Source of the DNA: Rhodopseudomonas julia
GTDB lineage: Bacteria; Pseudomonadota; Alphaproteobacteria; Rhizobiales; Afifellaceae
Direction of reading: 5' to 3'
Length of the DNA: 64,000 nucleotides
Assembly: GCF_030813515.1 (NCBI RefSeq)
Contig: NZ_JAUSUK010000001.1
Span: forward strand, 1,426,001 to 1,490,000
The position numbers and the translations under genes are program-made. Positions within the stretch are counted from its first letter, which is position 1, and the number at the start of each line of letters is the position of its first letter. This document shows, piece after piece, positions 1-64,000 of the stretch. A model generated the notes under the pieces. The model saw nothing but the letters and a program-made list of their open reading frames with translations. It searched no databases and had not been told where the DNA came from.

Positions 1-1
1 G

Positions 2-706
2 GGTGTCATCCCCTATGCGAACTATTCGACATCCTTCTCGCCGAATATCGGGCTCGTCTACGATGATGTGACGAGCGACGAGGGACGCGCGGCAGAGCCC
101 ACCATCGCCGACCAGGTGGAGGTCGGCGTGAAATATGAGATCCCCGAGACGAATGCGATCGTGAGCGCGGCCTATTTCAACATCGCGCAGACCGACGGAG
201 TCGTCTTCGACACGACGACCGGCATCAACCGGCAGCGGCAGCTCGATCTCACCTCGGAAGGCGTCGAATTGGGGGCGCAGGCCTCGCTTGACAACGGCCT
301 CAACCTGATCGCTTCCTACACGCATCTCAAGATGACCATCGATAAGGGGGCGACCGGGACGGCCGGCAACGAATTATCCGGCGTGCCCAACAACATTTTC
401 TCGCTCTGGGGGCTCTATCAGTTCCAGCCGGGCTCGCCGCTTGCCGGCCTCGGGATCGGAGCGGGTGTGCGCTATGTCGGGGACAGCTACGGCGACGACA
501 CCAATACGTTGAAGAACGACGACCGCTACTTCATCGATGCGTCGCTTTCTTATGACTTTGGGGCCCGCGATCCGCGGCTCGCCGGAGCCAAGCTGCAGAT
601 CAACGCCAAGAATCTCCTGGATGAGCGGGAGCCGATTTGCACCTCCGGCTATTGCTACCGCGACGAGGGGAGGACGATCATCGGCAGCCTGCGCTACCGC
701 TTCTGA
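2..706 (+). CDS. TonB-dependent siderophore receptor, C-terminal part (partial)
   Basis: This is the end of an outer membrane TonB-dependent receptor; the reading frame is open from the first bases of the window, so the plug domain and most of the barrel lie upstream. About 234 residues are visible. They read as alternating barrel strands and end in GSLRYRF, the terminal aromatic signature of outer membrane barrels. The sequence [10 protein letters not shown] near the end carries the Cys pair common in FhuA/FoxA-type ferrisiderophore receptors. The stop codon overlaps the start of the next gene (TGATG), so the receptor and the permease are translationally coupled. A ferric-hydroxamate or rhizobactin-like substrate is inferred from the partner gene; the substrate cannot be read from this fragment. 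Confidence 0.92.
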
Positions 707-1971
707 TGGCGGCGGACGAGGCGGCCGAGACGCCATCCTGCCATTGGCTCAAGAGGCCGCTCGCCACGCTCGCCGCGATCGGCGGCCTCTATGTCGCGCA
801 GAGCGTCATCGGGGGGATGACCTGGGTCGGCCTGCCCGCTGTCCTGCGCAGCCAAGGCGCCGATCTCGGCGATATCGGTCTTGTTTCGCTGATCGCGCTG
901 CCTTGGGCGCTCAAGTTTCTTTGGGCGCCTGCCGTCGAACGCTATCGCCTGCCTCCTCGCGGGCGCAATCGCTCCGGGTCCATCGTCCTCGCCGGCATTT
1001 TGATGGTCGTGGCCATCTTGGGGCTCATCGGCGCGCTGCCTGCTGAGGCGCTTTGGGCGATCTTCGCCCTTCTCACTCTCGCCGCCCTTGCCACGGCGAC
1101 GGTCGATATCGCCTGCGACGGCTATGCGGTCGAAAATCTCTCCACGCAGCAGCAGGGCTGGGGCAACAGCGCTCAGGTCGGCGGCGCCTATCTCGGCTCG
1201 GCTCTCGGCGGCGGCCTGTTTCTGGTGATCGTCGGGCATAGCGGCTGGACCGCCGGCGTGTGGACGATGGCGGCGCTCGTGACGCTCCTCGCGCTCCCCT
1301 TCCTCGTCCAGTCGCGGGCTGTAAGCTTCGATGCGGAACGTACGCATCTTCCCTCGCTTCGGGCGGCTCTTGCGCGCCGCGAAATTCGCCGCGGCCTTGC
1401 CGTCGCCGCGCTTTACGTGGTGGCGCAGAAAACCCCCTTCAACATGCTGTCGCCCTACCTCGTCGATCGCGAGGTGAGCCTTGCGACACTCGGTATCCTG
1501 AACGGGCTCGGCTCTATCGTGCTCGGCATTTCTGGATCGCTCCTGGGGGGCGCCTGCGTGCGCTTGTTCGGGGTGCGGCCGGTGCTGGTGGCGGCGCTTG
1601 CCCTGCAGTCGATGGTGCTCGCCTTTCTGTCCTTCTCTGTCACCGCGCCGTGGATCCCCCTCTGGCTCGTCATCGGGGTGGCTCTGGTGGCGACGTCGGG
1701 GTTGATGGCCTTCGGTTTCGTGGCGCTTTACGCGCAATTCATGCGCTGGTCGGACCCCCGCCAGGCCGGCATCGACTTCACGTTGTTTCAATGCGTCGAC
1801 GCCCTCGTTTCGTTGAGTGGCGGTATTGCTGCGGGTTTTCTCGCCGAGCGTTTCGGGTATTCGCCGTTCTTCGCTGGCGCCGCTGTTCTTGCAGGGCTTG
1901 CCGTCGCGGCGATTGCTGTGGTGGCAGGCGAGAAGACGTCGAAATCCGGCTGCGGAGGGGCTGCCGGATGA
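706..1971 (+). CDS. RhtX/FptX-like MFS siderophore permease
   Basis: This predicted inner membrane protein of 421 residues has about 12 hydrophobic segments and is of the major facilitator type. Its early sequence, with [13 protein letters not shown] and [11 protein letters not shown], resembles the AmpG/RhtX/FptX branch, single-protein permeases that carry ferrisiderophores or muropeptides across the inner membrane. The ATG at 706 overlaps the receptor stop codon by one base, which fixes the start and implies a two-gene operon. The partner makes siderophore import (as for RhtX with rhizobactin 1021, or FptX with pyochelin) more likely than AmpG-type muropeptide import. No ABC permease or periplasmic binding protein is visible on this side of the receptor. 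The family is fairly sure; the substrate is inferred. Confidence 0.83.
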
Positions 1972-2007
1972 ATGGCGAAGATGTCTCGTCCAGGCGGATT
2001 GCCGCCT

Positions 2008-2862
2008 TCAGCCATGACGCTCGAATGTCTCGCGCAAACATCGGCTGACCGCGCGGATCGGCGCCGAATTTTTCAGATCCGAATGAATGGCGAGCCAGAG
2101 TTCGCGCACGGGGAGGGTTTCGCCAATGCCGACCGCCACGAGCTCCTGGTCGCCCGCGGCGACGAACTCCGGTAAGATTGCGATGCCTGCGCCCGCTCGT
2201 GCCGCCGCCTGTTGAATCTCCGACGTGCTTCCCAAGAAGGAAATCGGCCTCACCCCGGCAATGCGCTGGAGCGCGACGTGTTGCGCGGAGCGGTTCATTG
2301 GCTCGTCGTAACTGATGAACCGCCAATCGCCTTCCTCCGTCTCGGCCAGGTAGGTGGGGCTCGCATAGAGGCGGAACGGCATCTCCGCGAGCTTGACGAT
2401 GATCAGGTCACCGTCCTGGGGTCGGCTCAGCCGAACGGCAATGTCAGCCTCTCGCCGCTCCAGCGATGCGCTGCGTGTTTCTCCGAGGATGCGGATCGTC
2501 AGGTCTGGATGGCGCTTCTGCAAGCCGACCAGCGGTGCGGTCAGCATTGCGGCGGCCAGGGCTGGCGGGGCGCTGATCGTGACGGTACCGGCCAATTCGG
2601 AGCGCGCTCCGTCCACGGCACGTCCAATCGCCGTCGCCTCCGTTTCCATTCTTTGGACGAGGGCTGCGATACGCTCGCCATCCTCGGTCAGCGTCAGCCT
2701 GCGGCCGCGACGGTCGACCAGCTTCAGCTGCAGCTCGGCTTCCAAAGCGGCCACGCGCCGCGCCACGGTCGCGTGCTCGACCCGCAACAGACGGGCTGCG
2801 GCCGAAAGGCTGCCGGTGGCGGACAGCGCTCCGAAATGGCGGAGATTTTCCCAATCTGCCAT
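2008..2862 (-). CDS. LysR family transcriptional regulator
   Basis: This 284-residue protein has an N-terminal winged helix-turn-helix (residues about 3-62, with LSAAARLLRVEHATVARRVA as the helix-turn-helix) and a LysR substrate-binding domain (about 88-280). The length is normal for the family. It is transcribed away from the quinone oxidoreductase gene that starts 91 bp beyond its own start, the usual arrangement in which a LysR protein autoregulates and controls the divergent gene. The inducer is unknown. Its 3' end faces the MFS gene convergently, with only 36 bp between the stops. Confidence 0.93.
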   Translation of the reverse strand: MADWENLRHFGALSATGSLSAAARLLRVEHATVARRVAALEAELQLKLVDRRGRRLTLTEDGERIAALVQRMETEATAIGRAVDGARSELAGTVTISAPPALAAAMLTAPLVGLQKRHPDLTIRILGETRSASLERREADIAVRLSRPQDGDLIIVKLAEMPFRLYASPTYLAETEEGDWRFISYDEPMNRSAQHVALQRIAGVRPISFLGSTSEIQQAAARAGAGIAILPEFVAAGDQELVAVGIGETLPVRELWLAIHSDLKNSAPIRAVSRCLRETFERHG

Positions 2863-2953
2863 CAGCGATTTTCTCCCATCTGATGACTGCTTTTAGGCAA
2901 TTCCTGAACAGGGCGATATCGGAGAACACTGCCGCCAGAAAAGGAGTTTTGGC

Positions 2954-3922
2954 ATGAACGAAATGGTTCGGATGGTTGCTGCGGGCGGCGTGGAGGTTCT
3001 GGACGTGGCCAATGGCCCGGCGCTGGTGGCTGGGCCGGGCGAGATTTGCCTTCGGCAGGAGGCGATCGGCGTCAACTTTATCGACATCTATCAGAGGCGT
3101 GGGCTCTATCGCCTGCCGCTGCCGGCGGTTCTCGGTGTGGAGGGCGCAGGTGTCGTCGAAAGCGTGGGAGAGGGCGTCACACATATCGCTCCGGGCCACC
3201 GCGTGGCTTATGCCGGCGCGCTCGGCGGTTACGCGACAAGGCGAAAGCTGCCGGCGTGGCGGGCGATTCTCCTGCCAGAGGAGATCGGCTCGCGTGTCGC
3301 CGCCGCCTCGATGCTGAAGGGCCTGACCGCGCATATGCTTTTGACTCGAACCTATCCTGTCGGTGCGGGGACGGTGATTCTGGTCCACGCGGCGGCAGGC
3401 GGGCTCGGCGTGATGCTGGTGCGATGGGCCAAGCATCTGGGTGCGACCGTGATCGGGACTGTCGGATCGCGGGAGAAAGCGGAGCTGGCCAAAGCCCAGG
3501 GCGCCGACCATGTGATCGTCGGACGCAATGCGGATCTGGTCGCGGAGGTGGCAGCGATTACGGACGACAAGGGTGTAGACTTCGCCGTGGATGGTCTCGG
3601 CGGCGCCATCCTTGCAAAGACGCTGGGTTGCGTGCGCCCGTTCGGGACGGTGGCAAGCATCGGTCAGGCCGCGGGGCCGATACCGCCCGTGGCGGTGGAG
3701 GATCTCGGCCCCGTCCGGTGTCTGTCGCTCGCCCGGCCGAGCGTGATGGCCTATGCGGCAGATCAAGGCGCCTATCCGCAGGCGGCGGATGCGCTTCTTC
3801 AGGCCATGCAGCAGGGCGTCGTCGCGCAGATCGGAGCGGAGTATGCGCTCGGACAAGCTGCCGAAGCCCAAGCCGCTCTGGAGGCCGGTCGCACCACGGG
3901 CAGCCTTTTGCTCGTCCCCTGA
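2954..3922 (+). CDS. Quinone oxidoreductase (zinc-independent MDR family)
   Basis: This 322-residue cytoplasmic enzyme belongs to the medium-chain dehydrogenase/reductase superfamily, quinone oxidoreductase branch (NADPH:quinone reductase, Qor-like). The N-terminal GroES-like domain contains GVNFIDIYQRRGLYRLPLP, the typical Qor signature, and lacks the catalytic zinc ligands. The Rossmann domain carries the glycine-rich stretch VHAAAGGLGVMLVRWAK (about residues 139-155), the Qor version of the NADP-binding motif. A strong AAAGGAG ribosome binding site precedes the ATG at 2954. The divergent LysR gene is the likely regulator. Qor-like enzymes reduce quinones or alkenals, but the physiological substrate is not evident. 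Confidence 0.92.
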   Translation: MNEMVRMVAAGGVEVLDVANGPALVAGPGEICLRQEAIGVNFIDIYQRRGLYRLPLPAVLGVEGAGVVESVGEGVTHIAPGHRVAYAGALGGYATRRKLPAWRAILLPEEIGSRVAAASMLKGLTAHMLLTRTYPVGAGTVILVHAAAGGLGVMLVRWAKHLGATVIGTVGSREKAELAKAQGADHVIVGRNADLVAEVAAITDDKGVDFAVDGLGGAILAKTLGCVRPFGTVASIGQAAGPIPPVAVEDLGPVRCLSLARPSVMAYAADQGAYPQAADALLQAMQQGVVAQIGAEYALGQAAEAQAALEAGRTTGSLLLVP

Positions 3923-4281
3923 ACGGTTGAACGCCATTGGGGGTGGCCTTGAATGCCGCCTCCAAATCGCCGATGCTCGCGCAACTTCCCGCCACAGGCT
4001 GCCGAGTGAGACGTGATCGCCCCACCCGAAGTGTACCGAGCCGACGCGTTTCTCATGTTCGAAGGGGCGATGGCGGAGATGTCGCGTCGGGTTTGCGATG
4101 ACGGATGCCTGGCGCCCGTGCTAGAGGCGGCGCGCGCGGTGTTCGCTGTGAGACCCCGCCGTGGATCGCTGCCGCAGATTTCGGCCAAGTGCCGAAGCGG
4201 AAGGATCTTTTCGGGTTTCAAGGCGAAAAGCTGCGCAGCCGCGGGCTCCTCCTCCCCTCTGCCCGCCAGCGGGTCTTCGTG
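3923..4281. other. Intergenic region without a recognisable gene
   Basis: These 359 bases separate the quinone oxidoreductase from the transporter gene. Open frames extend upstream from the transporter in this stretch, but their Arg/Ser/Pro-rich translations look like GC-driven noise and do not resemble the family, which begins at MDFSALLSG. No stable hairpin with a T-run was found. The transporter promoter presumably lies here. Confidence 0.5.
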
Positions 4282-5949
4282 ATGGACTTCTCCGCCCTTC
4301 TTTCCGGCCTCGATCCCGTCGCAAGCGGCCTCGTGGTCCTCTGTCTCGTCGCCGTCACCGGCCTCGCTCTCGGCAATGTCCGGATAGGCTCCGTTTCGCT
4401 CGGCATTGGCGGCGTCCTCTTCGCGGGTATCGTCTGGGGCCATCTCGGCTTCACCGTCGATCCAGAAGTGGCGCATTTCCTGCGCGAATTCGGCCTCATC
4501 CTCTTCGTCTATTCGATCGGCATCCAGGTCGGGCCGGGCTTCTTTTCGGCGCTCAAGCGCTCTGGGCTTGCGCTCAACGGTCTCGCCGCCGGTCTCGTCT
4601 TTCTCTCCATCATCGTCGCGGCCGCATTGCACCTTATCGTCGGGGTGCCCTTGCCGGTGATGCTCGGGCTGATGTCTGGGGCAACGACCAACACGCCTTC
4701 TCTCGGCGCCGCGACCCAGATGCTGACCAGCGTCGGGGCAGGGCCCGAGGCTCTCGCAGCGCCCGCGCTCGGCTATGCCGTGGCTTATCCTTTCGGCATT
4801 CTCGGCATTCTTCTGACCATGGGGATCGTGCGGGCCGTCCTGCGCATTCGGCCCGAAGCCGAGCAGGCGGCATTCGAAGCGGAGCGGGCCGCCAAACAGC
4901 AGGGGCTGCAGACCGTCAACGTCAAGGTCACCAATCGCAACATGCAGGGGCTTACGATCGGCGCTCTGCCGGGGCTCGAAGAGATGAGCCTCGTCGTCTC
5001 CCGCATCATGCGCGACGGTGTCGTGGAGGTCGCGCATCCGGAGAAGGAGGTCCGGCTCAACGACGTTCTCCTTCTCGTCGGCCCGGCGGAGAAACTGCCC
5101 GGCATGGTCCGCATCCTCGGCCAGCGGGCGAAGACCGACCTGAAGGCGATCCCGTCCGACGTGAAATGGAAGCGCTTCGTCGTCACCAATTCTAACGTTT
5201 TTGGCGCCTCTCTCGGCAGTCTGGACCTGCTGCACCGCCACGACGTCGTCATCAGCCGCGTCACCCGCTCCGGCATCGAACTCGCCCCGCATGATGGGCT
5301 GCGCCTGCAATTCGGCGACATTTGCACCGTCATCGGCCATCCGGAAAATCTCGACAAGGCCGCTCAGGTTCTCGGCAATCGCACCCAGGCCCTGGAGCAG
5401 GTGCAGATCCTGCCGATCTTTCTCGGCATCGCACTCGGTGTTCTCTTCGGCTCCATCCCGGTCGCTTTTCCGGGCATGCCGGCACCGGTGAAGCTCGGGC
5501 TTGCGGGCGGACCGCTCGTCGTCGCCATCATCCTGTCGCGCCTCGGCCATATCGGGCCACTCGTCTGGTTCATGCCGTCGAGCGCCAATCACGCTTTGCG
5601 CGAGATCGGCATCGTTCTCTTCCTCGGCATTGTCGGGCTCAAGGCGGGGGAGAGTTTCGTCTCCATTCTGGTGGAGGGCGACGGGCTCATCTGGCTTGTC
5701 TATGGCGCCCTCATCACCATCATCCCGCTTCTGATCATCGGCTTCGTGGGCCGGTTGGTGCTGCGGCTCAATTATCTGACGCTGTGCGGCCTTCTCGCCG
5801 GCAGCATGACCGATCCTCCGGCCCTTGCCTTCGCGAATGCGATCCGCCCCTCAGAGGCGCCGTCGCTCGCCTATGCGACGGTCTATCCGCTCGTCATGGT
5901 GCTGCGCATCCTGGCGCCGCAGGTCCTCGTCCTGATCTTCTGGTTCTGA
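4282..5949 (+). CDS. AspT/YidE/YbjL-type antiporter with two TrkA-C domains
   Basis: This inner membrane protein of 555 residues has the family's symmetrical layout: a hydrophobic half (about 8-180), two soluble RCK/TrkA-C domains in tandem (about 205-285 and 295-375), then a second hydrophobic half (about 385-553). The signature GATTNTPSLGAATQML falls near residue 132, and its counterpart GSMTDPPALAFANAI lies near residue 506 in the second half, as in aspartate:alanine exchangers (TC 2.A.81). I chose the ATG at 4282 because the hydrophobic N-terminus begins there; the frame is open further upstream but encodes nothing family-like. The substrate is unknown: a few AspT members exchange aspartate/alanine or succinate, but YidE and YbjL remain uncharacterised. 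It converges with the yeiH-like gene. Confidence 0.9.
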   Translation: MDFSALLSGLDPVASGLVVLCLVAVTGLALGNVRIGSVSLGIGGVLFAGIVWGHLGFTVDPEVAHFLREFGLILFVYSIGIQVGPGFFSALKRSGLALNGLAAGLVFLSIIVAAALHLIVGVPLPVMLGLMSGATTNTPSLGAATQMLTSVGAGPEALAAPALGYAVAYPFGILGILLTMGIVRAVLRIRPEAEQAAFEAERAAKQQGLQTVNVKVTNRNMQGLTIGALPGLEEMSLVVSRIMRDGVVEVAHPEKEVRLNDVLLLVGPAEKLPGMVRILGQRAKTDLKAIPSDVKWKRFVVTNSNVFGASLGSLDLLHRHDVVISRVTRSGIELAPHDGLRLQFGDICTVIGHPENLDKAAQVLGNRTQALEQVQILPIFLGIALGVLFGSIPVAFPGMPAPVKLGLAGGPLVVAIILSRLGHIGPLVWFMPSSANHALREIGIVLFLGIVGLKAGESFVSILVEGDGLIWLVYGALITIIPLLIIGFVGRLVLRLNYLTLCGLLAGSMTDPPALAFANAIRPSEAPSLAYATVYPLVMVLRILAPQVLVLIFWF

Positions 5950-5962
5950 GACGGTCGCAGTC

Positions 5963-7096
5963 TCAGAAGAAGAGCTTTACCAGGGTGAGGCTGAACGTCG
6001 AGATGAAGAGGAAGGCGAGGAGGCCGAGAAGCGCGGGGTGCAGGCCTTTCGCCATCAGCTTGCGCACATCCGTCTCCAGCCCCATCGCGGCGAGCGCCAT
6101 CGACAGAAGAAAGGTCGTGGCAAGCGCGATCTCGCTCTTTGCCGCTTCCGGAATGTCCACGAGGCTGTTGACGCCGACGAGGGCGATGAAGCCGAGCACG
6201 AACCAGGGGATCGGTGCTCGGACGCCAGAATTGCCGGAGGTCGCGAGACGCTCGCGGGCGAGGATGCCGAGGCCAAGAACGACCGGCGCCAGCATCATCA
6301 CCCGCGACAGCTTGGCGATGGTGCCGAATTCGCCGGCCTCGGCCCCGTTCTGATAGGCGGCTGCGACCACTTGGGCGATCTCGTGCACCGAAGCCCCGGT
6401 CCACAGCCCGAAAGCGTGCGGTCCGAGGCCAAAGAGCGGACCGAGGAACGGATAGGCGAACATCGCGATCGAGCCGAAGATGGTGACGCAGGCGACGGCA
6501 TAGGCGACGTCCTCATCATGGGCGTTCGTCACGGTGTTGGTGGCGATGACGGCGGAGGCCCCGCAGATCGACGTGCCGGCGGCGATCAATTCCGCGAGCT
6601 TGCGTTCCACGCCGAGCTTTCTCCCGCACCAGACCGTGAAGGTGAAGGTCGAAAGAAGTGTGGCGATGATGATAGCGACCCCGGTTCCGCCGACCTCGAT
6701 TACTTGCGCAGCCGTCAGCTGGAGGCCGAGCAGGATGATGGCGAAGCGCAGGATGCGGCGCATCGAGAAGCCAACGCCCGCTTTGGCAACAACGGGCGTG
6801 CCGATGAGGTTGTGAAACAGGATGCCGATGAGGATGGCGATGATCATCGGGCTGAAAGCGCCGAGCCCTGGAAGCTGACGAAGCCCGAAGGCTGCTGCTG
6901 CAATCGCTGCGGCGAGACCCACGCCGGGAAGGATGGCGCCGAGAAAGCGGGTGCTCGTGGCGGTGGGCGATGTGACGACCGGATCGGCGCGGTCCGCGTC
7001 GACGAATGTGTCTGCGGTGATTTCGGGTTCGTCGCTCAATGCGGTCAAGATCGGTCTCCGTCCGGAAGACCGATCTTTCGCATCCCAGGCTTCCAT
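5963..7096 (-). CDS. YeiH/UPF0324 family membrane protein (putative sulfate exporter)
   Basis: This polytopic membrane protein of 377 residues has about 10 hydrophobic segments after a polar N-terminal tail of about 45 residues. The conserved core is clear: [17 protein letters not shown], the Ser/Cys-rich [16 protein letters not shown], and [16 protein letters not shown] are hallmarks of UPF0324 (YeiH, PSE family). Members are often annotated as putative sulfate exporters near sulfonate or taurine genes, but the biochemical evidence is thin. The ATG at 7096 lies inside a perfect 10-bp inverted repeat; an in-frame GTG one codon upstream is the alternative start. No sulfur gene is adjacent here. 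The nearest neighbours are a convergent transporter and the molybdoenzyme operon upstream on the same strand. Confidence 0.9.
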
Positions 7097-7127
7097 CACT
7101 CCAACGCATAATTTCGCTTGGAGTGAT
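7095..7127. promoter_or_regulatory. Perfect 10-bp inverted repeat over the yeiH-like start
   Basis: ATCACTCCAA (7095-7104) is repeated in inverse at 7118-7127 with a 13-base spacer. On the minus strand it sits between the stop of the molybdoenzyme large subunit (7144) and the start of the yeiH-like gene. One arm contains both the GGAG ribosome binding site and the start codon. It may be an operator, or an RNA hairpin that closes the start; no T-run follows, so it is a poor intrinsic terminator. Confidence 0.6.
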
Positions 7128-7143
7128 CGGAAAGATCAATGAG

Positions 7144-9369
7144 TCAGGCGTCTGGGAGACCTGCCAGGACCTTGTCGAGGGTGGCCGGATAATTGCGGAC
7201 CCGCACGCCGCAGGCGTTGTAGATAGCGTTGGTGATCGCTGCGCCGACGCCCGCAAGCGCGAGTTCTCCAAGACCCTTGCCGGCGAGAAGGCTCGCTGCC
7301 GTGTCGCGCTCCTCAAGGAAGACGACGTCGAGCTGGGGCACATCGGCATTCACCGGCACATGGTATTCGCCAAGGTCGTGATTGACGAGTAGGCCGGTGC
7401 GGGGATCGATCACCAGCTCTTCCGCGAGCGCCGATCCGATCCCCCAGATCTGGCCGCCGTAGCATTGCGAGGTGGCCGTCTTCTCGTTGAGGATGCGCCC
7501 GGCGGCAGCGACGGTCAGAAGCCGGCGCACCCGGGTCTCGCCCGTCACGGCGTTGACGCCGACCTCGCAAAAATGCGCGCCATAGCTCGCCTGATGGGTG
7601 GTTTCGGCCGTCTTGCCAGGCTCGATCGTGCCGCGGCCTGTGAGCGTTCCGCCTTCAAGGATCTCGTGAAAGGGGATCCGTCGGTTTCCCGCGATCGCCT
7701 GGCCGTCCTTGAGGGTCAGGTCCGAGGCGTCGACGTCGAGGCGTTTGGCGAGCGCCTTCACCAGGTCCTCGCAGGCAAGATAGACCGACGAGCCGGCGCT
7801 GTTGGCTCCCCAGGAGCCGCCGGAGCCCGACGAGGGCGGCAGGTCCGTATCGCCCAAAAGCACGGTCACGTGCTCGGGAGAAAGTCCCAGCATCTCGGCC
7901 GTGATCTGCTGCAGGATCGTGTAGGAGCCGGTGCCGATATCCGTCATCGCCGTGCGCACGGTGGCGCGGCCGTCGGGGGCGAGCTCCACCTCGGCTGAGG
8001 ATTTCATCAGCTGGTGGCTGCGCGAAGCCGCAGCCATGCCATAGCCAATCCACCATTCGCCTTCGCGCCGGCTTGCCGGCTTCTTCGGACGGTTCTCCCA
8101 GCCGAAGCGGCGCGCACCCTCGTCATAGCACTCCAGCAGCTTTCGTGAGGAAAAGGGAAGCTCGTCCTGGGGTGCGACCTCAGGCTCGTTCAGCTTGCGA
8201 AATTCGATCGGATCGAGGTTGAGCCGGATGGCAAGCTCGTCCATCGCGCTCTCGAGCGACAACATGCCAACGGCTTCGCCGGGTGCACGCACCGAGGCCG
8301 TCATCAGGACATCGGTTTCCGCTAGCCGATGGGTGATCTGTCGGTTCTCGCCCGCATAGAGGAACACCGTCGAAATCGCGACCGGCTCGAAGAACGAATT
8401 GCCGGGCGAATTGGTGACGAAATTCTCATGTGCCAGCGCAGTGATACGGCCTTCCTTCGTGGTGCCGATACGGACGCGCTGGATCGTCTCGGAACGCCGG
8501 GACGTCGTTTGAAAGACGTGCTGGCGGCTGAGGGCGACCTTCACCGGCTTGCCTGCCGCTCTCGCGCCGAGCGCTGCCAGAACGGCATCCGGGCCGATGC
8601 CGAGCTTGGAGCCGAAGCCGCCGCCGACATAGGGGCTCAACAGATGGACGTTCTCCACGGGCACGCCGACGCCGTTGGCGATCTGAATGACGTTCGTCTC
8701 CAGAAGCTGGCAGGACGACCAGATCGTGAGCTTGTCGCCGTCCCATTTGGCGACGGCCGCATGCGGCTCCATCGGGGCGGCGCTGTGGCTTGGCGTCGTA
8801 TAGGTTTCGTCGAACTGGATCTCGGCCGCCGCAAAGGCCGCTTCGAAATCGCCGCGCAGATTGTCGGGCTGCATGGCGCCGGGACCGGGATTGGTCGCGT
8901 CTTCGAGGTGATCGCGCAGGCTGTAACGGCCCTCGCCGGGCTCGTAGATGGTTTTGACGAGCGACGCGGCATGCCGAGCCGCCTCGAAGGTTTCGGCGAC
9001 GACGAGCGCCAGCGGCTGGCCGTAATGGAAGACCTGGCCGTCGATCGTCTGCGCTGCCGGCGCCATGGGGAGGGCGGAGGCGCGCAGCACTCTGTCGCCC
9101 GCAATGACGGCCAGAACGCCCGGCGCCGCCTCCGCTTTGGAGGTGTCGATGGAACGGATCTTCGCCTTGCCGATCCCGGCCGTCACCATGAAGCCGTAGG
9201 CCACGTCTTCACCCGCGAGATGCTCGTAAGCGTAAGGCGCGCGGCCCGACACTTTGAGGGCGCCCTCGTAGCGGTTGAGGGGCTTGCCGAGAACGGCCTG
9301 CGTGCCGTGATCGAGGCGCGTTTCGCCGACCGCCTCGTCCATCACATAGGTGTTTGCGTCGGTGGTCAT
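7144..9369 (-). CDS. Molybdenum hydroxylase large subunit (PaoC/YagR-like aldehyde oxidoreductase)
   Basis: This 741-residue subunit binds molybdopterin in a xanthine dehydrogenase family enzyme. The N-terminal hammerhead domain is visible in [20 protein letters not shown], followed by the Mo-cofactor domains with [13 protein letters not shown] (about residue 245) and [14 protein letters not shown] (about 520). The conserved catalytic glutamate is present near the C-terminus in [15 protein letters not shown]. The length fits the compact PaoC/YagR type better than classical XdhB. It is the last gene of a minus-strand operon and its ATG overlaps the preceding FAD-subunit stop by 4 bases. The family oxidises aromatic and other aldehydes. 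The substrate here is not proven, and purine or isoquinoline-type substrates cannot be excluded. Confidence 0.92.
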
Positions 9370-10355
9370 TGGGCTGCCTCCTGCGTCGCCTCTGTGAGAA
9401 CGGCAATCATTGTCCGACGGGCGAGGGGGATCTTGAAATCGTTGTGACCATGGCCTGTCGCTCCCTTGAGAAGCAGATCCGCCGCCTCTTCAAACAGTGC
9501 TTGTGAAGGCTCCTGGCCGATCAGGGCGTCCTCGACGGCCCGGTCGCGCCATGGCTTGTGGGCGAGCCCGCCGAATGCGAGACGCGCCGAGGCGATGCGG
9601 CCGTTCTCGACGGCGACGATTGCCGCGACCGAAACCAGCGCGAACGCATAGGAGGCGCGGTCGCGCACCTTGCGATAAATGTGGCTTCCCTTCGGCGGAG
9701 GCGGCAGCACGACGTTGGTGATGAGTTCTCCAGGCTGCAGATTGCTCTCCACTTCCGGCGTCTGGCCAGGGAGGCGGTGGAAGTTCTTCAGCGCAATCGT
9801 CCGACTTCCGCCGTCCGGCAGCCGCGTTTCAACGGTCGCGTCGAGCGCCAGCATGGCGACCGCCATGTCGGAGGGATGGGTCGCGATGCATTGGTCGCTT
9901 GCGCCCAGGATTGCGTGGATGCGATTGAAGCCGTCGAGTGCGGCGCAGCCCGAACCCGGATTGCGTTTGTTGCAGGGCGCGGACGTCTCGTAGAAATAGT
10001 AGCAGCGCGTGCGTTGGAGGAGATTGCCGCCGGTCGTCGCCTTGTTGCGCAGCTGTGCCGAGGCGCCGGCGAGCAACGCCCGCGACAAGACCGGATAATC
10101 GCGCCGTACGGTGGCATCGGCAGCGAGATCGGCATTGGTGACCATGGCGCCGATCCTGAGGCCTCCATCCTCCGTCGGAGAGATCTCCGTCAAAGGCAGT
10201 CGCGAGACGTCGACAAGCGTTTTCGGCGCCTCGACTTCGAGTTTCATGAGGTCGAGAAGATTGGTGCCCCCGGCGATGAAGCGGCTGCCCTGCTCTTCGG
10301 CCAGGCGGCCGGCCTCCTCAAGGTCTCCGGCACGTGAATAGGCAAATTCCCTCAT
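9366..10355 (-). CDS. FAD-binding subunit of molybdenum hydroxylase (PaoB/YagS-like)
   Basis: This 329-residue flavoprotein carries electrons between the iron-sulfur subunit and an acceptor. The FAD-binding signature [17 protein letters not shown] is at residues 27-43, and [19 protein letters not shown] at about 103-121. Four cysteines at 118, 128, 137 and 156, with [10 protein letters not shown] between them, match the extra loop that holds a [4Fe-4S] cluster in PaoB-type subunits and is absent from ordinary XdhA/CoxM flavoproteins. It overlaps both neighbours by 4 bases (ATGA), so the three subunits are translationally coupled. Confidence 0.92.
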
Positions 10356-10882
10356 GCCGGCTCCTTGTTTCCGCCGGTCGCGACGCTTTCATCCCGTGCG
10401 CGGCGGATCGCGTCGACGATGTTGGGATAGGCCGAGCAGCGGCAGATATTGCCGCTCATTCGCTCCGAGATTTCTTCGTTGGAGAGCTCCGGCTCGCCCT
10501 CAAGGCTTTCGCTCACATGGCTCGGCCAGCCGGAGCGAAACTCATCGAGCATGCCAAGCGCCGAGATGATCTGGCCCGGCGTGCAGTAGCCGCACTGAAA
10601 ACCGTCATGGTCGAGAAAGCTCGCCTGCATCGGGTGGAGGGCTTCGGGCGTTCCAACGCCCTCGATGGTGGTGACGGCATCGCCCTCGTGCATGACGGCG
10701 AGTGTCAGGCAGGAATTGATGCGGCGGCTGTTGACGAGCACGGTGCAGGCGCCGCACTGGCCGTGGTCGCAACCTTTCTTGGTGCCGGTGAGCGCGAGAT
10801 GATCGCGCAACGCATCGAGAAGCGAGGTGCGCGGATCAAGATCGAGCTCGTAAGCGGTATCGTTGACGGTGAGGGTGATCAC
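10352..10882 (-). CDS. [2Fe-2S] subunit of molybdenum hydroxylase (PaoA/YagT-like)
   Basis: This small subunit holds two [2Fe-2S] clusters. The plant-ferredoxin-like domain has C38, C43, C46 and C58 (CDHGQCGAC), and the alpha-helical domain has C97, C100, C147 and C149 (CGYCTPGQI and GNICRCS). I chose the GTG start at 10882, giving 176 residues, because AAAGGA lies six bases upstream and the beta-strand [13 protein letters not shown] begins there. The frame is open to 11002, but that extra sequence is Arg/Pro-rich with no Tat motif. Without a Tat signal the enzyme would be cytoplasmic, unlike periplasmic E. coli PaoABC. This is the first gene of the three-gene operon. Confidence 0.9.
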
Positions 10883-11106
10883 AGATCGTCCTTTCTTGCA
10901 GACAGCGCCCTGTGTCGCTGTGCGGCGGACAGGGCCGGGACGAGGAAACAGGCGCGCCAGCCAAGCTGAACAGACGGGTCGAGGCCCGTCCATTGCGGGC
11001 AATTTCCGCGATGGGTCTGTGTCAAGAACACATGAACGCGAAAGGCGTTGCTTCCGCCCTGCGCGCCGGGAAGCCGTTTCCCTGAGTCGGCAAAGAGGCG
11101 GCGGCC

Positions 11107-12033
11107 TCAGACAGGATCGGTCAATTGCGCGGCGTCGAGTGCCGAGGCGCGGAGCCGTGCCGCATCGCGGGCCGGCGGGGCACCGAAGAAGCGGGCATAT
11201 TCGCGGCTGAACTGCGAGGGGCTCACATAGCCGACCGCGAAGCTGACGCTGCCTGCATCGGCATTTTGCGTGAGCAGCATGTGGCGGGCCCGCTGCAGCC
11301 GAAGCTGCTTCTGGTATTGCAGCGGACTCATGGCCGTCACCGCCTTGAAATGGCGGTGAAAGGAGGAGGGGCTCATACCTGCAATATCTGCCGCATCCTC
11401 AATCTTGAGGGGGCGATCGAAGCGCTGTTTGATCCATGCGATGGCGCGACTGATCTGGTTCAGCCGGCTGTCCGACAGAGCAATCTGGCGGAGCGTGCCG
11501 CCCTGCGGTCCCCGCATCAGGCGGTAGACGATCTCCCGTTCGATGAGCGGTGCGAGAATGCGAATATCCTGAGGTCGGTCCAAGAGGCTGGTAAACCTCA
11601 CGATCGGGTCTAGGAGCTCAGGAGTCAGAAGGCTGACTGACAATCCAGGAGTGAGCCCTGTCTCTGGCTCTCCATTGCCCATTTCCAGAAGCATTGCGGC
11701 GAGGAGCTTCGGGTCGAGACGTATGGCCAGGGCGAGATAGGGCTCTTCGCGGCTGGCTTTGCAGATCTGCCCAACAACGGGCAGATCCACCGAGACGACG
11801 AGATAATTGCCCTCGCCATATTCGAAGAGCTTGTCGCCGAGCATGGCGCGCTTGGCACCGCCTGCGATCACGCAAAGAAGCGGCTCGTAAATCGATGCGG
11901 TCGGGAGCGTCAGGCCATCCGAGCGCACGAGAGTGAGGCCCGGCACCGGCGTTTGGCAACGGTGGCCATCACAATGGCGGCGGATCAGTGTGCTCAGAGC
12001 ATCGAGGCTCGCAAGGGATTCCGGCATGGACAT
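11107..12033 (-). CDS. AraC family transcriptional regulator
   Basis: This regulator of 308 residues has an N-terminal cupin-like effector domain of the AraC_N type (about 25-175, with PLLCVIAGGAKRAMLGDK) and a C-terminal double helix-turn-helix AraC domain (about 205-300, with LKIEDAADIAGMSPSSFHRH and the second helix around VSFAVGYVSPSQFSREYARF). I preferred the ATG at 12033; a GTG at 12084 is in frame but lacks a ribosome binding site. It is divergent from the aldo/keto reductase gene and upstream of the molybdoenzyme operon on the same strand, so either could be its target. AraC_N regulators frequently sit next to aldo/keto or aldehyde-handling genes. Confidence 0.9.
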   Translation of the reverse strand: MSMPESLASLDALSTLIRRHCDGHRCQTPVPGLTLVRSDGLTLPTASIYEPLLCVIAGGAKRAMLGDKLFEYGEGNYLVVSVDLPVVGQICKASREEPYLALAIRLDPKLLAAMLLEMGNGEPETGLTPGLSVSLLTPELLDPIVRFTSLLDRPQDIRILAPLIEREIVYRLMRGPQGGTLRQIALSDSRLNQISRAIAWIKQRFDRPLKIEDAADIAGMSPSSFHRHFKAVTAMSPLQYQKQLRLQRARHMLLTQNADAGSVSFAVGYVSPSQFSREYARFFGAPPARDAARLRASALDAAQLTDPV

Positions 12034-12358
12034 TGTCCGCGAGAGTGCACGGCAGAGATAGATGTTTGAGAGCGCGGTCGCCACAAGGAAATCTCACGGC
12101 TGAGAGGATCAGGCAAAAAGGTGACAGCATCCGCGTGGCGGACGTGCACCGGGCACGCCATTTCGGTCACGATCCGCCAAGTGACCGATCGGGCGCCAAG
12201 TGCAAGATCCGGTCGCCATCCGCCGGTCGCCGGCCAAAGAGCGACGCATCGCAGGAGCGGTGCCGATCGGTATGAGGTTTCTGCCTCGGGGGATCCACCA
12301 TTTGCGGCCCTGCCTCGTGCGAACAGGTCAGGGCCGATCCACGCGAAAGGACGAATGT
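12034..12358. promoter_or_regulatory. Divergent promoter region with a 9-bp direct repeat
   Basis: This 325-base region separates the AraC gene from the aldo/keto reductase. It contains the direct repeat CGCCAAGTG at 12175-12183 and 12194-12202 (start-to-start 19 bp), an arrangement compatible with a tandem AraC-family binding site. No gene is visible. AAAGGA eight bases before the ATG at 12359 is the reductase ribosome binding site. Confidence 0.45.
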
Positions 12359-13387
12359 ATGCGTTACAATCCGCTCGGCCAGACCGGCCTTCTTGTCTCG
12401 GAACTGTGCTTCGGCACCATGACTTTTGGCGGCAACGAGGGGCTGTGGGGCCAGATCGGCAATCTTGGACAGCAGGACGCCGATGCACTTCTCAGTCGCG
12501 CCCTCGATGCCGGCGTCAATTTTATCGACACGGCGAATGTGTATGCCGAGGGCCGCTCGGAGACGATCACCGGGCAGGCGCTCAAGAATCTCGGTGTCGC
12601 CCGCGACGACGTCGTGGTGGCGACGAAGTTTTTGGGCCGCGTCGGGGAAGGACCGAACGCCGCCGGCGCCTCGCGGTATCACATCCTTGACCAGGCGAAG
12701 AAGAGCCTTGAGCGTCTCCAGCTCGACCATATCGATCTCTATCAGATCCATGGATTCGATCCGCTGACGCCGATCGAGGAAACGCTCGAAGCCCTCGACA
12801 CGCTCGTGCGCCACGGCCACGTCCGCTATGTCGGCGTGTCCAACTGGGCGGCGTGGCAGATCGCCAAAGCCCTCGGAATTTCAGAGCGCAAGAACCTCGC
12901 GCCGTTCCGCTCACTGCAGGCCTATTACACGATCGCTGGACGCGATCTGGAGCGCGAGATCGTGCCGATGCTCACCTCCGAGAAGGTGGGGCTGATGGTG
13001 TGGAGCCCGCTCGCTGGCGGCTTTCTCTCCGGTAAATACAGCCGCGACGACGAAAAATCGGGTGACGGTCGGCGGGCGACCTTCGATTTTCCGCCGGTCG
13101 ATAAGGACCGCGGCTATGCAGTCGTCGACGAGATGCGCAAGATCGCCGAGGCACATTCCGTCAGCGTGGCCCAGATTGCTCTCGCCTGGCTCCTGCATCA
13201 GAAGGTGGTCACGAGCGTCATCATCGGTGCCAAGCGCATGGAGCAGCTGGACGACAATCTCGCCGCCGTCGAGGTGCGCCTCTCTGACGATGAGCTCAAG
13301 ACGCTCGATGAGGTGAGCCGGCTTGCACCGGAATATCCGGGTTGGATGCTGGAACGGCAGTCGAGCTACCGAAAGTTCGAGGCCTGA
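12359..13387 (+). CDS. Aldo/keto reductase
   Basis: This 342-residue NADPH-dependent oxidoreductase has the TIM-barrel aldo/keto reductase fold. The catalytic tetrad is complete: D57 and Y62 in FIDTANVYAEG, K90 in VVVATKFLG and H131 in YQIHGFDPLTP. The C-terminal cofactor site is seen in SVIIGAKRMEQLDDNL. The sequence resembles the YajO/Tas-like branch that reduces small aldehydes and ketones. The ATG at 12359 is preceded by AAAGGA and begins at the conserved first strand MRYNPLGQTGLLVSEL. The gene is monocistronic: a divergent AraC gene lies upstream and a strong terminator lies 21 bases after its stop codon. Confidence 0.93.
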   Translation: MRYNPLGQTGLLVSELCFGTMTFGGNEGLWGQIGNLGQQDADALLSRALDAGVNFIDTANVYAEGRSETITGQALKNLGVARDDVVVATKFLGRVGEGPNAAGASRYHILDQAKKSLERLQLDHIDLYQIHGFDPLTPIEETLEALDTLVRHGHVRYVGVSNWAAWQIAKALGISERKNLAPFRSLQAYYTIAGRDLEREIVPMLTSEKVGLMVWSPLAGGFLSGKYSRDDEKSGDGRRATFDFPPVDKDRGYAVVDEMRKIAEAHSVSVAQIALAWLLHQKVVTSVIIGAKRMEQLDDNLAAVEVRLSDDELKTLDEVSRLAPEYPGWMLERQSSYRKFEA

Positions 13388-13408
13388 ACCGCTTCGTTCG
13401 CGATCCGG

Positions 13409-13430
13409 GGGCGGCTTCGGCCGCCCTTTT
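13409..13430 (+). terminator. Rho-independent terminator after the aldo/keto reductase
   Basis: GGGCGGC (13409-13415), a TTCG tetraloop, GCCGCCC (13420-13426) and then TTTT form a textbook intrinsic terminator. Confidence 0.9.
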
Positions 13431-13649
13431 CGTTTCAAGAGGATTCTCTCCGGCCGCGGCGCGCAAAACGCGTTGTCGCGAAACTGCCGCTGAGGTGCTT
13501 CTCCCCGCTAGGGCGTGACCATGAGCGCCCCGCTTCCTCACTCCGCCGCGCAATCGAGCCTTGAAGTCATGCTGAAAAGTCGCTGGATCCAGGCGACCAG
13601 ACACCGCGTGCGGAAGCGATGATGGGTTCTGGCAGAGGTGTGGCGCCGC

Positions 13650-14555
13650 TCAGGTGAAGGGGGGCGGCGACGTTCGCTCAAAGCGCTCCGCCTCTTCGAA
13701 AAGCCAATCGAGGAGAAGCGTGAGCGCCGCTGTCTGGCGCGGCCGCCATAGCGCGATGTAGTCGTTGCCGCTCGGGCAGAACCCGAAGGGTGCGACGAGC
13801 CGACCTGCCGCAATATCGCCGGCCACGAGCGGCCAGGGTCCGATCGCCACGCCAAGGCCTGCAGTCGTTGCTTCCAGGAGATAGTAGAAGCGCTGATAGA
13901 CGGCCGCCGCGGCTGTGTCCTCGAGCTCGCTTGCGGGATTTCTTTCGCCACTCGCTGCCGCCCATTGCGCCCAGGCGTGGGGCCGGGTGCGGGTGTGCAG
14001 AATCGGCAGGCCGGCGATGTCCTGCGGGATGAGCCGCGCGATCGCGGGGGAAAGGACAGGCCCCGTCCTTTCGGCAAACAGCGTGCGTGTCACAAGGCCG
14101 GAAGGCCAGGGACCGGCGCCCACCCGGAGAGCGAGGTCGAAATCAATGCGTGCGAACTCGTCATCGTGGTCGCATGCCGTCAAGCGCACTTCGATCTCCG
14201 GGTGCTGCTCCTTGAAGATGTGCAGACGCGGAATAAGCCAGCGCATGGCGAGCGTCCCGCTGCAGGCGAGATCGATGAGCGAGGATCGCCGTGTCGCAAC
14301 GCGCGCGACGGCCACCTGTAGTTGGTCGAAACCGGCCGTCAAGCCGGGCAGGAGTGCGCGGCCTGCTTCTGTCAGGCGAATGGCGTTCTTCGGCCCCTCA
14401 AAGAGCGGAACGCCGAGCACGTCTTCAAGCTGCTGCACCTGACGCGAAACGGCACTGTGGGTGACGTTCAGCTCTTCCGCCGCCAAAGACATACGGCCGT
14501 GGCGACCGGCTGCTTCGAAGGCGCGGAGCCCGTTGAGGGAGGGTAGGCGCCGCAT
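13650..14555 (-). CDS. LysR family regulator of the GcvA type
   Basis: This 301-residue regulator has an N-terminal winged helix-turn-helix (about residues 6-65, including RMSLAAEELNVTHSAVSRQV) and a periplasmic-binding-like effector domain (about 92-295). The opening MRRLPSLNGLRAFEAAGRHG is typical of the GcvA/AmpR/TrpI branch of LysR proteins. A DUF1127 gene starts 76 bp away on the opposite strand and could be its target. The effector is unknown. Confidence 0.92.
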   Translation of the reverse strand: MRRLPSLNGLRAFEAAGRHGRMSLAAEELNVTHSAVSRQVQQLEDVLGVPLFEGPKNAIRLTEAGRALLPGLTAGFDQLQVAVARVATRRSSLIDLACSGTLAMRWLIPRLHIFKEQHPEIEVRLTACDHDDEFARIDFDLALRVGAGPWPSGLVTRTLFAERTGPVLSPAIARLIPQDIAGLPILHTRTRPHAWAQWAAASGERNPASELEDTAAAAVYQRFYYLLEATTAGLGVAIGPWPLVAGDIAAGRLVAPFGFCPSGNDYIALWRPRQTAALTLLLDWLFEEAERFERTSPPPFT

Positions 14556-14630
14556 TATGTGAGATTATAGAACATCACCTGTACGAGAATATCGTTTTTC
14601 ACGGCGCGTACAAGCGGCTTTGATGCCGCC

Positions 14631-14828
14631 ATGGACGATATATTAGTTCGAAAAACGCACTTTGGGAGTGGCGCGGCAGCTCGGTGTTGGCGATGCCTCA
14701 AGCTCGGCACGATGCGTTCACGTCAACGGCAGCAACTGTCGGAGATGGAGGATTGGCAACTCGCCGACCTTGCCATTTCGGAGCCGGAACGAGCATTCGA
14801 GTGTCGCAAATGGTGGTGGCAGCGCTGA
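14631..14828 (+). CDS. DUF1127 (YjiS-like) small protein
   Basis: This 65-residue protein carries a DUF1127 signature in its second half: RQRQQLSEMEDWQLADLAIS followed by EPERAFECRKWWWQR. In family members this Arg-rich helix ends in a short acidic hinge (here MEDWQLADLAIS) and a basic aromatic tail. Small DUF1127 proteins in alphaproteobacteria have been linked to phosphate, RNA turnover and carbon metabolism, but a general function is not settled. The N-terminal 20 residues are atypical and could be a leader or a wrong start; an internal ATG is at 14712. It lies between the LysR gene (divergent) and the glucan gene (convergent). Confidence 0.72.
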   Translation: MDDILVRKTHFGSGAAARCWRCLKLGTMRSRQRQQLSEMEDWQLADLAISEPERAFECRKWWWQR

Positions 14829-14869
14829 CGCGACGGCCGATTCGTCCGTCACGTCTCGCGGCGCATATC

Positions 14870-16456
14870 TCAGCGGTTGTCGGCGAGATCCATGCTGGCA
14901 GGGAAGAACTGCGAGATCCAAGTCTCTGTGAGAGCCTCGCCGTCCTTCTTGAGGAAGAGCCGCAGATCCACCGGCTCTTTGCCTGTGACTTGTACCTCGA
15001 AGGCGGCACGGAACAGGCCGGCGCTGTCGACCACCGGATAGGCACTGCAGCGCCCCAATGTGCCACGTGAAACATTAACCATGGCGGTCACGCCGTCTTC
15101 GCGTGTAAAGCGACCGAGATCGCCGCCGGCAAAGTCGATGACGAATTGATAGACGTCTTTCGGGCGCGGCTGGCCCGGAACGCCACCTGCCCCGATAAAA
15201 GTATCGACGACCCGCCCGGCGCGCGTGGCGTAGGGTTCGTCGAAACCCCAATGCAGGCGATATTTCAGATCAAGCGTCTTGCCGGGTTCGATCTTCTCCT
15301 CGGGGGTCCAATAAGCGACGATATTGTCGTAGATCTCGTCATCGGTCGGGATCTCCACGAGCTGCACCGCGCCCTTACCCCACCCTTCAAGGGGTTCGAC
15401 CCAGAGCGAGGGACGGCGATGATAGAAGACCCCGTCGTCCTGGTAATGGTCGAAATGGCGATCGCGCTGAAGGAGCCCGAACCCCTTCGGGTTTACGTCG
15501 CTGAAGCTGTTGGTCATCACGGAGGGCGGATTGTTGAGCGGTCGCCAGATCCGTTCGCCGCTGCCTGTCCACATGGCGAGCCCGTCGGAATCGTGGATCT
15601 CGGGCCGCCAGTCCTTCGCGTGCTGTCGGTCCTTCTGCGAGTACCAGAACATGGAGGTCAACGGGGCGATGCCGAGGCGGGTGATCGACTTGCGCGGGAA
15701 GAGGACGGCCTCTGTTTCCATGACGACGCGCGCTTCGCGGGCGCAATCGAAGCGGTAGGCACCCGTCAGGCTCGGACCTTCAAGCAGGGCATAGACCGTC
15801 AGCCGGTCGGGATCGCCGGGCACGCCCTCGAGGAAAAACCGGCTGAACCGGGGAAATTCTTCGCCCGCCGCCAGGCCCGTATCGACGGCGATACCGCGTG
15901 CCGACAGCCCATATTGCTTGCCGCTTCCGGGCGACCGAAAATAAGAGGCGCCGAGGAAGGACAACCAGTCCCATTTCAAGTCTTCCGCCATCACCCGGAA
16001 ACCGGCGAAGCCGATGCTCTGGGGCAGGCTGCGGGCGATGTGGCCCGCCGGCATATCGAAATAGCTCTGGCGGTAGAGAACCTCGTGCGCCTTGCCGTCC
16101 TTCACCACCGCGATGGTGACCGGGTCCTTCTGGTAGCGGCCGAGATGAAAGAGCTGGATCGGCGCCCCGCTGTCGCCACCCAGACGCAAGGTGCGGTCCT
16201 TGCGATAGCTGATCTGGAAATAGGCGTCGTAATCGATCTTATCGAGGATCTCCGCCATGGTGGAGGAGGGCGGCTCCCAGGGGGCCTCGGAGACGGTTTT
16301 CGCCGTCTCCTTCAGAAGGTCGAAGGAAAAGGGCTGCGTCGGCCCGTAAAGGATACCGTCGGTCTCGACATTGGGCGCTGCGAAGCTGCGGCCGGCAAAT
16401 GGGCTGAGGGCGAGCGCTCCTCCTCCGGCGAGCGCAGCTCGGCGTGAAATCTTCAT
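14870..16456 (-). CDS. Glucan biosynthesis protein, OpgD/OpgG (MdoD/MdoG) family
   Basis: This 528-residue periplasmic protein belongs to the OpgG/OpgD family that shapes osmoregulated periplasmic glucans. The N-terminus MKISRRAALAGGGALALSP is a Tat signal (SRRAAL followed by a hydrophobic stretch and an Ala-rich cleavage region), which is characteristic of OpgD rather than Sec-exported OpgG. The rest follows the family: an N-terminal beta-sandwich catalytic region and a C-terminal Ig-like domain. The ATG at 16456 is chosen because it begins the Tat signal; the frame extends upstream to 16552 without support. No opgH glucosyltransferase is adjacent, although many opgG genes are paired with it. 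Confidence 0.9.
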   Translation of the reverse strand: MKISRRAALAGGGALALSPFAGRSFAAPNVETDGILYGPTQPFSFDLLKETAKTVSEAPWEPPSSTMAEILDKIDYDAYFQISYRKDRTLRLGGDSGAPIQLFHLGRYQKDPVTIAVVKDGKAHEVLYRQSYFDMPAGHIARSLPQSIGFAGFRVMAEDLKWDWLSFLGASYFRSPGSGKQYGLSARGIAVDTGLAAGEEFPRFSRFFLEGVPGDPDRLTVYALLEGPSLTGAYRFDCAREARVVMETEAVLFPRKSITRLGIAPLTSMFWYSQKDRQHAKDWRPEIHDSDGLAMWTGSGERIWRPLNNPPSVMTNSFSDVNPKGFGLLQRDRHFDHYQDDGVFYHRRPSLWVEPLEGWGKGAVQLVEIPTDDEIYDNIVAYWTPEEKIEPGKTLDLKYRLHWGFDEPYATRAGRVVDTFIGAGGVPGQPRPKDVYQFVIDFAGGDLGRFTREDGVTAMVNVSRGTLGRCSAYPVVDSAGLFRAAFEVQVTGKEPVDLRLFLKKDGEALTETWISQFFPASMDLADNR

Positions 16457-16644
16457 CGTGTGTCGTCCAGGCGGGTGTCGTTTCGAGCCGGCTAAGATTG
16501 GTCTGCGGCAGAAAGGTGACGAAGCGGCAGGTTTCTCTACGAAGCGATCCAATCGTCACCCACTGGTCGAGGCGCATGTCCGGTATACAGCGTGAAGTCG
16601 TAAAACGTCGCTCTGGCCAGCTCCCCGGGGAAGACTTTCGCCGT

Positions 16645-17517
16645 TCAATTGGGGTTGGCGCGGCAATAGCGAGCCGTTCGGCTCGGCGGGCCGAGGCTTG
16701 CGGCCTCGCCGCGCGCGACGAGATCGAAAAGATGCGCGAGCGTCGACTGCGCTGCCGCCTCACGCAGGTTTTCGGCGATGCCTTGATAGACCCGCTCGAC
16801 GATCACATCGATGGTCACAGGATCCTCGCCGAGGGCCGCGAGGATCGTCTTCTCGCGCTGACGGCGATGCTGGAGAAGGGCCCGGACAAGCCGTTTCGGT
16901 TCCGTAACGGGGCCACCATGCCCGGGCCAGTAGATGTCGTGGTCGCGATCGAGCAGGCGCCTCAGAGAGGCCATGTAGTCGCCCATATTGCCGTCCGGTG
17001 GGATCACCACCGAGGTCGACCAGCCCATGACATGGTCGCCGGAAAACAGGGCCTTCTCTTCCTCAAGTTCGAAGCAGAGATGGTTGGCTGCGTGGCCTGG
17101 GGTTGCGAGAGCCGTCAGCCTATAGCTCCGGCCTTCGATCGTATCACCGTCCTCAAGGATGCGGTCCGGCTTGTAGGCGGATACGCTTTCGCGCGTGCCG
17201 CGGCAGCCGGCAACCATCGCCCCGGTCGCTTCTGCGAGGGGGGCGATCGCCGGGTAATGGTCGCGGTGCGTGTGCGTCAGCAGGATATGGCGCACCTGTT
17301 CGTCTGCGACCGCCGCCAGCAGGGCCTCGATATGGGCCGGATCGGCGGGGCCCGGGTCGATCACCGCAACCTCGCCGGTGCCGACGATGTAGGTGCAGGT
17401 GCCGCGAAAGGTGAAGGGGCTCGGATTGGGCGCAAGCACCCGGCGCACGCGCTGTGACAGGCGCACGCATTCGCCGGGGGCGCCCTCCAGCGTCAGGTCG
17501 AATGGGAGCTCGCTCAT
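16645..17517 (-). CDS. Metallo-beta-lactamase fold hydrolase (LACTB2/glyoxalase II-like)
   Basis: This hydrolase of 290 residues has the metal-binding motif HTHRDH at residues 82-87, further ligands in GHAANHLCFELE and SGDHVMGW, and a late WPGHGG. The C-terminal 70 residues resemble the winged-helix domain of LACTB2-like proteins. Members cleave thioesters or act as endoribonucleases; the substrate is unknown here. The start is either the ATG at 17517 or the in-frame GTG two codons earlier; AAGGAG is placed better for the GTG, so the start is uncertain by two residues. It lies 31 bases downstream of the ThDP enzyme gene on the same strand, so the two probably form an operon. Confidence 0.9.
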   Translation of the reverse strand: MSELPFDLTLEGAPGECVRLSQRVRRVLAPNPSPFTFRGTCTYIVGTGEVAVIDPGPADPAHIEALLAAVADEQVRHILLTHTHRDHYPAIAPLAEATGAMVAGCRGTRESVSAYKPDRILEDGDTIEGRSYRLTALATPGHAANHLCFELEEEKALFSGDHVMGWSTSVVIPPDGNMGDYMASLRRLLDRDHDIYWPGHGGPVTEPKRLVRALLQHRRQREKTILAALGEDPVTIDVIVERVYQGIAENLREAAAQSTLAHLFDLVARGEAASLGPPSRTARYCRANPN

Positions 17518-17554
17518 TGCCACCCGGCTCCTTCTTCTTCTTCTTCGGGCGTTG

Positions 17555-19240
17555 TCAGCCGGCCTTGCTGCCGCGCAGCTCGCTCAATGTGCGCGCCGGA
17601 GTGATGGCTTCCGGATCGATGAAGCAATGCAGAATCGCCGGCTTGCCGGACACGAGCGCCCGCTCAAACGCCGGTGCGAACTCCTCCGTCTTCGCCACCG
17701 TCTCGCCATGGCCGCCGAATGCGCGCGCATAGGCGGCAAAATCGGGATTGGAGAGCCGCGTTGCCGAGATACGGTCGGGATACCGCGATTCCTGATGCAT
17801 CCGGATGGTGCCAAACATGCTGTTGTCGACGACGATCACGATGATCGGAATGTCGTGCTGCACGGCGGTCGAGAATTCCTGGCCGTTCATCAAGAAACAT
17901 CCGTCACCCGCAAAAGCGACGACGATGCGCTCCGGATAGAGACGTTTGGCGAGGACTGCGGCCGGCACACCATAGCCCATGGATCCCGAAACCGGCGCAA
18001 GCTGCGTCGCAAAGCGGCGGAAACGGTAATAGCGATGGATCCAGCCCGCGTAATTGCCGGCGCCGTTGCAGATGATCGTCTCGGGCGGCACGCGGTCCCG
18101 CAGCCAGGTCATCGCCTCTGCGTATTGGAACCGACCGGGCACGGTGAGCGGCTCGCCCGACCAGTCGAGGAAGTCTTGATGGGCCGCACCCGCCTCCTGC
18201 GCGGGGGCGCCGATCTCGAGCTCGGCCCGCACAAGCGCCTTTGCGAAGGCCTGAGGCGTCGCCTGGATGGCAAGCGTCGGCTGGTAGACTCGACCTAGCT
18301 CTTCGGCCCCCGGATGCACGTGCACGAATTTCTGGGCCGGCACGGGCACGTCCACGAGCGTGTAGGATGACGACGGCATTTCGGAGAAACGACCGCCGAC
18401 GAGAAGAATGAGGTCGGCCTGGCGCACGCGTTCGGCAAGCTTGGGATTGGGACCGATGCCGAGATCACCTGCGTAATTGGGGTGGTCTGAGGGAAAGAGA
18501 TGGGCGCGGCGGAAAGAGGTGGCGACCGGAAGGCCGGTGCGCTGCGCAAAGGCGGCGAAGTCCGCGACGGCCGTCTCGCTCCAACGCGAGCCGCCGAGAA
18601 TGGCAATCGGACGCCGGGCGTTGCGCAGAAGACGGGCGAACTCGTCGAGATCGTCGGCCCCTGGCCAGATCTCGGCCGCTTCGACGCGCGGCGCATCCTC
18701 GACGACCGCCTCGTCGACAAGCATGTCCTCGGGCAGGACCACGACGACCGGGCCGGGGCGCCCCTGCATCGCGGTCCGGAAAGCGCGGGCGACCAGTTCC
18801 GGCAGGCGCTCCGCCTCGTTCACCTCGACGACCCATTTGGCGAGCCCGCCGAAAAAGGCGTTGTAATCCACTTCCTGGAAGGCTCCGCGCTCGCGCATGC
18901 CGCGCTCAACCTGTCCAATGAACAGGATCATCGGCGTGGAATCGTGCTCGGCAATGTGCACGCCATGACTTGCATTGGTGGCGCCTGGCCCGCGCGTGAC
19001 GAAGCAGACGCCGGGACGGCCGGTCAATTTGCCGTAGGCTTCGGCCATCATCGCCGCACCGCCTTCGTTGCGGCAGACGAGCACATCGATGGAGCGGTCA
19101 TGCATCGCATCGAGCGCTGCAAGATAACTCTCCCCCGGCACGCAAGTGAGACAGCTGACGCCCTGCGCAACCAATTGATCGATCAGGATCTCGCCGCCGG
19201 TGCGCGATTTCGTTCCGGCCTTGGTCACTCGCTCTTCCAT
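17555..19240 (-). CDS. Thiamine diphosphate-dependent enzyme, acetolactate synthase-like
   Basis: This 561-residue enzyme has the three-domain ThDP decarboxylase architecture: a Pyr domain with the catalytic glutamate in CVPGESYLAALDAM (about residue 40), a central domain (about 200-330), and a PP domain with the metal motif AGDGCFLMNGQEF (about 440) completed by VVDNSMFGTI. It aligns with the large-subunit acetolactate synthase group. No regulatory small subunit follows, so it is probably a catabolic or uncharacterised member (for example an ALS-like or benzoylformate-decarboxylase-like enzyme) rather than the biosynthetic IlvB/IlvI. The metallo-beta-lactamase-fold hydrolase downstream could process its product. 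Substrate assignment is low confidence. Confidence 0.88.
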   Translation of the reverse strand: MEERVTKAGTKSRTGGEILIDQLVAQGVSCLTCVPGESYLAALDAMHDRSIDVLVCRNEGGAAMMAEAYGKLTGRPGVCFVTRGPGATNASHGVHIAEHDSTPMILFIGQVERGMRERGAFQEVDYNAFFGGLAKWVVEVNEAERLPELVARAFRTAMQGRPGPVVVVLPEDMLVDEAVVEDAPRVEAAEIWPGADDLDEFARLLRNARRPIAILGGSRWSETAVADFAAFAQRTGLPVATSFRRAHLFPSDHPNYAGDLGIGPNPKLAERVRQADLILLVGGRFSEMPSSSYTLVDVPVPAQKFVHVHPGAEELGRVYQPTLAIQATPQAFAKALVRAELEIGAPAQEAGAAHQDFLDWSGEPLTVPGRFQYAEAMTWLRDRVPPETIICNGAGNYAGWIHRYYRFRRFATQLAPVSGSMGYGVPAAVLAKRLYPERIVVAFAGDGCFLMNGQEFSTAVQHDIPIIVIVVDNSMFGTIRMHQESRYPDRISATRLSNPDFAAYARAFGGHGETVAKTEEFAPAFERALVSGKPAILHCFIDPEAITPARTLSELRGSKAG

Positions 19241-19405
19241 TCACCCCTCGTCGGTCTCGCACTTGCAATCGACGCCCTCATGCGCGCAAGAAGAGGTTGG
19301 CGCAAGCCGGCCGAAGCTTTCTGCAGCACTCAGTATGCGGTAAGCGGATGATCCGGGTCCACCTGCCGCCCATGTGAATGGCGGTTCTACGCACGGCGAA
19401 AATCT

Positions 19406-20182
19406 ATGGTTCAGCTGACTCTTCCGAAAAACTCGACAGTTCACCGCGGCAAGGTCTGGCCGAAGCCCGCGGGCAGCAAACACAAGGAATTCCAGATCTA
19501 TCGCTGGGATCCCGAAGACGGCCGCAACCCACGTCTCGATACCTATTATGTCGATACGGACGATTGTGGACCAATGGTTCTCGATGCCCTGTTGTGGATC
19601 AAGAACAAGGTCGACCCGACTTTGACGCTGCGCCGCTCCTGCCGGGAAGGCATTTGCGGCTCCTGTGCCATGAACATCGACGGATCGAATACGCTCGCCT
19701 GCACGACGGGCTGGGGCGATATCCACGGTGTCGTCAAGATCTACCCGCTGCCGCATATGCCGGTGGTGAAGGATCTCGTGCCCGATCTGACGCATTTCTA
19801 TGCGCAGCATGCGCTGATCGAGCCGTGGCTGCAGACGGTGTCGCCGACACCGGAAAAGGAGCACCTGCAGAGTCATGAGGATCGCGAAAAGCTCGACGGG
19901 CTCTACGAGTGCATTCTTTGCGCCTGCTGCACGACGTCTTGCCCGAGCTATTGGTGGAACGGAGATCGGTATCTCGGCCCGGCCGCACTTCTGCAGGCCT
20001 ATCGCTGGATCGTCGATTCGCGTGACGAGCGCACCGGCGAACGTCTCGATCAGCTGGAGGATCCGTTCCGGCTTTACCGGTGCCACACGATCCTGAACTG
20101 CGTGCAGGTGTGCCCGAAGGGTCTCAACCCGGCGAAAGCGATCGGTGAAATCAAGAAGATGATGGTTGAGCGGCGCGTCTGA
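19406..20182 (+). CDS. sdhB: Succinate dehydrogenase iron-sulfur subunit
   Basis: SdhB of 258 residues passes electrons from the flavoprotein SdhA to ubiquinone through three iron-sulfur clusters. All ligands are present: CREGICGSC plus a later Cys for [2Fe-2S], [14 protein letters not shown] for [4Fe-4S], and [17 protein letters not shown] for the [3Fe-4S] cluster and the quinone-side elements. The length is normal. Unusually, sdhC, sdhD and sdhA do not lie upstream: only 165 bp separate it from a divergent ThDP enzyme gene. SdhB must therefore be expressed from its own promoter, with the other subunits elsewhere. A strong terminator follows 58 bp after the stop. Confidence 0.97.
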
Positions 20183-20240
20183 ACGCGAAGTCGCGCAAGA
20201 CACGGGCACCGCGATTTCGACCAGCGGTGCCTGAGGCAAA

Positions 20241-20275
20241 AAAAAGCCCCGCAGCACGACGCTGCGGGGCTTTTT
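20241..20275. terminator. Bidirectional rho-independent terminator between sdhB and the repeat protein
   Basis: AAAAAGCCCCGCAGC (20241-20255), an ACGAC loop and GCTGCGGGGCTTTTT form a perfect 15-bp inverted repeat flanked by A5 and T5. It can end transcription from sdhB on the plus strand and from the Trp-repeat gene on the minus strand. Confidence 0.95.
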
Positions 20276-20293
20276 CGTGTCTTGTGCGGCGAT

Positions 20294-22438
20294 CTAGATG
20301 ATCGGCGAACCCTGCGGGAAGAGCCAGGTGCCGCCATCGGCCCACTGGCGCTCCGGCAGGCGGGCGCGGATCCACTTCACCATCGCGTAGTAGAAGCTTT
20401 CCTCGCTGCGCGCCGGTGTGCGGGCCGCAATCGGAGCCTGGGCGGGCGTCTGCACAGGCCGCTGCTGGCGAACCTGGATCGGCCGTCCGGCCTGGCGCGG
20501 AACACTCGGAACCGTGCGATAGACACGCGCACCATTCTGAGCGTTTGCCTGGGCCGTGTGAGCCGCCGGCTTCTGCTGCGCAGCACGCACGCTCGGGAAG
20601 AGCCAGGACGAACCATTCACGCTCGTCTGTGCCACGCCATTTGCTCGGGCAGCCGCCGGGGCACGGCTGGGTGCCTGCTGCGGCTGTGCCTGGCGGGTTG
20701 CACGGATCGGCGCTCCGGCATTCGAGCGGTAGAGATATCCCGCCGTCGCGACACCGTTCGTGGCGCGAGCGGACGCGGCCTGGCGACCATTGGCCTGCTG
20801 CTGGGCCGGCTTTGGCGCCGTCTCTGCCTGTGCACGCTGATGTGTGCCCGGGAAGAGCCAGCTGCCACCGTTTTGTGCCGCGCGGGCTGGTGCCCTCTCA
20901 CGACTTGGTTGTGTGGCCGTGCGGAAAAGCCAGCTCGTCTGGCCTGCACTTGCGGTTCCTGCCGTCCTGGCCGGTTGCTGTTGGGCAGGTTTGCTGTTGG
21001 TCTGAGCCTGGGCGCGCGCATGCGTGCCTGGGAACAGCCAGCTTCCGCCCCTCACTGCCGGCTGTGTCGGCTGTTTGGCAGACGTCTCTGCGCCGTTCTG
21101 TTTCTGCGCGCCGTTCTGAATCGTGGCATTGCGATAAAGCCAGCTTCTCTGCGGCGCGCTGTTGGTTGCCGGCGATTGCGCTTGCGATTCGGCTTCGACG
21201 GCCTGGCCGCGCCCATTCGGGAAAAGCCAACTGCTGCGCTGAACCACCTGTTGGGCGGGTTTTGCCGCCTCGGCTTGGCCGTTGGTCTGCGCTGCGCCAT
21301 TTCGGGGTGCGGCGTTGCGGTAGAGCCAGCTCGCCTGCGGAGCGCCGGTCTGGCGTGCAGGCTCGGAATTCTGGCTCGATGCCTGCTGCTGAGGCGCAGA
21401 ATTGCGATAAAGCCAGCTCACCGGCGCCTGGGGTTTCGCCGGCTCGGCCTTTGCATCTTCCTTCGCCTTGGAGCTGCCGGTGAACCAGCTGCTGATCGTC
21501 TCGAAGGGCGAACCGAGCGCCGATGCTTCCGCCTTGCCCTTTTCCTTGGCTTCGGAGGCAAGACGGTAAACCCAGCTCATCACCTCGGCCGGGGCCGACT
21601 GCTCGGGCTCTTCGCTCTCCTGCGGCGCAGGCTTGCGATAGAACCAGCCCTGAGGGGCCGACACCGCGGTGTCCTTGAGCGCCGCCTTGCCGTTTGCATG
21701 GCCATTCGCCTTGCCGTTTGCCTGTGCGGCTGGCGTACGGAAGAGCCAGCTCGAGGGGGTCGCGGCGGGCGCAGCCTGCGGAGCGGGGGTTGCCGTGCCG
21801 TTTGTCTGCGGCGCGGCGGGCTTACGGTAAAGCCAGCTCGGAGAGGTTTGTTCTCGAGCCGGTGGTGCGGCTTTCGCCGCGGCGGCGGGACTCTGGGCAG
21901 GCGCGCTCCGCGCCTGTGGGAAGAGCCAACTGCCACCGTTGTTTGGCGCTCGGGCCGGCTGGCCGCGCGCGCCATTCACCGGTTGGGTGGCGGGCATCAT
22001 GTTCCTCGTGTTGATGGGCTGAGAGGCTGAGCGGTTCGCGGACGGGCGAAAGGGGGGATTGCCCCCGTAGGCCGACCTTGGGTGGGGCGCCTGCGATTGA
22101 CGGGCCGGGCGCGCGGCCGGAACTTGATTGTCGTGCGAAGGAGCAGCGGAAGCGGGGCGCGCTAAGCGCGGCCTAAGCCAGCTCGCCTGCTGTTCGTCGG
22201 CGCGGCGATCACCGCGCGAGACCTCGGGGTTGTGCGTGTCGCGCTTCGCGGGAGCCCTGGCTGGCGGATTGGACGCGAAAGCCTCCCCGTCAGGGCGGGC
22301 TGCCGGCCCGTCCTCCCGATTGAGACGGCTCTTCAGGTTCCGACGGAAGAGATCAACCATCTCCCGCATCGGCTTCTGCAGCCGTTTGGCGACCATGTCC
22401 TCCATCGAGAGGCCCTGCCTTATCGCGATCGTCATCAT
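20294..22438 (-). CDS. Low-complexity protein with about 16 SWLFP/SWLYR tryptophan repeats, function unknown
   Basis: I do not recognise this 714-residue protein. Residues 1-40 form a predicted amphipathic helix (MTIAIRQGLSMEDMVAKRL) and the last 35 residues (SEESFYYAMVKWIRARL onward) another. Between them the chain is rich in Ala, Pro, Gln, Asn, Arg and Ser and probably disordered. Tryptophan motifs occur at residues 87, 171, 202, 231, 265, 289, 318, 342, 371, 404, 433, 467, 503, 527, 612 and 705, with Trp-less forms near 568 (YLYR) and 640 (VYR). They come in two classes, WLFP and W-L/F/V-Y/F-R. There is no signal peptide or membrane span, so a cytoplasmic scaffold or condensate-like role is possible but unproven. 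The ATG at 22438 is chosen; an in-frame TTG lies at 22453, and no clear ribosome binding site is visible for either. It converges with sdhB. Confidence 0.8.
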   Translation of the reverse strand: MMTIAIRQGLSMEDMVAKRLQKPMREMVDLFRRNLKSRLNREDGPAARPDGEAFASNPPARAPAKRDTHNPEVSRGDRRADEQQASWLRPRLARPASAAPSHDNQVPAARPARQSQAPHPRSAYGGNPPFRPSANRSASQPINTRNMMPATQPVNGARGQPARAPNNGGSWLFPQARSAPAQSPAAAAKAAPPAREQTSPSWLYRKPAAPQTNGTATPAPQAAPAATPSSWLFRTPAAQANGKANGHANGKAALKDTAVSAPQGWFYRKPAPQESEEPEQSAPAEVMSWVYRLASEAKEKGKAEASALGSPFETISSWFTGSSKAKEDAKAEPAKPQAPVSWLYRNSAPQQQASSQNSEPARQTGAPQASWLYRNAAPRNGAAQTNGQAEAAKPAQQVVQRSSWLFPNGRGQAVEAESQAQSPATNSAPQRSWLYRNATIQNGAQKQNGAETSAKQPTQPAVRGGSWLFPGTHARAQAQTNSKPAQQQPARTAGTASAGQTSWLFRTATQPSRERAPARAAQNGGSWLFPGTHQRAQAETAPKPAQQQANGRQAASARATNGVATAGYLYRSNAGAPIRATRQAQPQQAPSRAPAAARANGVAQTSVNGSSWLFPSVRAAQQKPAAHTAQANAQNGARVYRTVPSVPRQAGRPIQVRQQRPVQTPAQAPIAARTPARSEESFYYAMVKWIRARLPERQWADGGTWLFPQGSPII
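20315..22183 (-). repeat. In-frame dispersed repeat encoding W-L-[FY]-[PR]
   Basis: On the plus strand the DNA shows recurring 12-15 base cores such as GGGAAGAGCCAGCTGCC and CGATAAAGCCAGCT roughly every 70-110 bp. Each core encodes one motif copy. Two neighbouring copies beginning GGSWLFPGTH (residues 465 and 525) continue with similar RAQ and KPAQQQ stretches, indicating a more recent internal duplication of about 60 residues. Confidence 0.85.
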
Positions 22439-22783
22439 GTCGAAGAAACGCAACAGGAGTGCAGCCGCATGAAATCTGGCCGGCTTCGGCCAACTTCGGC
22501 GATTGCAAGAGGGATTCTACAACGATTCACGCCTTTTCTCCAGGAGAGGTTCTGATCGAAACGGTCGCGGAGGCGAATTGAGTCGCAATCATGGTGGTCG
22601 CGTGCCGCCGGAACCGCCGAAGAGCGCGCTTTCTTTCCCTCCTGTCCGCGCGCTTGTGCCGCTGCGCAGCGGAACGCGGCGCTCAGCGGTGCATGCGCAA
22701 GGACAAACGGTGCGGGCATTCAAGTTTCCCTTCGAAAGCACGCCTGGAACGTGGCTTTTCAATCCACTGACACCGGCGAGTCT

Positions 22784-22811
22784 AACCTGTCAAGAATCCT
22801 CCAGACAGGTT
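22784..22811. promoter_or_regulatory. 8-bp inverted repeat, possible operator
   Basis: AACCTGTC (22784-22791) and GACAGGTT (22804-22811) form a perfect dyad with a 12-base spacer. It lies 41 bp from the CtrA-type box in the same AT-rich stretch. The cognate regulator is unknown. Confidence 0.45.
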
Positions 22812-22851
22812 TCGCACTCTACTGACTCTGGATCATGTCAGCGAATATTTC

Positions 22852-22867
22852 TTAATGAATAATTAAC
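22852..22867. promoter_or_regulatory. CtrA-type binding box TTAA-N7-TTAAC
   Basis: TTAA (22852-22855), seven bases, then TTAAC (22863-22867) matches the full consensus of the alphaproteobacterial cell-cycle regulator CtrA. A further half site TTAACC starts at 22887. The target could be the Trp-repeat gene (start 22438) or the VOC gene (start 23262). Both are about 400 bp away, so an intervening transcript is possible. Confidence 0.5.
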
Positions 22868-23261
22868 GCTAGTAATATGGGAAGTATTAACCAAACTGAA
22901 CCGCACGAGGCAGAGTCATCATAGACTGCTCGACAAAGGAGTCGGTTCCAGCGCGAACAAGTTGTGGTGGGTCGCGTGAGCACGGATCAGGCGAAAAGTG
23001 ATTGCGCCATACCTGCTATCGAGGTCGTCGATTTTGTCAGGTCCGCGCTTCCTTCGGACGCTATCGCCGCCAATTTTCGGCGCAAAAGCCCGCAGAACCG
23101 CGCGAATTGATTCGCTTTCCAGGCAAAAAGGAGGATGAGCTCGGTACGGAGACGTTCCCCATAGCGGGGGTGAAGCCGAGGCCGCCTCGCACCTGGCGAC
23201 AATATCCGCAGCGCGTTTCGTCTCGTCTCGAAGATGTGGCTTACGAAGGAAAGCGCCGGCA

Positions 23262-23651
23262 ATGATCGACCATCTCGGCATCACCGCAAGGAATTTCGCG
23301 GCCTCTCGGCTCTTCTATGAAAGAGCTTTGGCGCCGCTGGGCATGAATGTGGTCATGGCGCTCGGCAAGGAAGAAACGGGCGGCTATGAAGGCGCGGGCT
23401 TCGGCGCCCACGGGAAACCCTGCTTCTGGGTCCAATCCGTGCCGAACGGTCAGGTTTCTGGCGTTCATGTGGCCTTTGCCGCGGCCGACAGGGCCGCTGT
23501 CGACGCGTTTTACCGCGCCGGTCTCGCAGCCGGTGGACGTGACAATGGCGCACCCGGGCTGCGGCCCCACTACCACCCGAATTATTACGGCGCCTTCGTT
23601 CTCGATCCTGACGGCAACAATATCGAAGCAGTCTGCCACCAGCCCGAATAA
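23262..23651 (+). CDS. VOC family (glyoxalase/bleomycin resistance-like) protein
   Basis: This single-domain protein of 129 residues has the vicinal oxygen chelate fold. The opening MIDHLGITARNFAASRLFYE and the closing FVLDPDGNNIEAVCH are the typical first and last strands of each paired beta-alpha-beta-beta-beta module, with the metal ligands His (residue 4) and Glu near the end. Family members include glyoxalase I, extradiol dioxygenases and fosfomycin resistance proteins; nothing here selects a substrate. It is convergent with msrB. Confidence 0.9.
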   Translation: MIDHLGITARNFAASRLFYERALAPLGMNVVMALGKEETGGYEGAGFGAHGKPCFWVQSVPNGQVSGVHVAFAAADRAAVDAFYRAGLAAGGRDNGAPGLRPHYHPNYYGAFVLDPDGNNIEAVCHQPE

Positions 23652-23714
23652 GCGCCAGGCGGACCGGCGAAGGGCGGTCGCCGTCGGCGGCCGTTTCGGG
23701 CCCCCCTTCGCGGG

Positions 23715-24233
23715 TCAGCCCAGAACCGGTTCGCCGCCACCGGCGGGCTTGAAGACGAGCGCCACGCCGTTGATGCAGTGACGCTTGCCGGTCGGCTGGG
23801 GTCCGTCGTTGAAGATGTGACCGAGATGGCCGCCGCAGTTGGCGCAATGCACTTCCGTGCGCGGGTAGATGAGCTTGAAGTCGCGCGATGTGGCGACGGC
23901 GGAGGGCTCGATCGCCTCATAGAAGCTTGGCCAGCCGGTGCCGGAATCAAACTTGGCTTCGGAGCTGTAGACGGCATTGTCGCAGCCGGCACAATGGAAG
24001 ACACCCTGGCGATGCTCGTCATTGAGCGGTGAGGTGAAGGCGCGCTCCGTGCCCTCGTCGCGCAGCACCGAAAACTGCTTGTCGGTCAGCTTCTTCTTCC
24101 ATTCGTCCCGGCTCAGTTTCACCGGAAAACCGCTGCCGGCTGCAGCGCCGGCCCGGCCCGCCGAAAAGACCCCGAGCCCGCTCAGCGCGGCTATGGCCGC
24201 GCTTCCGGCAAAAAGACTGCGTCGTGAGAGCAT
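23715..24233 (-). CDS. msrB: Peptide-methionine (R)-S-oxide reductase, exported
   Basis: MsrB reduces the R epimer of methionine sulfoxide in proteins. The 172-residue sequence has both structural zinc CxxC pairs (CAGC and CANCGGHLG), the family block GTGWPSFYEAIEPSAV and the catalytic cysteine in RHCINGVALVF. The N-terminus MLSRRSLFAGSAAIAALSGL is a Tat-like signal with twin Arg and a hydrophobic core, so the enzyme probably works in the periplasm. It is the last gene of a minus-strand run behind the rhodanese gene. Confidence 0.95.
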   Translation of the reverse strand: MLSRRSLFAGSAAIAALSGLGVFSAGRAGAAAGSGFPVKLSRDEWKKKLTDKQFSVLRDEGTERAFTSPLNDEHRQGVFHCAGCDNAVYSSEAKFDSGTGWPSFYEAIEPSAVATSRDFKLIYPRTEVHCANCGGHLGHIFNDGPQPTGKRHCINGVALVFKPAGGGEPVLG

Positions 24234-24329
24234 GACGCTCCTCCCTTGAATGGACCCGCTCTAAAATGGGTGTCTTGCGGGAGGAGGGAAAGAGGCCTCA
24301 CCGGCTCGTGAGGGGCGGTGAGGGCCGGC

Positions 24330-24710
24330 TCAGTTTCCCACGCGCTTTGGCTGGCCGGTGGCAAAGTCGGTGGTGATGAGCGGAAGGCCAGCCTGCTTCC
24401 AGGCGGCGAGACCGCCTTCAAGATGGGCTGCTTTGGCGAAGCCCGCCTCGATCGCCTTGCGGCTGACGAGCTCTGAGCGCTTGCCGGAGCCGCAATGGAA
24501 GACTACGGCCTTATCCGACTGGGTCGGCAGGTTGGCGGCATCGAGTTCCGACATTGGCGCGAGCAACGCGCCTGGAATGCGCTCGAAGGCGAATTCCGCC
24601 GGGGTGCGCACGTCGATCAGAACGATCTCCTGCGCATCGAGTGCTTTGCGCACCTCCTGCGGCGTCATGGTCTCAAACGGCACGCCGTTGATATTTTCTG
24701 TCTTGCTCAT
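24330..24710 (-). CDS. Rhodanese-like domain protein
   Basis: This 126-residue single-domain rhodanese is a probable sulfurtransferase. The active-site loop CGSGKRS lies in VVFHCGSGKRSELVSR, and IVLIDVRTPAEFAFERIPGA is the conserved CH2A-type entry motif. The start is the ATG at 24710, which overlaps the stop of the upstream acyltransferase gene by 4 bases (ATGA). An earlier in-frame region is Arg-rich and not family-like. Substrate and acceptor are unknown; the location beside msrB hints at a thiol or oxidative stress context. Confidence 0.92.
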   Translation of the reverse strand: MSKTENINGVPFETMTPQEVRKALDAQEIVLIDVRTPAEFAFERIPGALLAPMSELDAANLPTQSDKAVVFHCGSGKRSELVSRKAIEAGFAKAAHLEGGLAAWKQAGLPLITTDFATGQPKRVGN

Positions 24711-25624
24711 GTGTTGTTTTCCTTCGCGGTGAAGGGGAGGTCGGGGTCCTTTGCGAGGCTCTCGACACAATAGGTGTGCAGCTGTTGGGTCAGCTTGGCG
24801 GCGCTCCCTTGCAGCGCCGTATGCGGGATGAGCGGCCCGAAGTTGATCTTGAAGGTCTTGCCGCGCTTGTTGAGCAGCTCGTGAAACACGGTCATGTCCC
24901 GCAACTCTGTCAGACCCTGATTGCCGAAGAGATAGAACAGCCAAGAATTGCGTGCCGTGACGCGGCAGGGCAGGACCGGAACCTTATGCTTTTGGGCAAG
25001 CGACACGGCAGAAACCTGCCAGGGCCGCTCGTTCAGGCGGCCGCCCTGCCAATAGGCGATGCGGCCCGCCGGAAAGACCACGATGGCGCGCTCTTCTGCG
25101 AAGGCCTTGGATGAGAGGCGCAGCGTCTCGCGCGTCTTCGTCAGGCTGCGGTGCTCTTCGCGCCATTCCACCGGAATGAGATGCTCCACCAAACGTTCAT
25201 TCACGCGCACGGCGTCACGGTTGGTGAAAATGGAGATGTCGCCGCGCACCTGTCGCACGGCGTCATAAACGGCCACCCCGTCGGCGATGCCCGTCGGGTG
25301 ATTCGCTGCAATAATGAACCCGCCCTCACGCGGAATGCGCGAAATTCCGGAGATCTCCAGGTTGAGGGACAGAAGCTCGCTGATATAGCGCATCCCCGCA
25401 GTGCCCGGCAGCGGACCCAGCGTATCGGCCATCTCGACCGCTTCGCGATAATGAAGGATCTTATAAAGAAGCGGCCGATAAAGCGGCCAGAGGGGATTGG
25501 CGACCAGTCCAATGCCGCGTTCGGCGATGAGCTGATCGACGATATGGCCTCGCCTTTGACGGACTGCCGTTCTCAGCGCCCGCTGGCGCGCCCTCTGCAT
25601 CCAGCCTAGTTCAGCCATCGCCAT
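24707..25624 (-). CDS. Lysophospholipid acyltransferase-like protein (PlsC superfamily)
   Basis: This acyltransferase of 305 residues has NHPTGIADG at residues 108-116, the variant acyl-transfer motif with five residues between His109 and Asp115 that is seen in OlsA/hemolysin-like members, instead of the classical HX4D. The later block VFPAGRIAYW matches the FPEG-type second motif with Ala for Glu. It probably acylates a lysophospholipid or ornithine lipid at the inner membrane. I chose the ATG at 25624 (AGGG upstream); a TTG at 25645 is in frame. It is coupled to the rhodanese gene. Confidence 0.85.
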   Translation of the reverse strand: MAMAELGWMQRARQRALRTAVRQRRGHIVDQLIAERGIGLVANPLWPLYRPLLYKILHYREAVEMADTLGPLPGTAGMRYISELLSLNLEISGISRIPREGGFIIAANHPTGIADGVAVYDAVRQVRGDISIFTNRDAVRVNERLVEHLIPVEWREEHRSLTKTRETLRLSSKAFAEERAIVVFPAGRIAYWQGGRLNERPWQVSAVSLAQKHKVPVLPCRVTARNSWLFYLFGNQGLTELRDMTVFHELLNKRGKTFKINFGPLIPHTALQGSAAKLTQQLHTYCVESLAKDPDLPFTAKENNT

Positions 25625-25742
25625 CTGCGCCGCCCTTCGTGACAAACCGCCTAGGACGTGCCAGAAGTCGGGTCAAGTCGAGTCTCAGGCTCTCCCGCCA
25701 AAAGGCTCGCCAGGTGTTGCACCATCACACGAGAGTCTCGTC

Positions 25743-26315
25743 ATGTCGCATTCCTGGCGCGCGATCGCCGTATCTGCCGCGCTCGCTGCCTCCCTCGCCG
25801 CCTGTCAGTCCGCTTATTTCGGCGGCCAAAGCAACAACGGCTATTCTCCCCCTCCGCCGCCGCGGCCGCTGGCGGCAGCGCCGGTGGGAACTGTGTCGCA
25901 GAGCGAGCTGCCGCCCCCGGGCGGGGCGAACGCCGCTAACGATCCGATGATGGGCGAACCGCCGGATCTCCGGCCGGGCGCGGACGGCACCGTGCAGACG
26001 GCGACTGCTACGCCTCCATCTTCAGGCGGCGCACCGATCGGCCGCACAGATCTTCTTGGCGGCTGGACGGTGTCCTCCGGCGGCGACAGCTGTCAGCTGT
26101 TCATGTCTTTGACGAGCTGGTCGGGTGGCTATCGGGCCTCGACCCGTGGCTGCACGTCGCCGGCGCTGCAGGCTGTCTCCGCCTGGAACCTCTCAGGCAA
26201 TCAAGTCACGCTGCTTGATCAGGGCAGCAGCACGGTCGCTCGCCTCTATTCGACCTCCAAAACTCAGTTCAATGGTCAAACAGAGGCAGGTGCCGCAATT
26301 TCAGTCGCTCGTTAG
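25743..26315 (+). CDS. Omp19-like outer membrane lipoprotein, protease inhibitor (Inh) family
   Basis: This lipoprotein of 190 residues has a signal peptide ending in the lipobox LAAC (Cys21), a Pro/Gly/Gln-rich linker of about 80 residues, and a C-terminal Inh-type beta-barrel (about 100-190, starting TDLLGGWTVSSGGDSCQLF). Two cysteines in this domain (SCQLF and RGCTSP) would form the disulfide expected for the family. Brucella Omp19 is the best-known homologue and inhibits host proteases. Here it is more likely a general envelope lipoprotein that binds or inhibits secreted proteases. It is divergent from the acyltransferase. Confidence 0.9.
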   Translation: MSHSWRAIAVSAALAASLAACQSAYFGGQSNNGYSPPPPPRPLAAAPVGTVSQSELPPPGGANAANDPMMGEPPDLRPGADGTVQTATATPPSSGGAPIGRTDLLGGWTVSSGGDSCQLFMSLTSWSGGYRASTRGCTSPALQAVSAWNLSGNQVTLLDQGSSTVARLYSTSKTQFNGQTEAGAAISVAR

Positions 26316-26511
26316 CCCGCTTATTGTGCAAGTGCTGTTGCACAAATGCGCCAGCACTCATCAATTGGTTTGGTAGCGATTCCAATAGATTGTCGCCCTT
26401 TCTTGGCTTTGTCACACTTCGATGACGCCGAGTTCTTCGCGTCGGCCTCGCCGGGATCAAGCTTCCGGCAAGCTCGTCACGGGAAGCTCGGTCGAACGCA
26501 AGGAGTGGATG

Positions 26512-26856
26512 ATGAGAAAGCCATTTGCAGTTGGGGCGCACATCGTTCGCTCCGCCGTTCTGGCCGCAGCGGCCGCCGCGCTCTCAACCAGCGCCATGGC
26601 GACGAGCCCGATGCTGTCCGTGCCGAAATGCGCCGAGCATGACGACATGGTGCGGATCCTCGCAAAAGAATACAAAGAGACGCCGAAGGCGCTCGGTCTC
26701 GTGGGCGGCCAGCGCGTCATGCAGGTCTTCGTCTCCAAGCAGGGGACCTGGACGATCGTGGTGACCCGGACCTCCGGTGACACCTGCATCGTGGCGGCCG
26801 GCCAGAATTGGGAAGAAGTGCCGATGGAAGTCGGCCAGCTCGATCCGCGCGCTTAA
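26512..26856 (+). CDS. Small exported hypothetical protein
   Basis: This 114-residue protein has a Sec signal peptide (about residues 1-30, hydrophobic SAVLAAAAAALSTSAMA) and a short mature domain with two cysteines (one in KCAEHDDMV, one in SGDTCIVAA) that could form a disulfide. The mature part reads as a compact alpha/beta domain; VMQVFVSKQGTWTIVVTR looks like a beta hairpin. I do not recognise the family. AAGGAG lies upstream of two adjacent ATGs (26509 and 26512); the second has better spacing. It lies between the Omp19-like gene and zapE. Confidence 0.8.
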   Translation: MRKPFAVGAHIVRSAVLAAAAAALSTSAMATSPMLSVPKCAEHDDMVRILAKEYKETPKALGLVGGQRVMQVFVSKQGTWTIVVTRTSGDTCIVAAGQNWEEVPMEVGQLDPRA

Positions 26857-26964
26857 CGCCTCAGTCTCGAAAGCCCAGCCGTCCCGCGAGATCGTGTCGA
26901 CGAACCGGCACTCCTGACGAAATCGCACTTGCACCCGGGCGCCGGCCATAGCACATCGCGGGCG

Positions 26965-28095
26965 ATGAAAAATCCGGTCTCTCGAACCTATGATCGCCTG
27001 GCGGCGGAAGGCGGCATCACCCCCGACCCCGTCCAGAAAGAGCTCGCTTCGCGGCTCGACGCGCTGCTTGCCGCGCTTGCGGAAGAGCGCACAAAATCGA
27101 AAAAGAGCCCGCTCGGATGGCTGTTTTCCGGGGGGCGCCGGCCCGAACCTGTTCCCGGCCTCTACATCTGGGGTTCGGTCGGGCGCGGCAAGACGATGCT
27201 CATGGACATCTTCTTCGAGGCCGCTCCCAACACGCGCAAGCGCCGGGCGCATTTCCACGATTTCATGGAAGACGTGCACGAGCGCATCGCCCACTTCCGC
27301 CAGCGCCTCAAGGCCGGCGAGGTGGAAGGTGACGATCCGATCAAGCCGGTGGCACGCGACATCGCGACCGAGACCAGGCTTCTCTGCTTCGATGAATTCG
27401 CCGTCAACGACATCGCCGATGCGATGATCCTGGGCCGGCTTTTCGAGAAGCTCTTCGCCGAGGGCGTGACGCTCGTCGCCACCTCAAACGTGCCGCCCGA
27501 CCGGCTTTACGAGAACGGCCTCAACCGGGCGCTCTTCCTACCGTTCATCGACCTTATCAATAAGTCTAACGCCGTATTCCATCTCGATGCGCCGCACGAT
27601 TACCGTCTCGATAAACACGGCGAGGAGCCGCTCTATGTGACGCCGCTCGGGGAGGCGGCCGACGAGATCCTCGACGCGCATTTCGAGCGCCTCTCGGGTG
27701 AAGCCCGAGGGACTGCGCAGCAACTGAGCCTGCGCGGCCGTCATCTCGATGTGCCGGAAGCGGCAGGCGGCGTTGCCCGCTTCGGCTTTCACGAGCTTTG
27801 CGAGAAGCCTCTCGGCAGCGCCGATTATCTGAAGCTTGCCAAGACCTTCCACACGATCATCGTGTCCGGGATCCCGGTCATGAGCCCGCAGACGCGCAAC
27901 GAGGCGAAGCGCTTCATCAATCTCATCGACACGCTCTACGATCAAAAGATCCGCTTCATCGCGTCGGCAGAGGCGGAGCCGGATGCCTTGTGGCAGGGCA
28001 CGAGCGGGGCGGAAGCCTTCGAATTTCAGCGCACGGCGTCGCGCCTGACGGAGATGCGTTCGGACGCCTGGCCGGGCGAGGTATCCGAGCGCTGA
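26965..28095 (+). CDS. zapE: Cell division protein ZapE (AFG1-like ATPase)
   Basis: This 376-residue P-loop ATPase of the AFG1/ZapE family binds FtsZ and, in other bacteria, acts late in division under stress. Walker A is GSVGRGKT (residues 70-77) in YIWGSVGRGKTMLMD; Walker B is LLCFDEFAVNDIADAM. The sensor region TLVATSNVPPDRLYENGL is conserved. The length is typical. The ATG at 26965 is preferred over an upstream TTG. The gene precedes mdh, as it does in many Hyphomicrobiales, with 158 bp between. Confidence 0.95.
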   Translation: MKNPVSRTYDRLAAEGGITPDPVQKELASRLDALLAALAEERTKSKKSPLGWLFSGGRRPEPVPGLYIWGSVGRGKTMLMDIFFEAAPNTRKRRAHFHDFMEDVHERIAHFRQRLKAGEVEGDDPIKPVARDIATETRLLCFDEFAVNDIADAMILGRLFEKLFAEGVTLVATSNVPPDRLYENGLNRALFLPFIDLINKSNAVFHLDAPHDYRLDKHGEEPLYVTPLGEAADEILDAHFERLSGEARGTAQQLSLRGRHLDVPEAAGGVARFGFHELCEKPLGSADYLKLAKTFHTIIVSGIPVMSPQTRNEAKRFINLIDTLYDQKIRFIASAEAEPDALWQGTSGAEAFEFQRTASRLTEMRSDAWPGEVSER

Positions 28096-28198
28096 TGAGT
28101 GAGGCCGGGCTCTCGCGAGCCCAGTTCGGCGCGCCATTCCGCGCCCGCTGCAGAGCTGGCCAGCGCTTGCCACGGTGCGACATTCGCGCTACTCCGCG

Positions 28199-28214
28199 CA
28201 CTCTCTTTTGAGAG
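28199..28214. other. Small hairpin upstream of mdh
   Basis: ACTCTC-TTTT-GAGAGT is a 6-bp stem with a T4 loop, 40 bp before the mdh ATG. It may be a leader hairpin or a weak terminator for zapE; there is no clear T-run after it. Confidence 0.35.
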
Positions 28215-28241
28215 TTCTTCGCTCTCGTTATCTACGTCTAG

Positions 28242-29219
<978 letters not shown>

Positions 29220-29235
29220 ACGGCAGGGGGGCCGG

Positions 29236-30429
29236 ATGAACATCCACGAATACCAGGCAAAGGCTGTCCTCAAGGAATACGGGGCGCCGGTCGCTGCCGG
29301 CGTCATGATCACGTCTGCCGATGAGGCCGAGGCGGCGGCCAAAAAGCTGCCGGGTCCGCTTTATGTCGTCAAAAGCCAGATCCATGCCGGCGGCCGAGGC
29401 AAGGGCCGCTTCAAGGAACTCGGCGAGGATGCCAAGGGCGGCGTGCGGCTCGCCAAGAGCATTGAGGACGTTGTCGCCAACGCCAAGGAAATGCTTGGCC
29501 ACACCCTCGTCACCAAGCAGACGGGGCCGGCCGGCAAGGTGGTCAACCGGCTCTACATCGAAGACGGCGCCGACATTGCGCGCGAGCTCTATCTTTCTCT
29601 GCTCGTCGATCGCAGCAGCGGTCGTGTCGCCTTCGTGGCGTCGACCGAAGGCGGCATGGATATCGAAACCGTCGCCGAAGAGACGCCGGACAAGATCCTG
29701 ACCCTGCCGATCGATCCGCTCGCCGGCGTCAGCGATGCCGATGCGGCGAAGCTCGCCGCGGCGCTCGAGCTTGAGGCTCCCGCAAAAGACGAATTCGGGC
29801 AGCTTGCCCGAATTCTCTACAAGGCGTTCGCCGACGAGGATATGAGCCTTCTGGAAATCAATCCGCTGATCGTCATGAAGGATGGGCATCTCAGGGTGCT
29901 CGACGCCAAGGTGTCCTTCGACGGCAACGCGCTCTTCCGGCATCCGGAGATCGTCGAGCTGCGCGACAAGACCGAAGAGGATGCCAAAGAGATCGAGGCT
30001 TCCGAGCACGATCTCGCCTATGTGGCACTCACTGGCGATATCGGTTGCATGGTGAACGGCGCGGGCCTCGCCATGGCCACGATGGACATCATCAAGCTCT
30101 ACGGCGCTGAGCCGGCGAACTTCCTCGATGTCGGCGGCGGCGCCTCCAAGGAGAAGGTGACGGCCGCCTTCAAGATCATCACCGCCGATCCGAATGTGAA
30201 GGGCATCCTGATCAATATCTTCGGCGGCATCATGCGCTGCGACGTGATCGCGGAAGGCGTCATCGCTGCGGTCAAGGAAGTGGGCCTCAAGGTTCCGCTC
30301 GTGGTGCGCCTCGAGGGCACCAACGTGGCGCTCGGCAAGAAGATCATCGAGGAAAGCGGCCTCAACGTCATCGCCGCCGATGATCTCGACGATGCGGCCA
30401 AGAAGATCGTCAAAGCCGTCAAAGGCTGA
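29236..30429 (+). CDS. sucC: Succinate-CoA ligase (ADP-forming) beta subunit
   Basis: SucC, 397 residues, has an N-terminal ATP-grasp domain ([19 protein letters not shown] onward) that binds the nucleotide, and a C-terminal CoA-ligase domain with [19 protein letters not shown] and the power-helix region [15 protein letters not shown]. It makes succinyl-CoA or, in the TCA direction, succinate plus ATP, with SucD. The ATG at 29236 begins the conserved N-terminus. The small gene at 30433 follows after 3 bases. Confidence 0.97.
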
Positions 30430-30432
30430 TCA

Positions 30433-30642
30433 ATGGCCGAATTCATCGCCGTCTGGCTTCCTCTGGTCTGCATCTTTCTCGTCTTCGGCGCCTTGATGGT
30501 GATCGTGTCGAAAAAACAGATGCGCAGCTATTCGAACCATGTGGCAGAGGTGAAGGCGATCAACGACGAGATCGTTGCCGTCAACCGTGAGGTGATCGCC
30601 GAGCTTCGGGAGATCAAACAGATTCTGAAGGACAAGAACTGA
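30433..30642 (+). CDS. 69-residue membrane/coiled-coil protein between sucC and sucD
   Basis: This unrecognised small protein has a single hydrophobic segment at residues 4-25 ([20 protein letters not shown]) followed by a charged helix from about 36 to 66 with hydrophobics at 43, 47, 50, 54, 58, 61 and 65, a heptad-like pattern for a short coiled coil. It starts 3 bases after the sucC stop, and its own stop overlaps the sucD ATG (TGATG), so it is almost certainly co-translated with both subunits. That tight packing between two subunits of one enzyme is the best evidence it is real. It might tether succinyl-CoA synthetase to the membrane; this is inference. Confidence 0.78.
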
Positions 30643-31550
30643 TGTCCATTCTCGTCGACAAGAATACCAAGGTCATCGTCCAGGGGCTGACGGGCAAGAC
30701 CGGCACGTTCCATACCGAGCAGGCGCTCGCCTATTACGGCACCAAGATGGTTGCCGGGGTGCATCCGAAAAAAGGTGGCCAGACCTGGGAGAACGGCGTC
30801 GAGGGCGCCGCCGAACTGCCGATTTTCGCTTCCGTCGCTGAAGCCAAGGAAAAGACGGGCGCCACGGCCTCTGTCATCTATGTGCCGCCGGTGGGTGCCG
30901 GCGCTGCCATCGAAGAGGCGATCGACGCGGAAGTCCCCTTCATCGTCTGCATCACCGAAGGCATTCCGGTGATGGACATGGTCAGGGTCAAGGCGAAGCT
31001 CGACAAATCGAAGTCCCGGCTTCTCGGCCCGAATTGCCCGGGCGTGTTGACGCCGGAAGAGTGCAAGATCGGCATCATGCCAGGCTCGATCTTCAAGAAG
31101 GGCTCGGTCGGTGTCGTGTCGCGCTCTGGCACGCTCACCTACGAAGCGGTCTTCCAGACGACGAATGCCGGCCTCGGCCAGACGACGGCCGTCGGCATCG
31201 GCGGCGATCCGGTCAAGGGCACGGAATTCATCGACATCCTGGAAATGTTCCTCGCCGACGATGCGACGGAATCGATCATCATGATCGGTGAAATCGGCGG
31301 TTCGGCTGAAGAGGACGCTGCGCAGTTTCTCGCCGACGAGAAGAAGAAGGGGCGGTGGAAGCCGACCGTCGGCTTCATCGCCGGACGCACGGCACCTCCG
31401 GGACGCACCATGGGCCATGCCGGTGCCGTCATCTCCGGCGGCAAGGGTGGTGCCGAAGACAAGATCTCTGCGATGGAAGCGGCCGGTATCGTCGTTTCTC
31501 CCTCGCCCGCCAAGCTTGGCGACACGCTGGTGGAGGTTCTCAAGGGCTGA
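30642..31550 (+). CDS. sucD: Succinate-CoA ligase alpha subunit
   Basis: SucD, 302 residues, carries the CoA-binding domain ([20 protein letters not shown]) and the phosphohistidine site in [14 protein letters not shown], the active histidine phosphorylated during turnover with SucC. The block [20 protein letters not shown] is typical. Its ATG overlaps the stop of the small membrane protein gene by one base. The next gene, sucA, starts 225 bp later and may have its own promoter. Confidence 0.98.
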
Positions 31551-31775
31551 TGCCTTTGCGCCGCGCCGCGAGCCGTGCGCGGGCGGCGCCCCAGCCTGCT
31601 CAAACGGAGAAGTGGAGCGGAATTTTCCGCTTTTTGGATCGTTTCGCAGTTGGCGAAAGCAGCCGATTACACTAACTCCGCGTTTGCAAAAGGCGTATAG
31701 ATTGCGCCAGGTCGTCGCAGGGGCGGGCGTCGGCGCAAACCGAGAAAGGCGTAGGATAAGTTCCTGCGGAAGGCT

Positions 31776-34748
31776 ATGGCACGGCAAATCTCGAACGAAG
31801 CCCTCCGACAATCTTCGTTTCTTTACGGCGGCAACGCCGAATACCTGGAGCAGCTTTACGCGCGCTACCAGAACGATCCTGCCTCCGTCGGCGACGGATG
31901 GCGGGATTTTTTTCAAGAGCTGAAGGACGAGAAGAACGACGTCATCCGTGAGGCGCGGGGCGCGCCCTGGGAGCGACCCGACTGGCCGATCGTCGCAAAC
32001 GGCGAACTCGTCTCCGCTCTCGACGGCAATTGGCAAGGCGTCGAGCGGCATATCGATACGAAGGTCCGCGCCAAGGCCCAGAAGGCTGGCGTCGATCTCT
32101 CAGAGCCGGAAGTCCTGCAGGCGACACGTGATTCCGTCCGCGCCCTGATGATGATCCGCGCCTATCGTATGCGCGGCCATTTTCACGCCAATCTCGATCC
32201 GCTCGGCATCGCCGCCATGCGCGACCACGAGGAGCTGCATCCCTCTTCCTATGGCTTCACGGAAGCCGATTACGAGCGGCCGATCTTCCTCGATTGGGTT
32301 CTCGGGCTCGAATTCGCCACCATCCCGCAGATGCTGGCGATCCTTCGGCGCACCTATTGTTCGACGCTCGGCGTCGAATTCATGCATATCTCCGCCCCGG
32401 ACGAGAAGGGATGGATCCAGGAGCGCATCGAGGGGCCGGACAAGGAGATCACGTTTACCGACGAGGGCAAGCGCGCCATCCTCAACAAGCTGATCGAGGC
32501 GGAAGGCTTCGAGAAGTTTCTCGACATCAAATATACCGGCACGAAGCGCTTCGGTCTCGACGGTTCGGAGGCGCTGATCCCGGCGCTCGAGCAGATCATT
32601 AAGCGTGGCGGCCATCTCGGGCTGCGGGAAATCGCCTTCGGCATGGCGCATCGCGGCCGCCTCAACGTGCTCGGCCTCGTCATGGGCAAGCCGTTGCACG
32701 CCATCTTCCACGAATTCAAGGGCGGCTCCGCGCAGCCCGACGACGTCGAAGGTTCGGGCGATGTGAAGTACCATCTCGGGGCTTCCTCCGACCGTGAATT
32801 CGACGGCAACAAGGTGCATCTCGGCCTCACCGCCAACCCCTCGCATCTTGAGATCGTCGATCCGGTGGTGCTCGGAAAATCACGCGCCAAGCAGGATCGC
32901 TGGGAGGAGCCGAACGAGGAAGGAATCCGCGAGCGCTCGAGCGTTCTTCCGCTCCTCATTCACGGCGATGCGGCCTTTGCCGGCCAGGGCGTCGTTGCCG
33001 AGTGTTTCGGGCTTTCGGGCCTCCGCGGCCATCGCACCGGCGGTTCGATCCATTTCATCATCAACAACCAGATCGGCTTCACCACCAATCCGCGTCTGTC
33101 GCGCTCTTCGCCTTATCCGTCCGATGTCGCAAAGATGATCGAAGCGCCGATTTTCCACGTGAACGGAGACGATCCGGAGGCGGTGGTGTTCGCCGCGAAG
33201 GTGGCGACGGAATTCCGGCAGCGCTTCAAGAAGCCGGTCGTCATCGACATGTTCTGCTACCGGCGCTTCGGGCACAACGAATCCGATGAGCCGAGCTTCA
33301 CGCAGCCGCTGATGTATCGCGAGATCCGCAAGCATCCGACGACGCTTGCGGTCTACGGGAAAAAGCTCATCGAAGAGGGGCTGACGAGCGAAGAACAGAT
33401 CGAAGAGCGCAAAGCCCAGTGGCGCGCGCAACTCGACGAGGAATTCGAGATCGGCCAGAACTACAAGCCGAACAAGGCCGACTGGCTCGACGGCATGTGG
33501 ATGGGCCTGACGACGCCGAAAGCCTCCGATGAGCGCCGGGTCGGGCGCACGGGCGTCGAGCTCGAACGCCTCAACCAGATCGGCATGGCGCTGACCGAAG
33601 CGCCGAAGGATTTCAAGATCCACAAGACCATCCGGCGCTTCCTCGACAATCGGCGCAAGATGCTGGAAACGGGCGAGGGCATCGACTGGGCGATGGGCGA
33701 GGCGCTCGCCTTTGGCAGCCTGCTTGCCGAGGGCCACAAGGTGCGGCTCTCCGGCCAGGACGTGGAGCGCGGCACCTTCTCGCAGCGCCACACGGTGCTC
33801 TACGACCAGGAGACGGAAGAGCGCTACGTTTCGCTCAACAATCTCGGCCGCAAGCAGGAGACCTTCGAGGTCGTCAATTCGATGCTGTCGGAAGAAGCTG
33901 TGCTCGGGTTTGAATACGGCTATTCGGTTTCCGAGCCGCGCGGCTTGACCCTGTGGGAAGCGCAGTTTGGCGATTTCGCCAACGGCGCGCAGGTGATCTT
34001 CGACCAGTTCATCTCGTCGGCCGAGCGCAAATGGCTGAGAATGTCAGGCCTCGTCTGTCTTTTGCCGCATGGCTACGAGGGGCAGGGGCCTGAGCATTCT
34101 TCGGCCCGGCTGGAGCGCTTCCTGCAGATGTGCGCGGAAGACAATATGCAGGTCGCCAATTGCACGACGCCTGCCAACTACTTCCACATTCTGCGCCGTC
34201 AGCTGCACCGGAACTTCCGCAAGCCGCTCATTTTGATGACGCCGAAGAGCCTGCTGCGCCACAAGCGGGCTGTCTCCAAGCTCGATGAATTCGTCAAGGA
34301 CACGTCCTTCCATCGGATTCTCTTCGACGATGCCGATCGCAACGAGGGCGAGGGCATCCGCTTGAAGCCGGACGCGGACATCCGCCGTGTCGTCGTCTCC
34401 TCCGGCAAAGTCTATTACGACCTCTTCGAGGAGCGCGAAGAACGCGGCATCGACGATGTCTATCTCTTGCGGCTGGAACAGTTTTATCCGTTCCCGATGA
34501 CGGCGCTCACCAAGCAGATGGCACGCTTCCCGAAGGCAGAGCTCGTCTGGTGTCAGGAAGAGCCGAAAAATATGGGCGGATGGGCTTTCGTGAAGCCGCG
34601 TCTGGTCAATATCCTGAATACGCTGGAGTTGCCCCAGGAGAAGCCGCGCTATGCCGGCCGACCGGCTTCGGCGGCGACCGCCACCGGCGTCATGTCGCGA
34701 CATCTGCAGCAGCGGGCGAAATTTCTCGACGAGGCGCTCGGCGAATAG
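31776..34748 (+). CDS. sucA: 2-oxoglutarate dehydrogenase E1 component
   Basis: SucA, 990 residues, is the ThDP-dependent E1 of the 2-oxoglutarate dehydrogenase complex. The N-terminal E2-interacting segment SSFLYGGNAEYLEQLYARYQ is present. The ThDP-binding region includes FGMAHRGRLNVL and HINGDDPEAV-like HVNGDDPEAVVFAAKVATEF. The substrate-side FNNYDD-like and C-terminal transketolase parts follow, ending near QQRAKFLDEALGE. It works with sucB (E2) 62 bp downstream and lpd (E3). Confidence 0.98.
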   Translation: MARQISNEALRQSSFLYGGNAEYLEQLYARYQNDPASVGDGWRDFFQELKDEKNDVIREARGAPWERPDWPIVANGELVSALDGNWQGVERHIDTKVRAKAQKAGVDLSEPEVLQATRDSVRALMMIRAYRMRGHFHANLDPLGIAAMRDHEELHPSSYGFTEADYERPIFLDWVLGLEFATIPQMLAILRRTYCSTLGVEFMHISAPDEKGWIQERIEGPDKEITFTDEGKRAILNKLIEAEGFEKFLDIKYTGTKRFGLDGSEALIPALEQIIKRGGHLGLREIAFGMAHRGRLNVLGLVMGKPLHAIFHEFKGGSAQPDDVEGSGDVKYHLGASSDREFDGNKVHLGLTANPSHLEIVDPVVLGKSRAKQDRWEEPNEEGIRERSSVLPLLIHGDAAFAGQGVVAECFGLSGLRGHRTGGSIHFIINNQIGFTTNPRLSRSSPYPSDVAKMIEAPIFHVNGDDPEAVVFAAKVATEFRQRFKKPVVIDMFCYRRFGHNESDEPSFTQPLMYREIRKHPTTLAVYGKKLIEEGLTSEEQIEERKAQWRAQLDEEFEIGQNYKPNKADWLDGMWMGLTTPKASDERRVGRTGVELERLNQIGMALTEAPKDFKIHKTIRRFLDNRRKMLETGEGIDWAMGEALAFGSLLAEGHKVRLSGQDVERGTFSQRHTVLYDQETEERYVSLNNLGRKQETFEVVNSMLSEEAVLGFEYGYSVSEPRGLTLWEAQFGDFANGAQVIFDQFISSAERKWLRMSGLVCLLPHGYEGQGPEHSSARLERFLQMCAEDNMQVANCTTPANYFHILRRQLHRNFRKPLILMTPKSLLRHKRAVSKLDEFVKDTSFHRILFDDADRNEGEGIRLKPDADIRRVVVSSGKVYYDLFEEREERGIDDVYLLRLEQFYPFPMTALTKQMARFPKAELVWCQEEPKNMGGWAFVKPRLVNILNTLELPQEKPRYAGRPASAATATGVMSRHLQQRAKFLDEALGE

Positions 34749-34810
34749 GCTGGGCGCTCCATTGTAGCTTATGACAGGCGCCGTAACGGCGCGACGAAAC
34801 GGGACGATCA

Positions 34811-36367
34811 ATGACAACGGACATCAAGGTTCCGACGCTTGGCGAATCGGTCACGGAAGCCACCGTCGGCCAATGGTTCAAAAAGGAAGGCGAGGCGGTG
34901 TCTCGCGACGAGCCGCTCGTCGAACTTGAAACCGACAAGGTCACGGTGGAAGTGCCGGCGCCTTCCGAAGGCACGCTGGAATCGATCGTCGTCAAGGCAG
35001 GCGAGACCGTCGAGGTCGGAACCCTTCTCGGCTCCATCGCCGCGGGCGACGGCAAGGCGAAGCCGGCAGAGAAGCCGGCTGCCGCAGCCTCGAACGGCAG
35101 TGGCAAGGCGGAGAAATCCGCCGCCGCGCCGAGCGCCGAGCGAGCCTCAGAGGATGAGGGCGGGGAAGGCGAGCTGATCGACATCGTCGTTCCCTCCGCC
35201 GGTGAATCCGTGACGGAGGCCGATGTCGGCGAATGGCTGAAGCAGGAGGGCGAGGAGGTCGCTCTCGATGAGGCCGTCGTCGAGCTTGAGACGGACAAGG
35301 CGGCCCAGGAGATCCCGGCCCAAGCGGCGGGTGTCTTGGCTGAAATCATCAAACAGCAGGGTGAGACGGTGACCGTCGGTCAGGTCCTCGGTCGCATCCG
35401 CGTCGGCGCCAAGGGCGCCAAAAAGGCGGAGGCTCCGGCGCCCAAGGCAGAGAAGGCGGAAGCAGCACCGAACGCCGGTGAGCGCAAACCCGCTCCTTCC
35501 GCCGCGAAGATGATGGAAGAGAAGGGGCTTGCCGCCGCCGATATGGATGGGTCCGGCAAAAAAGGCCAGGTCCTCAAAGGCGATGTGCTGAGAGCTCTCG
35601 AACAGGGATCCGAGCAACCGCAGGCGAAGCCCTCGGCGCCTCGCGCTCCTTCGCCGGAAGCCGACGAGAGCCGCGAAGAAAGGGTGAAGATGACCCGCCT
35701 TCGCCAGACCATCGCTCGGCGGCTGAAAGAGGCGCAGAACACCGCGGCGATGCTCACCACGTTCAACGACGTGGATATGGGCGCCGTCATGGATCTCAGG
35801 AAGACTTACCGCGACCTCTTTGAAAAGAAGCACGGCGTCCGTCTTGGCTTCATGGGCTTCTTCGTGAAGGCGGCGGTGGCCGCACTCAAGGAGATCCCGG
35901 CCGTCAATGCGGAGATCGATGGCACCGACCTCGTCTACAAGAACTATTATCACATCGGCGTCGCCGTCGGGACCGACAAGGGCCTCGTCGTGCCGGTCGT
36001 GCGTGACGCGCAGGACATGTCGGTTGCCGAGATCGAGAAAGAGATCGGCTCTCTCGGCAAAAAGGCGCGCGACGGCTCGCTCACCCTTCAGGACATGCAG
36101 GGCGGCACCTTCACCATCTCCAATGGCGGGGTCTACGGCTCCTTGATGTCGACGCCGATCCTCAACGCGCCGCAATCGGGCATTCTCGGCATGCACCGTA
36201 TTGAGGAGCGGCCCGTCGTCCGGAACGGTCAGGTCGTCGTCCGGCCGATGATGTACCTGGCGCTCTCCTACGATCACCGCGTCGTCGACGGCCAGGAAGC
36301 GGTGACCTTCCTCGTCAGGATCAAGGAAGCGATCGAAGATCCGCAGCGTCTCGTGCTCGATCTTTAA
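34811..36367 (+). CDS. sucB: 2-oxoglutarate dehydrogenase E2 (dihydrolipoyl succinyltransferase) with two lipoyl domains
   Basis: This E2 has 518 residues, about 110 more than the usual single-lipoyl alphaproteobacterial SucB. Two lipoyl domains are visible, with lipoyl-lysine K43 ([12 protein letters not shown]) and K163 ([12 protein letters not shown]), exactly 120 residues apart. A peripheral subunit-binding domain lies at about 227-265 ([20 protein letters not shown]), then the catalytic domain with [14 protein letters not shown] near the end. The linkers are rich in Ala, Pro, Lys and Glu. It belongs to the sucA-sucB-lpd complex; MAPEG and LysE genes follow before lpd. Confidence 0.96.
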
Positions 36368-36388
36368 GGCATCGCCAAGGGGGCTTGA

Positions 36389-36802
36389 ATGGAAGCGGCA
36401 GCGGCCGGTCTACCCACTGAGATGACGCTTCTTGGTTGGAGCGTCATCCTCCTGATCCTCCATATCATCGTCCAGTCCGGTGCGGCGACGCGCGAGACGG
36501 GGCTCGATTACAATGCGAGCCCGCGCGACGAGGGCAACAAGGCCTGGGGCGTCATGGCCGGGCGCTCGTCGCGGGCCCTGAAAAATTTCGTGGAAACCTA
36601 TCCCGCCTTCGTGGCTATGGCGCTGGCGCTCGCGGTGACCGACAAGACCGGCGGCCTTGGCGCGTTGGGTGCGCATGTCTGGTTCTGGGCACGTATCGTC
36701 TATCTGCCGCTCTATCTTTTCGGTATTCCTTATATCCGCAGCATCGTATGGATGATTTCCGTCGGCGGCATTTTGTTGATGCTATGGACGCTCTTCTTCT
36801 AG
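36389..36802 (+). CDS. MAPEG family membrane protein
   Basis: This 137-residue integral membrane protein has four hydrophobic segments. The motif GRSSRALKNFVETYPAFVAMAL and ARIVYLPLYLFGIPYIRS are typical of bacterial MAPEG proteins (membrane-associated proteins in eicosanoid and glutathione metabolism), whose bacterial functions are mostly unknown. It starts 21 bp after sucB. A link to the surrounding dehydrogenase genes is not evident from sequence. Confidence 0.88.
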   Translation: MEAAAAGLPTEMTLLGWSVILLILHIIVQSGAATRETGLDYNASPRDEGNKAWGVMAGRSSRALKNFVETYPAFVAMALALAVTDKTGGLGALGAHVWFWARIVYLPLYLFGIPYIRSIVWMISVGGILLMLWTLFF

Positions 36803-36845
36803 GGCCGATGCTGTAGCGGTCAGGGCCGCAACGAAAGGAGGCCCC

Positions 36846-37460
36846 ATGAGCGTCGAATTCTTCCTCACCTCGCTTTTGATCATTCTTATTCCGGGTACCG
36901 GCGTCGTCTATACGCTGGCGGCCGGTTTGTCCGGCGGGCAGCAGCGGGCGATCGTTGCCGCCCTTGGGTGCACGCTCGGTATCGTGCCGCATCTCACGGC
37001 CTCGATCCTCGGCCTGGCTGCGATCCTGCATGCGAGTGCCACGCTTTTCGCCTTCATAAAGTATCTCGGCGTCGCCTATCTTCTCTATCTCGCCTGGCAG
37101 ACGCTCAAATCCGCGGGACCGCTGGCGCTCTCAGGCCGACAAGAAACGCCGAAACGTGCGCTATCGATTGTACGCAACGGCATCCTCATCAATGTTCTCA
37201 ATCCGAAGCTGTCGATCTTCTTCGTTGCCTTCCTGCCGCAGTTCATCACGCCGGGAGCAGACTCGCCAACGGGTGAACTCCTCGTCTTGTCTCTCCTGTT
37301 CATGGCGATGACCTTTGTCGTCTTTGCACTCTATGGCGTGTTTGCGGCTGCCATGCGCGCAAAGGTCTTGCAAAACGCGCGGCTTATGCGCTGGCTGCAG
37401 CGGACGGTGGCCGTTGCTTTCGCCGGTTTCGGCCTGCGTCTGGCTTTCGCCAGTCGTTGA
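36846..37460 (+). CDS. LysE/RhtB family exporter
   Basis: This 204-residue membrane protein has about six hydrophobic segments and resembles LysE/RhtB amino acid exporters. The N-terminal LIILIPGTGVVYTLAAGLSG and central NGILINVLNPKLSIFFVAFLP are the family's two conserved stretches; in this branch the first usually reads PGP, and here PGT. An AAAGGAGG ribosome binding site lies just before the ATG. The substrate is not predictable. It lies between the MAPEG gene and lpd. Confidence 0.92.
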   Translation: MSVEFFLTSLLIILIPGTGVVYTLAAGLSGGQQRAIVAALGCTLGIVPHLTASILGLAAILHASATLFAFIKYLGVAYLLYLAWQTLKSAGPLALSGRQETPKRALSIVRNGILINVLNPKLSIFFVAFLPQFITPGADSPTGELLVLSLLFMAMTFVVFALYGVFAAAMRAKVLQNARLMRWLQRTVAVAFAGFGLRLAFASR

Positions 37461-37524
37461 TGCGGCCGGGCCGCCACCTACCTTAGTGACCTATCCTTCG
37501 AGAATTCTGGAGTAATCAGCCGAC

Positions 37525-38928
37525 ATGCCTGACACCTACGATCTCATCGTCATCGGCAGCGGACCGGGCGGCTATGTCTGCGCCATCCGCGCCGCACAGC
37601 TCGGGCTCAAGACGGCAGTCGTGGAAAAGCGCCCAACGTTCGGTGGCACCTGTCTCAATGTCGGCTGCATTCCGTCCAAGGCGCTTTTGCACACGTCGGA
37701 GATGTTCGAGCAGGCGGCACATGGCTTCGCCGATTTCGGCATCAAGGTGAAGCCCGAGCTCGATCTCGAAGCGATGCTGGCGCACAAGGACAAGACGGTG
37801 AAGTCGAACGTCGACGGCGTCGCCTACCTCTTCAAGAAGAACAAAATCGACACGTTCGAGGGCGTCGGGCGCATCGTTCAGGCGGGCGAGGTCGAAGTGA
37901 CGCCCGAGAAGGGTGAGGCGATGCGCCTTTCCGCCAAGTCTATCGTCATCGCGACCGGGTCGGAATCGGCGCCCTTGCCGGGCGTCGAAGTGGACGAGAA
38001 AAAAATCGTGTCTTCGACCGGCGCTTTGAAGCTCGGCAAGGTGCCGGAGAAGCTCGTCGTCGTCGGTGCCGGCATCATCGGGCTCGAACTCGGCTCGGTG
38101 TGGCGGCGGCTCGGCGCCAAGGTCACAGTCGTGGAATTCCTCGATCGCATCCTGCCGGGTATGGACGGAGAGGTGGCGAAACAGGCTCAGCGCCTCTTCA
38201 AGAAGCAGGGCATCGATTTCCATCTCGGCACCAAGGTGACGGCCGTCGAAACCGAAAAGAAGGGCCTGCGTGTCTCCGTCGAGCCGGTCAAAGGCGGGGA
38301 TGCGGAGAAGCTCGACGCCGATATCGTGCTCGTGGCGATCGGCCGCCGTCCCTATACGGCGGGGCTCGGGCTCGAAGAGGCGGGGGTCACGCTCGACGAG
38401 CGCGGCCGGGTTGCCACAGGCAAGGATTATAAGACGAATGTCGACGGCATCTATGCGATCGGCGACGCGATCGCGGGGCCGATGCTCGCCCACAAGGCGG
38501 AGGATGAAGGCACGGCAGTCGCCGAAATTCTCGCCGGCCAGCGAGGCCATGTGAATTACGATGTGATTCCGAGCGTCGTCTATACGGAACCGGAAATTGC
38601 CGTCGTCGGACGCTCCGAAGAGGAGCTGAAAGAGGCCGGTATCGCCTATCGCAGCGGCAAATTCCCCTTCAGCGCAAACGGGCGCGCCCGCGCCATGAAT
38701 GCCACGGACGGTTTCGTCAAAGTGCTGGCCGACGAGAAGACCGATCAGGTTCTCGGCGTGCATATCGTCGGGCGCGGCGCTGGCGAGATGATCCACGAAG
38801 CTGCCGTCCTCATGGAATTCTCAGGCGCCGCTGAAGATCTCGCGCGCACCTGCCATGCACATCCGACAATGTCGGAGGCCGTTCGCGAAGCGGCCATGGC
38901 GGCCTGGTTCAAACCCGTTCACATCTGA
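37525..38928 (+). CDS. lpdA: Dihydrolipoyl dehydrogenase (E3)
   Basis: This 467-residue flavoenzyme reoxidises the dihydrolipoyl groups of the E2 subunit with NAD. The FAD site is GSGPGGYVCAIRAAQLG, and the redox disulfide C43/C48 is in GGTCLNVGCIPSKAL. The NAD site is VVGAGIIGLELGSVWRRLG, and the catalytic His/Glu pair appears in TCHAHPTMSEAVREAAM at the dimer interface. Its place after sucA and sucB indicates service in the oxoglutarate dehydrogenase complex. Confidence 0.98.
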   Translation: MPDTYDLIVIGSGPGGYVCAIRAAQLGLKTAVVEKRPTFGGTCLNVGCIPSKALLHTSEMFEQAAHGFADFGIKVKPELDLEAMLAHKDKTVKSNVDGVAYLFKKNKIDTFEGVGRIVQAGEVEVTPEKGEAMRLSAKSIVIATGSESAPLPGVEVDEKKIVSSTGALKLGKVPEKLVVVGAGIIGLELGSVWRRLGAKVTVVEFLDRILPGMDGEVAKQAQRLFKKQGIDFHLGTKVTAVETEKKGLRVSVEPVKGGDAEKLDADIVLVAIGRRPYTAGLGLEEAGVTLDERGRVATGKDYKTNVDGIYAIGDAIAGPMLAHKAEDEGTAVAEILAGQRGHVNYDVIPSVVYTEPEIAVVGRSEEELKEAGIAYRSGKFPFSANGRARAMNATDGFVKVLADEKTDQVLGVHIVGRGAGEMIHEAAVLMEFSGAAEDLARTCHAHPTMSEAVREAAMAAWFKPVHI

Positions 38929-39000
38929 GGACAGGCTCGGACGTCAACTCCACCCTAGCCCGGCACAGGCCGGGCCAGGGGCGGTGAAAAGCGGCCAGGC

Positions 39001-39030
39001 AAAAAAAAGCGCCGGCTCTGTGGCCGGCGC
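39001..39030 (-). terminator. Rho-independent terminator for the small secreted protein gene
   Basis: GCGCCGGC (39009-39016), a six-base loop and GCCGGCGC (39023-39030) are preceded by A8 on the plus strand. Read on the minus strand this is a hairpin followed by T8, placed 60 bp after the stop of the gene at 39091. Confidence 0.9.
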
Positions 39031-39090
39031 AGACGTTATCCGGTTGCTATTGGCAACCTGGACTGGAGTACGTGAAAAACGCGTGGGCGC

Positions 39091-39336
39091 CTATTTGGTT
39101 CCACCCGTGCAGGCCGTGTCGCCCGCAGCACAGTCTTTTTTCGGAGCGGCGTTGCGCTCATCGCTGCCGACGACCTGCGGCAGCGTCACAGGGGTGGTCG
39201 CCATCGCCACCTTTTCCTCAGCCGGCGCTTTGGAGGCCATCACCTGCTGGCGGTGAAAGCTGCAATCGGCGCTGGCGGCAGATGCCAGCAGGAGGAAGGC
39301 GGCGGTCGCGCTGACGCATGTCAAAACCTTACGCAT
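39091..39336 (-). CDS. Small exported cysteine-containing hypothetical protein
   Basis: This 81-residue protein has a Sec signal peptide (about residues 1-23, cleavage after ASA) and a short mature chain with three cysteines (ADCSFHRQQ and a C-terminal KKDCAAGDTACTGG). The mature part has low complexity and no recognised domain. It has its own strong terminator, so it is an independent unit. It is convergent with lpd. Confidence 0.75.
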   Translation of the reverse strand: MRKVLTCVSATAAFLLLASAASADCSFHRQQVMASKAPAEEKVAMATTPVTLPQVVGSDERNAAPKKDCAAGDTACTGGTK

Positions 39337-39484
39337 GAATCTCTCCTTGTTCCCTCTTGTCTCTCCACGAACAAAGCTCTCGCTATGTCCGAAAAGGGAA
39401 GTTAGCGCGACAAGGCGACCGCACTAAGGTCGATTCTGCCTCAATATTCGTCATCTCGAAAATGTGATGATTTGAGAAGAGCGG

Positions 39485-40471
39485 TCACGAATGCCGGTGA
39501 TTGGCAGCGCGTGGATGTGCTTTTGCATAGATATCGAGGAGCCGGGCCGCATCGACATCGGTATAGATCTGTGTCGTCGACAGGCTCGCGTGTCCCAAGA
39601 GTTCCTGGATGGTTCTGAGATCGCCACCGTCGCCGAGAAGATGGGTGGCGAAGGAGTGGCGCAGCGCATGTGGCGTGACGCTCGGCTCCAGTCCCAGGGC
39701 AGAGCGGAGCCGCTCCACGAGTTTCTGGATGATGCGGGCCGACAGAGCACCACCCTTGGCGCCGCGAAACAGGGGTTCGCTTGGCGCGAGAAGATAGGGG
39801 CAGAGACGGATATAGGCTTCGATCGCCTCGCTGACCTTTGGCAGAACCGGCACGATACGCGTCTTGCCTCCCTTGCCGGTGACGCGAAGCGTATCGCGCC
39901 CCCCGACCGGCGCATCGGCGCGCGAAATGCCGAGAGCTTCGGAGATGCGTAAGCCGCTGCCGTAAAGCAGGAGAAGGACGGCGCGATCGCGCGCGGCCAG
40001 CCACGGCTCCTCCGTCAATGTGTCGGCGGCGTCCGTGAGCGTCAGCGTATCGGTGACGGACAGCGCCTTCGGGAGGCTTTTTTTCTGCTTCGGACTGCGC
40101 ACGGCCTCGAAAGCCGAGGTGGTCGGGACGTCGTGGCGTGCGCAAAAACGCGCCAGCGAGCGGCATGCGGCGAGCTGGCGGGCGAGGCTGCGCGAGCCCG
40201 CCCCGGAAGCGCGGCGGGCGGCGAGGAAAGCGCGGATATCGCCGGGCGTGAGAGCCGCGATATCGGCGGTTCCCGGCGGTGCTCCGAGATGCTTCGTCAG
40301 AAAATGCGCCAGTTGCAGAAGATCGCGCTCATAGGCTTCGAGCGTCTTTGGCGACAATCGCCTCTCGTCGCGGAGATAGCTCATCCAACGCTGCAAAAGT
40401 GCGGCGAGATCGGGCGCAAGCGCAACGAGAAAGGTCTCTTCGGTGGCCATGGCGCGAGTATCACGCGCCAT
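39485..40471 (-). CDS. xerC: Tyrosine recombinase XerC
   Basis: XerC, up to 328 residues, has an N-terminal SAM-like core-binding domain (about 27-112, beginning LLQRWMSYLRDERRLSPKTL) and a catalytic domain (about 145-320). Catalytic residues are visible: Arg in GSGLRISEALG, Lys in GKGGKTR, His-x-x-Arg in TPHALRHSFATHLL, His in LLGHASLSTTQIY and the nucleophilic Tyr in IYTDVD. It resolves chromosome dimers at dif together with XerD. The neighbourhood with priA and fsa supports XerC rather than XerD. The start is 40471 or the ATG seven codons later at 40450; neither has a strong ribosome binding site. Confidence 0.93.
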   Translation of the reverse strand: MARDTRAMATEETFLVALAPDLAALLQRWMSYLRDERRLSPKTLEAYERDLLQLAHFLTKHLGAPPGTADIAALTPGDIRAFLAARRASGAGSRSLARQLAACRSLARFCARHDVPTTSAFEAVRSPKQKKSLPKALSVTDTLTLTDAADTLTEEPWLAARDRAVLLLLYGSGLRISEALGISRADAPVGGRDTLRVTGKGGKTRIVPVLPKVSEAIEAYIRLCPYLLAPSEPLFRGAKGGALSARIIQKLVERLRSALGLEPSVTPHALRHSFATHLLGDGGDLRTIQELLGHASLSTTQIYTDVDAARLLDIYAKAHPRAANHRHS

Positions 40472-40528
40472 GGTTAAACAAATGCATAGGGGCGTAACAG
40501 ATTGGTTCTACGTCCTTTTTCATCTGAG

Positions 40529-41185
40529 TTAGAGGATTGACTGACCGGCCTTCTTCCAATCCGCGAGGAAGGCTTCCAGCCCCTTGTCGGTGAGCGGGTG
40601 CTTGATCAGAGAGCGCAGCACCTGCGGCGGCACCGTCACCACATCAGCGCCGATCATCGCCGCCTGCTTCACATGGTTGGGCGTGCGCACGGAGGCCGCG
40701 AGGATCTCCGTCTCGAAGTTCGGATAATTGTCGTAGATGATGCGGATCTCTTCGATCAGCTCCATGCCGTCGAGATTGATGTCATCGAGCCTACCGATGA
40801 AGGGCGAGATGAATGCCGCGCCCGCCTTGGCCGCGAGCAGGGCCTGATTGGCGGAAAAGCACAAAGTGACGTTCACCATGCGGCCTTCGTCTGCGAAGGT
40901 GCGGCAGGCCTTGAGGCCGTCCAATGTCAGCGGCACCTTGATCGCCACATTGTCGGCGATCTCGGCGAGTTTGCGGCCCTCCTTCAGCATCGAGTCGTAA
41001 TCGGTTGCGGCCACTTCGGCCGAAACCGGTCCCGATACGAGATCGCAGATCTCTGCAATGACGTCGGTGATCGGGCGCCCCGCCTTCATGATCAGCGAGG
41101 GGTTGGTGGTGACGCCGTCGAGGAGCCCGGCTTCTGCAAGCTCGCGGATCTCGGCGGTGTCGGCGGTGTCCACGAAGAATTTCAT
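40529..41185 (-). CDS. fsa: Transaldolase-like fructose-6-phosphate aldolase
   Basis: This 218-residue TIM-barrel aldolase is of the small transaldolase (TalC/Fsa) subfamily. [20 protein letters not shown] and [13 protein letters not shown] are the conserved opening; the Schiff-base lysine lies in [15 protein letters not shown]. The length (about 220) excludes the long classical transaldolases. The ATG at 41185 begins the family's N-terminus and follows GAGG; an open frame upstream is not conserved-looking. Activity may be transaldolase or F6P aldolase, which sequence alone does not settle. Confidence 0.93.
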
Positions 41186-41347
41186 AGTGTCTGCCTCGTC
41201 GCTGCGCGTTGTCGTCGCGCGTGATAATCGTCTGCCTTCTCTAGAGCTTTCGTCCGTGCCTTTGAAGGCACGACGTGCATGCGGTGTGTGCAAGGCTTTT
41301 CGGGTGCTCGCTCGCGTGGCGAGGGGCAACCTACAGAAAGCTGATAT

Positions 41348-42373
41348 CTAGAGCGCCATCGCGGCTGCCAAAACGGCGCCGACATAAAGCACCAGGATTC
41401 CCACTGTCTCGAAACCGACATTGGCGAAGCCGTAGCGCTCGCGGCGGATGAGGCCGAGGAGGAGCACAGCGGTCATGGCGATACCGATCAGGGCCCAGAA
41501 TTGGGTCGATGGATCGATGGCGTTGTAGATGGAGCCGTCGCGATAGGCGACGTCGGCGGCGGAGAGGAACAAGACGTCGAACGTGTTGCCGCCGATGATG
41601 CCGCCAAGCGCAAGCTGCAATGCGCCCCGCCGCACGGCGGCGAGCGTGGTCACGAGTTCTGGCAGCGAGGTGACGGTCGCCGTCATCAGGGCGCCGACGA
41701 CGCTGCCGCTGATGCCGGTCTTCTGGGCGATCGTCGTCCCGGTTTGCGCCACGACGTAGCCGGCGACGGCAACCACGATCACCATGCCCGCAAAGGAGAG
41801 CACCAGGTTGAGCGTAGAACGACCCTGCTCGTCTTCTTCCGGTACGTCATGACGGGTGTCGGCGGTGTCGAAGGGTTTCCACATCGGCTGATCCCGGTCC
41901 TGCCGACTGAGCCTCAGGCCGAATATGTAGATTGCGATCAGGATGATGCTCGCCGGGTGTACGCCGAAGAAGGTGATCGGCGGCAGCACTCCGGCAATCA
42001 TCGGGATGCTGAGAAGAAGGATGAGCAGCGCGGATTGCGAGAGATTGGTCGGGTCGGCGGCCGCATGTTCCAGATTCGCCTTTCGATAGGTGATGTCGGC
42101 CAGAGCCAGGAATGCGGTCTGCGCGGCGATGCCGCCGAGCGAATTGGCGTAAGCGAGATCGATGTTGCCGGTGGCAGCTGCCGTGACGGAGGTCACCGTG
42201 CCTGCCGCCGATGTCGTCGCGCCCAAAAGCACCGCTCCCGCGATCGCCTCGCCGAGGCCCGTGCGGTCGGCCAGAATATCGGCGACAGAGGTGAGCTTCG
42301 TGCCGATATAGGCGATGGTGGCCGCGGCCACGATGAAGAGCCCGACCGCGAAAGACAGGGAGAGTTCTGGCAA
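41348..42373 (-). CDS. CaCA-superfamily cation exchanger with a degenerate first alpha repeat
   Basis: This 341-residue membrane protein has about ten transmembrane segments in two homologous halves, as in sodium/calcium exchangers (YrbG/NCX). The second alpha repeat, TATVTSLPELVTTLAA (about 231-246), retains the conserved Pro-Glu. In the first repeat the corresponding sequence is GATTSAAGTVTSVTAA (51-66), with Gly58 where the Ca2+-binding Glu is expected and GG in place of the later Ser-Asn. A polar loop (about 160-188) joins the halves. It may exchange another cation or work with altered stoichiometry. It is divergent from priA. Confidence 0.85.
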   Translation of the reverse strand: MPELSLSFAVGLFIVAAATIAYIGTKLTSVADILADRTGLGEAIAGAVLLGATTSAAGTVTSVTAAATGNIDLAYANSLGGIAAQTAFLALADITYRKANLEHAAADPTNLSQSALLILLLSIPMIAGVLPPITFFGVHPASIILIAIYIFGLRLSRQDRDQPMWKPFDTADTRHDVPEEDEQGRSTLNLVLSFAGMVIVVAVAGYVVAQTGTTIAQKTGISGSVVGALMTATVTSLPELVTTLAAVRRGALQLALGGIIGGNTFDVLFLSAADVAYRDGSIYNAIDPSTQFWALIGIAMTAVLLLGLIRRERYGFANVGFETVGILVLYVGAVLAAAMAL

Positions 42374-42575
42374 GAAAGGATCCGCTTGGTTTGCCTAGCC
42401 AACTGAAGAGGCAATGCCCGGTTCCAAACATTGCCGGCGGAGTTCTTCATCGGCCTTACGGTCCGGGACACAGAGATTTTGCTTCGTGCTTGCGAATCGC
42501 CGCCCGGCGCGCTTGGAAGGCGCTTCGGCGAGCGGTTAGGCTCGTTGAGCGGATCCAACGAAAGCCGAGGCTCGC

Positions 42576-44744
42576 TTGCCAGATACGTTTCCGCTCCAGG
42601 TGCTTCTCCCCTATGCCCTGGAGCGCAGCTACACCTATCTTGCCGACCGCAAGCTCGAACCAGGAACAATCGTGGTCGTGCCGCTCGGCCCCCGCGAAGT
42701 GCTGGGCGTCGTCTGGGACGACGAGGCACCGCAGACGCTCAATGCCGCGAAACTGAAGCCGATCGAAGCGGTTCTTCCCGCGTTGCCACTGCCGCGTCCG
42801 CTCATGCGGCTGATCGATTTCGTCGCCAACTACACCTTATCGCCGCCGGGTATGGTGCTGCGCATGGCGCTGCGTGTGACGGCGGCGCTCGCCCCGGAAA
42901 AGCCGGTGCCGGCCGTACGCGTGACGGGGATGGCGCCGGAACGATCGACGGCCGCGCGCCAACGTGTTCTCGAATTGGCAGGCGACGGTCTTGCCTGGTC
43001 GAAAAGCGGTCTGGCCACAGCTGCGGGCGTATCTGCCTCGGTGGTCGACGGGCTCGTCAAACAGGGCGCGCTGGAGATGGTGCTTTTGCCGCCGCGCCCT
43101 GTCACGCGCCCTCCGATCCCCGATTTCGCCCCACCGGAGCTCTCCGACGCGCAGGCCGAGGCCGGCGCGCAATTGCGTGTGCTGGTGCGTGATGAGGCAT
43201 TTTCGGTCGCCCTCATCGACGGCGTGACCGGCGCCGGCAAGACCGAGGTGTTTTTCGAGGCCGTGGCGGAGGCGTTCGAAAAGGAGCGTCAGGTCTTGAT
43301 CCTCATGCCGGAAATCGCGCTGACGTCGCAGGCTCTTGAACGCTTCGCCCGTCGTTTCGGCACGCCGCCGGCTGAATGGCATTCGGAGATGTCGCCGAAA
43401 TTGCGCGAACGCGTCTGGCGCGGGGTCGCCGACGGGACGGTTCGCGCCGTCGTTGGCGCGCGCTCGGCGCTCTTCCTGCCGTTTTGCGAACTCGGCCTCA
43501 TCGTTGTCGATGAAGAACATGACGGCGCCTACAAGCAGGAGGAGGGCGTCATCTACCATGCGCGCGACATGGCCGTCGCCTATGGCCATCTCGCCGGTTT
43601 CCCGGTGGTGCTGTCGTCGGCGACGCCTTCGGTCGAAAGCCGCGTGAATGCACAGCGCGGGCGCTACCGGCATATCCACCTCGATCGACGCTACAGCGGC
43701 GCAGGCCTGCCCGATGTCGCCGTGGTCGATCTGCGCGAAGCCCCGCCGGAGCGTGGCCGTTCGCTGTCGCCTAAGCTGATAGAGGCTGTCCGTCAGACAC
43801 TCGCGCAGGGCCATCAGGCGCTTCTCTTCCTCAATCGCCGCGGCTACGCACCCCTGACCCTCTGCCGCAATTGCGGCCACCGTTTCACCTGCCCGAATTG
43901 TTCGACCTGGCTCGTCGAACATCGGTTTCGCGGGGTGCTCGCCTGCCATCATTGCGGCCACGAAGAGAGGCGGCCGGAAACCTGTCCCGCCTGCGGCGCG
44001 GAGGAAAGTCTCGTTGCCTGCGGGCCCGGGGTGGAACGGCTGCAGGAGGAGGCGCTCGATCTCTTTCCGGAGGCGAGAAGCCTCGTCTTGTCGAGCGACC
44101 TTGCCGGTGGCGTGCAGCGGCTGCGGCTGGAGCTTGCCGCCGTCGAAAAAGGCGAGGCCGACATCATCATCGGCACGCAACTCGTCGCGAAGGGCCACAA
44201 TTTTCCGAATCTTACGCTCGTCGGCGTCGTCGATTCTGATCTTGGCCTGGCGCAGGGCGATCCGCGCGCGGCGGAGCGCACCTTCCAGCTTTTGACTCAG
44301 GTCGCGGGCCGGGCCGGACGGGCCGGCCAGTCAAGCCGGGCTTTCCTGCAGACCTGGCAGCCCGGCCATCCGGTCATGACGGCGCTGGCGGGCGGCCAGC
44401 CGGAGGCTTTCTTCGAAGCCGAGGTGGAGAGCCGACGCCGGGGCGGTCTGCCGCCGTTTTCACGCCTCGCCGGCATCATCGTCAGCGGGCCGGAGCGCGC
44501 GGCGGCACAGGAACATGCGCGGGCGATGGCACGGGCTGCGCCGCGCGAAGAGGGGGTGGAGCTCCTGGGTCCAGCCGAAGCGCCGCTGGCGCTCATCCGC
44601 GGCCGCTATCGCTTCCGGCTTCTGGCCCGTGCGGGCTCGTCGGCCCAGTTGCACCGCTGGCTGCGAGCCTGGCTCGCCGCGGCCCCCAAAGCCCGTGGCA
44701 GCCTCAGGGTCGCCGTCGATGTCGACCCGCAAAGCTTCCTCTAA
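42576..44744 (+). CDS. priA: Primosomal replication restart helicase PriA
   Basis: PriA, 722 residues, restarts collapsed replication forks. The N-terminal 3'BD (LQVLLPYALERSYTYLADRK), Walker A GVTGAGKTEV, the DEEH box in IVVDEEHDGAYKQEEGVIYH, and the zinc module CRNCGHRFTCPNC with CHHCGHEERRPETCPACG are visible, followed by helicase motifs such as QLVAKGHNFPNLTLVGVVD and QVAGRAGRAGQ. The start is the TTG at 42576 with GAGG upstream: the family N-terminus begins there and no ATG is available nearby. Confidence 0.97.
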   Translation: MPDTFPLQVLLPYALERSYTYLADRKLEPGTIVVVPLGPREVLGVVWDDEAPQTLNAAKLKPIEAVLPALPLPRPLMRLIDFVANYTLSPPGMVLRMALRVTAALAPEKPVPAVRVTGMAPERSTAARQRVLELAGDGLAWSKSGLATAAGVSASVVDGLVKQGALEMVLLPPRPVTRPPIPDFAPPELSDAQAEAGAQLRVLVRDEAFSVALIDGVTGAGKTEVFFEAVAEAFEKERQVLILMPEIALTSQALERFARRFGTPPAEWHSEMSPKLRERVWRGVADGTVRAVVGARSALFLPFCELGLIVVDEEHDGAYKQEEGVIYHARDMAVAYGHLAGFPVVLSSATPSVESRVNAQRGRYRHIHLDRRYSGAGLPDVAVVDLREAPPERGRSLSPKLIEAVRQTLAQGHQALLFLNRRGYAPLTLCRNCGHRFTCPNCSTWLVEHRFRGVLACHHCGHEERRPETCPACGAEESLVACGPGVERLQEEALDLFPEARSLVLSSDLAGGVQRLRLELAAVEKGEADIIIGTQLVAKGHNFPNLTLVGVVDSDLGLAQGDPRAAERTFQLLTQVAGRAGRAGQSSRAFLQTWQPGHPVMTALAGGQPEAFFEAEVESRRRGGLPPFSRLAGIIVSGPERAAAQEHARAMARAAPREEGVELLGPAEAPLALIRGRYRFRLLARAGSSAQLHRWLRAWLAAAPKARGSLRVAVDVDPQSFL

Positions 44745-44759
44745 GCTTCGCGATCAGAG

Positions 44760-44785
44760 ATCGTGCCTTGGTCTCCTGGCACGAT
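44760..44785. terminator. Hairpin between convergent priA and omptin-like gene
   Basis: ATCGTGCC (44760-44767) and GGCACGAT (44778-44785) form an 8-bp stem with a 10-base loop, lying between the two stops. No T-run follows on either strand, so it is a possible but weak terminator. Confidence 0.4.
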
Positions 44786-44845
44786 GCGGGGCGATAACGA
44801 TGATTTGAGGACTTGGGCGGTGGGTTCTCTGCGGTTGTAGGTTCT

Positions 44846-45805
44846 TCAGAAGGTGACGGCCGCCTGTGCGGTCACGCCGAACATATCGACCGACCAGTCT
44901 TCGTCCTGGGCCGTGCCGCCGGCGGCAATGTTCTCGAAATGCGCATTGCCGTCGGTCTCCATGTGCCAATAGCGGCCGCCGAGGCCGAGCGTGAAGCTGT
45001 CGTTCAGGCGGTAGTTGACCATGCCCTCCAGCTGATAGCCCCAGCCGGTGCCGGTCTCTGGGATCGAACCGGCGAAGTCGGCGCGAAGATGATGCGAATC
45101 AGCGCCATCGAGATAGACATAGGGGAGAAACGCACCCTCAGCGCTCACCAGGATGCGATCACCGATGAGAGCATCGGCCTTGATCCCGATGCGTGCCGAA
45201 TGCCAGTCGTTCTCCTGCGAGATGACCTTCGTTGAGGGCGCGACTTGGCCGCTCGCGCAGATAAAGGGATTCTCCGCCTCCTGTTGGCAGCCATAGGCAT
45301 GCACCTGCTGGCGCAGCCAATTGTAGCCGGCAAAAACACCGAGCCGCATATTCGGCCGTTCGATGAGATATTTGCCGCCGTCGATGGTCACGTAATAGAC
45401 GTGGCCATCGTCCTGGTCGCTGTCGGTGCTGGAATAGGGGTCGATATAGGGCGCGAAATCCTCATCCTGCAGCGAACCGCGCAGGCTCCAGCCTAGGCCG
45501 GCATTGCCTTTCGTGAAGAGCCCGTCATCGGTGATTTCCCCATAGACCTCGCCGGCATGGGTATCGAGATCGTCGTAGGTGAGGCGGGAGAGCCTGATAT
45601 CGCCCGTTGGATCGTAGAGTGTCTTTTCGGTTTTGCCGGTCGCGTACCAGTATCTTGTTCCGAGCGTCGCGCTGTAGGAACGGTCCAGTGCGCCGGGCTT
45701 TCCGGAAGCGCCAAAATCTGCGGCGAGAGCAGCACTGTGAAACGCCGCGAGGCCAAACCCCAAAGCGCAAGCGAATCTTATTTTCGTTCCGGCTCCAAAA
45801 CGCAT
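44846..45805 (-). CDS. Omptin-like outer membrane beta-barrel protein (putative protease)
   Basis: This 319-residue protein has a signal peptide (cleavage near ALAADF, residue 29) and an amphipathic strand pattern ending in aromatic Phe (AAVTF), as for an outer membrane barrel. Several stretches recall OmpT/Pla: LSRLTYDDLDTH (72-83), NMRLGVFAGY (152-161), and the pairs D114-E-D116 and D236-S-H238, which sit where omptins place Asp83/Asp85 and Asp210/His212. An omptin-type aspartate/histidine protease is therefore plausible. Rhizobial relatives may instead carry a generic outer membrane protein label. My alignment is from memory and not computed. A 20-bp palindrome lies 55 bp upstream. Confidence 0.7.
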   Translation of the reverse strand: MRFGAGTKIRFACALGFGLAAFHSAALAADFGASGKPGALDRSYSATLGTRYWYATGKTEKTLYDPTGDIRLSRLTYDDLDTHAGEVYGEITDDGLFTKGNAGLGWSLRGSLQDEDFAPYIDPYSSTDSDQDDGHVYYVTIDGGKYLIERPNMRLGVFAGYNWLRQQVHAYGCQQEAENPFICASGQVAPSTKVISQENDWHSARIGIKADALIGDRILVSAEGAFLPYVYLDGADSHHLRADFAGSIPETGTGWGYQLEGMVNYRLNDSFTLGLGGRYWHMETDGNAHFENIAAGGTAQDEDWSVDMFGVTAQAAVTF

Positions 45806-45859
45806 TTGCCGCCCCCAGACTGCGTGTTGCGGCGATAAGCAATGCGACGAAAGGTTAAA

Positions 45860-45879
45860 AGAAATGGTTAATCATTTCT
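45860..45879. promoter_or_regulatory. 20-bp near-perfect palindrome upstream of the omptin-like gene
   Basis: AGAAATGGTTAATCATTTCT reads as a palindrome with a single G/T mismatch pair near the centre. It lies 55 bp before the start of the omptin-like gene, in the position expected for a dimeric regulator's operator. Confidence 0.5.
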
Positions 45880-46055
45880 CTCGGCCTGAAATCGCAAAGG
45901 TTACCGTTTGCTTGGGAGGCTTCTTCGGGCGCGCGAGCGCCTAGCTACCGGCGCTTCCAGAGCGCTCGGCGGGAGCGAACCTTTCGTAGGGGGTGGCGGC
46001 GTTTGTCGGGCTGCGAGCCGCTCGCCGTGTTGCACCCCCCAAAACGCTGTGCTAA

Positions 46056-46086
46056 GGGGCCCCCGGCTTGGCATGAGGGGGGCCCC
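46056..46086 (+). other. GC-rich inverted repeat in the atp operon leader
   Basis: GGGGCCCCC (46056-46064) and GGGGGCCCC (46078-46086), separated by 13 bases, could form a very stable stem 76 bp before atpH. No T-run follows, so it may act as a leader or transcript-stabilising hairpin rather than a terminator. Confidence 0.45.
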
Positions 46087-46161
46087 GGCCCCTCCACGGT
46101 TGTCTAAACCCACCTGCTTCCGGAGCAACGATCCGGAGCTCTAGCAAGAGATAGGAAACGC

Positions 46162-46722
46162 GTGGCGGACTCCTCCTCCCCTGTATCTGGCGTGGCTGAT
46201 CGGTATGCGGCGGCTTTGTTTGAGCTGGCGCTGGAGGAATCGGCTATCGAACAGGTCGAAACCGATCTCGATCGCTATACGCAGATGCTCGACGAGAGTG
46301 CCGATTTCCGCAGGCTCGTCGAAAGCCCGGCTTTCTCCGCCGAGGATCAACTCGGCGCGATGAAGGTGCTGAACGAACGCGCAGGCATTACTGGTCTTGC
46401 GGCGAATTTCGTCGGCGTCCTGGCGCAGAACCGGCGGCTGTTTACGCTGCCCGGCGTCATCCGGTCGTTCAAGCGGCGTGCCGCGGAGCATCGCGGCGAG
46501 GTGACGGCACATGTCACTGCGGCGCAGGCCTTGAGCGAGGAGCAAAAAAGCGCCCTGAAAGCGGCGCTGAAAGAGCGCCTCGGCAAGGATGCCAATCTCG
46601 ATCTCAAGGTCGATCCTGCGATTCTTGGCGGCCTCGTCGTCAAGCTCGGTTCGCAGATGATTGACACCTCGCTCAGGACCAAGCTCAACATGATGAAATC
46701 ACGTCTTAAAGAGGCCAGCTGA
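46162..46722 (+). CDS. atpH: F1 ATP synthase delta subunit
   Basis: AtpH, 186 residues, is the peripheral stalk-F1 connector. The start [20 protein letters not shown] and the C-terminal [20 protein letters not shown] are family signatures (OSCP/delta). It starts with GTG at 46162 behind AGGA. The stop overlaps the ATG of atpA by one base. The F0 genes are not in this window, as usual for alphaproteobacteria. Confidence 0.97.
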
Positions 46723-48254
46723 TGGATATTCGGGCCGCAGAGATCTCCTCGATCCTGAAGGAGCAGATCAAGAATTTCGGCAAGGAAGCCGAGGTCACCG
46801 AGGTTGGCCAGGTCCTGTCCGTCGGTGACGGCATCGCCCGCGTCTACGGCCTCGACAAGGTTCAGGCCGGTGAGATGGTCGAGTTCGACGGCGGCGTCCG
46901 TGGCATGGCGTTGAACCTCGAAGAAGACAATGTCGGCGTCGTCATCTTCGGCTCCGACCGGGAGATCAAGGAAGGTTCCACCGTCAAGCGGACCGGCGCC
47001 ATCGTGGAAGTTCCGGTGGGCAAGGGCCTGCTCGGCCGCGTCGTCGACGGTCTCGGCAATCCGATCGATGGCAAGGGCCCGATCGATTCGACCGAGAAGC
47101 GCCGCGTCGACGTGAAGGCGCCGGGCATCATTCCGCGCAAATCGGTGCATGAGCCGATGTCGACCGGCTTGAAGGCCATCGACGCGCTTATCCCGATCGG
47201 TCGTGGCCAGCGTGAGCTCATCATCGGCGATCGCCAGACCGGCAAGTCGGCCATCATTCTCGATACGATCCTCAACCAGAAGCCCGCCTGGGACCGCAAG
47301 GACGAGGATCGGATCCTTTATTGCATCTATGTCGCCGTCGGTCAGAAGCGTTCGACGGTCGCGCAGTTCGCCAAGACGCTCGAAGAGCGCGGCGCGCTGG
47401 AATATTCCATCATCATCGCGGCAACCGCGTCCGATCCGGCGCCGATGCAGTATCTGGCGCCGTTCACCGGCTGCGCGATGGGTGAGTTTTTCCGCGACAA
47501 CGGCATGCACGCCCTGATCGCCTATGACGATCTCTCTAAGCAGGCCGTGGCCTATCGTCAGATGTCGCTGCTCCTTCGTCGTCCGCCAGGACGCGAGGCT
47601 TATCCGGGTGACGTCTTCTATCTGCATTCGCGCCTCCTGGAGCGCGCTGCGAAGATGAACGACGATTACGGCTCGGGTTCTCTGACGGCTCTGCCGGTCA
47701 TCGAAACGCAGGCGAATGACGTGTCGGCCTATATTCCGACCAACGTCATCTCCATTACCGATGGTCAGATCTTCCTGGAGACGGATCTCTTCTACCAGGG
47801 TATCCGTCCGGCGGTGAATGTCGGTCTGTCGGTGTCGCGTGTCGGTTCGTCGGCTCAGATCAAGGCGATGAAGCAGGTTGCCGGTTCGATTAAGGGTGAG
47901 CTTGCGCAGTACCGCGAAATGGCGGCGTTCGCGCAGTTCGGCTCTGACCTCGACCGCGCCACGCAGCGTCTTCTCGATCGCGGTGCGCGTCTGACGGAGC
48001 TCTTGAAGCAGCCGCAGTTCTCGCCGCTCAAAACCGAGGAGCAGGTCGTCGTCATCTATGCAGGCGTCAACGGCTATCTGGACAAGATCAGGGTTGTGGA
48101 CGTGCGTCCTTTCGAGGACGGGCTCCTGGTTCTGATGCGCAACGAGCACCAGGATGTGCTCGACCAGATCCGCACCGAGCAGCAGCTTTCGGACGAACTC
48201 CGTGAGAAGCTGACGGCGATCCTCGACAAATTCGCCAAGAATTTCGCGGCGTAA
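46722..48254 (+). CDS. atpA: F1 ATP synthase alpha subunit
   Basis: AtpA, 510 residues, is the non-catalytic nucleotide-binding subunit. Walker A is [10 protein letters not shown] (about residue 170), and the catalytic-interface arginine region appears in [19 protein letters not shown]. The N-terminal [19 protein letters not shown] is typical. Length and operon position are normal. Confidence 0.99.
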
Positions 48255-48275
48255 AGCTCTGAGGAGAAGCGGCTC

Positions 48276-49151
48276 ATGGCGAGCCTAAAGGACCTACGCA
48301 ACCGTATCGCCTCGGTTAAGGCGACGCAGAAGATCACCAAGGCCATGCAGATGGTGGCCGCGGCGAAGCTGCGTAAAGCCCAAGAGGCGGCTGTCGCGGC
48401 CCGACCCTATGCCGAGCGCATGGAAAAGGTGCTCGCCAATATCGGGGCCTCGGTCGCCGGCAGCGAGAGCGCACCCGCGCTCATCGCCGGAACGGGCAAG
48501 GACGACGTGCATCTGCTCGTCGTCTTTACCGCCGAGCGTGGCCTCGCCGGCGCTTTTAATGCCTCGATCGTCCGCAAGGCGCGCCTGGATGCGCGCCGAC
48601 TCGTGGGCGAGGGCAAAACGGTCAAGCTCTTTCTTGTCGGCAAGAAGGGCAACGACATGATGCGCCGCGAGTTCGAAAAGGAAATCGTGGATCGAACGGA
48701 CTTCCGCGGTGTGCGGCAGTTCGCTTTCAGCGATGCGCTCGGGGTGGCCGACAAGCTCCTCGCGATGTTCGACGAGGGCGCCTTCGACGTCGCGACGATC
48801 TATTATTCGCGATTTGAATCGGTGATCACGCAGGTGCCAGTCGCCCAGCGGGTCATCCCCGTCGATCTCGGTGATGTGGAGGAGGCCGACACCTCGCTGC
48901 ATTACGAGTATGAGCCGGACGAGGAGACGATCCTCGCCGATCTGCTGCCGCGCAATCTTGCCGTGCAGATCTTCCGGGCTCTTCTGGAGAATGCCGCCTC
49001 CGAGCAGGGCGCGCGTATGACGGCGATGGACAATGCGACCCGCAATGCCGGCGAGATGATCGACAAGCTGTCCTTGTCGTACAATCGTCAGCGGCAGGCC
49101 CAGATCACGACCGAGTTGATCGAAATCATCTCCGGTGCAGAATCGCTTTAA
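48276..49151 (+). CDS. atpG: F1 ATP synthase gamma subunit
   Basis: AtpG, 291 residues, is the rotating central stalk. The N-terminal coiled coil includes [20 protein letters not shown] and the C-terminal helix [20 protein letters not shown]. It lies 21 bp after atpA; the 80-bp gap to atpD is the largest in the operon. Confidence 0.98.
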
Positions 49152-49162
49152 CGCGCCGATGA

Positions 49163-50668
<1,506 letters not shown>

Positions 50669-50694
50669 CGCGGCTTTCAACCGGGGAGCCTTAA

Positions 50695-51105
50695 ATGGCC
50701 GAACCATTTCAATTCGATCTCGTCACGCCTTCTGCCCTCCTCGTTTCGGAGGAGGTGCAGCAGGTGGTCGTGCCGGGGCAGGAAGGCTTCTTCACGATGC
50801 TGCGGCAGCACGCGCCGTTGATGACGACGCTGAAGCCTGGCTTCCTGGAAGTCTTGAAGGCTGGCGGCGAGACACAGCGAATCTATGTGCGCGGCGGTTT
50901 TGCCGATGCGACGCCTGAAAGCCTCACCATCCTCGCCGATTTCGCGGTGCCGGAGACGGAGCTCAATTCCGATATCATCGACGAGCATATCCGTGAGGCC
51001 GAGGCAGAGCTTGAGGCGGCGGCCGGCGACATGAGCAAGTATCCGGTGGCGCATAAGCGCGTCTCCGATTTGCATGATGTGCGTCGCTGGATCATTCCGG
51101 CCTAG
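50695..51105 (+). CDS. atpC: F1 ATP synthase epsilon subunit
   Basis: AtpC, 136 residues, has the N-terminal beta-sandwich (FDLVTPSALLVSEEVQQVVV and GFFTMLRQHAPLMTTLKPG) and a short C-terminal helical part that couples to gamma and can inhibit ATP hydrolysis. It ends the atpHAGDC operon; hpf follows after 145 bp. Confidence 0.97.
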   Translation: MAEPFQFDLVTPSALLVSEEVQQVVVPGQEGFFTMLRQHAPLMTTLKPGFLEVLKAGGETQRIYVRGGFADATPESLTILADFAVPETELNSDIIDEHIREAEAELEAAAGDMSKYPVAHKRVSDLHDVRRWIIPA

Positions 51106-51250
51106 GCGCGGTTACGCGGCGATGCTGCGCCGCCACAAGCAACAAGATTGACACGCTCGGGGGAGGCGCGTAACGCTCCGCGTGACCGCCTCTGCCGACG
51201 CTTGTATGCATCCGGGCCCTTGAGCCCATTCAACTGGACCTTTCTTAGCG

Positions 51251-51850
51251 ATGGCATTGAAGATATCCGGCAAAAACGTCGATATCGGCGAGGCTCTGCG
51301 ATCTCGGATCGAAGAGACCGTCGAGGCAGCGGTGAAGAAGTATTTCGACGGCGGCTATGCTGGCCACGTCGTGGTGGCCAAAAATGGCCGCAACTTCCAC
51401 ACAGATTGTTCTCTGCATCTGGATTCTGGGGCCGTCTTCGAGGCGAGCAGCACCAGCGCTGATGCCAATGACGGTTTCGATGCTGCGGCTGAGAGGCTTG
51501 AGAAGCGCCTGCGGCGCTACAAGCGCCGCATCAAGGATCATAAAGGCAAGCCGAGCCACAAGCTTGCCGGAGCGGCTGCCAACGCTTTCATCATCGAGCC
51601 GCCCGATGAAGAAGAGGAAATCGGCGAAGAGTATGCACCGGCGATCGTTGCAGAGACGACGACGGAAATCCGCCGCATGACGGTCAGTTCTGCGGTGTTG
51701 CAGCTCGATATGACGGACGCACCGGTCGTCGTCTTCCGCAATCATTCGCACGGCGGTCTCAACGTCGTGTATCGTCGGCCCGATGGCCATTTCGGCTGGA
51801 TCGATCCCGTCTTGAACGAGCCTTCCGAGCCGAACAACGGCGGAAGCTGA
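51251..51850 (+). CDS. hpf: Ribosome hibernation promoting factor, long form
   Basis: This 199-residue long-form HPF/RaiA protein has an N-terminal S30AE domain (about 1-110, MALKISGKNVDIGEALRSRI) that binds the 30S A/P region, and a C-terminal dimerisation domain (about 135-185, including VLQLDMTDAPVVVFRNHS) that joins 70S ribosomes into 100S dimers. It is followed by ptsN after 43 bp. In many alphaproteobacteria the pair lies behind rpoN; here it lies behind the ATP synthase operon. Confidence 0.95.
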   Translation: MALKISGKNVDIGEALRSRIEETVEAAVKKYFDGGYAGHVVVAKNGRNFHTDCSLHLDSGAVFEASSTSADANDGFDAAAERLEKRLRRYKRRIKDHKGKPSHKLAGAAANAFIIEPPDEEEEIGEEYAPAIVAETTTEIRRMTVSSAVLQLDMTDAPVVVFRNHSHGGLNVVYRRPDGHFGWIDPVLNEPSEPNNGGS

Positions 51851-51893
51851 CCGGGGCGTGGTGCACCTCGGCGATCAATCTTGGTGAATCCTC

Positions 51894-52364
51894 ATGGATC
51901 TAAGCGACCTCCTGAAGCCTGAAGCAGTTGTGCCGAACCTCAAGGCCGTCAGCAAAAAACAGGTCATTCAGGATCTCTGCGCCAAGGCCGCGCGCCTGAC
52001 GGGTCTGTCGGAACGCGAATTGTTCGACACCATCTTGCAGCGCGAGCGGCTTGGTTCGACGGGTGTTGGGCAGGGCGTTGCTATTCCGCATGGCAAGCCC
52101 CGACAGATCGACAAGATCACCGGCGTCTTCGCGCGGCTTTCAAAGCCGGTCGATTTTGAATCGCTTGATGATCAGCCGGTCGATCTCGTGTTTCTGCTGT
52201 TGGCCCCGGAAGGTGCCGGAGCCGACCATCTGAAAGCGTTGGCACGCATTGCGCGCGTGCTGCGGGACGGTCAGGTCGCCGCCAAACTCCGCGCCACCAC
52301 CGACCCGGATGCGATATACTCGCTCTTGGTCGATCGCAGCACGTCGTCCCAAAGCGCCGCCTGA
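51894..52364 (+). CDS. ptsN: PTS IIA-like nitrogen-regulatory protein
   Basis: PtsN (EIIA-Ntr), 156 residues, is phosphorylated by the nitrogen PTS and controls potassium transport and nitrogen/carbon responses. The phospho-accepting histidine is in GVGQGVAIPHGKPRQIDK. The length is normal and there is no membrane segment. It follows hpf and faces a convergent DUF1150 gene. Confidence 0.95.
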   Translation: MDLSDLLKPEAVVPNLKAVSKKQVIQDLCAKAARLTGLSERELFDTILQRERLGSTGVGQGVAIPHGKPRQIDKITGVFARLSKPVDFESLDDQPVDLVFLLLAPEGAGADHLKALARIARVLRDGQVAAKLRATTDPDAIYSLLVDRSTSSQSAA

Positions 52365-52408
52365 GGCGGCCCGTCTGGGCGCATAGCTTCGAAGTTTACG
52401 GCAAAGCG

Positions 52409-52663
52409 TCAGTGGACGCTGAGCGGTTCCAGATCGTTGCTGCGGGCGTTGGCAAGGGCGGCGGCACGCGAATCCGTCAATAGGATCGGCGTTCCGTCTG
52501 CTGTCAGGAGTGCCCAAAGCTCAAGTCCCGGCGCAAGCTCCGGCGCAGAAGGGAAGAGGCTCGCCACGTCGTCCGACTTGACCGGCCGGACATAGGCGAT
52601 TTCACCGCCTCCGAACTGAGCGAATGCGGCAGTGTTTGCCTTATGCTGTTCGCAATCCGTCAT
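52409..52663 (-). CDS. DUF1150 family protein
   Basis: This 84-residue protein is a member of DUF1150, a small alphaproteobacterial family often found beside an Hsp20 gene. The signature is YVRPVKSDDVASLFPSAPEL followed by LWALLTADGTPILLTDSRAA. It is probably cytoplasmic and its function is unknown. No small heat-shock protein gene is visible next to it. Confidence 0.88.
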   Translation of the reverse strand: MTDCEQHKANTAAFAQFGGGEIAYVRPVKSDDVASLFPSAPELAPGLELWALLTADGTPILLTDSRAAALANARSNDLEPLSVH

Positions 52664-53062
52664 CTCGTACTCCTTTACGGCCGTGCTTGCGGCCGTGTCC
52701 TTCTATGAAGCGACCTTGCGGCCGGACCCGAAGCGGCGTGCCGGACGCTATCGGAATATGGGAACGCGACCGGGCCCCCACAAGAAGCATGCCGGCATGG
52801 GCTGAGGCTGGTGTCAGCGCGCGATCGGCGGCCGTACATACTTGTGCGATTGTGAAAAACTTAATCATATTGATGGCTTATTAGGCCCGCTTGCAATCAG
52901 TGCCGGTGCGGCGAAAGGGTCACACTTCTTGAAAGCCTTCCGGGGATAGCTGTCGCCATCTTTTTGGATCGTCTAGATTTATTTGGCGTGGCGGGCGCGT
53001 GTGAGTTCAGGGTCGAGCGCAAAGTGCATGTCGGGAATACATATTTGAGCTGGTGCCCGCGG
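52664..53062. other. Intergenic region upstream of tamA
   Basis: This 399-base stretch between divergent DUF1150 and tamA genes shows no credible gene. A 10-bp palindrome (ATGCCGGCAT) lies near 52789, and an AT-richer part from about 52850 to 52880 probably carries promoters. No hairpin with a T-run was seen. Confidence 0.45.
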
Positions 53063-54982
53063 ATGAACCTTCGTCCCCGCTTCGGTCTTGGGCGAACCGT
53101 GCGTGCCGGCCTTATGGCCGGATGCGCGTTTTTCGCATTTCAGGCGCCCGCGGCCCAGGCTTTCGAGCTATTCGGTTACCATCTCTGGGGTGGAAAGGAG
53201 CCGGACGAGACCGTTCTCGAACCGCAGACCTATACGCTCAACCTCACCGTCACGCCGGACGACGATGGCATCGCCGATCGGATCCAGAATGCCTCGCAGC
53301 TCTACGGCAAGCGCGAGGAGCCGGCGGCTGGGACTGCCGGTCTCGTGTCCCGCGCCCGGGGCGATTACGCTCGCATCCTGACAGCCCTCTATGCACGTGG
53401 CCGTTATGGTGGCGTCATCACCATCACGATCGCTGGGCGTCCCGTCGACCAGATCACGCCCGATGTGACGCTTCCCGCCGATGTTCCGGTGAAAGTGAAT
53501 GTCGATCCGGGCCCAATTTATCACTTCGCCGCGATCGACATCGTCAATCCACCCGATTTCAACACCCGCGAGACGCATCGGATCGATACGCCTCAGGAAC
53601 TCGGCCTGACACAGGGCGCGCCCGCGGAATCCGGCGCGATCCTGAAATCGGAAACGAGCCTGACCAATGCCTGGAAGCAATTCGGCTATCCCAAGGTGAA
53701 GGTGGAGCGCGAGATCGTGGCCGATCATGCGACCCGCACCGTCGATGTCCGGCTCGCCGTCGATACCGGGCCCTATGCGCGCCTCGGTCGGGTAAGCGTG
53801 AGCGGTACGGAGCGCATGAATCCGGGCTTCGTCGGCTATATGACCGGGATCAAGGGCGGAGAAGAATATGATCCCGACAGGATCGATCGCGCGCGCGAGC
53901 GTTTGCGTCGACTCGAGGTCTTCCGTTCGATCACCATTCAGGAGGCGGAGGCCGTCGGATCGGACGGTTTCATGCCTCTCTCCGTCCGGGTTGCGGAACG
54001 CAAGCGCCGGCTGATCGGCGGTGAGGCAAAATACTCGACCATCGATGGCGCGACGCTCGGCGCCTATTGGGTCCATCGCAATCTCTTCGGCCATGCGGAG
54101 AGGCTTCGCATCGAAGGCAGTGTGTCCGGCATCGACGGCGCCGATTACGAGAATTTCGATTATATGCTCGCCACGACCTTCACGCGGCCGGGCATCTTCA
54201 CGCCGGATACCGATCTCGTCACCAATGTCACCGCCAAGCGGGAAGACAACGACACCTACAAAGAGCAGAGCATCTCCGGCCAGGTGGGCATCACGCACCG
54301 CTTCACCGAAGATCTCAGCCTCGATACGGCGGTGAAGCTGGAACGTTCGCGCATCGAGGATGCGCTTGGGATCAATCATTATCTGATCGCCTCGCTGCCG
54401 ACGAAGCTCGAATACGACACTCGCGACAACAAGCTCGATCCGGCCGAAGGCATTCACGCAACGCTGTCGGGCGAACCGTTTTACGAGTTCTACGAGGAGT
54501 ATCCGGCCCTGCGGTCGCAAGCGGAGCTGGCGACCTATTATAGCTTCGACCGGCGCGGCTATTACGTGCTGGCAGCGCGTGCCAAAGCCGGCAATGTCGT
54601 CGGCCCGTCGATCGAGGATCTGCCGGCGAGCCGTCGTTTCCTCGCCGGCGGAGGCGGATCGGTGCGTGGCTATAGCTATGAGACGATCGGCGTCGGACTG
54701 CCAAACGGTGAAACAACGGGCGGCAAGTCGCTCCTGGAGGGCTCGCTTGAATTTCGCGCCCGCGTCACCGATTCGATCGGCGTCGTGCCCTTCGTCGACA
54801 TCGGAACCGTGAGCGAGGACGCCATTCCGGATTTCTCCGAAGATCTGAAAATCGGCGTCGGCGTCGGCCTTCGCTACTACACCGGTCTCGGGCCGATCCG
54901 CGTCGATGTGGCCATGCCGCTCGATCCCGGCAAGGACGATTCCGATTACGCCATCTATGTCGGCATCGGGCAGGCCTTCTGA
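53063..54982 (+). CDS. tamA: Translocation and assembly module outer membrane protein TamA
   Basis: TamA, 639 residues, is an Omp85-family outer membrane protein. It has a signal peptide (residues 1-34, GLMAGCAFFAFQAPAAQA), POTRA domains in the first 280 residues, and a 16-strand barrel in the C-terminal half ending in VGIGQAF with the expected terminal aromatic. The barrel lid motif region reads RFLAGGGGSVRGYSYETIG. TamA works with TamB, here immediately downstream and overlapping by one base, to insert beta-barrel proteins or move lipids. The ATG at 53063 starts the signal peptide. Confidence 0.95.
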   Translation: MNLRPRFGLGRTVRAGLMAGCAFFAFQAPAAQAFELFGYHLWGGKEPDETVLEPQTYTLNLTVTPDDDGIADRIQNASQLYGKREEPAAGTAGLVSRARGDYARILTALYARGRYGGVITITIAGRPVDQITPDVTLPADVPVKVNVDPGPIYHFAAIDIVNPPDFNTRETHRIDTPQELGLTQGAPAESGAILKSETSLTNAWKQFGYPKVKVEREIVADHATRTVDVRLAVDTGPYARLGRVSVSGTERMNPGFVGYMTGIKGGEEYDPDRIDRARERLRRLEVFRSITIQEAEAVGSDGFMPLSVRVAERKRRLIGGEAKYSTIDGATLGAYWVHRNLFGHAERLRIEGSVSGIDGADYENFDYMLATTFTRPGIFTPDTDLVTNVTAKREDNDTYKEQSISGQVGITHRFTEDLSLDTAVKLERSRIEDALGINHYLIASLPTKLEYDTRDNKLDPAEGIHATLSGEPFYEFYEEYPALRSQAELATYYSFDRRGYYVLAARAKAGNVVGPSIEDLPASRRFLAGGGGSVRGYSYETIGVGLPNGETTGGKSLLEGSLEFRARVTDSIGVVPFVDIGTVSEDAIPDFSEDLKIGVGVGLRYYTGLGPIRVDVAMPLDPGKDDSDYAIYVGIGQAF

Positions 54983-57900
54983 TGAAGAAACGGACCACCC
55001 TTCTTGCTTCTCTGGCGCTTGTGGCCGTCGTCGGCGCTGCAAGCTTCGGCGTGCCCTTCGCGCTCGCGCAAGAAAACGACAAATCCTGGCTGCAGAACTT
55101 TTTGGAGAGCAAGCTCTCCGCTCCGGGCCGGCAAATCTCCATCGGTGCCATCAGCGGCACTCTTTCCTCAAGCCCGTCCATCGCCTCGCTCACCGTCTCC
55201 GACGACGCCGGTCCCTGGCTGACGCTGCAGGATGTCTCCGTCTCCTGGAACCGGGGCGCGCTCTTGCGCGGTCGCCTCGACATCGACAGCCTCAACGCCG
55301 CCTCTCTCAATGTCGCCCGTAAGCCCAATCCCGGGCCGGAAACGACGCCTTCCTCCGATTCCGGCGGCGGGGGCTTTTCTCTGCCGATCGACGTCACCAT
55401 CGACGAAATCGCCATCCCTCAGATCCATCTGGGGGCGCCTGTCATTGGACAAGAAGCCGACCTCAGTCTGACGGGTGCTGCGGCCGTCACGTCGGACGAA
55501 ACGTCGGCCTCGCTTCAGGTCGAGCGCCAAGACGATCCAGGTGGGAGCTTCAACGCCAAGTTCAGCCTGGTGCCCGGGCAGAACGTTCTCGACATCGAGG
55601 CGAGCTTCGATGAGCCGGCCGGCGGTCTCGTCAGCACCGCAGCCGGAATCCCCGGCGCGCCGCCGCTGGCCTTTTCGATCGATGGCGAAGGCCCTCTCAA
55701 TGATTTCAAAGCGCAGATTGCGCTGAGCGCCAAGGGCGAAGAGAAGATCACTGGCCAGGCCGCCGTCCAGCGTCAGGATGCGGCCTACCACATCACGGCC
55801 AACCTATCCGGCTCACTTTCGGGGCTTGCAACCGGCGACAGCGCCCAGCTCCTCACGGGAGAAAGTCAGCTTGCCGTCGACGTGTTGCGCAGCGACGATG
55901 GCCGGATCAGCATCCGTCGTGTCGATCTCGAAAGCCAAAGGGTCAATCTTTCCGCGACCGCCGAGCTCGCAACCGACGGCTTCCCGAGCCAGGGTAAGGT
56001 CAACCTCAGCGTCAACGAGGGCCAGTCGGCTCCGCTGTCTTTGCCGGGCTACAACGGCGAGGCGTCGATCGGCGGGCTCACTGTCACGGCTTCCTTGAGC
56101 GGAGACGCGCAGAAGAGCTGGCAGGCCGAAATCGCGGCCCGGAACGTGACGCATCCGCGGGGCAATCTTGCCAGCCTCAACGTCAGAGGCTCCGGCCAGG
56201 CGCAGTCGCTCGGCGATCCGCAGGGGCGCCAGGCGACCTTTGATGTTCAAGGACAGGCGGAAGGAATGGAGCCCCGCGATGTGGCTCTTGCACAAGCCCT
56301 CGGGCGGGCGATCAGCCTCAACGCCAAAGGCCGCTGGCAGGCGGGTTCGCCCGTGCGCGTCGAAGAAAGCCGCGTCGTTGCTGGAAATACCGAAGCGAGT
56401 TTTACAGGCGCAGCCTCGCTGCGCTCGGTCCTTGGCCGTGCTGCTTTATCGACGGCTGATCTTTCGCGCTTTTCCGGCCTCGCCGGGCAAGATCTTGCCG
56501 GCGCCGTTGATGTCGACGCCAATGGCAGCGTCGACCTCAAATCGATGGGCTTTGACCTCACCGTCGGGGCGAACGGTCGGGGGCTCGAGGTCGGTATCGC
56601 AGCCCTTGATGCCCTTCTCACCGGTCCGGTGCGCCTCGAAGGCGGTGTGGCGCGCAACGAGACCGGGGGCTTCACTTTCCGTGATCTTCACCTGAATTCA
56701 GACGCGCTCGTCGTGACGGCCGATGGCAGCTACGCTGCCGAAGCCGTCGATCTCGCATTGCGTGCGGAGATCGATGATCTGGCCCGCGCCACCGATCGCG
56801 CGCGGGGGGCCGCACGCCTCGTCGTCGACATTTCCGGCACCCAGGCGGCGCCACAAATCTCCGCCACGGCGACGGGCGACAATCTCGTCATGATGGACAA
56901 GCCGCTCACCGGCGCCAAGGCCAGCTTCAACGGCACGGTTGCAGGCAGCAAGGTCGACGGTGAGTTCTCGCTTGCCGGCAATCTCGGCGGTGTGCCGCTC
57001 GACGGGTCGGGGCGCATCGCCTCGCTCGAGGGCGGTGTCCGGCAGCTGCAGGATCTTTTGGTCACGGCCGGAGCCGCGAAGCTCGCCGGCGACGCCGCTA
57101 TGCGTGCCGACGGTCTTGTCTCGGGCGATCTCAGCCTCAACGCGCCAAACATCGACGCAATCGCCCCGCTCTTCTTGATGGAGGCCGAAGGCGCCGTCGA
57201 TCTCGACATTGCGCTGTCCTCCGATGAGGGCCAGCAGGATGCACGGGTTTCCGGGACGATCGACAATTTGAAACTCGAGCAGGCCTCGGTCACCTCCGGG
57301 CGCATCGACCTGTCCGGACAGAACCTTCTGCAAGCGCCGGCTTTGCAGGGTATGTTCGACTTTCGCGGCATTCGCGCCGGTGGTTTCGACGTGCGCAGCC
57401 TTGAGGGAACCGCCGAGCAGACGGAAGGCAATACGGATTTCCGGGTGATCGCCGACACGGCCGATGGTGGGGGACGGTTCGCCGGCCAACTTCAGCCGAC
57501 AGAAAAGGGCTTTGCCGTCAATCTCGAGACTCTGTCCTTCTCACATCAGGGTGTGGAGGCCGAGCTGCAACGTCCGTCACGCATCGTCCTCGAAAATGGC
57601 ACGGTCGGCATCGACGATCTGGCGCTTGCCGCGGGCGGCGGCCAATTGACCGTCAATGGCTCGGCCGGCAACGAACTCGATCTCCAGGTCGTGCTCGATG
57701 CGGTCAATGCCGCGGTCGTCAACGCTTTCGCGCCCGATCTCGACCTCGCCGGCACGATTTCCGGTCAGGCGAAAGTCAAGGGAACTTCGGCGCGGCCGGA
57801 ACCCGCCTTCGACGTCACCTGGCGCGGCGCGACTGCCGCCCCGGTTCGGCAGGCCAATGCCGGTCCCTTCGACATTTCGGCCAAGGGCAATTACGTCGAT

Positions 57901-59607
57901 GGGTCTGTCGACATCGATGCTGCGATCAATGGCCGACGCGGCGAGCGTCTTGAGGTCAACGGCACGGTGCCCGTCTCGGGCGCCGGCCGCATGGACGTGA
58001 ATGCTCGTATCGTCAGTCTGCCGGCTGCGGCGATCAATGCGATCCGCCCCGATCTCGGGGCCGAAGGGAACATCACCGGCACGGCTAGCGCAAAAGGTAC
58101 GCTCGCGGCACCGGCAGCCCGCTTCGATCTTTCCTGGCAGAACGCCTCATTGCAGCAGACGCGGTCCATCGGTCTCGGTGCGTTGACGCTTTCCGCCATT
58201 GGCGCCTACGACAACGGCACTGTTCGCTTGCAGAACAGCCGCATCACGGGCAGCGGCGTCGAACTCGCCATCAACGGCAGCGTCGCGGTGACGGGCGGCC
58301 AGAGCCTCGGCCTTCGCGTTACCGGCACAGCGCCGCTCGAACTCGCCAATACGTTTCTGGCAAGCCGCGACGCCGCGCTCAGCGGACGCGCGCAACTCGA
58401 TGTCGGCGTGCGCGGTGCGCTCACCTCGCCGCAGATATCCGGAACCGCGACGACGAGCGGGGCCACCTTCGCCGATCCGGAAACAGGGACCGTCCTGCGC
58501 AACATCCAGCTGCGGGCGAATTTCACCGGCGACCGCGTCGTCGTCGAAAGCCTCAACGCCCAGTACGCGCCCTCCGGCACGCTTTCTGGCTCAGGTTCCG
58601 TCGGCCTTTCCGGCGGCTATCCGCTCGATCTCACTTTGACCGTGCGCAACGGCCGCTATTCCGACGGTGATCTCGCGACGGCGCGCTTCGATGCGGATCT
58701 TGCAATCACCGGGGCGGCGCTCTCAGGGCCGACGATCGGCGGCGAGGTGCGGCTTCAGCGTGTCGATATCACCGTCCCCGAAAGCCTGCCGGGCGGGGCG
58801 CTCGCGCTCGACGTGGAGCACCTCCATGCGACGGCGGCGATCCTGCGGACGGTGCATCAGGCGATGCCGCGCTCGCGGCCGGCCGATGGCGCCGACACTG
58901 GCGGCGGCGTCAACCTCGATCTCGTCATCAACGCTCCGAACCGCATCTTCGTGCGTGGCCGTGGCCTCGATGCCGAGCTCGGCGGCCGTGTGACTTTGCG
59001 AGGATCGACGTCCAACATCATCGCGACCGGCGGTTTTCAACTCGTTCGCGGGCGCCTCGACATCCTGACGAAGCGCATCACCATCGACAGCGGCGAGGTC
59101 AATTTCATTGGCGATCTCGATCCTTATCTCGATTTCTCCGCCACGACCGATAGCGGCGATATCACGGTGACCATCTCGATCACGGGGCGTGCGTCCGATC
59201 CGGGGGTGACCTTCTCGTCTGTGCCGCAGTTGCCTCAGGACGAAGTCCTGGCCCAGCTTCTCTTCGGCCATTCGCTCGCCGATCTGTCACCCTTCCAGAT
59301 AGCGCGTCTGGCGGCGGCGGCGGCAGAACTCGGCGGGCTGACCGAAGGTCCGGGTCTGTTCGGCCGCCTGCGCGAGGCGACCGGGCTCGATGATCTCGAT
59401 ATCGTCACGGACAGCGAGGGCAACACCGCCGTCCAGGCCGGGCGCTATATCAGCGACAACATCTATCTCGGCGTGCAGAGCGGCACGGGAGCCGATTCGA
59501 CTAAGGTGACGATCAATCTCGATGTGACCAAGGGCGTGAAGGTGCGCGGTGAGCTTGGAGCGGAGGGCGATTCCGCCCTCGGTATCGCGCTCGAACACGA
59601 ATATTGA
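54982..59607 (+). CDS. tamB: Translocation and assembly module inner membrane protein TamB
   Basis: TamB, 1541 residues, has an N-terminal signal-anchor helix (about 5-28, TTLLASLALVAVVGAASFG) and a long repetitive beta-groove of the AsmA/VPS13-like type. It ends in the conserved DUF490 region (about 1150-1541) with FEVVRG-like FQLVRGRLDILTKRI and LPQDEVLAQLLFGHSLADLS. The chain spans the periplasm to meet TamA and is proposed to carry lipids or assembly intermediates. Its ATG overlaps the tamA stop (TGATG). Confidence 0.95.
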   Translation: MKKRTTLLASLALVAVVGAASFGVPFALAQENDKSWLQNFLESKLSAPGRQISIGAISGTLSSSPSIASLTVSDDAGPWLTLQDVSVSWNRGALLRGRLDIDSLNAASLNVARKPNPGPETTPSSDSGGGGFSLPIDVTIDEIAIPQIHLGAPVIGQEADLSLTGAAAVTSDETSASLQVERQDDPGGSFNAKFSLVPGQNVLDIEASFDEPAGGLVSTAAGIPGAPPLAFSIDGEGPLNDFKAQIALSAKGEEKITGQAAVQRQDAAYHITANLSGSLSGLATGDSAQLLTGESQLAVDVLRSDDGRISIRRVDLESQRVNLSATAELATDGFPSQGKVNLSVNEGQSAPLSLPGYNGEASIGGLTVTASLSGDAQKSWQAEIAARNVTHPRGNLASLNVRGSGQAQSLGDPQGRQATFDVQGQAEGMEPRDVALAQALGRAISLNAKGRWQAGSPVRVEESRVVAGNTEASFTGAASLRSVLGRAALSTADLSRFSGLAGQDLAGAVDVDANGSVDLKSMGFDLTVGANGRGLEVGIAALDALLTGPVRLEGGVARNETGGFTFRDLHLNSDALVVTADGSYAAEAVDLALRAEIDDLARATDRARGAARLVVDISGTQAAPQISATATGDNLVMMDKPLTGAKASFNGTVAGSKVDGEFSLAGNLGGVPLDGSGRIASLEGGVRQLQDLLVTAGAAKLAGDAAMRADGLVSGDLSLNAPNIDAIAPLFLMEAEGAVDLDIALSSDEGQQDARVSGTIDNLKLEQASVTSGRIDLSGQNLLQAPALQGMFDFRGIRAGGFDVRSLEGTAEQTEGNTDFRVIADTADGGGRFAGQLQPTEKGFAVNLETLSFSHQGVEAELQRPSRIVLENGTVGIDDLALAAGGGQLTVNGSAGNELDLQVVLDAVNAAVVNAFAPDLDLAGTISGQAKVKGTSARPEPAFDVTWRGATAAPVRQANAGPFDISAKGNYVDGSVDIDAAINGRRGERLEVNGTVPVSGAGRMDVNARIVSLPAAAINAIRPDLGAEGNITGTASAKGTLAAPAARFDLSWQNASLQQTRSIGLGALTLSAIGAYDNGTVRLQNSRITGSGVELAINGSVAVTGGQSLGLRVTGTAPLELANTFLASRDAALSGRAQLDVGVRGALTSPQISGTATTSGATFADPETGTVLRNIQLRANFTGDRVVVESLNAQYAPSGTLSGSGSVGLSGGYPLDLTLTVRNGRYSDGDLATARFDADLAITGAALSGPTIGGEVRLQRVDITVPESLPGGALALDVEHLHATAAILRTVHQAMPRSRPADGADTGGGVNLDLVINAPNRIFVRGRGLDAELGGRVTLRGSTSNIIATGGFQLVRGRLDILTKRITIDSGEVNFIGDLDPYLDFSATTDSGDITVTISITGRASDPGVTFSSVPQLPQDEVLAQLLFGHSLADLSPFQIARLAAAAAELGGLTEGPGLFGRLREATGLDDLDIVTDSEGNTAVQAGRYISDNIYLGVQSGTGADSTKVTINLDVTKGVKVRGELGAEGDSALGIALEHEY

Positions 59608-59627
59608 GGAAGCCCGCATGGGCTTCC
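59608..59627 (+). terminator. Hairpin directly after the tamB stop
   Basis: GGAAGCCC, a GCAT loop and GGGCTTCC form a perfect 8-bp stem starting at the base after the tamB stop. There is no T-run, so it may be a weak or rho-dependent end. Confidence 0.5.
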
Positions 59628-59717
59628 CCTGTGCTTCGTACCGTTAGAACCAGTTTCTTTGTTTCTGCTGTTTATCGCTCAGACATTGCTTTGAAAGACG
59701 GAGATCGCGTGATCCTA

Positions 59718-59737
59718 TAGAACAACATTTCGTTCTA
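59718..59737. promoter_or_regulatory. Palindrome upstream of cysG, probable operator
   Basis: TAGAAC (59718-59723) and GTTCTA (59732-59737) with an 8-base spacer form a dyad 11 bp before the cysG ATG. It extends imperfectly outward as CCT and AGG. Its position between promoter and start fits a repressor site controlling the sulfate assimilation operon. Confidence 0.55.
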
Positions 59738-59748
59738 AGGGGCATCCC

Positions 59749-61176
59749 ATGGTCGTCTCCAGGTCCGACAAGCTGCATGTCTTCCCGGCCTTCCACAAGG
59801 TGACGGGCAGGCGTGTCCTGATCGTTGGAGGGGGCGATGAGGCGGCCGCAAAGGTCCGGCTGCTCGGGGAAAGCGTCGCGGAGATCTCGGTCGTCGCGGC
59901 CGAGCTCTCGCCGGCGCTGCGGGAGGCGATCGTCTCGACGGGCGCTTGTCATCTTCCGCGCGACTTCGAGGCATCCGATGTCGAGGGCGCCGTTCTCGTT
60001 TTTGCAGCCTCGGGCGAAGAGGTGGAGGATCGCCGCGTCGTCGCGGCGGCTCGGGCGCGGGGCATCCCTGCCAATGCGGTCGATCGGCCGGACATCTGCG
60101 ACTTCTATACGCCCGCTCTCGTCAACCGGGCGCCGCTTGCCGTTGCCATCACCACGACGGGCGCAGCGCCGGTGGCGGCGCGGCGGTTGCGGGCGCGACT
60201 CGAGACGATGCTGCCGCGCGATTACGGTCGTTTCATCGCCTTTGCTGATTCCCTGCGGGGGTGGGTGTTTTCGCGGCTTCGCGATGGCGCCGCGCGCCGC
60301 CGTTTCTGGGCCGGCTTCTTCGACAGTGCGGCGCTCTCTTTGTTTTCGGCGGACGATCGGGACGGGGCGGTCCGCGAGGCCGAGCGCTTGATCGACCATG
60401 CGGCTATGCCCGCCCGTGGTTTCGTGTCGCTCGTCGGCGCCGGGCCGGGCGCGGAAGACCTTCTTACGCTGCGGGCGCAGCGTGTGCTGCAGGAGGCCGA
60501 CATCATCTTTCACGACGCGCTGGTGCCGGAGGCCGTCATCGCTCAAGGCCGCCGTGATGCAGAGCGGGTGAATGTCGGCAAGCGCAAAGGCTGCCATGCG
60601 AAATCCCAGGAAGAGATCAATCGCCTGCTGATCGCTGCCGCGCGAGAGGGGTGTCGTGTGGTGCGGCTCAAGGCCGGCGACCCGATGGTTTTCGGTCGCG
60701 CGGGCGAAGAACTCGCGGCCCTGCGTGCTGCGGGTATCGCCCACGACGTGGTCCCCGGGGTGACGGCGGGGCTTGCTGCAGCGGCGGACCTCGAGCTGCC
60801 GCTGACGCTCCGGGGCACCGCGTCCTCGCTCGTCTTTACCACCGGCCATGACATGCACGGCGAGGCCTTGCCGGATTGGGCGCGGCTCGCGGCCGGCGGT
60901 GTGACGCTTGCGATCTATATGGGCAGGAGCGTCGCCGCCGATATCGCGGCGCAGCTTGCCGACGCCGGCCTCAGCGCGGATACGCCCGTTGCGGTCGTCG
61001 AAAATGCGAGCCGAGCCGACAAGCGCATGCTGGTCGGCACGCTCAATGATCTTCCGGCACTTGCCGGCCGTGACGACCTCTCTGGGCCGACCCTGGTCGT
61101 CGTCGGCGAGGCGGTCGCCGCCGCGCGGCTCGAACGTGCCGAACCCCTCCACATTTCAGAAAGGCTCGCAGCATGA
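59749..61176 (+). CDS. cysG: Siroheme synthase CysG
   Basis: CysG, 475 residues, is the multifunctional enzyme that makes siroheme from uroporphyrinogen III. The N-terminal dehydrogenase/ferrochelatase module (about 1-215) has the dinucleotide motif VLIVGGGDEAAAKVRLL, and the C-terminal methyltransferase (about 225-460) has LVGAGPGAEDLLTLRAQRV and GDPMVFGRAGEE. It overlaps the DUF2849 gene by 4 bases. Siroheme is the cofactor of the sulfite reductase encoded downstream. Confidence 0.97.
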   Translation: MVVSRSDKLHVFPAFHKVTGRRVLIVGGGDEAAAKVRLLGESVAEISVVAAELSPALREAIVSTGACHLPRDFEASDVEGAVLVFAASGEEVEDRRVVAAARARGIPANAVDRPDICDFYTPALVNRAPLAVAITTTGAAPVAARRLRARLETMLPRDYGRFIAFADSLRGWVFSRLRDGAARRRFWAGFFDSAALSLFSADDRDGAVREAERLIDHAAMPARGFVSLVGAGPGAEDLLTLRAQRVLQEADIIFHDALVPEAVIAQGRRDAERVNVGKRKGCHAKSQEEINRLLIAAAREGCRVVRLKAGDPMVFGRAGEELAALRAAGIAHDVVPGVTAGLAAAADLELPLTLRGTASSLVFTTGHDMHGEALPDWARLAAGGVTLAIYMGRSVAADIAAQLADAGLSADTPVAVVENASRADKRMLVGTLNDLPALAGRDDLSGPTLVVVGEAVAAARLERAEPLHISERLAA

Positions 61177-61511
61177 GCGGCAAGCGTCAGGACCTTCAGG
61201 TCATCACGGCCAACCGTCTTGAAGATGGGGCAGTCGTCTGGCTTGGCGCCAGCGGTCGGTGGCTTGAAAATATCGGCGAGGCCAAAGTCTTTGCGCCGGA
61301 ACAGGCCGCCGAAGGCCTTGCTGCCGCGGCGGAGGCTCTCTCTCGCCAGGAGATCGTCGGTCCGGAGGCCATTGCCGTCACTCAGGCGGACGGCCAGATC
61401 GTGCCGGTGCGGCTGCGTGAGCGCATCCGGGCGCAAGGCCCGAGCATCCGCCCCGACGTCGGCCGCCCTCACGCCGGCCCCGCGGCGAAGCTTTTCGAAG
61501 ACGCGGCCTAA
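61173..61511 (+). CDS. DUF2849 domain protein
   Basis: This 112-residue protein is conserved between cysG and cysI in alphaproteobacteria (DUF2849). It begins QDLQVITANRLEDGAVVWLG and has no cysteines, signal peptide or membrane segment. The role is unknown, but tight coupling (ATGA with cysG) implies a part in sulfite reduction or siroheme delivery. Confidence 0.93.
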   Translation: MSGKRQDLQVITANRLEDGAVVWLGASGRWLENIGEAKVFAPEQAAEGLAAAAEALSRQEIVGPEAIAVTQADGQIVPVRLRERIRAQGPSIRPDVGRPHAGPAAKLFEDAA

Positions 61512-61547
61512 ACCGCTCTGTCCTTTTTCTCAGCGAACGGAACTCTC

Positions 61548-63206
61548 ATGTATCGCTACGACGAATTCGATCACCGCTTCGTGCAGGAGCGGATCCGGCA
61601 ATTCCGCGGGCAGGTGGAGCGGCGGCTTTCCGGTGAACTTTCGGAAGACGAGTTCAAGCCGCTGCGGCTGATGAACGGCGTCTATCTGCAGCTTCACGCC
61701 TATATGCTGCGCATCTCCATCCCCTATGGCACGCTTTCTGCGCGGCAGATGCATATGCTCGCCCATATCGCGCGCACCTATGATCGCGGCTACGGGCATT
61801 TCACCACCCGCCAGAACCTTCAGTTCAATTGGCCGCGGCTCGTCGATATTCCTGCGATTCTCGACGACCTCGCGAGTGTCGAGATGCATGCCATCCAAAG
61901 CTCGGGCAATTGCATTCGCAACGTAACGGCCGATCATTTCGCGGGTGCCGCCGGCGATGAGGTCGCCGATCCGAGGCTCTATGCCGAAATCCTCCGGCAA
62001 TGGTCCTCGATTCATCCCGAATTTTCCTTCCTGCCGCGGAAGTTCAAAATCGCCCTCATCGGGTCGGAACGCGACCGCGCCGCCATCCAGACCCACGATA
62101 TCGGCCTGCAGCTGAAGCGGGACAAATCGGGCGCCCTCGGCTTTGCGGTCTATATCGGCGGTGGCCAGGGGCGCACGCCGATGATCGCCAAGAAGGTGCG
62201 CGATTTCCTGCCGGAGTCGGAGCTTCTCGCCTATGTGACGGCAATCCTGCGCGTCTACAATCTGCACGGGCGGCGCGACAACAAATACAAGGCGCGCATC
62301 AAGATCCTCGTTCACGAGACAGGCACCGAGGAATTGAAGGGCGAGATCGAACGCGAATTTGCCGAGCTTCAAGGCAGCGACCTGACCCTTCCGGGCGACG
62401 ACATTCGCAAGATCGACGCGTATTTTGCCCTTCCCGCCCTTGAGGCACGCCCCGCTCGTTCGGAAGGGTTTGAACGGGCGCGCGCCGAGGATCCGATTTT
62501 CTCCCGCTGGGTGGACCGGAATGTCGAAGCCCACAAGCTGCCGGGCCATGCCATCGTGACGATCTCGTTGAAATCGATCGGAGCGGTCCCGGGTGATGCT
62601 TCCGCCGATCAGATGGATGCCATCGCCGATATCGCCGAGCGTTACGGCCACAGCGAAATCCGTGTCAGCCACGAGCAGAATCTCGTCCTGCCGCACGTCG
62701 CACTCGACGATCTCAAAGCGGTCTACGATCAACTTGTCGCGATCCGGCTCGCGGAAGGCAATGCGGGATTGATCACCGATATCATTGCCTGCCCGGGGCT
62801 CGATTACTGCGCGCTCGCTAATGCGCGCTCGATCCCGGTGGCGCAGAATCTTTCCAGACGTTTCGGCTCAGCGGAGCGACAGCGTCAAATCGGGGAATTG
62901 AAGATCAAGATTTCGGGCTGCATCAACGCCTGCGGCCACCACCATGTCGGCCATATCGGCATTTTGGGGGTGGAGAAGAAGGGCCAGGAATTCTACCAGA
63001 TCACGCTCGGGGGGTCTGGCGATGAGACCACCACCATCGGCGAGATTGTTGGCCGGGGATTCTCGTCCGAGGAGGTAGTTGATGCAGTTGAAACCCTGGT
63101 CGATCGGTATCTCGATCTTCGGCTGGATGAGAGCGAGAGTTTTCTCTCCGCTTACCGGCGGCTGGGGCAGGAACCCTTCAAGGAGGCGCTCTATGCGACC
63201 GTTTGA
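61548..63206 (+). CDS. cysI: Nitrite/sulfite reductase, siroheme protein (assimilatory sulfite reductase)
   Basis: This 552-residue hemoprotein reduces sulfite to sulfide with six electrons. The coupled [4Fe-4S]-siroheme ligands are CPGLDYC (about 415) and CINACGHHH (about 458). The duplicated ferredoxin-like halves and two siroheme-binding regions are recognisable, for example HFTTRQNLQFNWPRL and SSGNCIRNVTADHF. No CysJ flavoprotein partner is adjacent, which is usual for the plant-like ferredoxin- or donor-dependent branch. The operon context (cysG, cysH) argues for sulfite over nitrite. Confidence 0.95.
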   Translation: MYRYDEFDHRFVQERIRQFRGQVERRLSGELSEDEFKPLRLMNGVYLQLHAYMLRISIPYGTLSARQMHMLAHIARTYDRGYGHFTTRQNLQFNWPRLVDIPAILDDLASVEMHAIQSSGNCIRNVTADHFAGAAGDEVADPRLYAEILRQWSSIHPEFSFLPRKFKIALIGSERDRAAIQTHDIGLQLKRDKSGALGFAVYIGGGQGRTPMIAKKVRDFLPESELLAYVTAILRVYNLHGRRDNKYKARIKILVHETGTEELKGEIEREFAELQGSDLTLPGDDIRKIDAYFALPALEARPARSEGFERARAEDPIFSRWVDRNVEAHKLPGHAIVTISLKSIGAVPGDASADQMDAIADIAERYGHSEIRVSHEQNLVLPHVALDDLKAVYDQLVAIRLAEGNAGLITDIIACPGLDYCALANARSIPVAQNLSRRFGSAERQRQIGELKIKISGCINACGHHHVGHIGILGVEKKGQEFYQITLGGSGDETTTIGEIVGRGFSSEEVVDAVETLVDRYLDLRLDESESFLSAYRRLGQEPFKEALYATV

Positions 63207-63936
63207 GCCTGGAACAGGATCAGCGGGGCGGGGCCGTGCGTGGGATGGCGATGTCGCCGCTCACGCTGCCGACCTTGAGACGCGGTACGGCGATGCGACA
63301 CCGCAGCAAATCCTGCGCATCGCGCTCGACGAATTCGATCCGAACGATATCGCGGCTGTGACGAGCTTCGGCGCCGAATCAGCCGTCTGGCTGCATATGT
63401 TGTCGGAGATCGAACCTTCGACGCCGGTGCTTTTCATCGACACCGGCAAGCATTTCCCGGCGACCCATCGCTACCGCGAGACGCTGATGGAGACGCTCGG
63501 TCTCAAGGATGTGCGGCTGATCAAGCCCGACCCGGAAGACCTCAGCCGTGAAGATCCGGTCGGGATGCTGTTTTCTCAGGACGCCGATCGCTGCTGCCAT
63601 CTGCGCAAGACCCTGCCGCTTGCCGGTGCGCTTCAGCCCTTCTCGGCCTGGATGAACGGGCGCAAGCGCCATCAGAGCACCACCCGGGCGCGCATGCCGG
63701 CCTTCGAGGTCGATGGGCCGCGGCTCAAGGTCAATCCGCTCGCCAGTTGGGGCCCTCAAGATATCCGCGCCTATTTCGAGCGTTTCGACTTGCCGCGCCA
63801 TCCGCTGGTGGCAGAAGGCTATCCGTCGATCGGCTGCATGCCGTGCACATCACGCATCAAGCCTGGCGAGGACGAGCGGGCAGGACGCTGGCGCGGGCGC
63901 GACAAGACCGAATGCGGCATCCATCTCGCTCCGTAA
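63193..63936 (+). CDS. cysH: Adenylyl-sulfate (APS/PAPS) reductase CysH
   Basis: CysH, 247 residues, reduces APS or PAPS to sulfite. The two cysteine pairs CCHLRK (about 134) and CMPC (about 215), with the C-terminal ECGIH active cysteine, indicate the [4Fe-4S]-containing APS reductase type rather than the cluster-free enterobacterial PAPS enzyme. The ATG at 63193 overlaps cysI by 14 bases and has AAGGAGG six bases upstream, inside cysI, so translation is coupled. The frame is open upstream but has no better start. Confidence 0.95.
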   Translation: MRPFEPGTGSAGRGRAWDGDVAAHAADLETRYGDATPQQILRIALDEFDPNDIAAVTSFGAESAVWLHMLSEIEPSTPVLFIDTGKHFPATHRYRETLMETLGLKDVRLIKPDPEDLSREDPVGMLFSQDADRCCHLRKTLPLAGALQPFSAWMNGRKRHQSTTRARMPAFEVDGPRLKVNPLASWGPQDIRAYFERFDLPRHPLVAEGYPSIGCMPCTSRIKPGEDERAGRWRGRDKTECGIHLAP

Positions 63937-63987
63937 TCCAAATCCGGTCGTTGATGGAAGCGACCCTCAGGCACTGGCCCTCAGGAA

Positions 63988-64000
63988 ATGATCATGAGTG
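63988..64000 (+). other. Probable start of the next gene, cut by the window edge
   Basis: AGGA precedes in-frame ATG codons at 63988 and 63994, within 60 bp of the cysH stop. A further gene of the sulfur operon (for example cysD or a DUF934 protein) may begin here. Only four codons are visible, so no identity can be given. Confidence 0.35.

Follow-up and report, generated by a model that had tools for sequence, protein, structure and literature searches.

A tryptophan-motif array under selection in a protein so far found only in Afifella, probably a multi-point tether or scaffold

Introduction

What is the function of a protein that carries the same short tryptophan motif over and over along a chain of 714 residues? 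This question is raised by a gene in a 64 kb stretch of DNA (the window, i.e., the whole stretch that was analysed) from a species of Afifella close to A. marina. A sequence-only reading had described an unknown protein with about 16 spaced SWLFP/SWLYR-type motifs, embedded in a disordered chain with helical ends, and had proposed that the motifs serve multivalent binding, possibly of two partners via two motif classes.

Several systems offer themselves for comparison. Multivalent linkers of the EPYC1/CsoS2 type have short repeated motifs that are spaced along a disordered chain, the EPYC1 motif being [DN]W[RK]xx[LIVA]. Polar scaffolds like PopZ are disordered, alphaproteobacterial, and active in a cell-cycle context, although to our knowledge a motif array is not part of PopZ. 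Condensates are formed by, e.g., PopZ-like polar proteins or RNase E bodies.

In this study, the gene model, the motif array, the promoter region, and the distribution of the gene were assessed by genome comparison, and the possible modes of action of the protein were weighed against each other.

Results

Gene model and predicted structure

The chain of 714 residues was confirmed, and the gene, for which no strand had been given, lies on the minus strand (Table 1). Its start codon is uncertain, with ATG 22438, TTG 22453 (resulting in 719 residues), or a later ATG as the candidates. Orthologues fall into a short form, present in the own genome of the window (G000), A. marina DSM 2698 (G001), and G002, and a long form, present in A. 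pfennigii DSM 17143 (G003) and Afifella sp. IM 167 (G004). Whole-gene dN/dS across the three pairs of short-form species (0.23-0.28) supports the coding status. A plus-strand ORF (20282-22030) that overlaps the gene was taken as a mirror frame, given the purifying selection on the minus-strand codons.

No matches at E<=1 were obtained with the window protein in either Pfam or NCBIfam, in line with the earlier view that it belongs to no described family. In an AlphaFold2 single-sequence model (mean pLDDT 40.3), helices were predicted for residues 12-41, 284-305, and 679-693, and almost nothing else. The 714-residue chain is thereby predicted to be largely disordered with helical ends, as had been read from the sequence, single-sequence models being weak evidence. 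The SWVYRL of the central helix is also present in the Afifella sp. IM 167 protein.

Table 1. Features of the tryptophan-motif gene and its surroundings (positions in the window)
Feature	Position	Strand	Remarks
sdhB, succinate dehydrogenase iron-sulphur subunit, convergent neighbour	19406..20182	+	Pfam Fer2_3 E 6.4e-31, Fer4 matches; name by eye
Tryptophan-motif CDS	20294..22438	-	714 aa from ATG 22438, stop included; open in three species, dN/dS 0.23-0.28
SWL[FY][PR]-type motif array, residues 87-708, Ala/Pro/Gln/Arg-rich basic chain	20315..22180	-	14 strict motifs; motif codon dN/dS 0-0.06
C-terminal predicted helices, residues 679-702	20333..20404	-	AlphaFold2 (helix 679-693); sequence missing from both long forms
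Central predicted helix, residues 284-305, contains SWVYRL	21524..21589	-	AlphaFold2
N-terminal predicted helix, residues 12-41	22316..22405	-	AlphaFold2; overlaps stretch matching end of long-form DUF4760 region
94-codon leader ORF, other frame	22435..22719	-	TGA overlaps main-gene ATG in 3/3 short-form species
Probable decayed DUF4760 remnant	22454..22561	-	in-frame TAG common to three short-form species
Five GANTC sites around box	22778..22943		three common to 5/5 orthologues
TTAA-N7-TTAA box, CtrA-type	22852..22866		aligned in 5/5 orthologues
Glyoxalase-family protein, divergent neighbour	23262..23651	+	Pfam PF00903 E 6.1e-8

The tryptophan motif array

The window protein contains 18 tryptophans, 14 of which lie within a strict W-[LIVF]-[FY]-[PR] motif (six WLFP, four WLYR, two WLFR, one WFYR, and one WVYR), and all 14 are preceded by Ser, Thr, or Gly. 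With a mean of 0.02 and a maximum of 2 strict motifs in 2000 residue shuffles, the array is far from a matter of composition, and the multivalency that had been proposed is borne out by this number as well as by the motif-focused selection described below. The degenerate sites SWLRP and SWFTG and the Trp-less YLYR bring the total to 17, making the previous estimate of about 16 a fair one. The spacing of 24-44 residues given along with it applies from the second site to the WLFP at residue 612, but not to the outer sites, which are 84, 77, and 16 residues apart.

Across the five orthologues, 13-16 strict motifs are found per protein (15 in the A. pfennigii tail and 16 in that of Afifella sp. 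IM 167), and the net charge of the tail ranges from +43 to +58. Of 45 motifs, 36 have Ser at position -1 and 41 have Leu at +1, while the restriction of +2 to Phe/Tyr and of +3 to Arg/Pro is fixed by the motif definition used. When one motif DNA pattern was searched for, all 10 sites in the own genome were located inside the tryptophan gene, as were 9/9 in G001, 8/8 in G002, 10/10 in G003, and 10/11 in G004; four genomes from other genera of the family have one site each. Of the six WLFP sites in the window protein, three have Pro retained in both of the distant orthologues, and the other three show Arg in at least one of these. This interchange weakens the idea that two motif classes bind two different partners.

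Selection on the motifs was compared with that on the linkers in the three pairs of short-form species, among which dS is 0.25-0.32. The 75 motif columns have dN/dS values of 0.057, 0, and 0.064, as opposed to 0.25, 0.33, and 0.29 for the 571 linker columns; Fisher tests on the nonsynonymous differences in motifs versus linkers gave p = 4e-4, 5e-7, and 4e-3, for pairs that are not independent and counts that are small. Between G000 and G004, 34 of 50 columns are identical in the motifs versus 118 of 493 elsewhere, a comparison that favours the motifs, since their columns were picked for bearing a motif. One motif unit present in the other two short forms is missing from G002. Neutral drift of the motifs, which had been put forward as an argument against a binding role, was not seen, and judged by these codon comparisons, the tail is under purifying selection that is strongest at the motifs.

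Long and short forms

The long forms (1020 residues in G003 and 998 in G004) are composed of a hydrophobic stretch, a DUF4760 domain (PF15956; 33.3 bits in the family search for G003 and 30.4 bits for G004, at a cut-off of 25), and then the motif tail. In both, the hydrophobic stretch, located by eye, comprises about 30 residues. They thereby resemble DUF4760 membrane proteins, a family in which an N-terminal transmembrane helix before the domain is usual. In the three short forms, the part joined to the tail is no more than a stretch (RFFDMMTIAIRQG) with a match to the end of the DUF4760 region. The window protein has no Pfam DUF4760 match (0 families at E<=1) and, by eye, no N-terminal transmembrane helix, and the upstream frames have stops in all three short-form species.

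The two Afifella long forms differ from the other DUF4760 matches listed in that the latter, judged by frame length, have no motif tail: among the matches listed in 297 genomes of the order, the open frames comprise 150-276 codons, too short for a tail, and one exceptional frame of 647 codons is run-on sequence without motifs. Three Afifella genomes have a second DUF4760 match (G003:C10:70350-70901, G002:C2:973189-973434, and G004:C6:100542-100802), in frames of 271-276 codons that are likewise too short. Comparison of the DUF4760 part with solved structures gave a best E of 0.22, and the AlphaFold2 model of the long-form N-terminus (pLDDT 54.5) was too poor for a fold search.

Upstream of the short-form gene, a probable remnant of the domain can be traced. 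With the G004 protein as the query, tblastn across the junction gave E 1.5e-9 to 2.9e-9, but about 20 residues of this match belong to the retained part. For the upstream DNA alone, the G004 query gave E 7.7e-4 to 5e-3, values that 4 of 300 shuffles attained for G000, 7 for G001, and none for G002, and the G003 query performed more weakly (74, 50, and 0 of 300 shuffles). The match lies in the correct frame and place, and the promoter box is almost equally far from the FFD residues in both forms (~420 vs ~440 bases). The short form probably arose by shared loss in the A. marina clade, for which the evidence is fair but not strong, and such a loss would make the N-terminal cap a domain remnant. 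The C-terminal helix is peculiar to the A. marina clade, as both long forms lack it and end in SWLYRQP. The helical caps described earlier are thus not what defines the protein, with the motifs being conserved and the caps not.

The leader ORF that precedes the short-form gene gained no support as a translated peptide (dN/dS 0.68, 0.96, and 1.92; 20% of shuffles also open), and translational coupling to the main gene is possible.

The promoter region

The TTAA-N7-TTAA box upstream of the gene is a single copy in the window, where 0.02 are expected under a first-order model, and one of 12 in the own genome. In the short form, it is positioned 413-414 bases ahead of the TTG, compared with 131-133 bases in the long form, and the five aligned boxes differ between the two clades in the seven inner bases. 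Since it is also present in A. pfennigii, where the glyoxalase gene is not adjacent, the box goes with the tryptophan gene. The surrounding GANTC cluster makes up the densest 250 bases of the window for such sites, which are a mark of CcrM/GcrA-type promoters. Between 22674 and 22873, 191 of 200 bases are identical in the three short-form species, versus 14-34 per 40 further upstream; this region includes an AGAGTCA...AGGATTCTTGACA block that is also found in the long-form species.

Three of the 11 other boxes in the own genome were seen before division or wall genes, namely, ~50-55 bases before the ftsK and PBP1-family frames and just before ftsE. Their positions are G000:C1:1413948 (ftsK, L111), G000:C1:1283254 (PBP1-family, L109), and G000:C1:1710584 (ftsE, L112). 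Boxes that are the same as or very similar to those of ftsK and ftsE occur in all five Afifella genomes, the downstream genes having been read in G000 only. Among the neighbours seen of the remaining eight own-genome boxes, which were scanned in part, there are no division genes, and one of these boxes is located inside a cheY frame. Counts of the bare box against a reversed control were 12/9 (G000), 13/13 (G001), 13/9 (G002), 18/10 (G003), and 19/8 (G004), i.e., the genome-wide excess is slight or absent in the short forms and clear only in G003 and G004. The excess was clearer when a trailing C was included, at 11/1 (G000), 13/4 (G001), 18/9 (G003), and 17/3 (G004), with G002 left out; in the window box, however, the trailing C and the gene are on opposite strands.

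All five Afifella genomes encode a CtrA equivalog that exceeds its cut-off. In the available text of the sources, the CtrA motif is given as TTAA-N7-TTAA for Caulobacter and as TAA-N7-TTAAC for Sinorhizobium, with ftsE and ftsK as targets that have motifs (PMC3616915, PMC4287350). The own-genome boxes before ftsK and ftsE agree with these motifs and targets. CtrA control of the tryptophan gene therefore appears likely from its upstream sequence, and we infer that its expression may be timed by CtrA/CcrM. Points against such timing are the small share of own-genome boxes seen at division or wall genes and the slight or absent excess of the bare box in the short-form species.

Distribution and neighbourhood

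Using the window protein as the query, matches were obtained in four of 61 genomes (own included), all of one genus (G000, G001, G002, and G004), and G003 was missed. When 63 residues of DUF4760 sequence from G004 served as the query, 5 of 11 genomes of the family matched, this time including G003. With these two queries, the tryptophan gene was not found in the six family genomes of other genera. The window protein is 87% identical to its A. marina counterpart. At the level of the order (397 genomes), paired motifs 60-90 bases apart occur in 15 genomes, and the five Afifella have 4-7 matches each; the one or two matches in each of the ten non-Afifella genomes were read as chance, as one or two matches of the reversed control are equally common. 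At the level of the class (385 genomes), a profile search returned the own genome and two matches, which by their profile span of 22-162 and their open frames of 163 and 177 codons look like tailless DUF4760 proteins. By these searches, an orthologue is present in all five Afifella genomes found and so far only in Afifella.

In the window and in G004 (where genes were named by eye), the gene order is sdhB, the tryptophan gene, glyoxalase, msrB, and then rhodanese and/or acyltransferase. The G003 contig ends soon after the gene and has msrB, rhodanese, and acyltransferase upstream without a glyoxalase; in that genome (L030, 6716-7544), the glyoxalase gene is missing between msrB and the tryptophan gene, which it adjoins in the other four. 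Outside the genus, glyoxalase and sdhB are ~800 bases apart in G005, leaving no room for the tryptophan gene. Further along the window (25743-26315, plus strand), a putative lipoprotein with a protease-inhibitor Inh domain (PF02974, E 5.4e-18) is encoded near mdh and sucC, as named by eye.

Reaction-centre genes are present in 7 of the 11 family genomes and the tryptophan gene in 5. Phototrophy was rejected as the explanation of this distribution; in another genus of the family, there are two phototrophic genomes without the gene.

Discussion

The protein is real, under selection, so far genus-restricted, and multivalent, and it is probably a multi-point tether or scaffold with a control region that resembles those of cell-cycle genes. 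As the best explanation, to which a probability of roughly 40% is given, it is proposed to be a disordered, cell-cycle-timed tether on the cytoplasmic side that grips the membrane via repeated insertion of SWL[FY][PR]. The tether would be synthesised at a defined cell-cycle stage. Each motif would then bury its Trp-Leu-Phe/Tyr at an anionic membrane surface, while Arg/Lys of the motif and the linkers contact the head groups, so that fourteen weak contacts add up to one strong, sliding grip, which could bridge or decorate inner or photosynthetic membranes. Such a grip would explain the upkeep of a form without a transmembrane anchor. The cytoplasmic location of the tail is suggested by a positive-inside reading of the anchor and, for the short form, by the lack of an evident signal peptide, each judged by eye.

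Membrane insertion is placed first, by a small margin, because of the precedent of the VPS37A WLFP, the scale energies, the basic chain, and the two membrane-anchored orthologues. On the Wimley-White interfacial scale, all strict motif pentapeptides of the five proteins come out as favourable for a membrane surface, with a mean of -2.68 kcal/mol for the window protein, and the tails are on average unfavourable per residue. On the same scale, stretches of <= -1.5 kcal/mol are motif-like in 17/18 cases in G000, 18/19 in G001, 17/17 in G002, 18/19 in G003, and 19/22 in G004. The weaker match of the upstream remnant leaves the odds of this mechanism unchanged, as it does not rest on the remnant.

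Within the literature found on SWLFP/SWLYR-type motifs and tryptophan-rich repeats, only the work on VPS37A bears on the protein, and the DUF4760 literature found does not deal with it. According to the available text of that work, human VPS37A binds curved anionic liposomes through WLFP in its disordered N-terminal segment; replacement of this tetrapeptide by DDDD cuts liposome binding by ~90%, a construct with two WLFP raises it by ~650%, anionic lipid is required, and binding depends partly on residue order (PMC10942982). The likeness thus lies in an identical tetrapeptide in a disordered segment, of which a second copy strengthens binding in VPS37A. The differences are that VPS37A, a human ESCRT-I subunit, has a single WLFP, and that an array and an Arg variant are not described for it in that text. 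VPS37A is eukaryotic and unrelated, and homology with the tryptophan-motif protein is not expected.

What counts against membrane insertion is that the motif is more stereotyped than insertion needs, and fits a binding pocket as well or better. The protein may instead be a multivalent docking hub, in which each SWL[FY][PR] acts as a short linear motif recognised by a pocket in a single cytosolic partner. The tail would collect numerous copies of that partner, at the membrane in the case of the long form and in the cytosol in that of the short form. This tentative alternative is nearly as likely, kept in contention by the prevalent Ser at -1, which argues for a pocket, by the stereotyped residues from there to +3, by the motif-specific purifying selection, and by the maintenance of the copy number in all five proteins while the linkers diverge. 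The repeated short motifs spaced along a disordered chain are also reminiscent of the EPYC1/CsoS2-type linkers, but the EPYC1 motif is found in none of the 18 Trp contexts of the window protein. The docking hub is weakened in that no partner is indicated: sdhB, glyoxalase, and msrB resemble a fixed block of the chromosome, and the glyoxalase gene does not adjoin the tryptophan gene in A. pfennigii.

Self-association in a sticker-and-spacer scaffold, with a condensate arising from contacts among the motif Trp/Tyr/Phe and Arg residues, is unlikely. The even spacing of aromatic motifs in a low-complexity basic chain and the predicted disorder would suit it; generic aromatic stickers, however, need no fixed S-W-L-[FY]-[PR] order, and aromatics outside the motifs are few in the window protein. 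PopZ-like scaffolds share the disorder, the alphaproteobacterial host, and the cell-cycle context, but the window protein has no family match in Pfam or NCBIfam.

A more specific version of membrane binding is a genus-specific, CtrA-timed polymer with about fifteen membrane-inserting motifs that acts as a membrane glue, by which the lamellar photosynthetic membranes at the poles of Afifella cells would be stacked or positioned; this is a long shot. In A. marina and A. pfennigii, lamellar membranes are restricted to the pole and the determinants of this localisation are described as unknown in the available text of the source (PMC6030561), and no such protein was found among the papers listed on intracytoplasmic-membrane scaffolds. 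Given the two phototrophic genomes without the gene in another genus of the family, a membrane glue would have to be a lineage solution. Lastly, the reading of the short form as a decaying pseudogene of a DUF4760 protein, to which the stops upstream of the retained part in all three species would point, is highly improbable and was rejected on account of selection across ~700 codons that stay open in the three species at the above dS and dN/dS values, motifs above all, and by the conserved promoter elements.

If the proposed tether or scaffold holds true, bacteria would gain a multivalent short-motif scaffold in which the motif is defined, repeated, easily mutated, and under apparent cell-cycle control. 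The long membrane-anchored and short unanchored forms of one tail in sister species would constitute a natural experiment, and the way in which Alphaproteobacteria place membranes or proteins at fixed sites in the cell would become directly testable in non-pathogenic purple bacteria.
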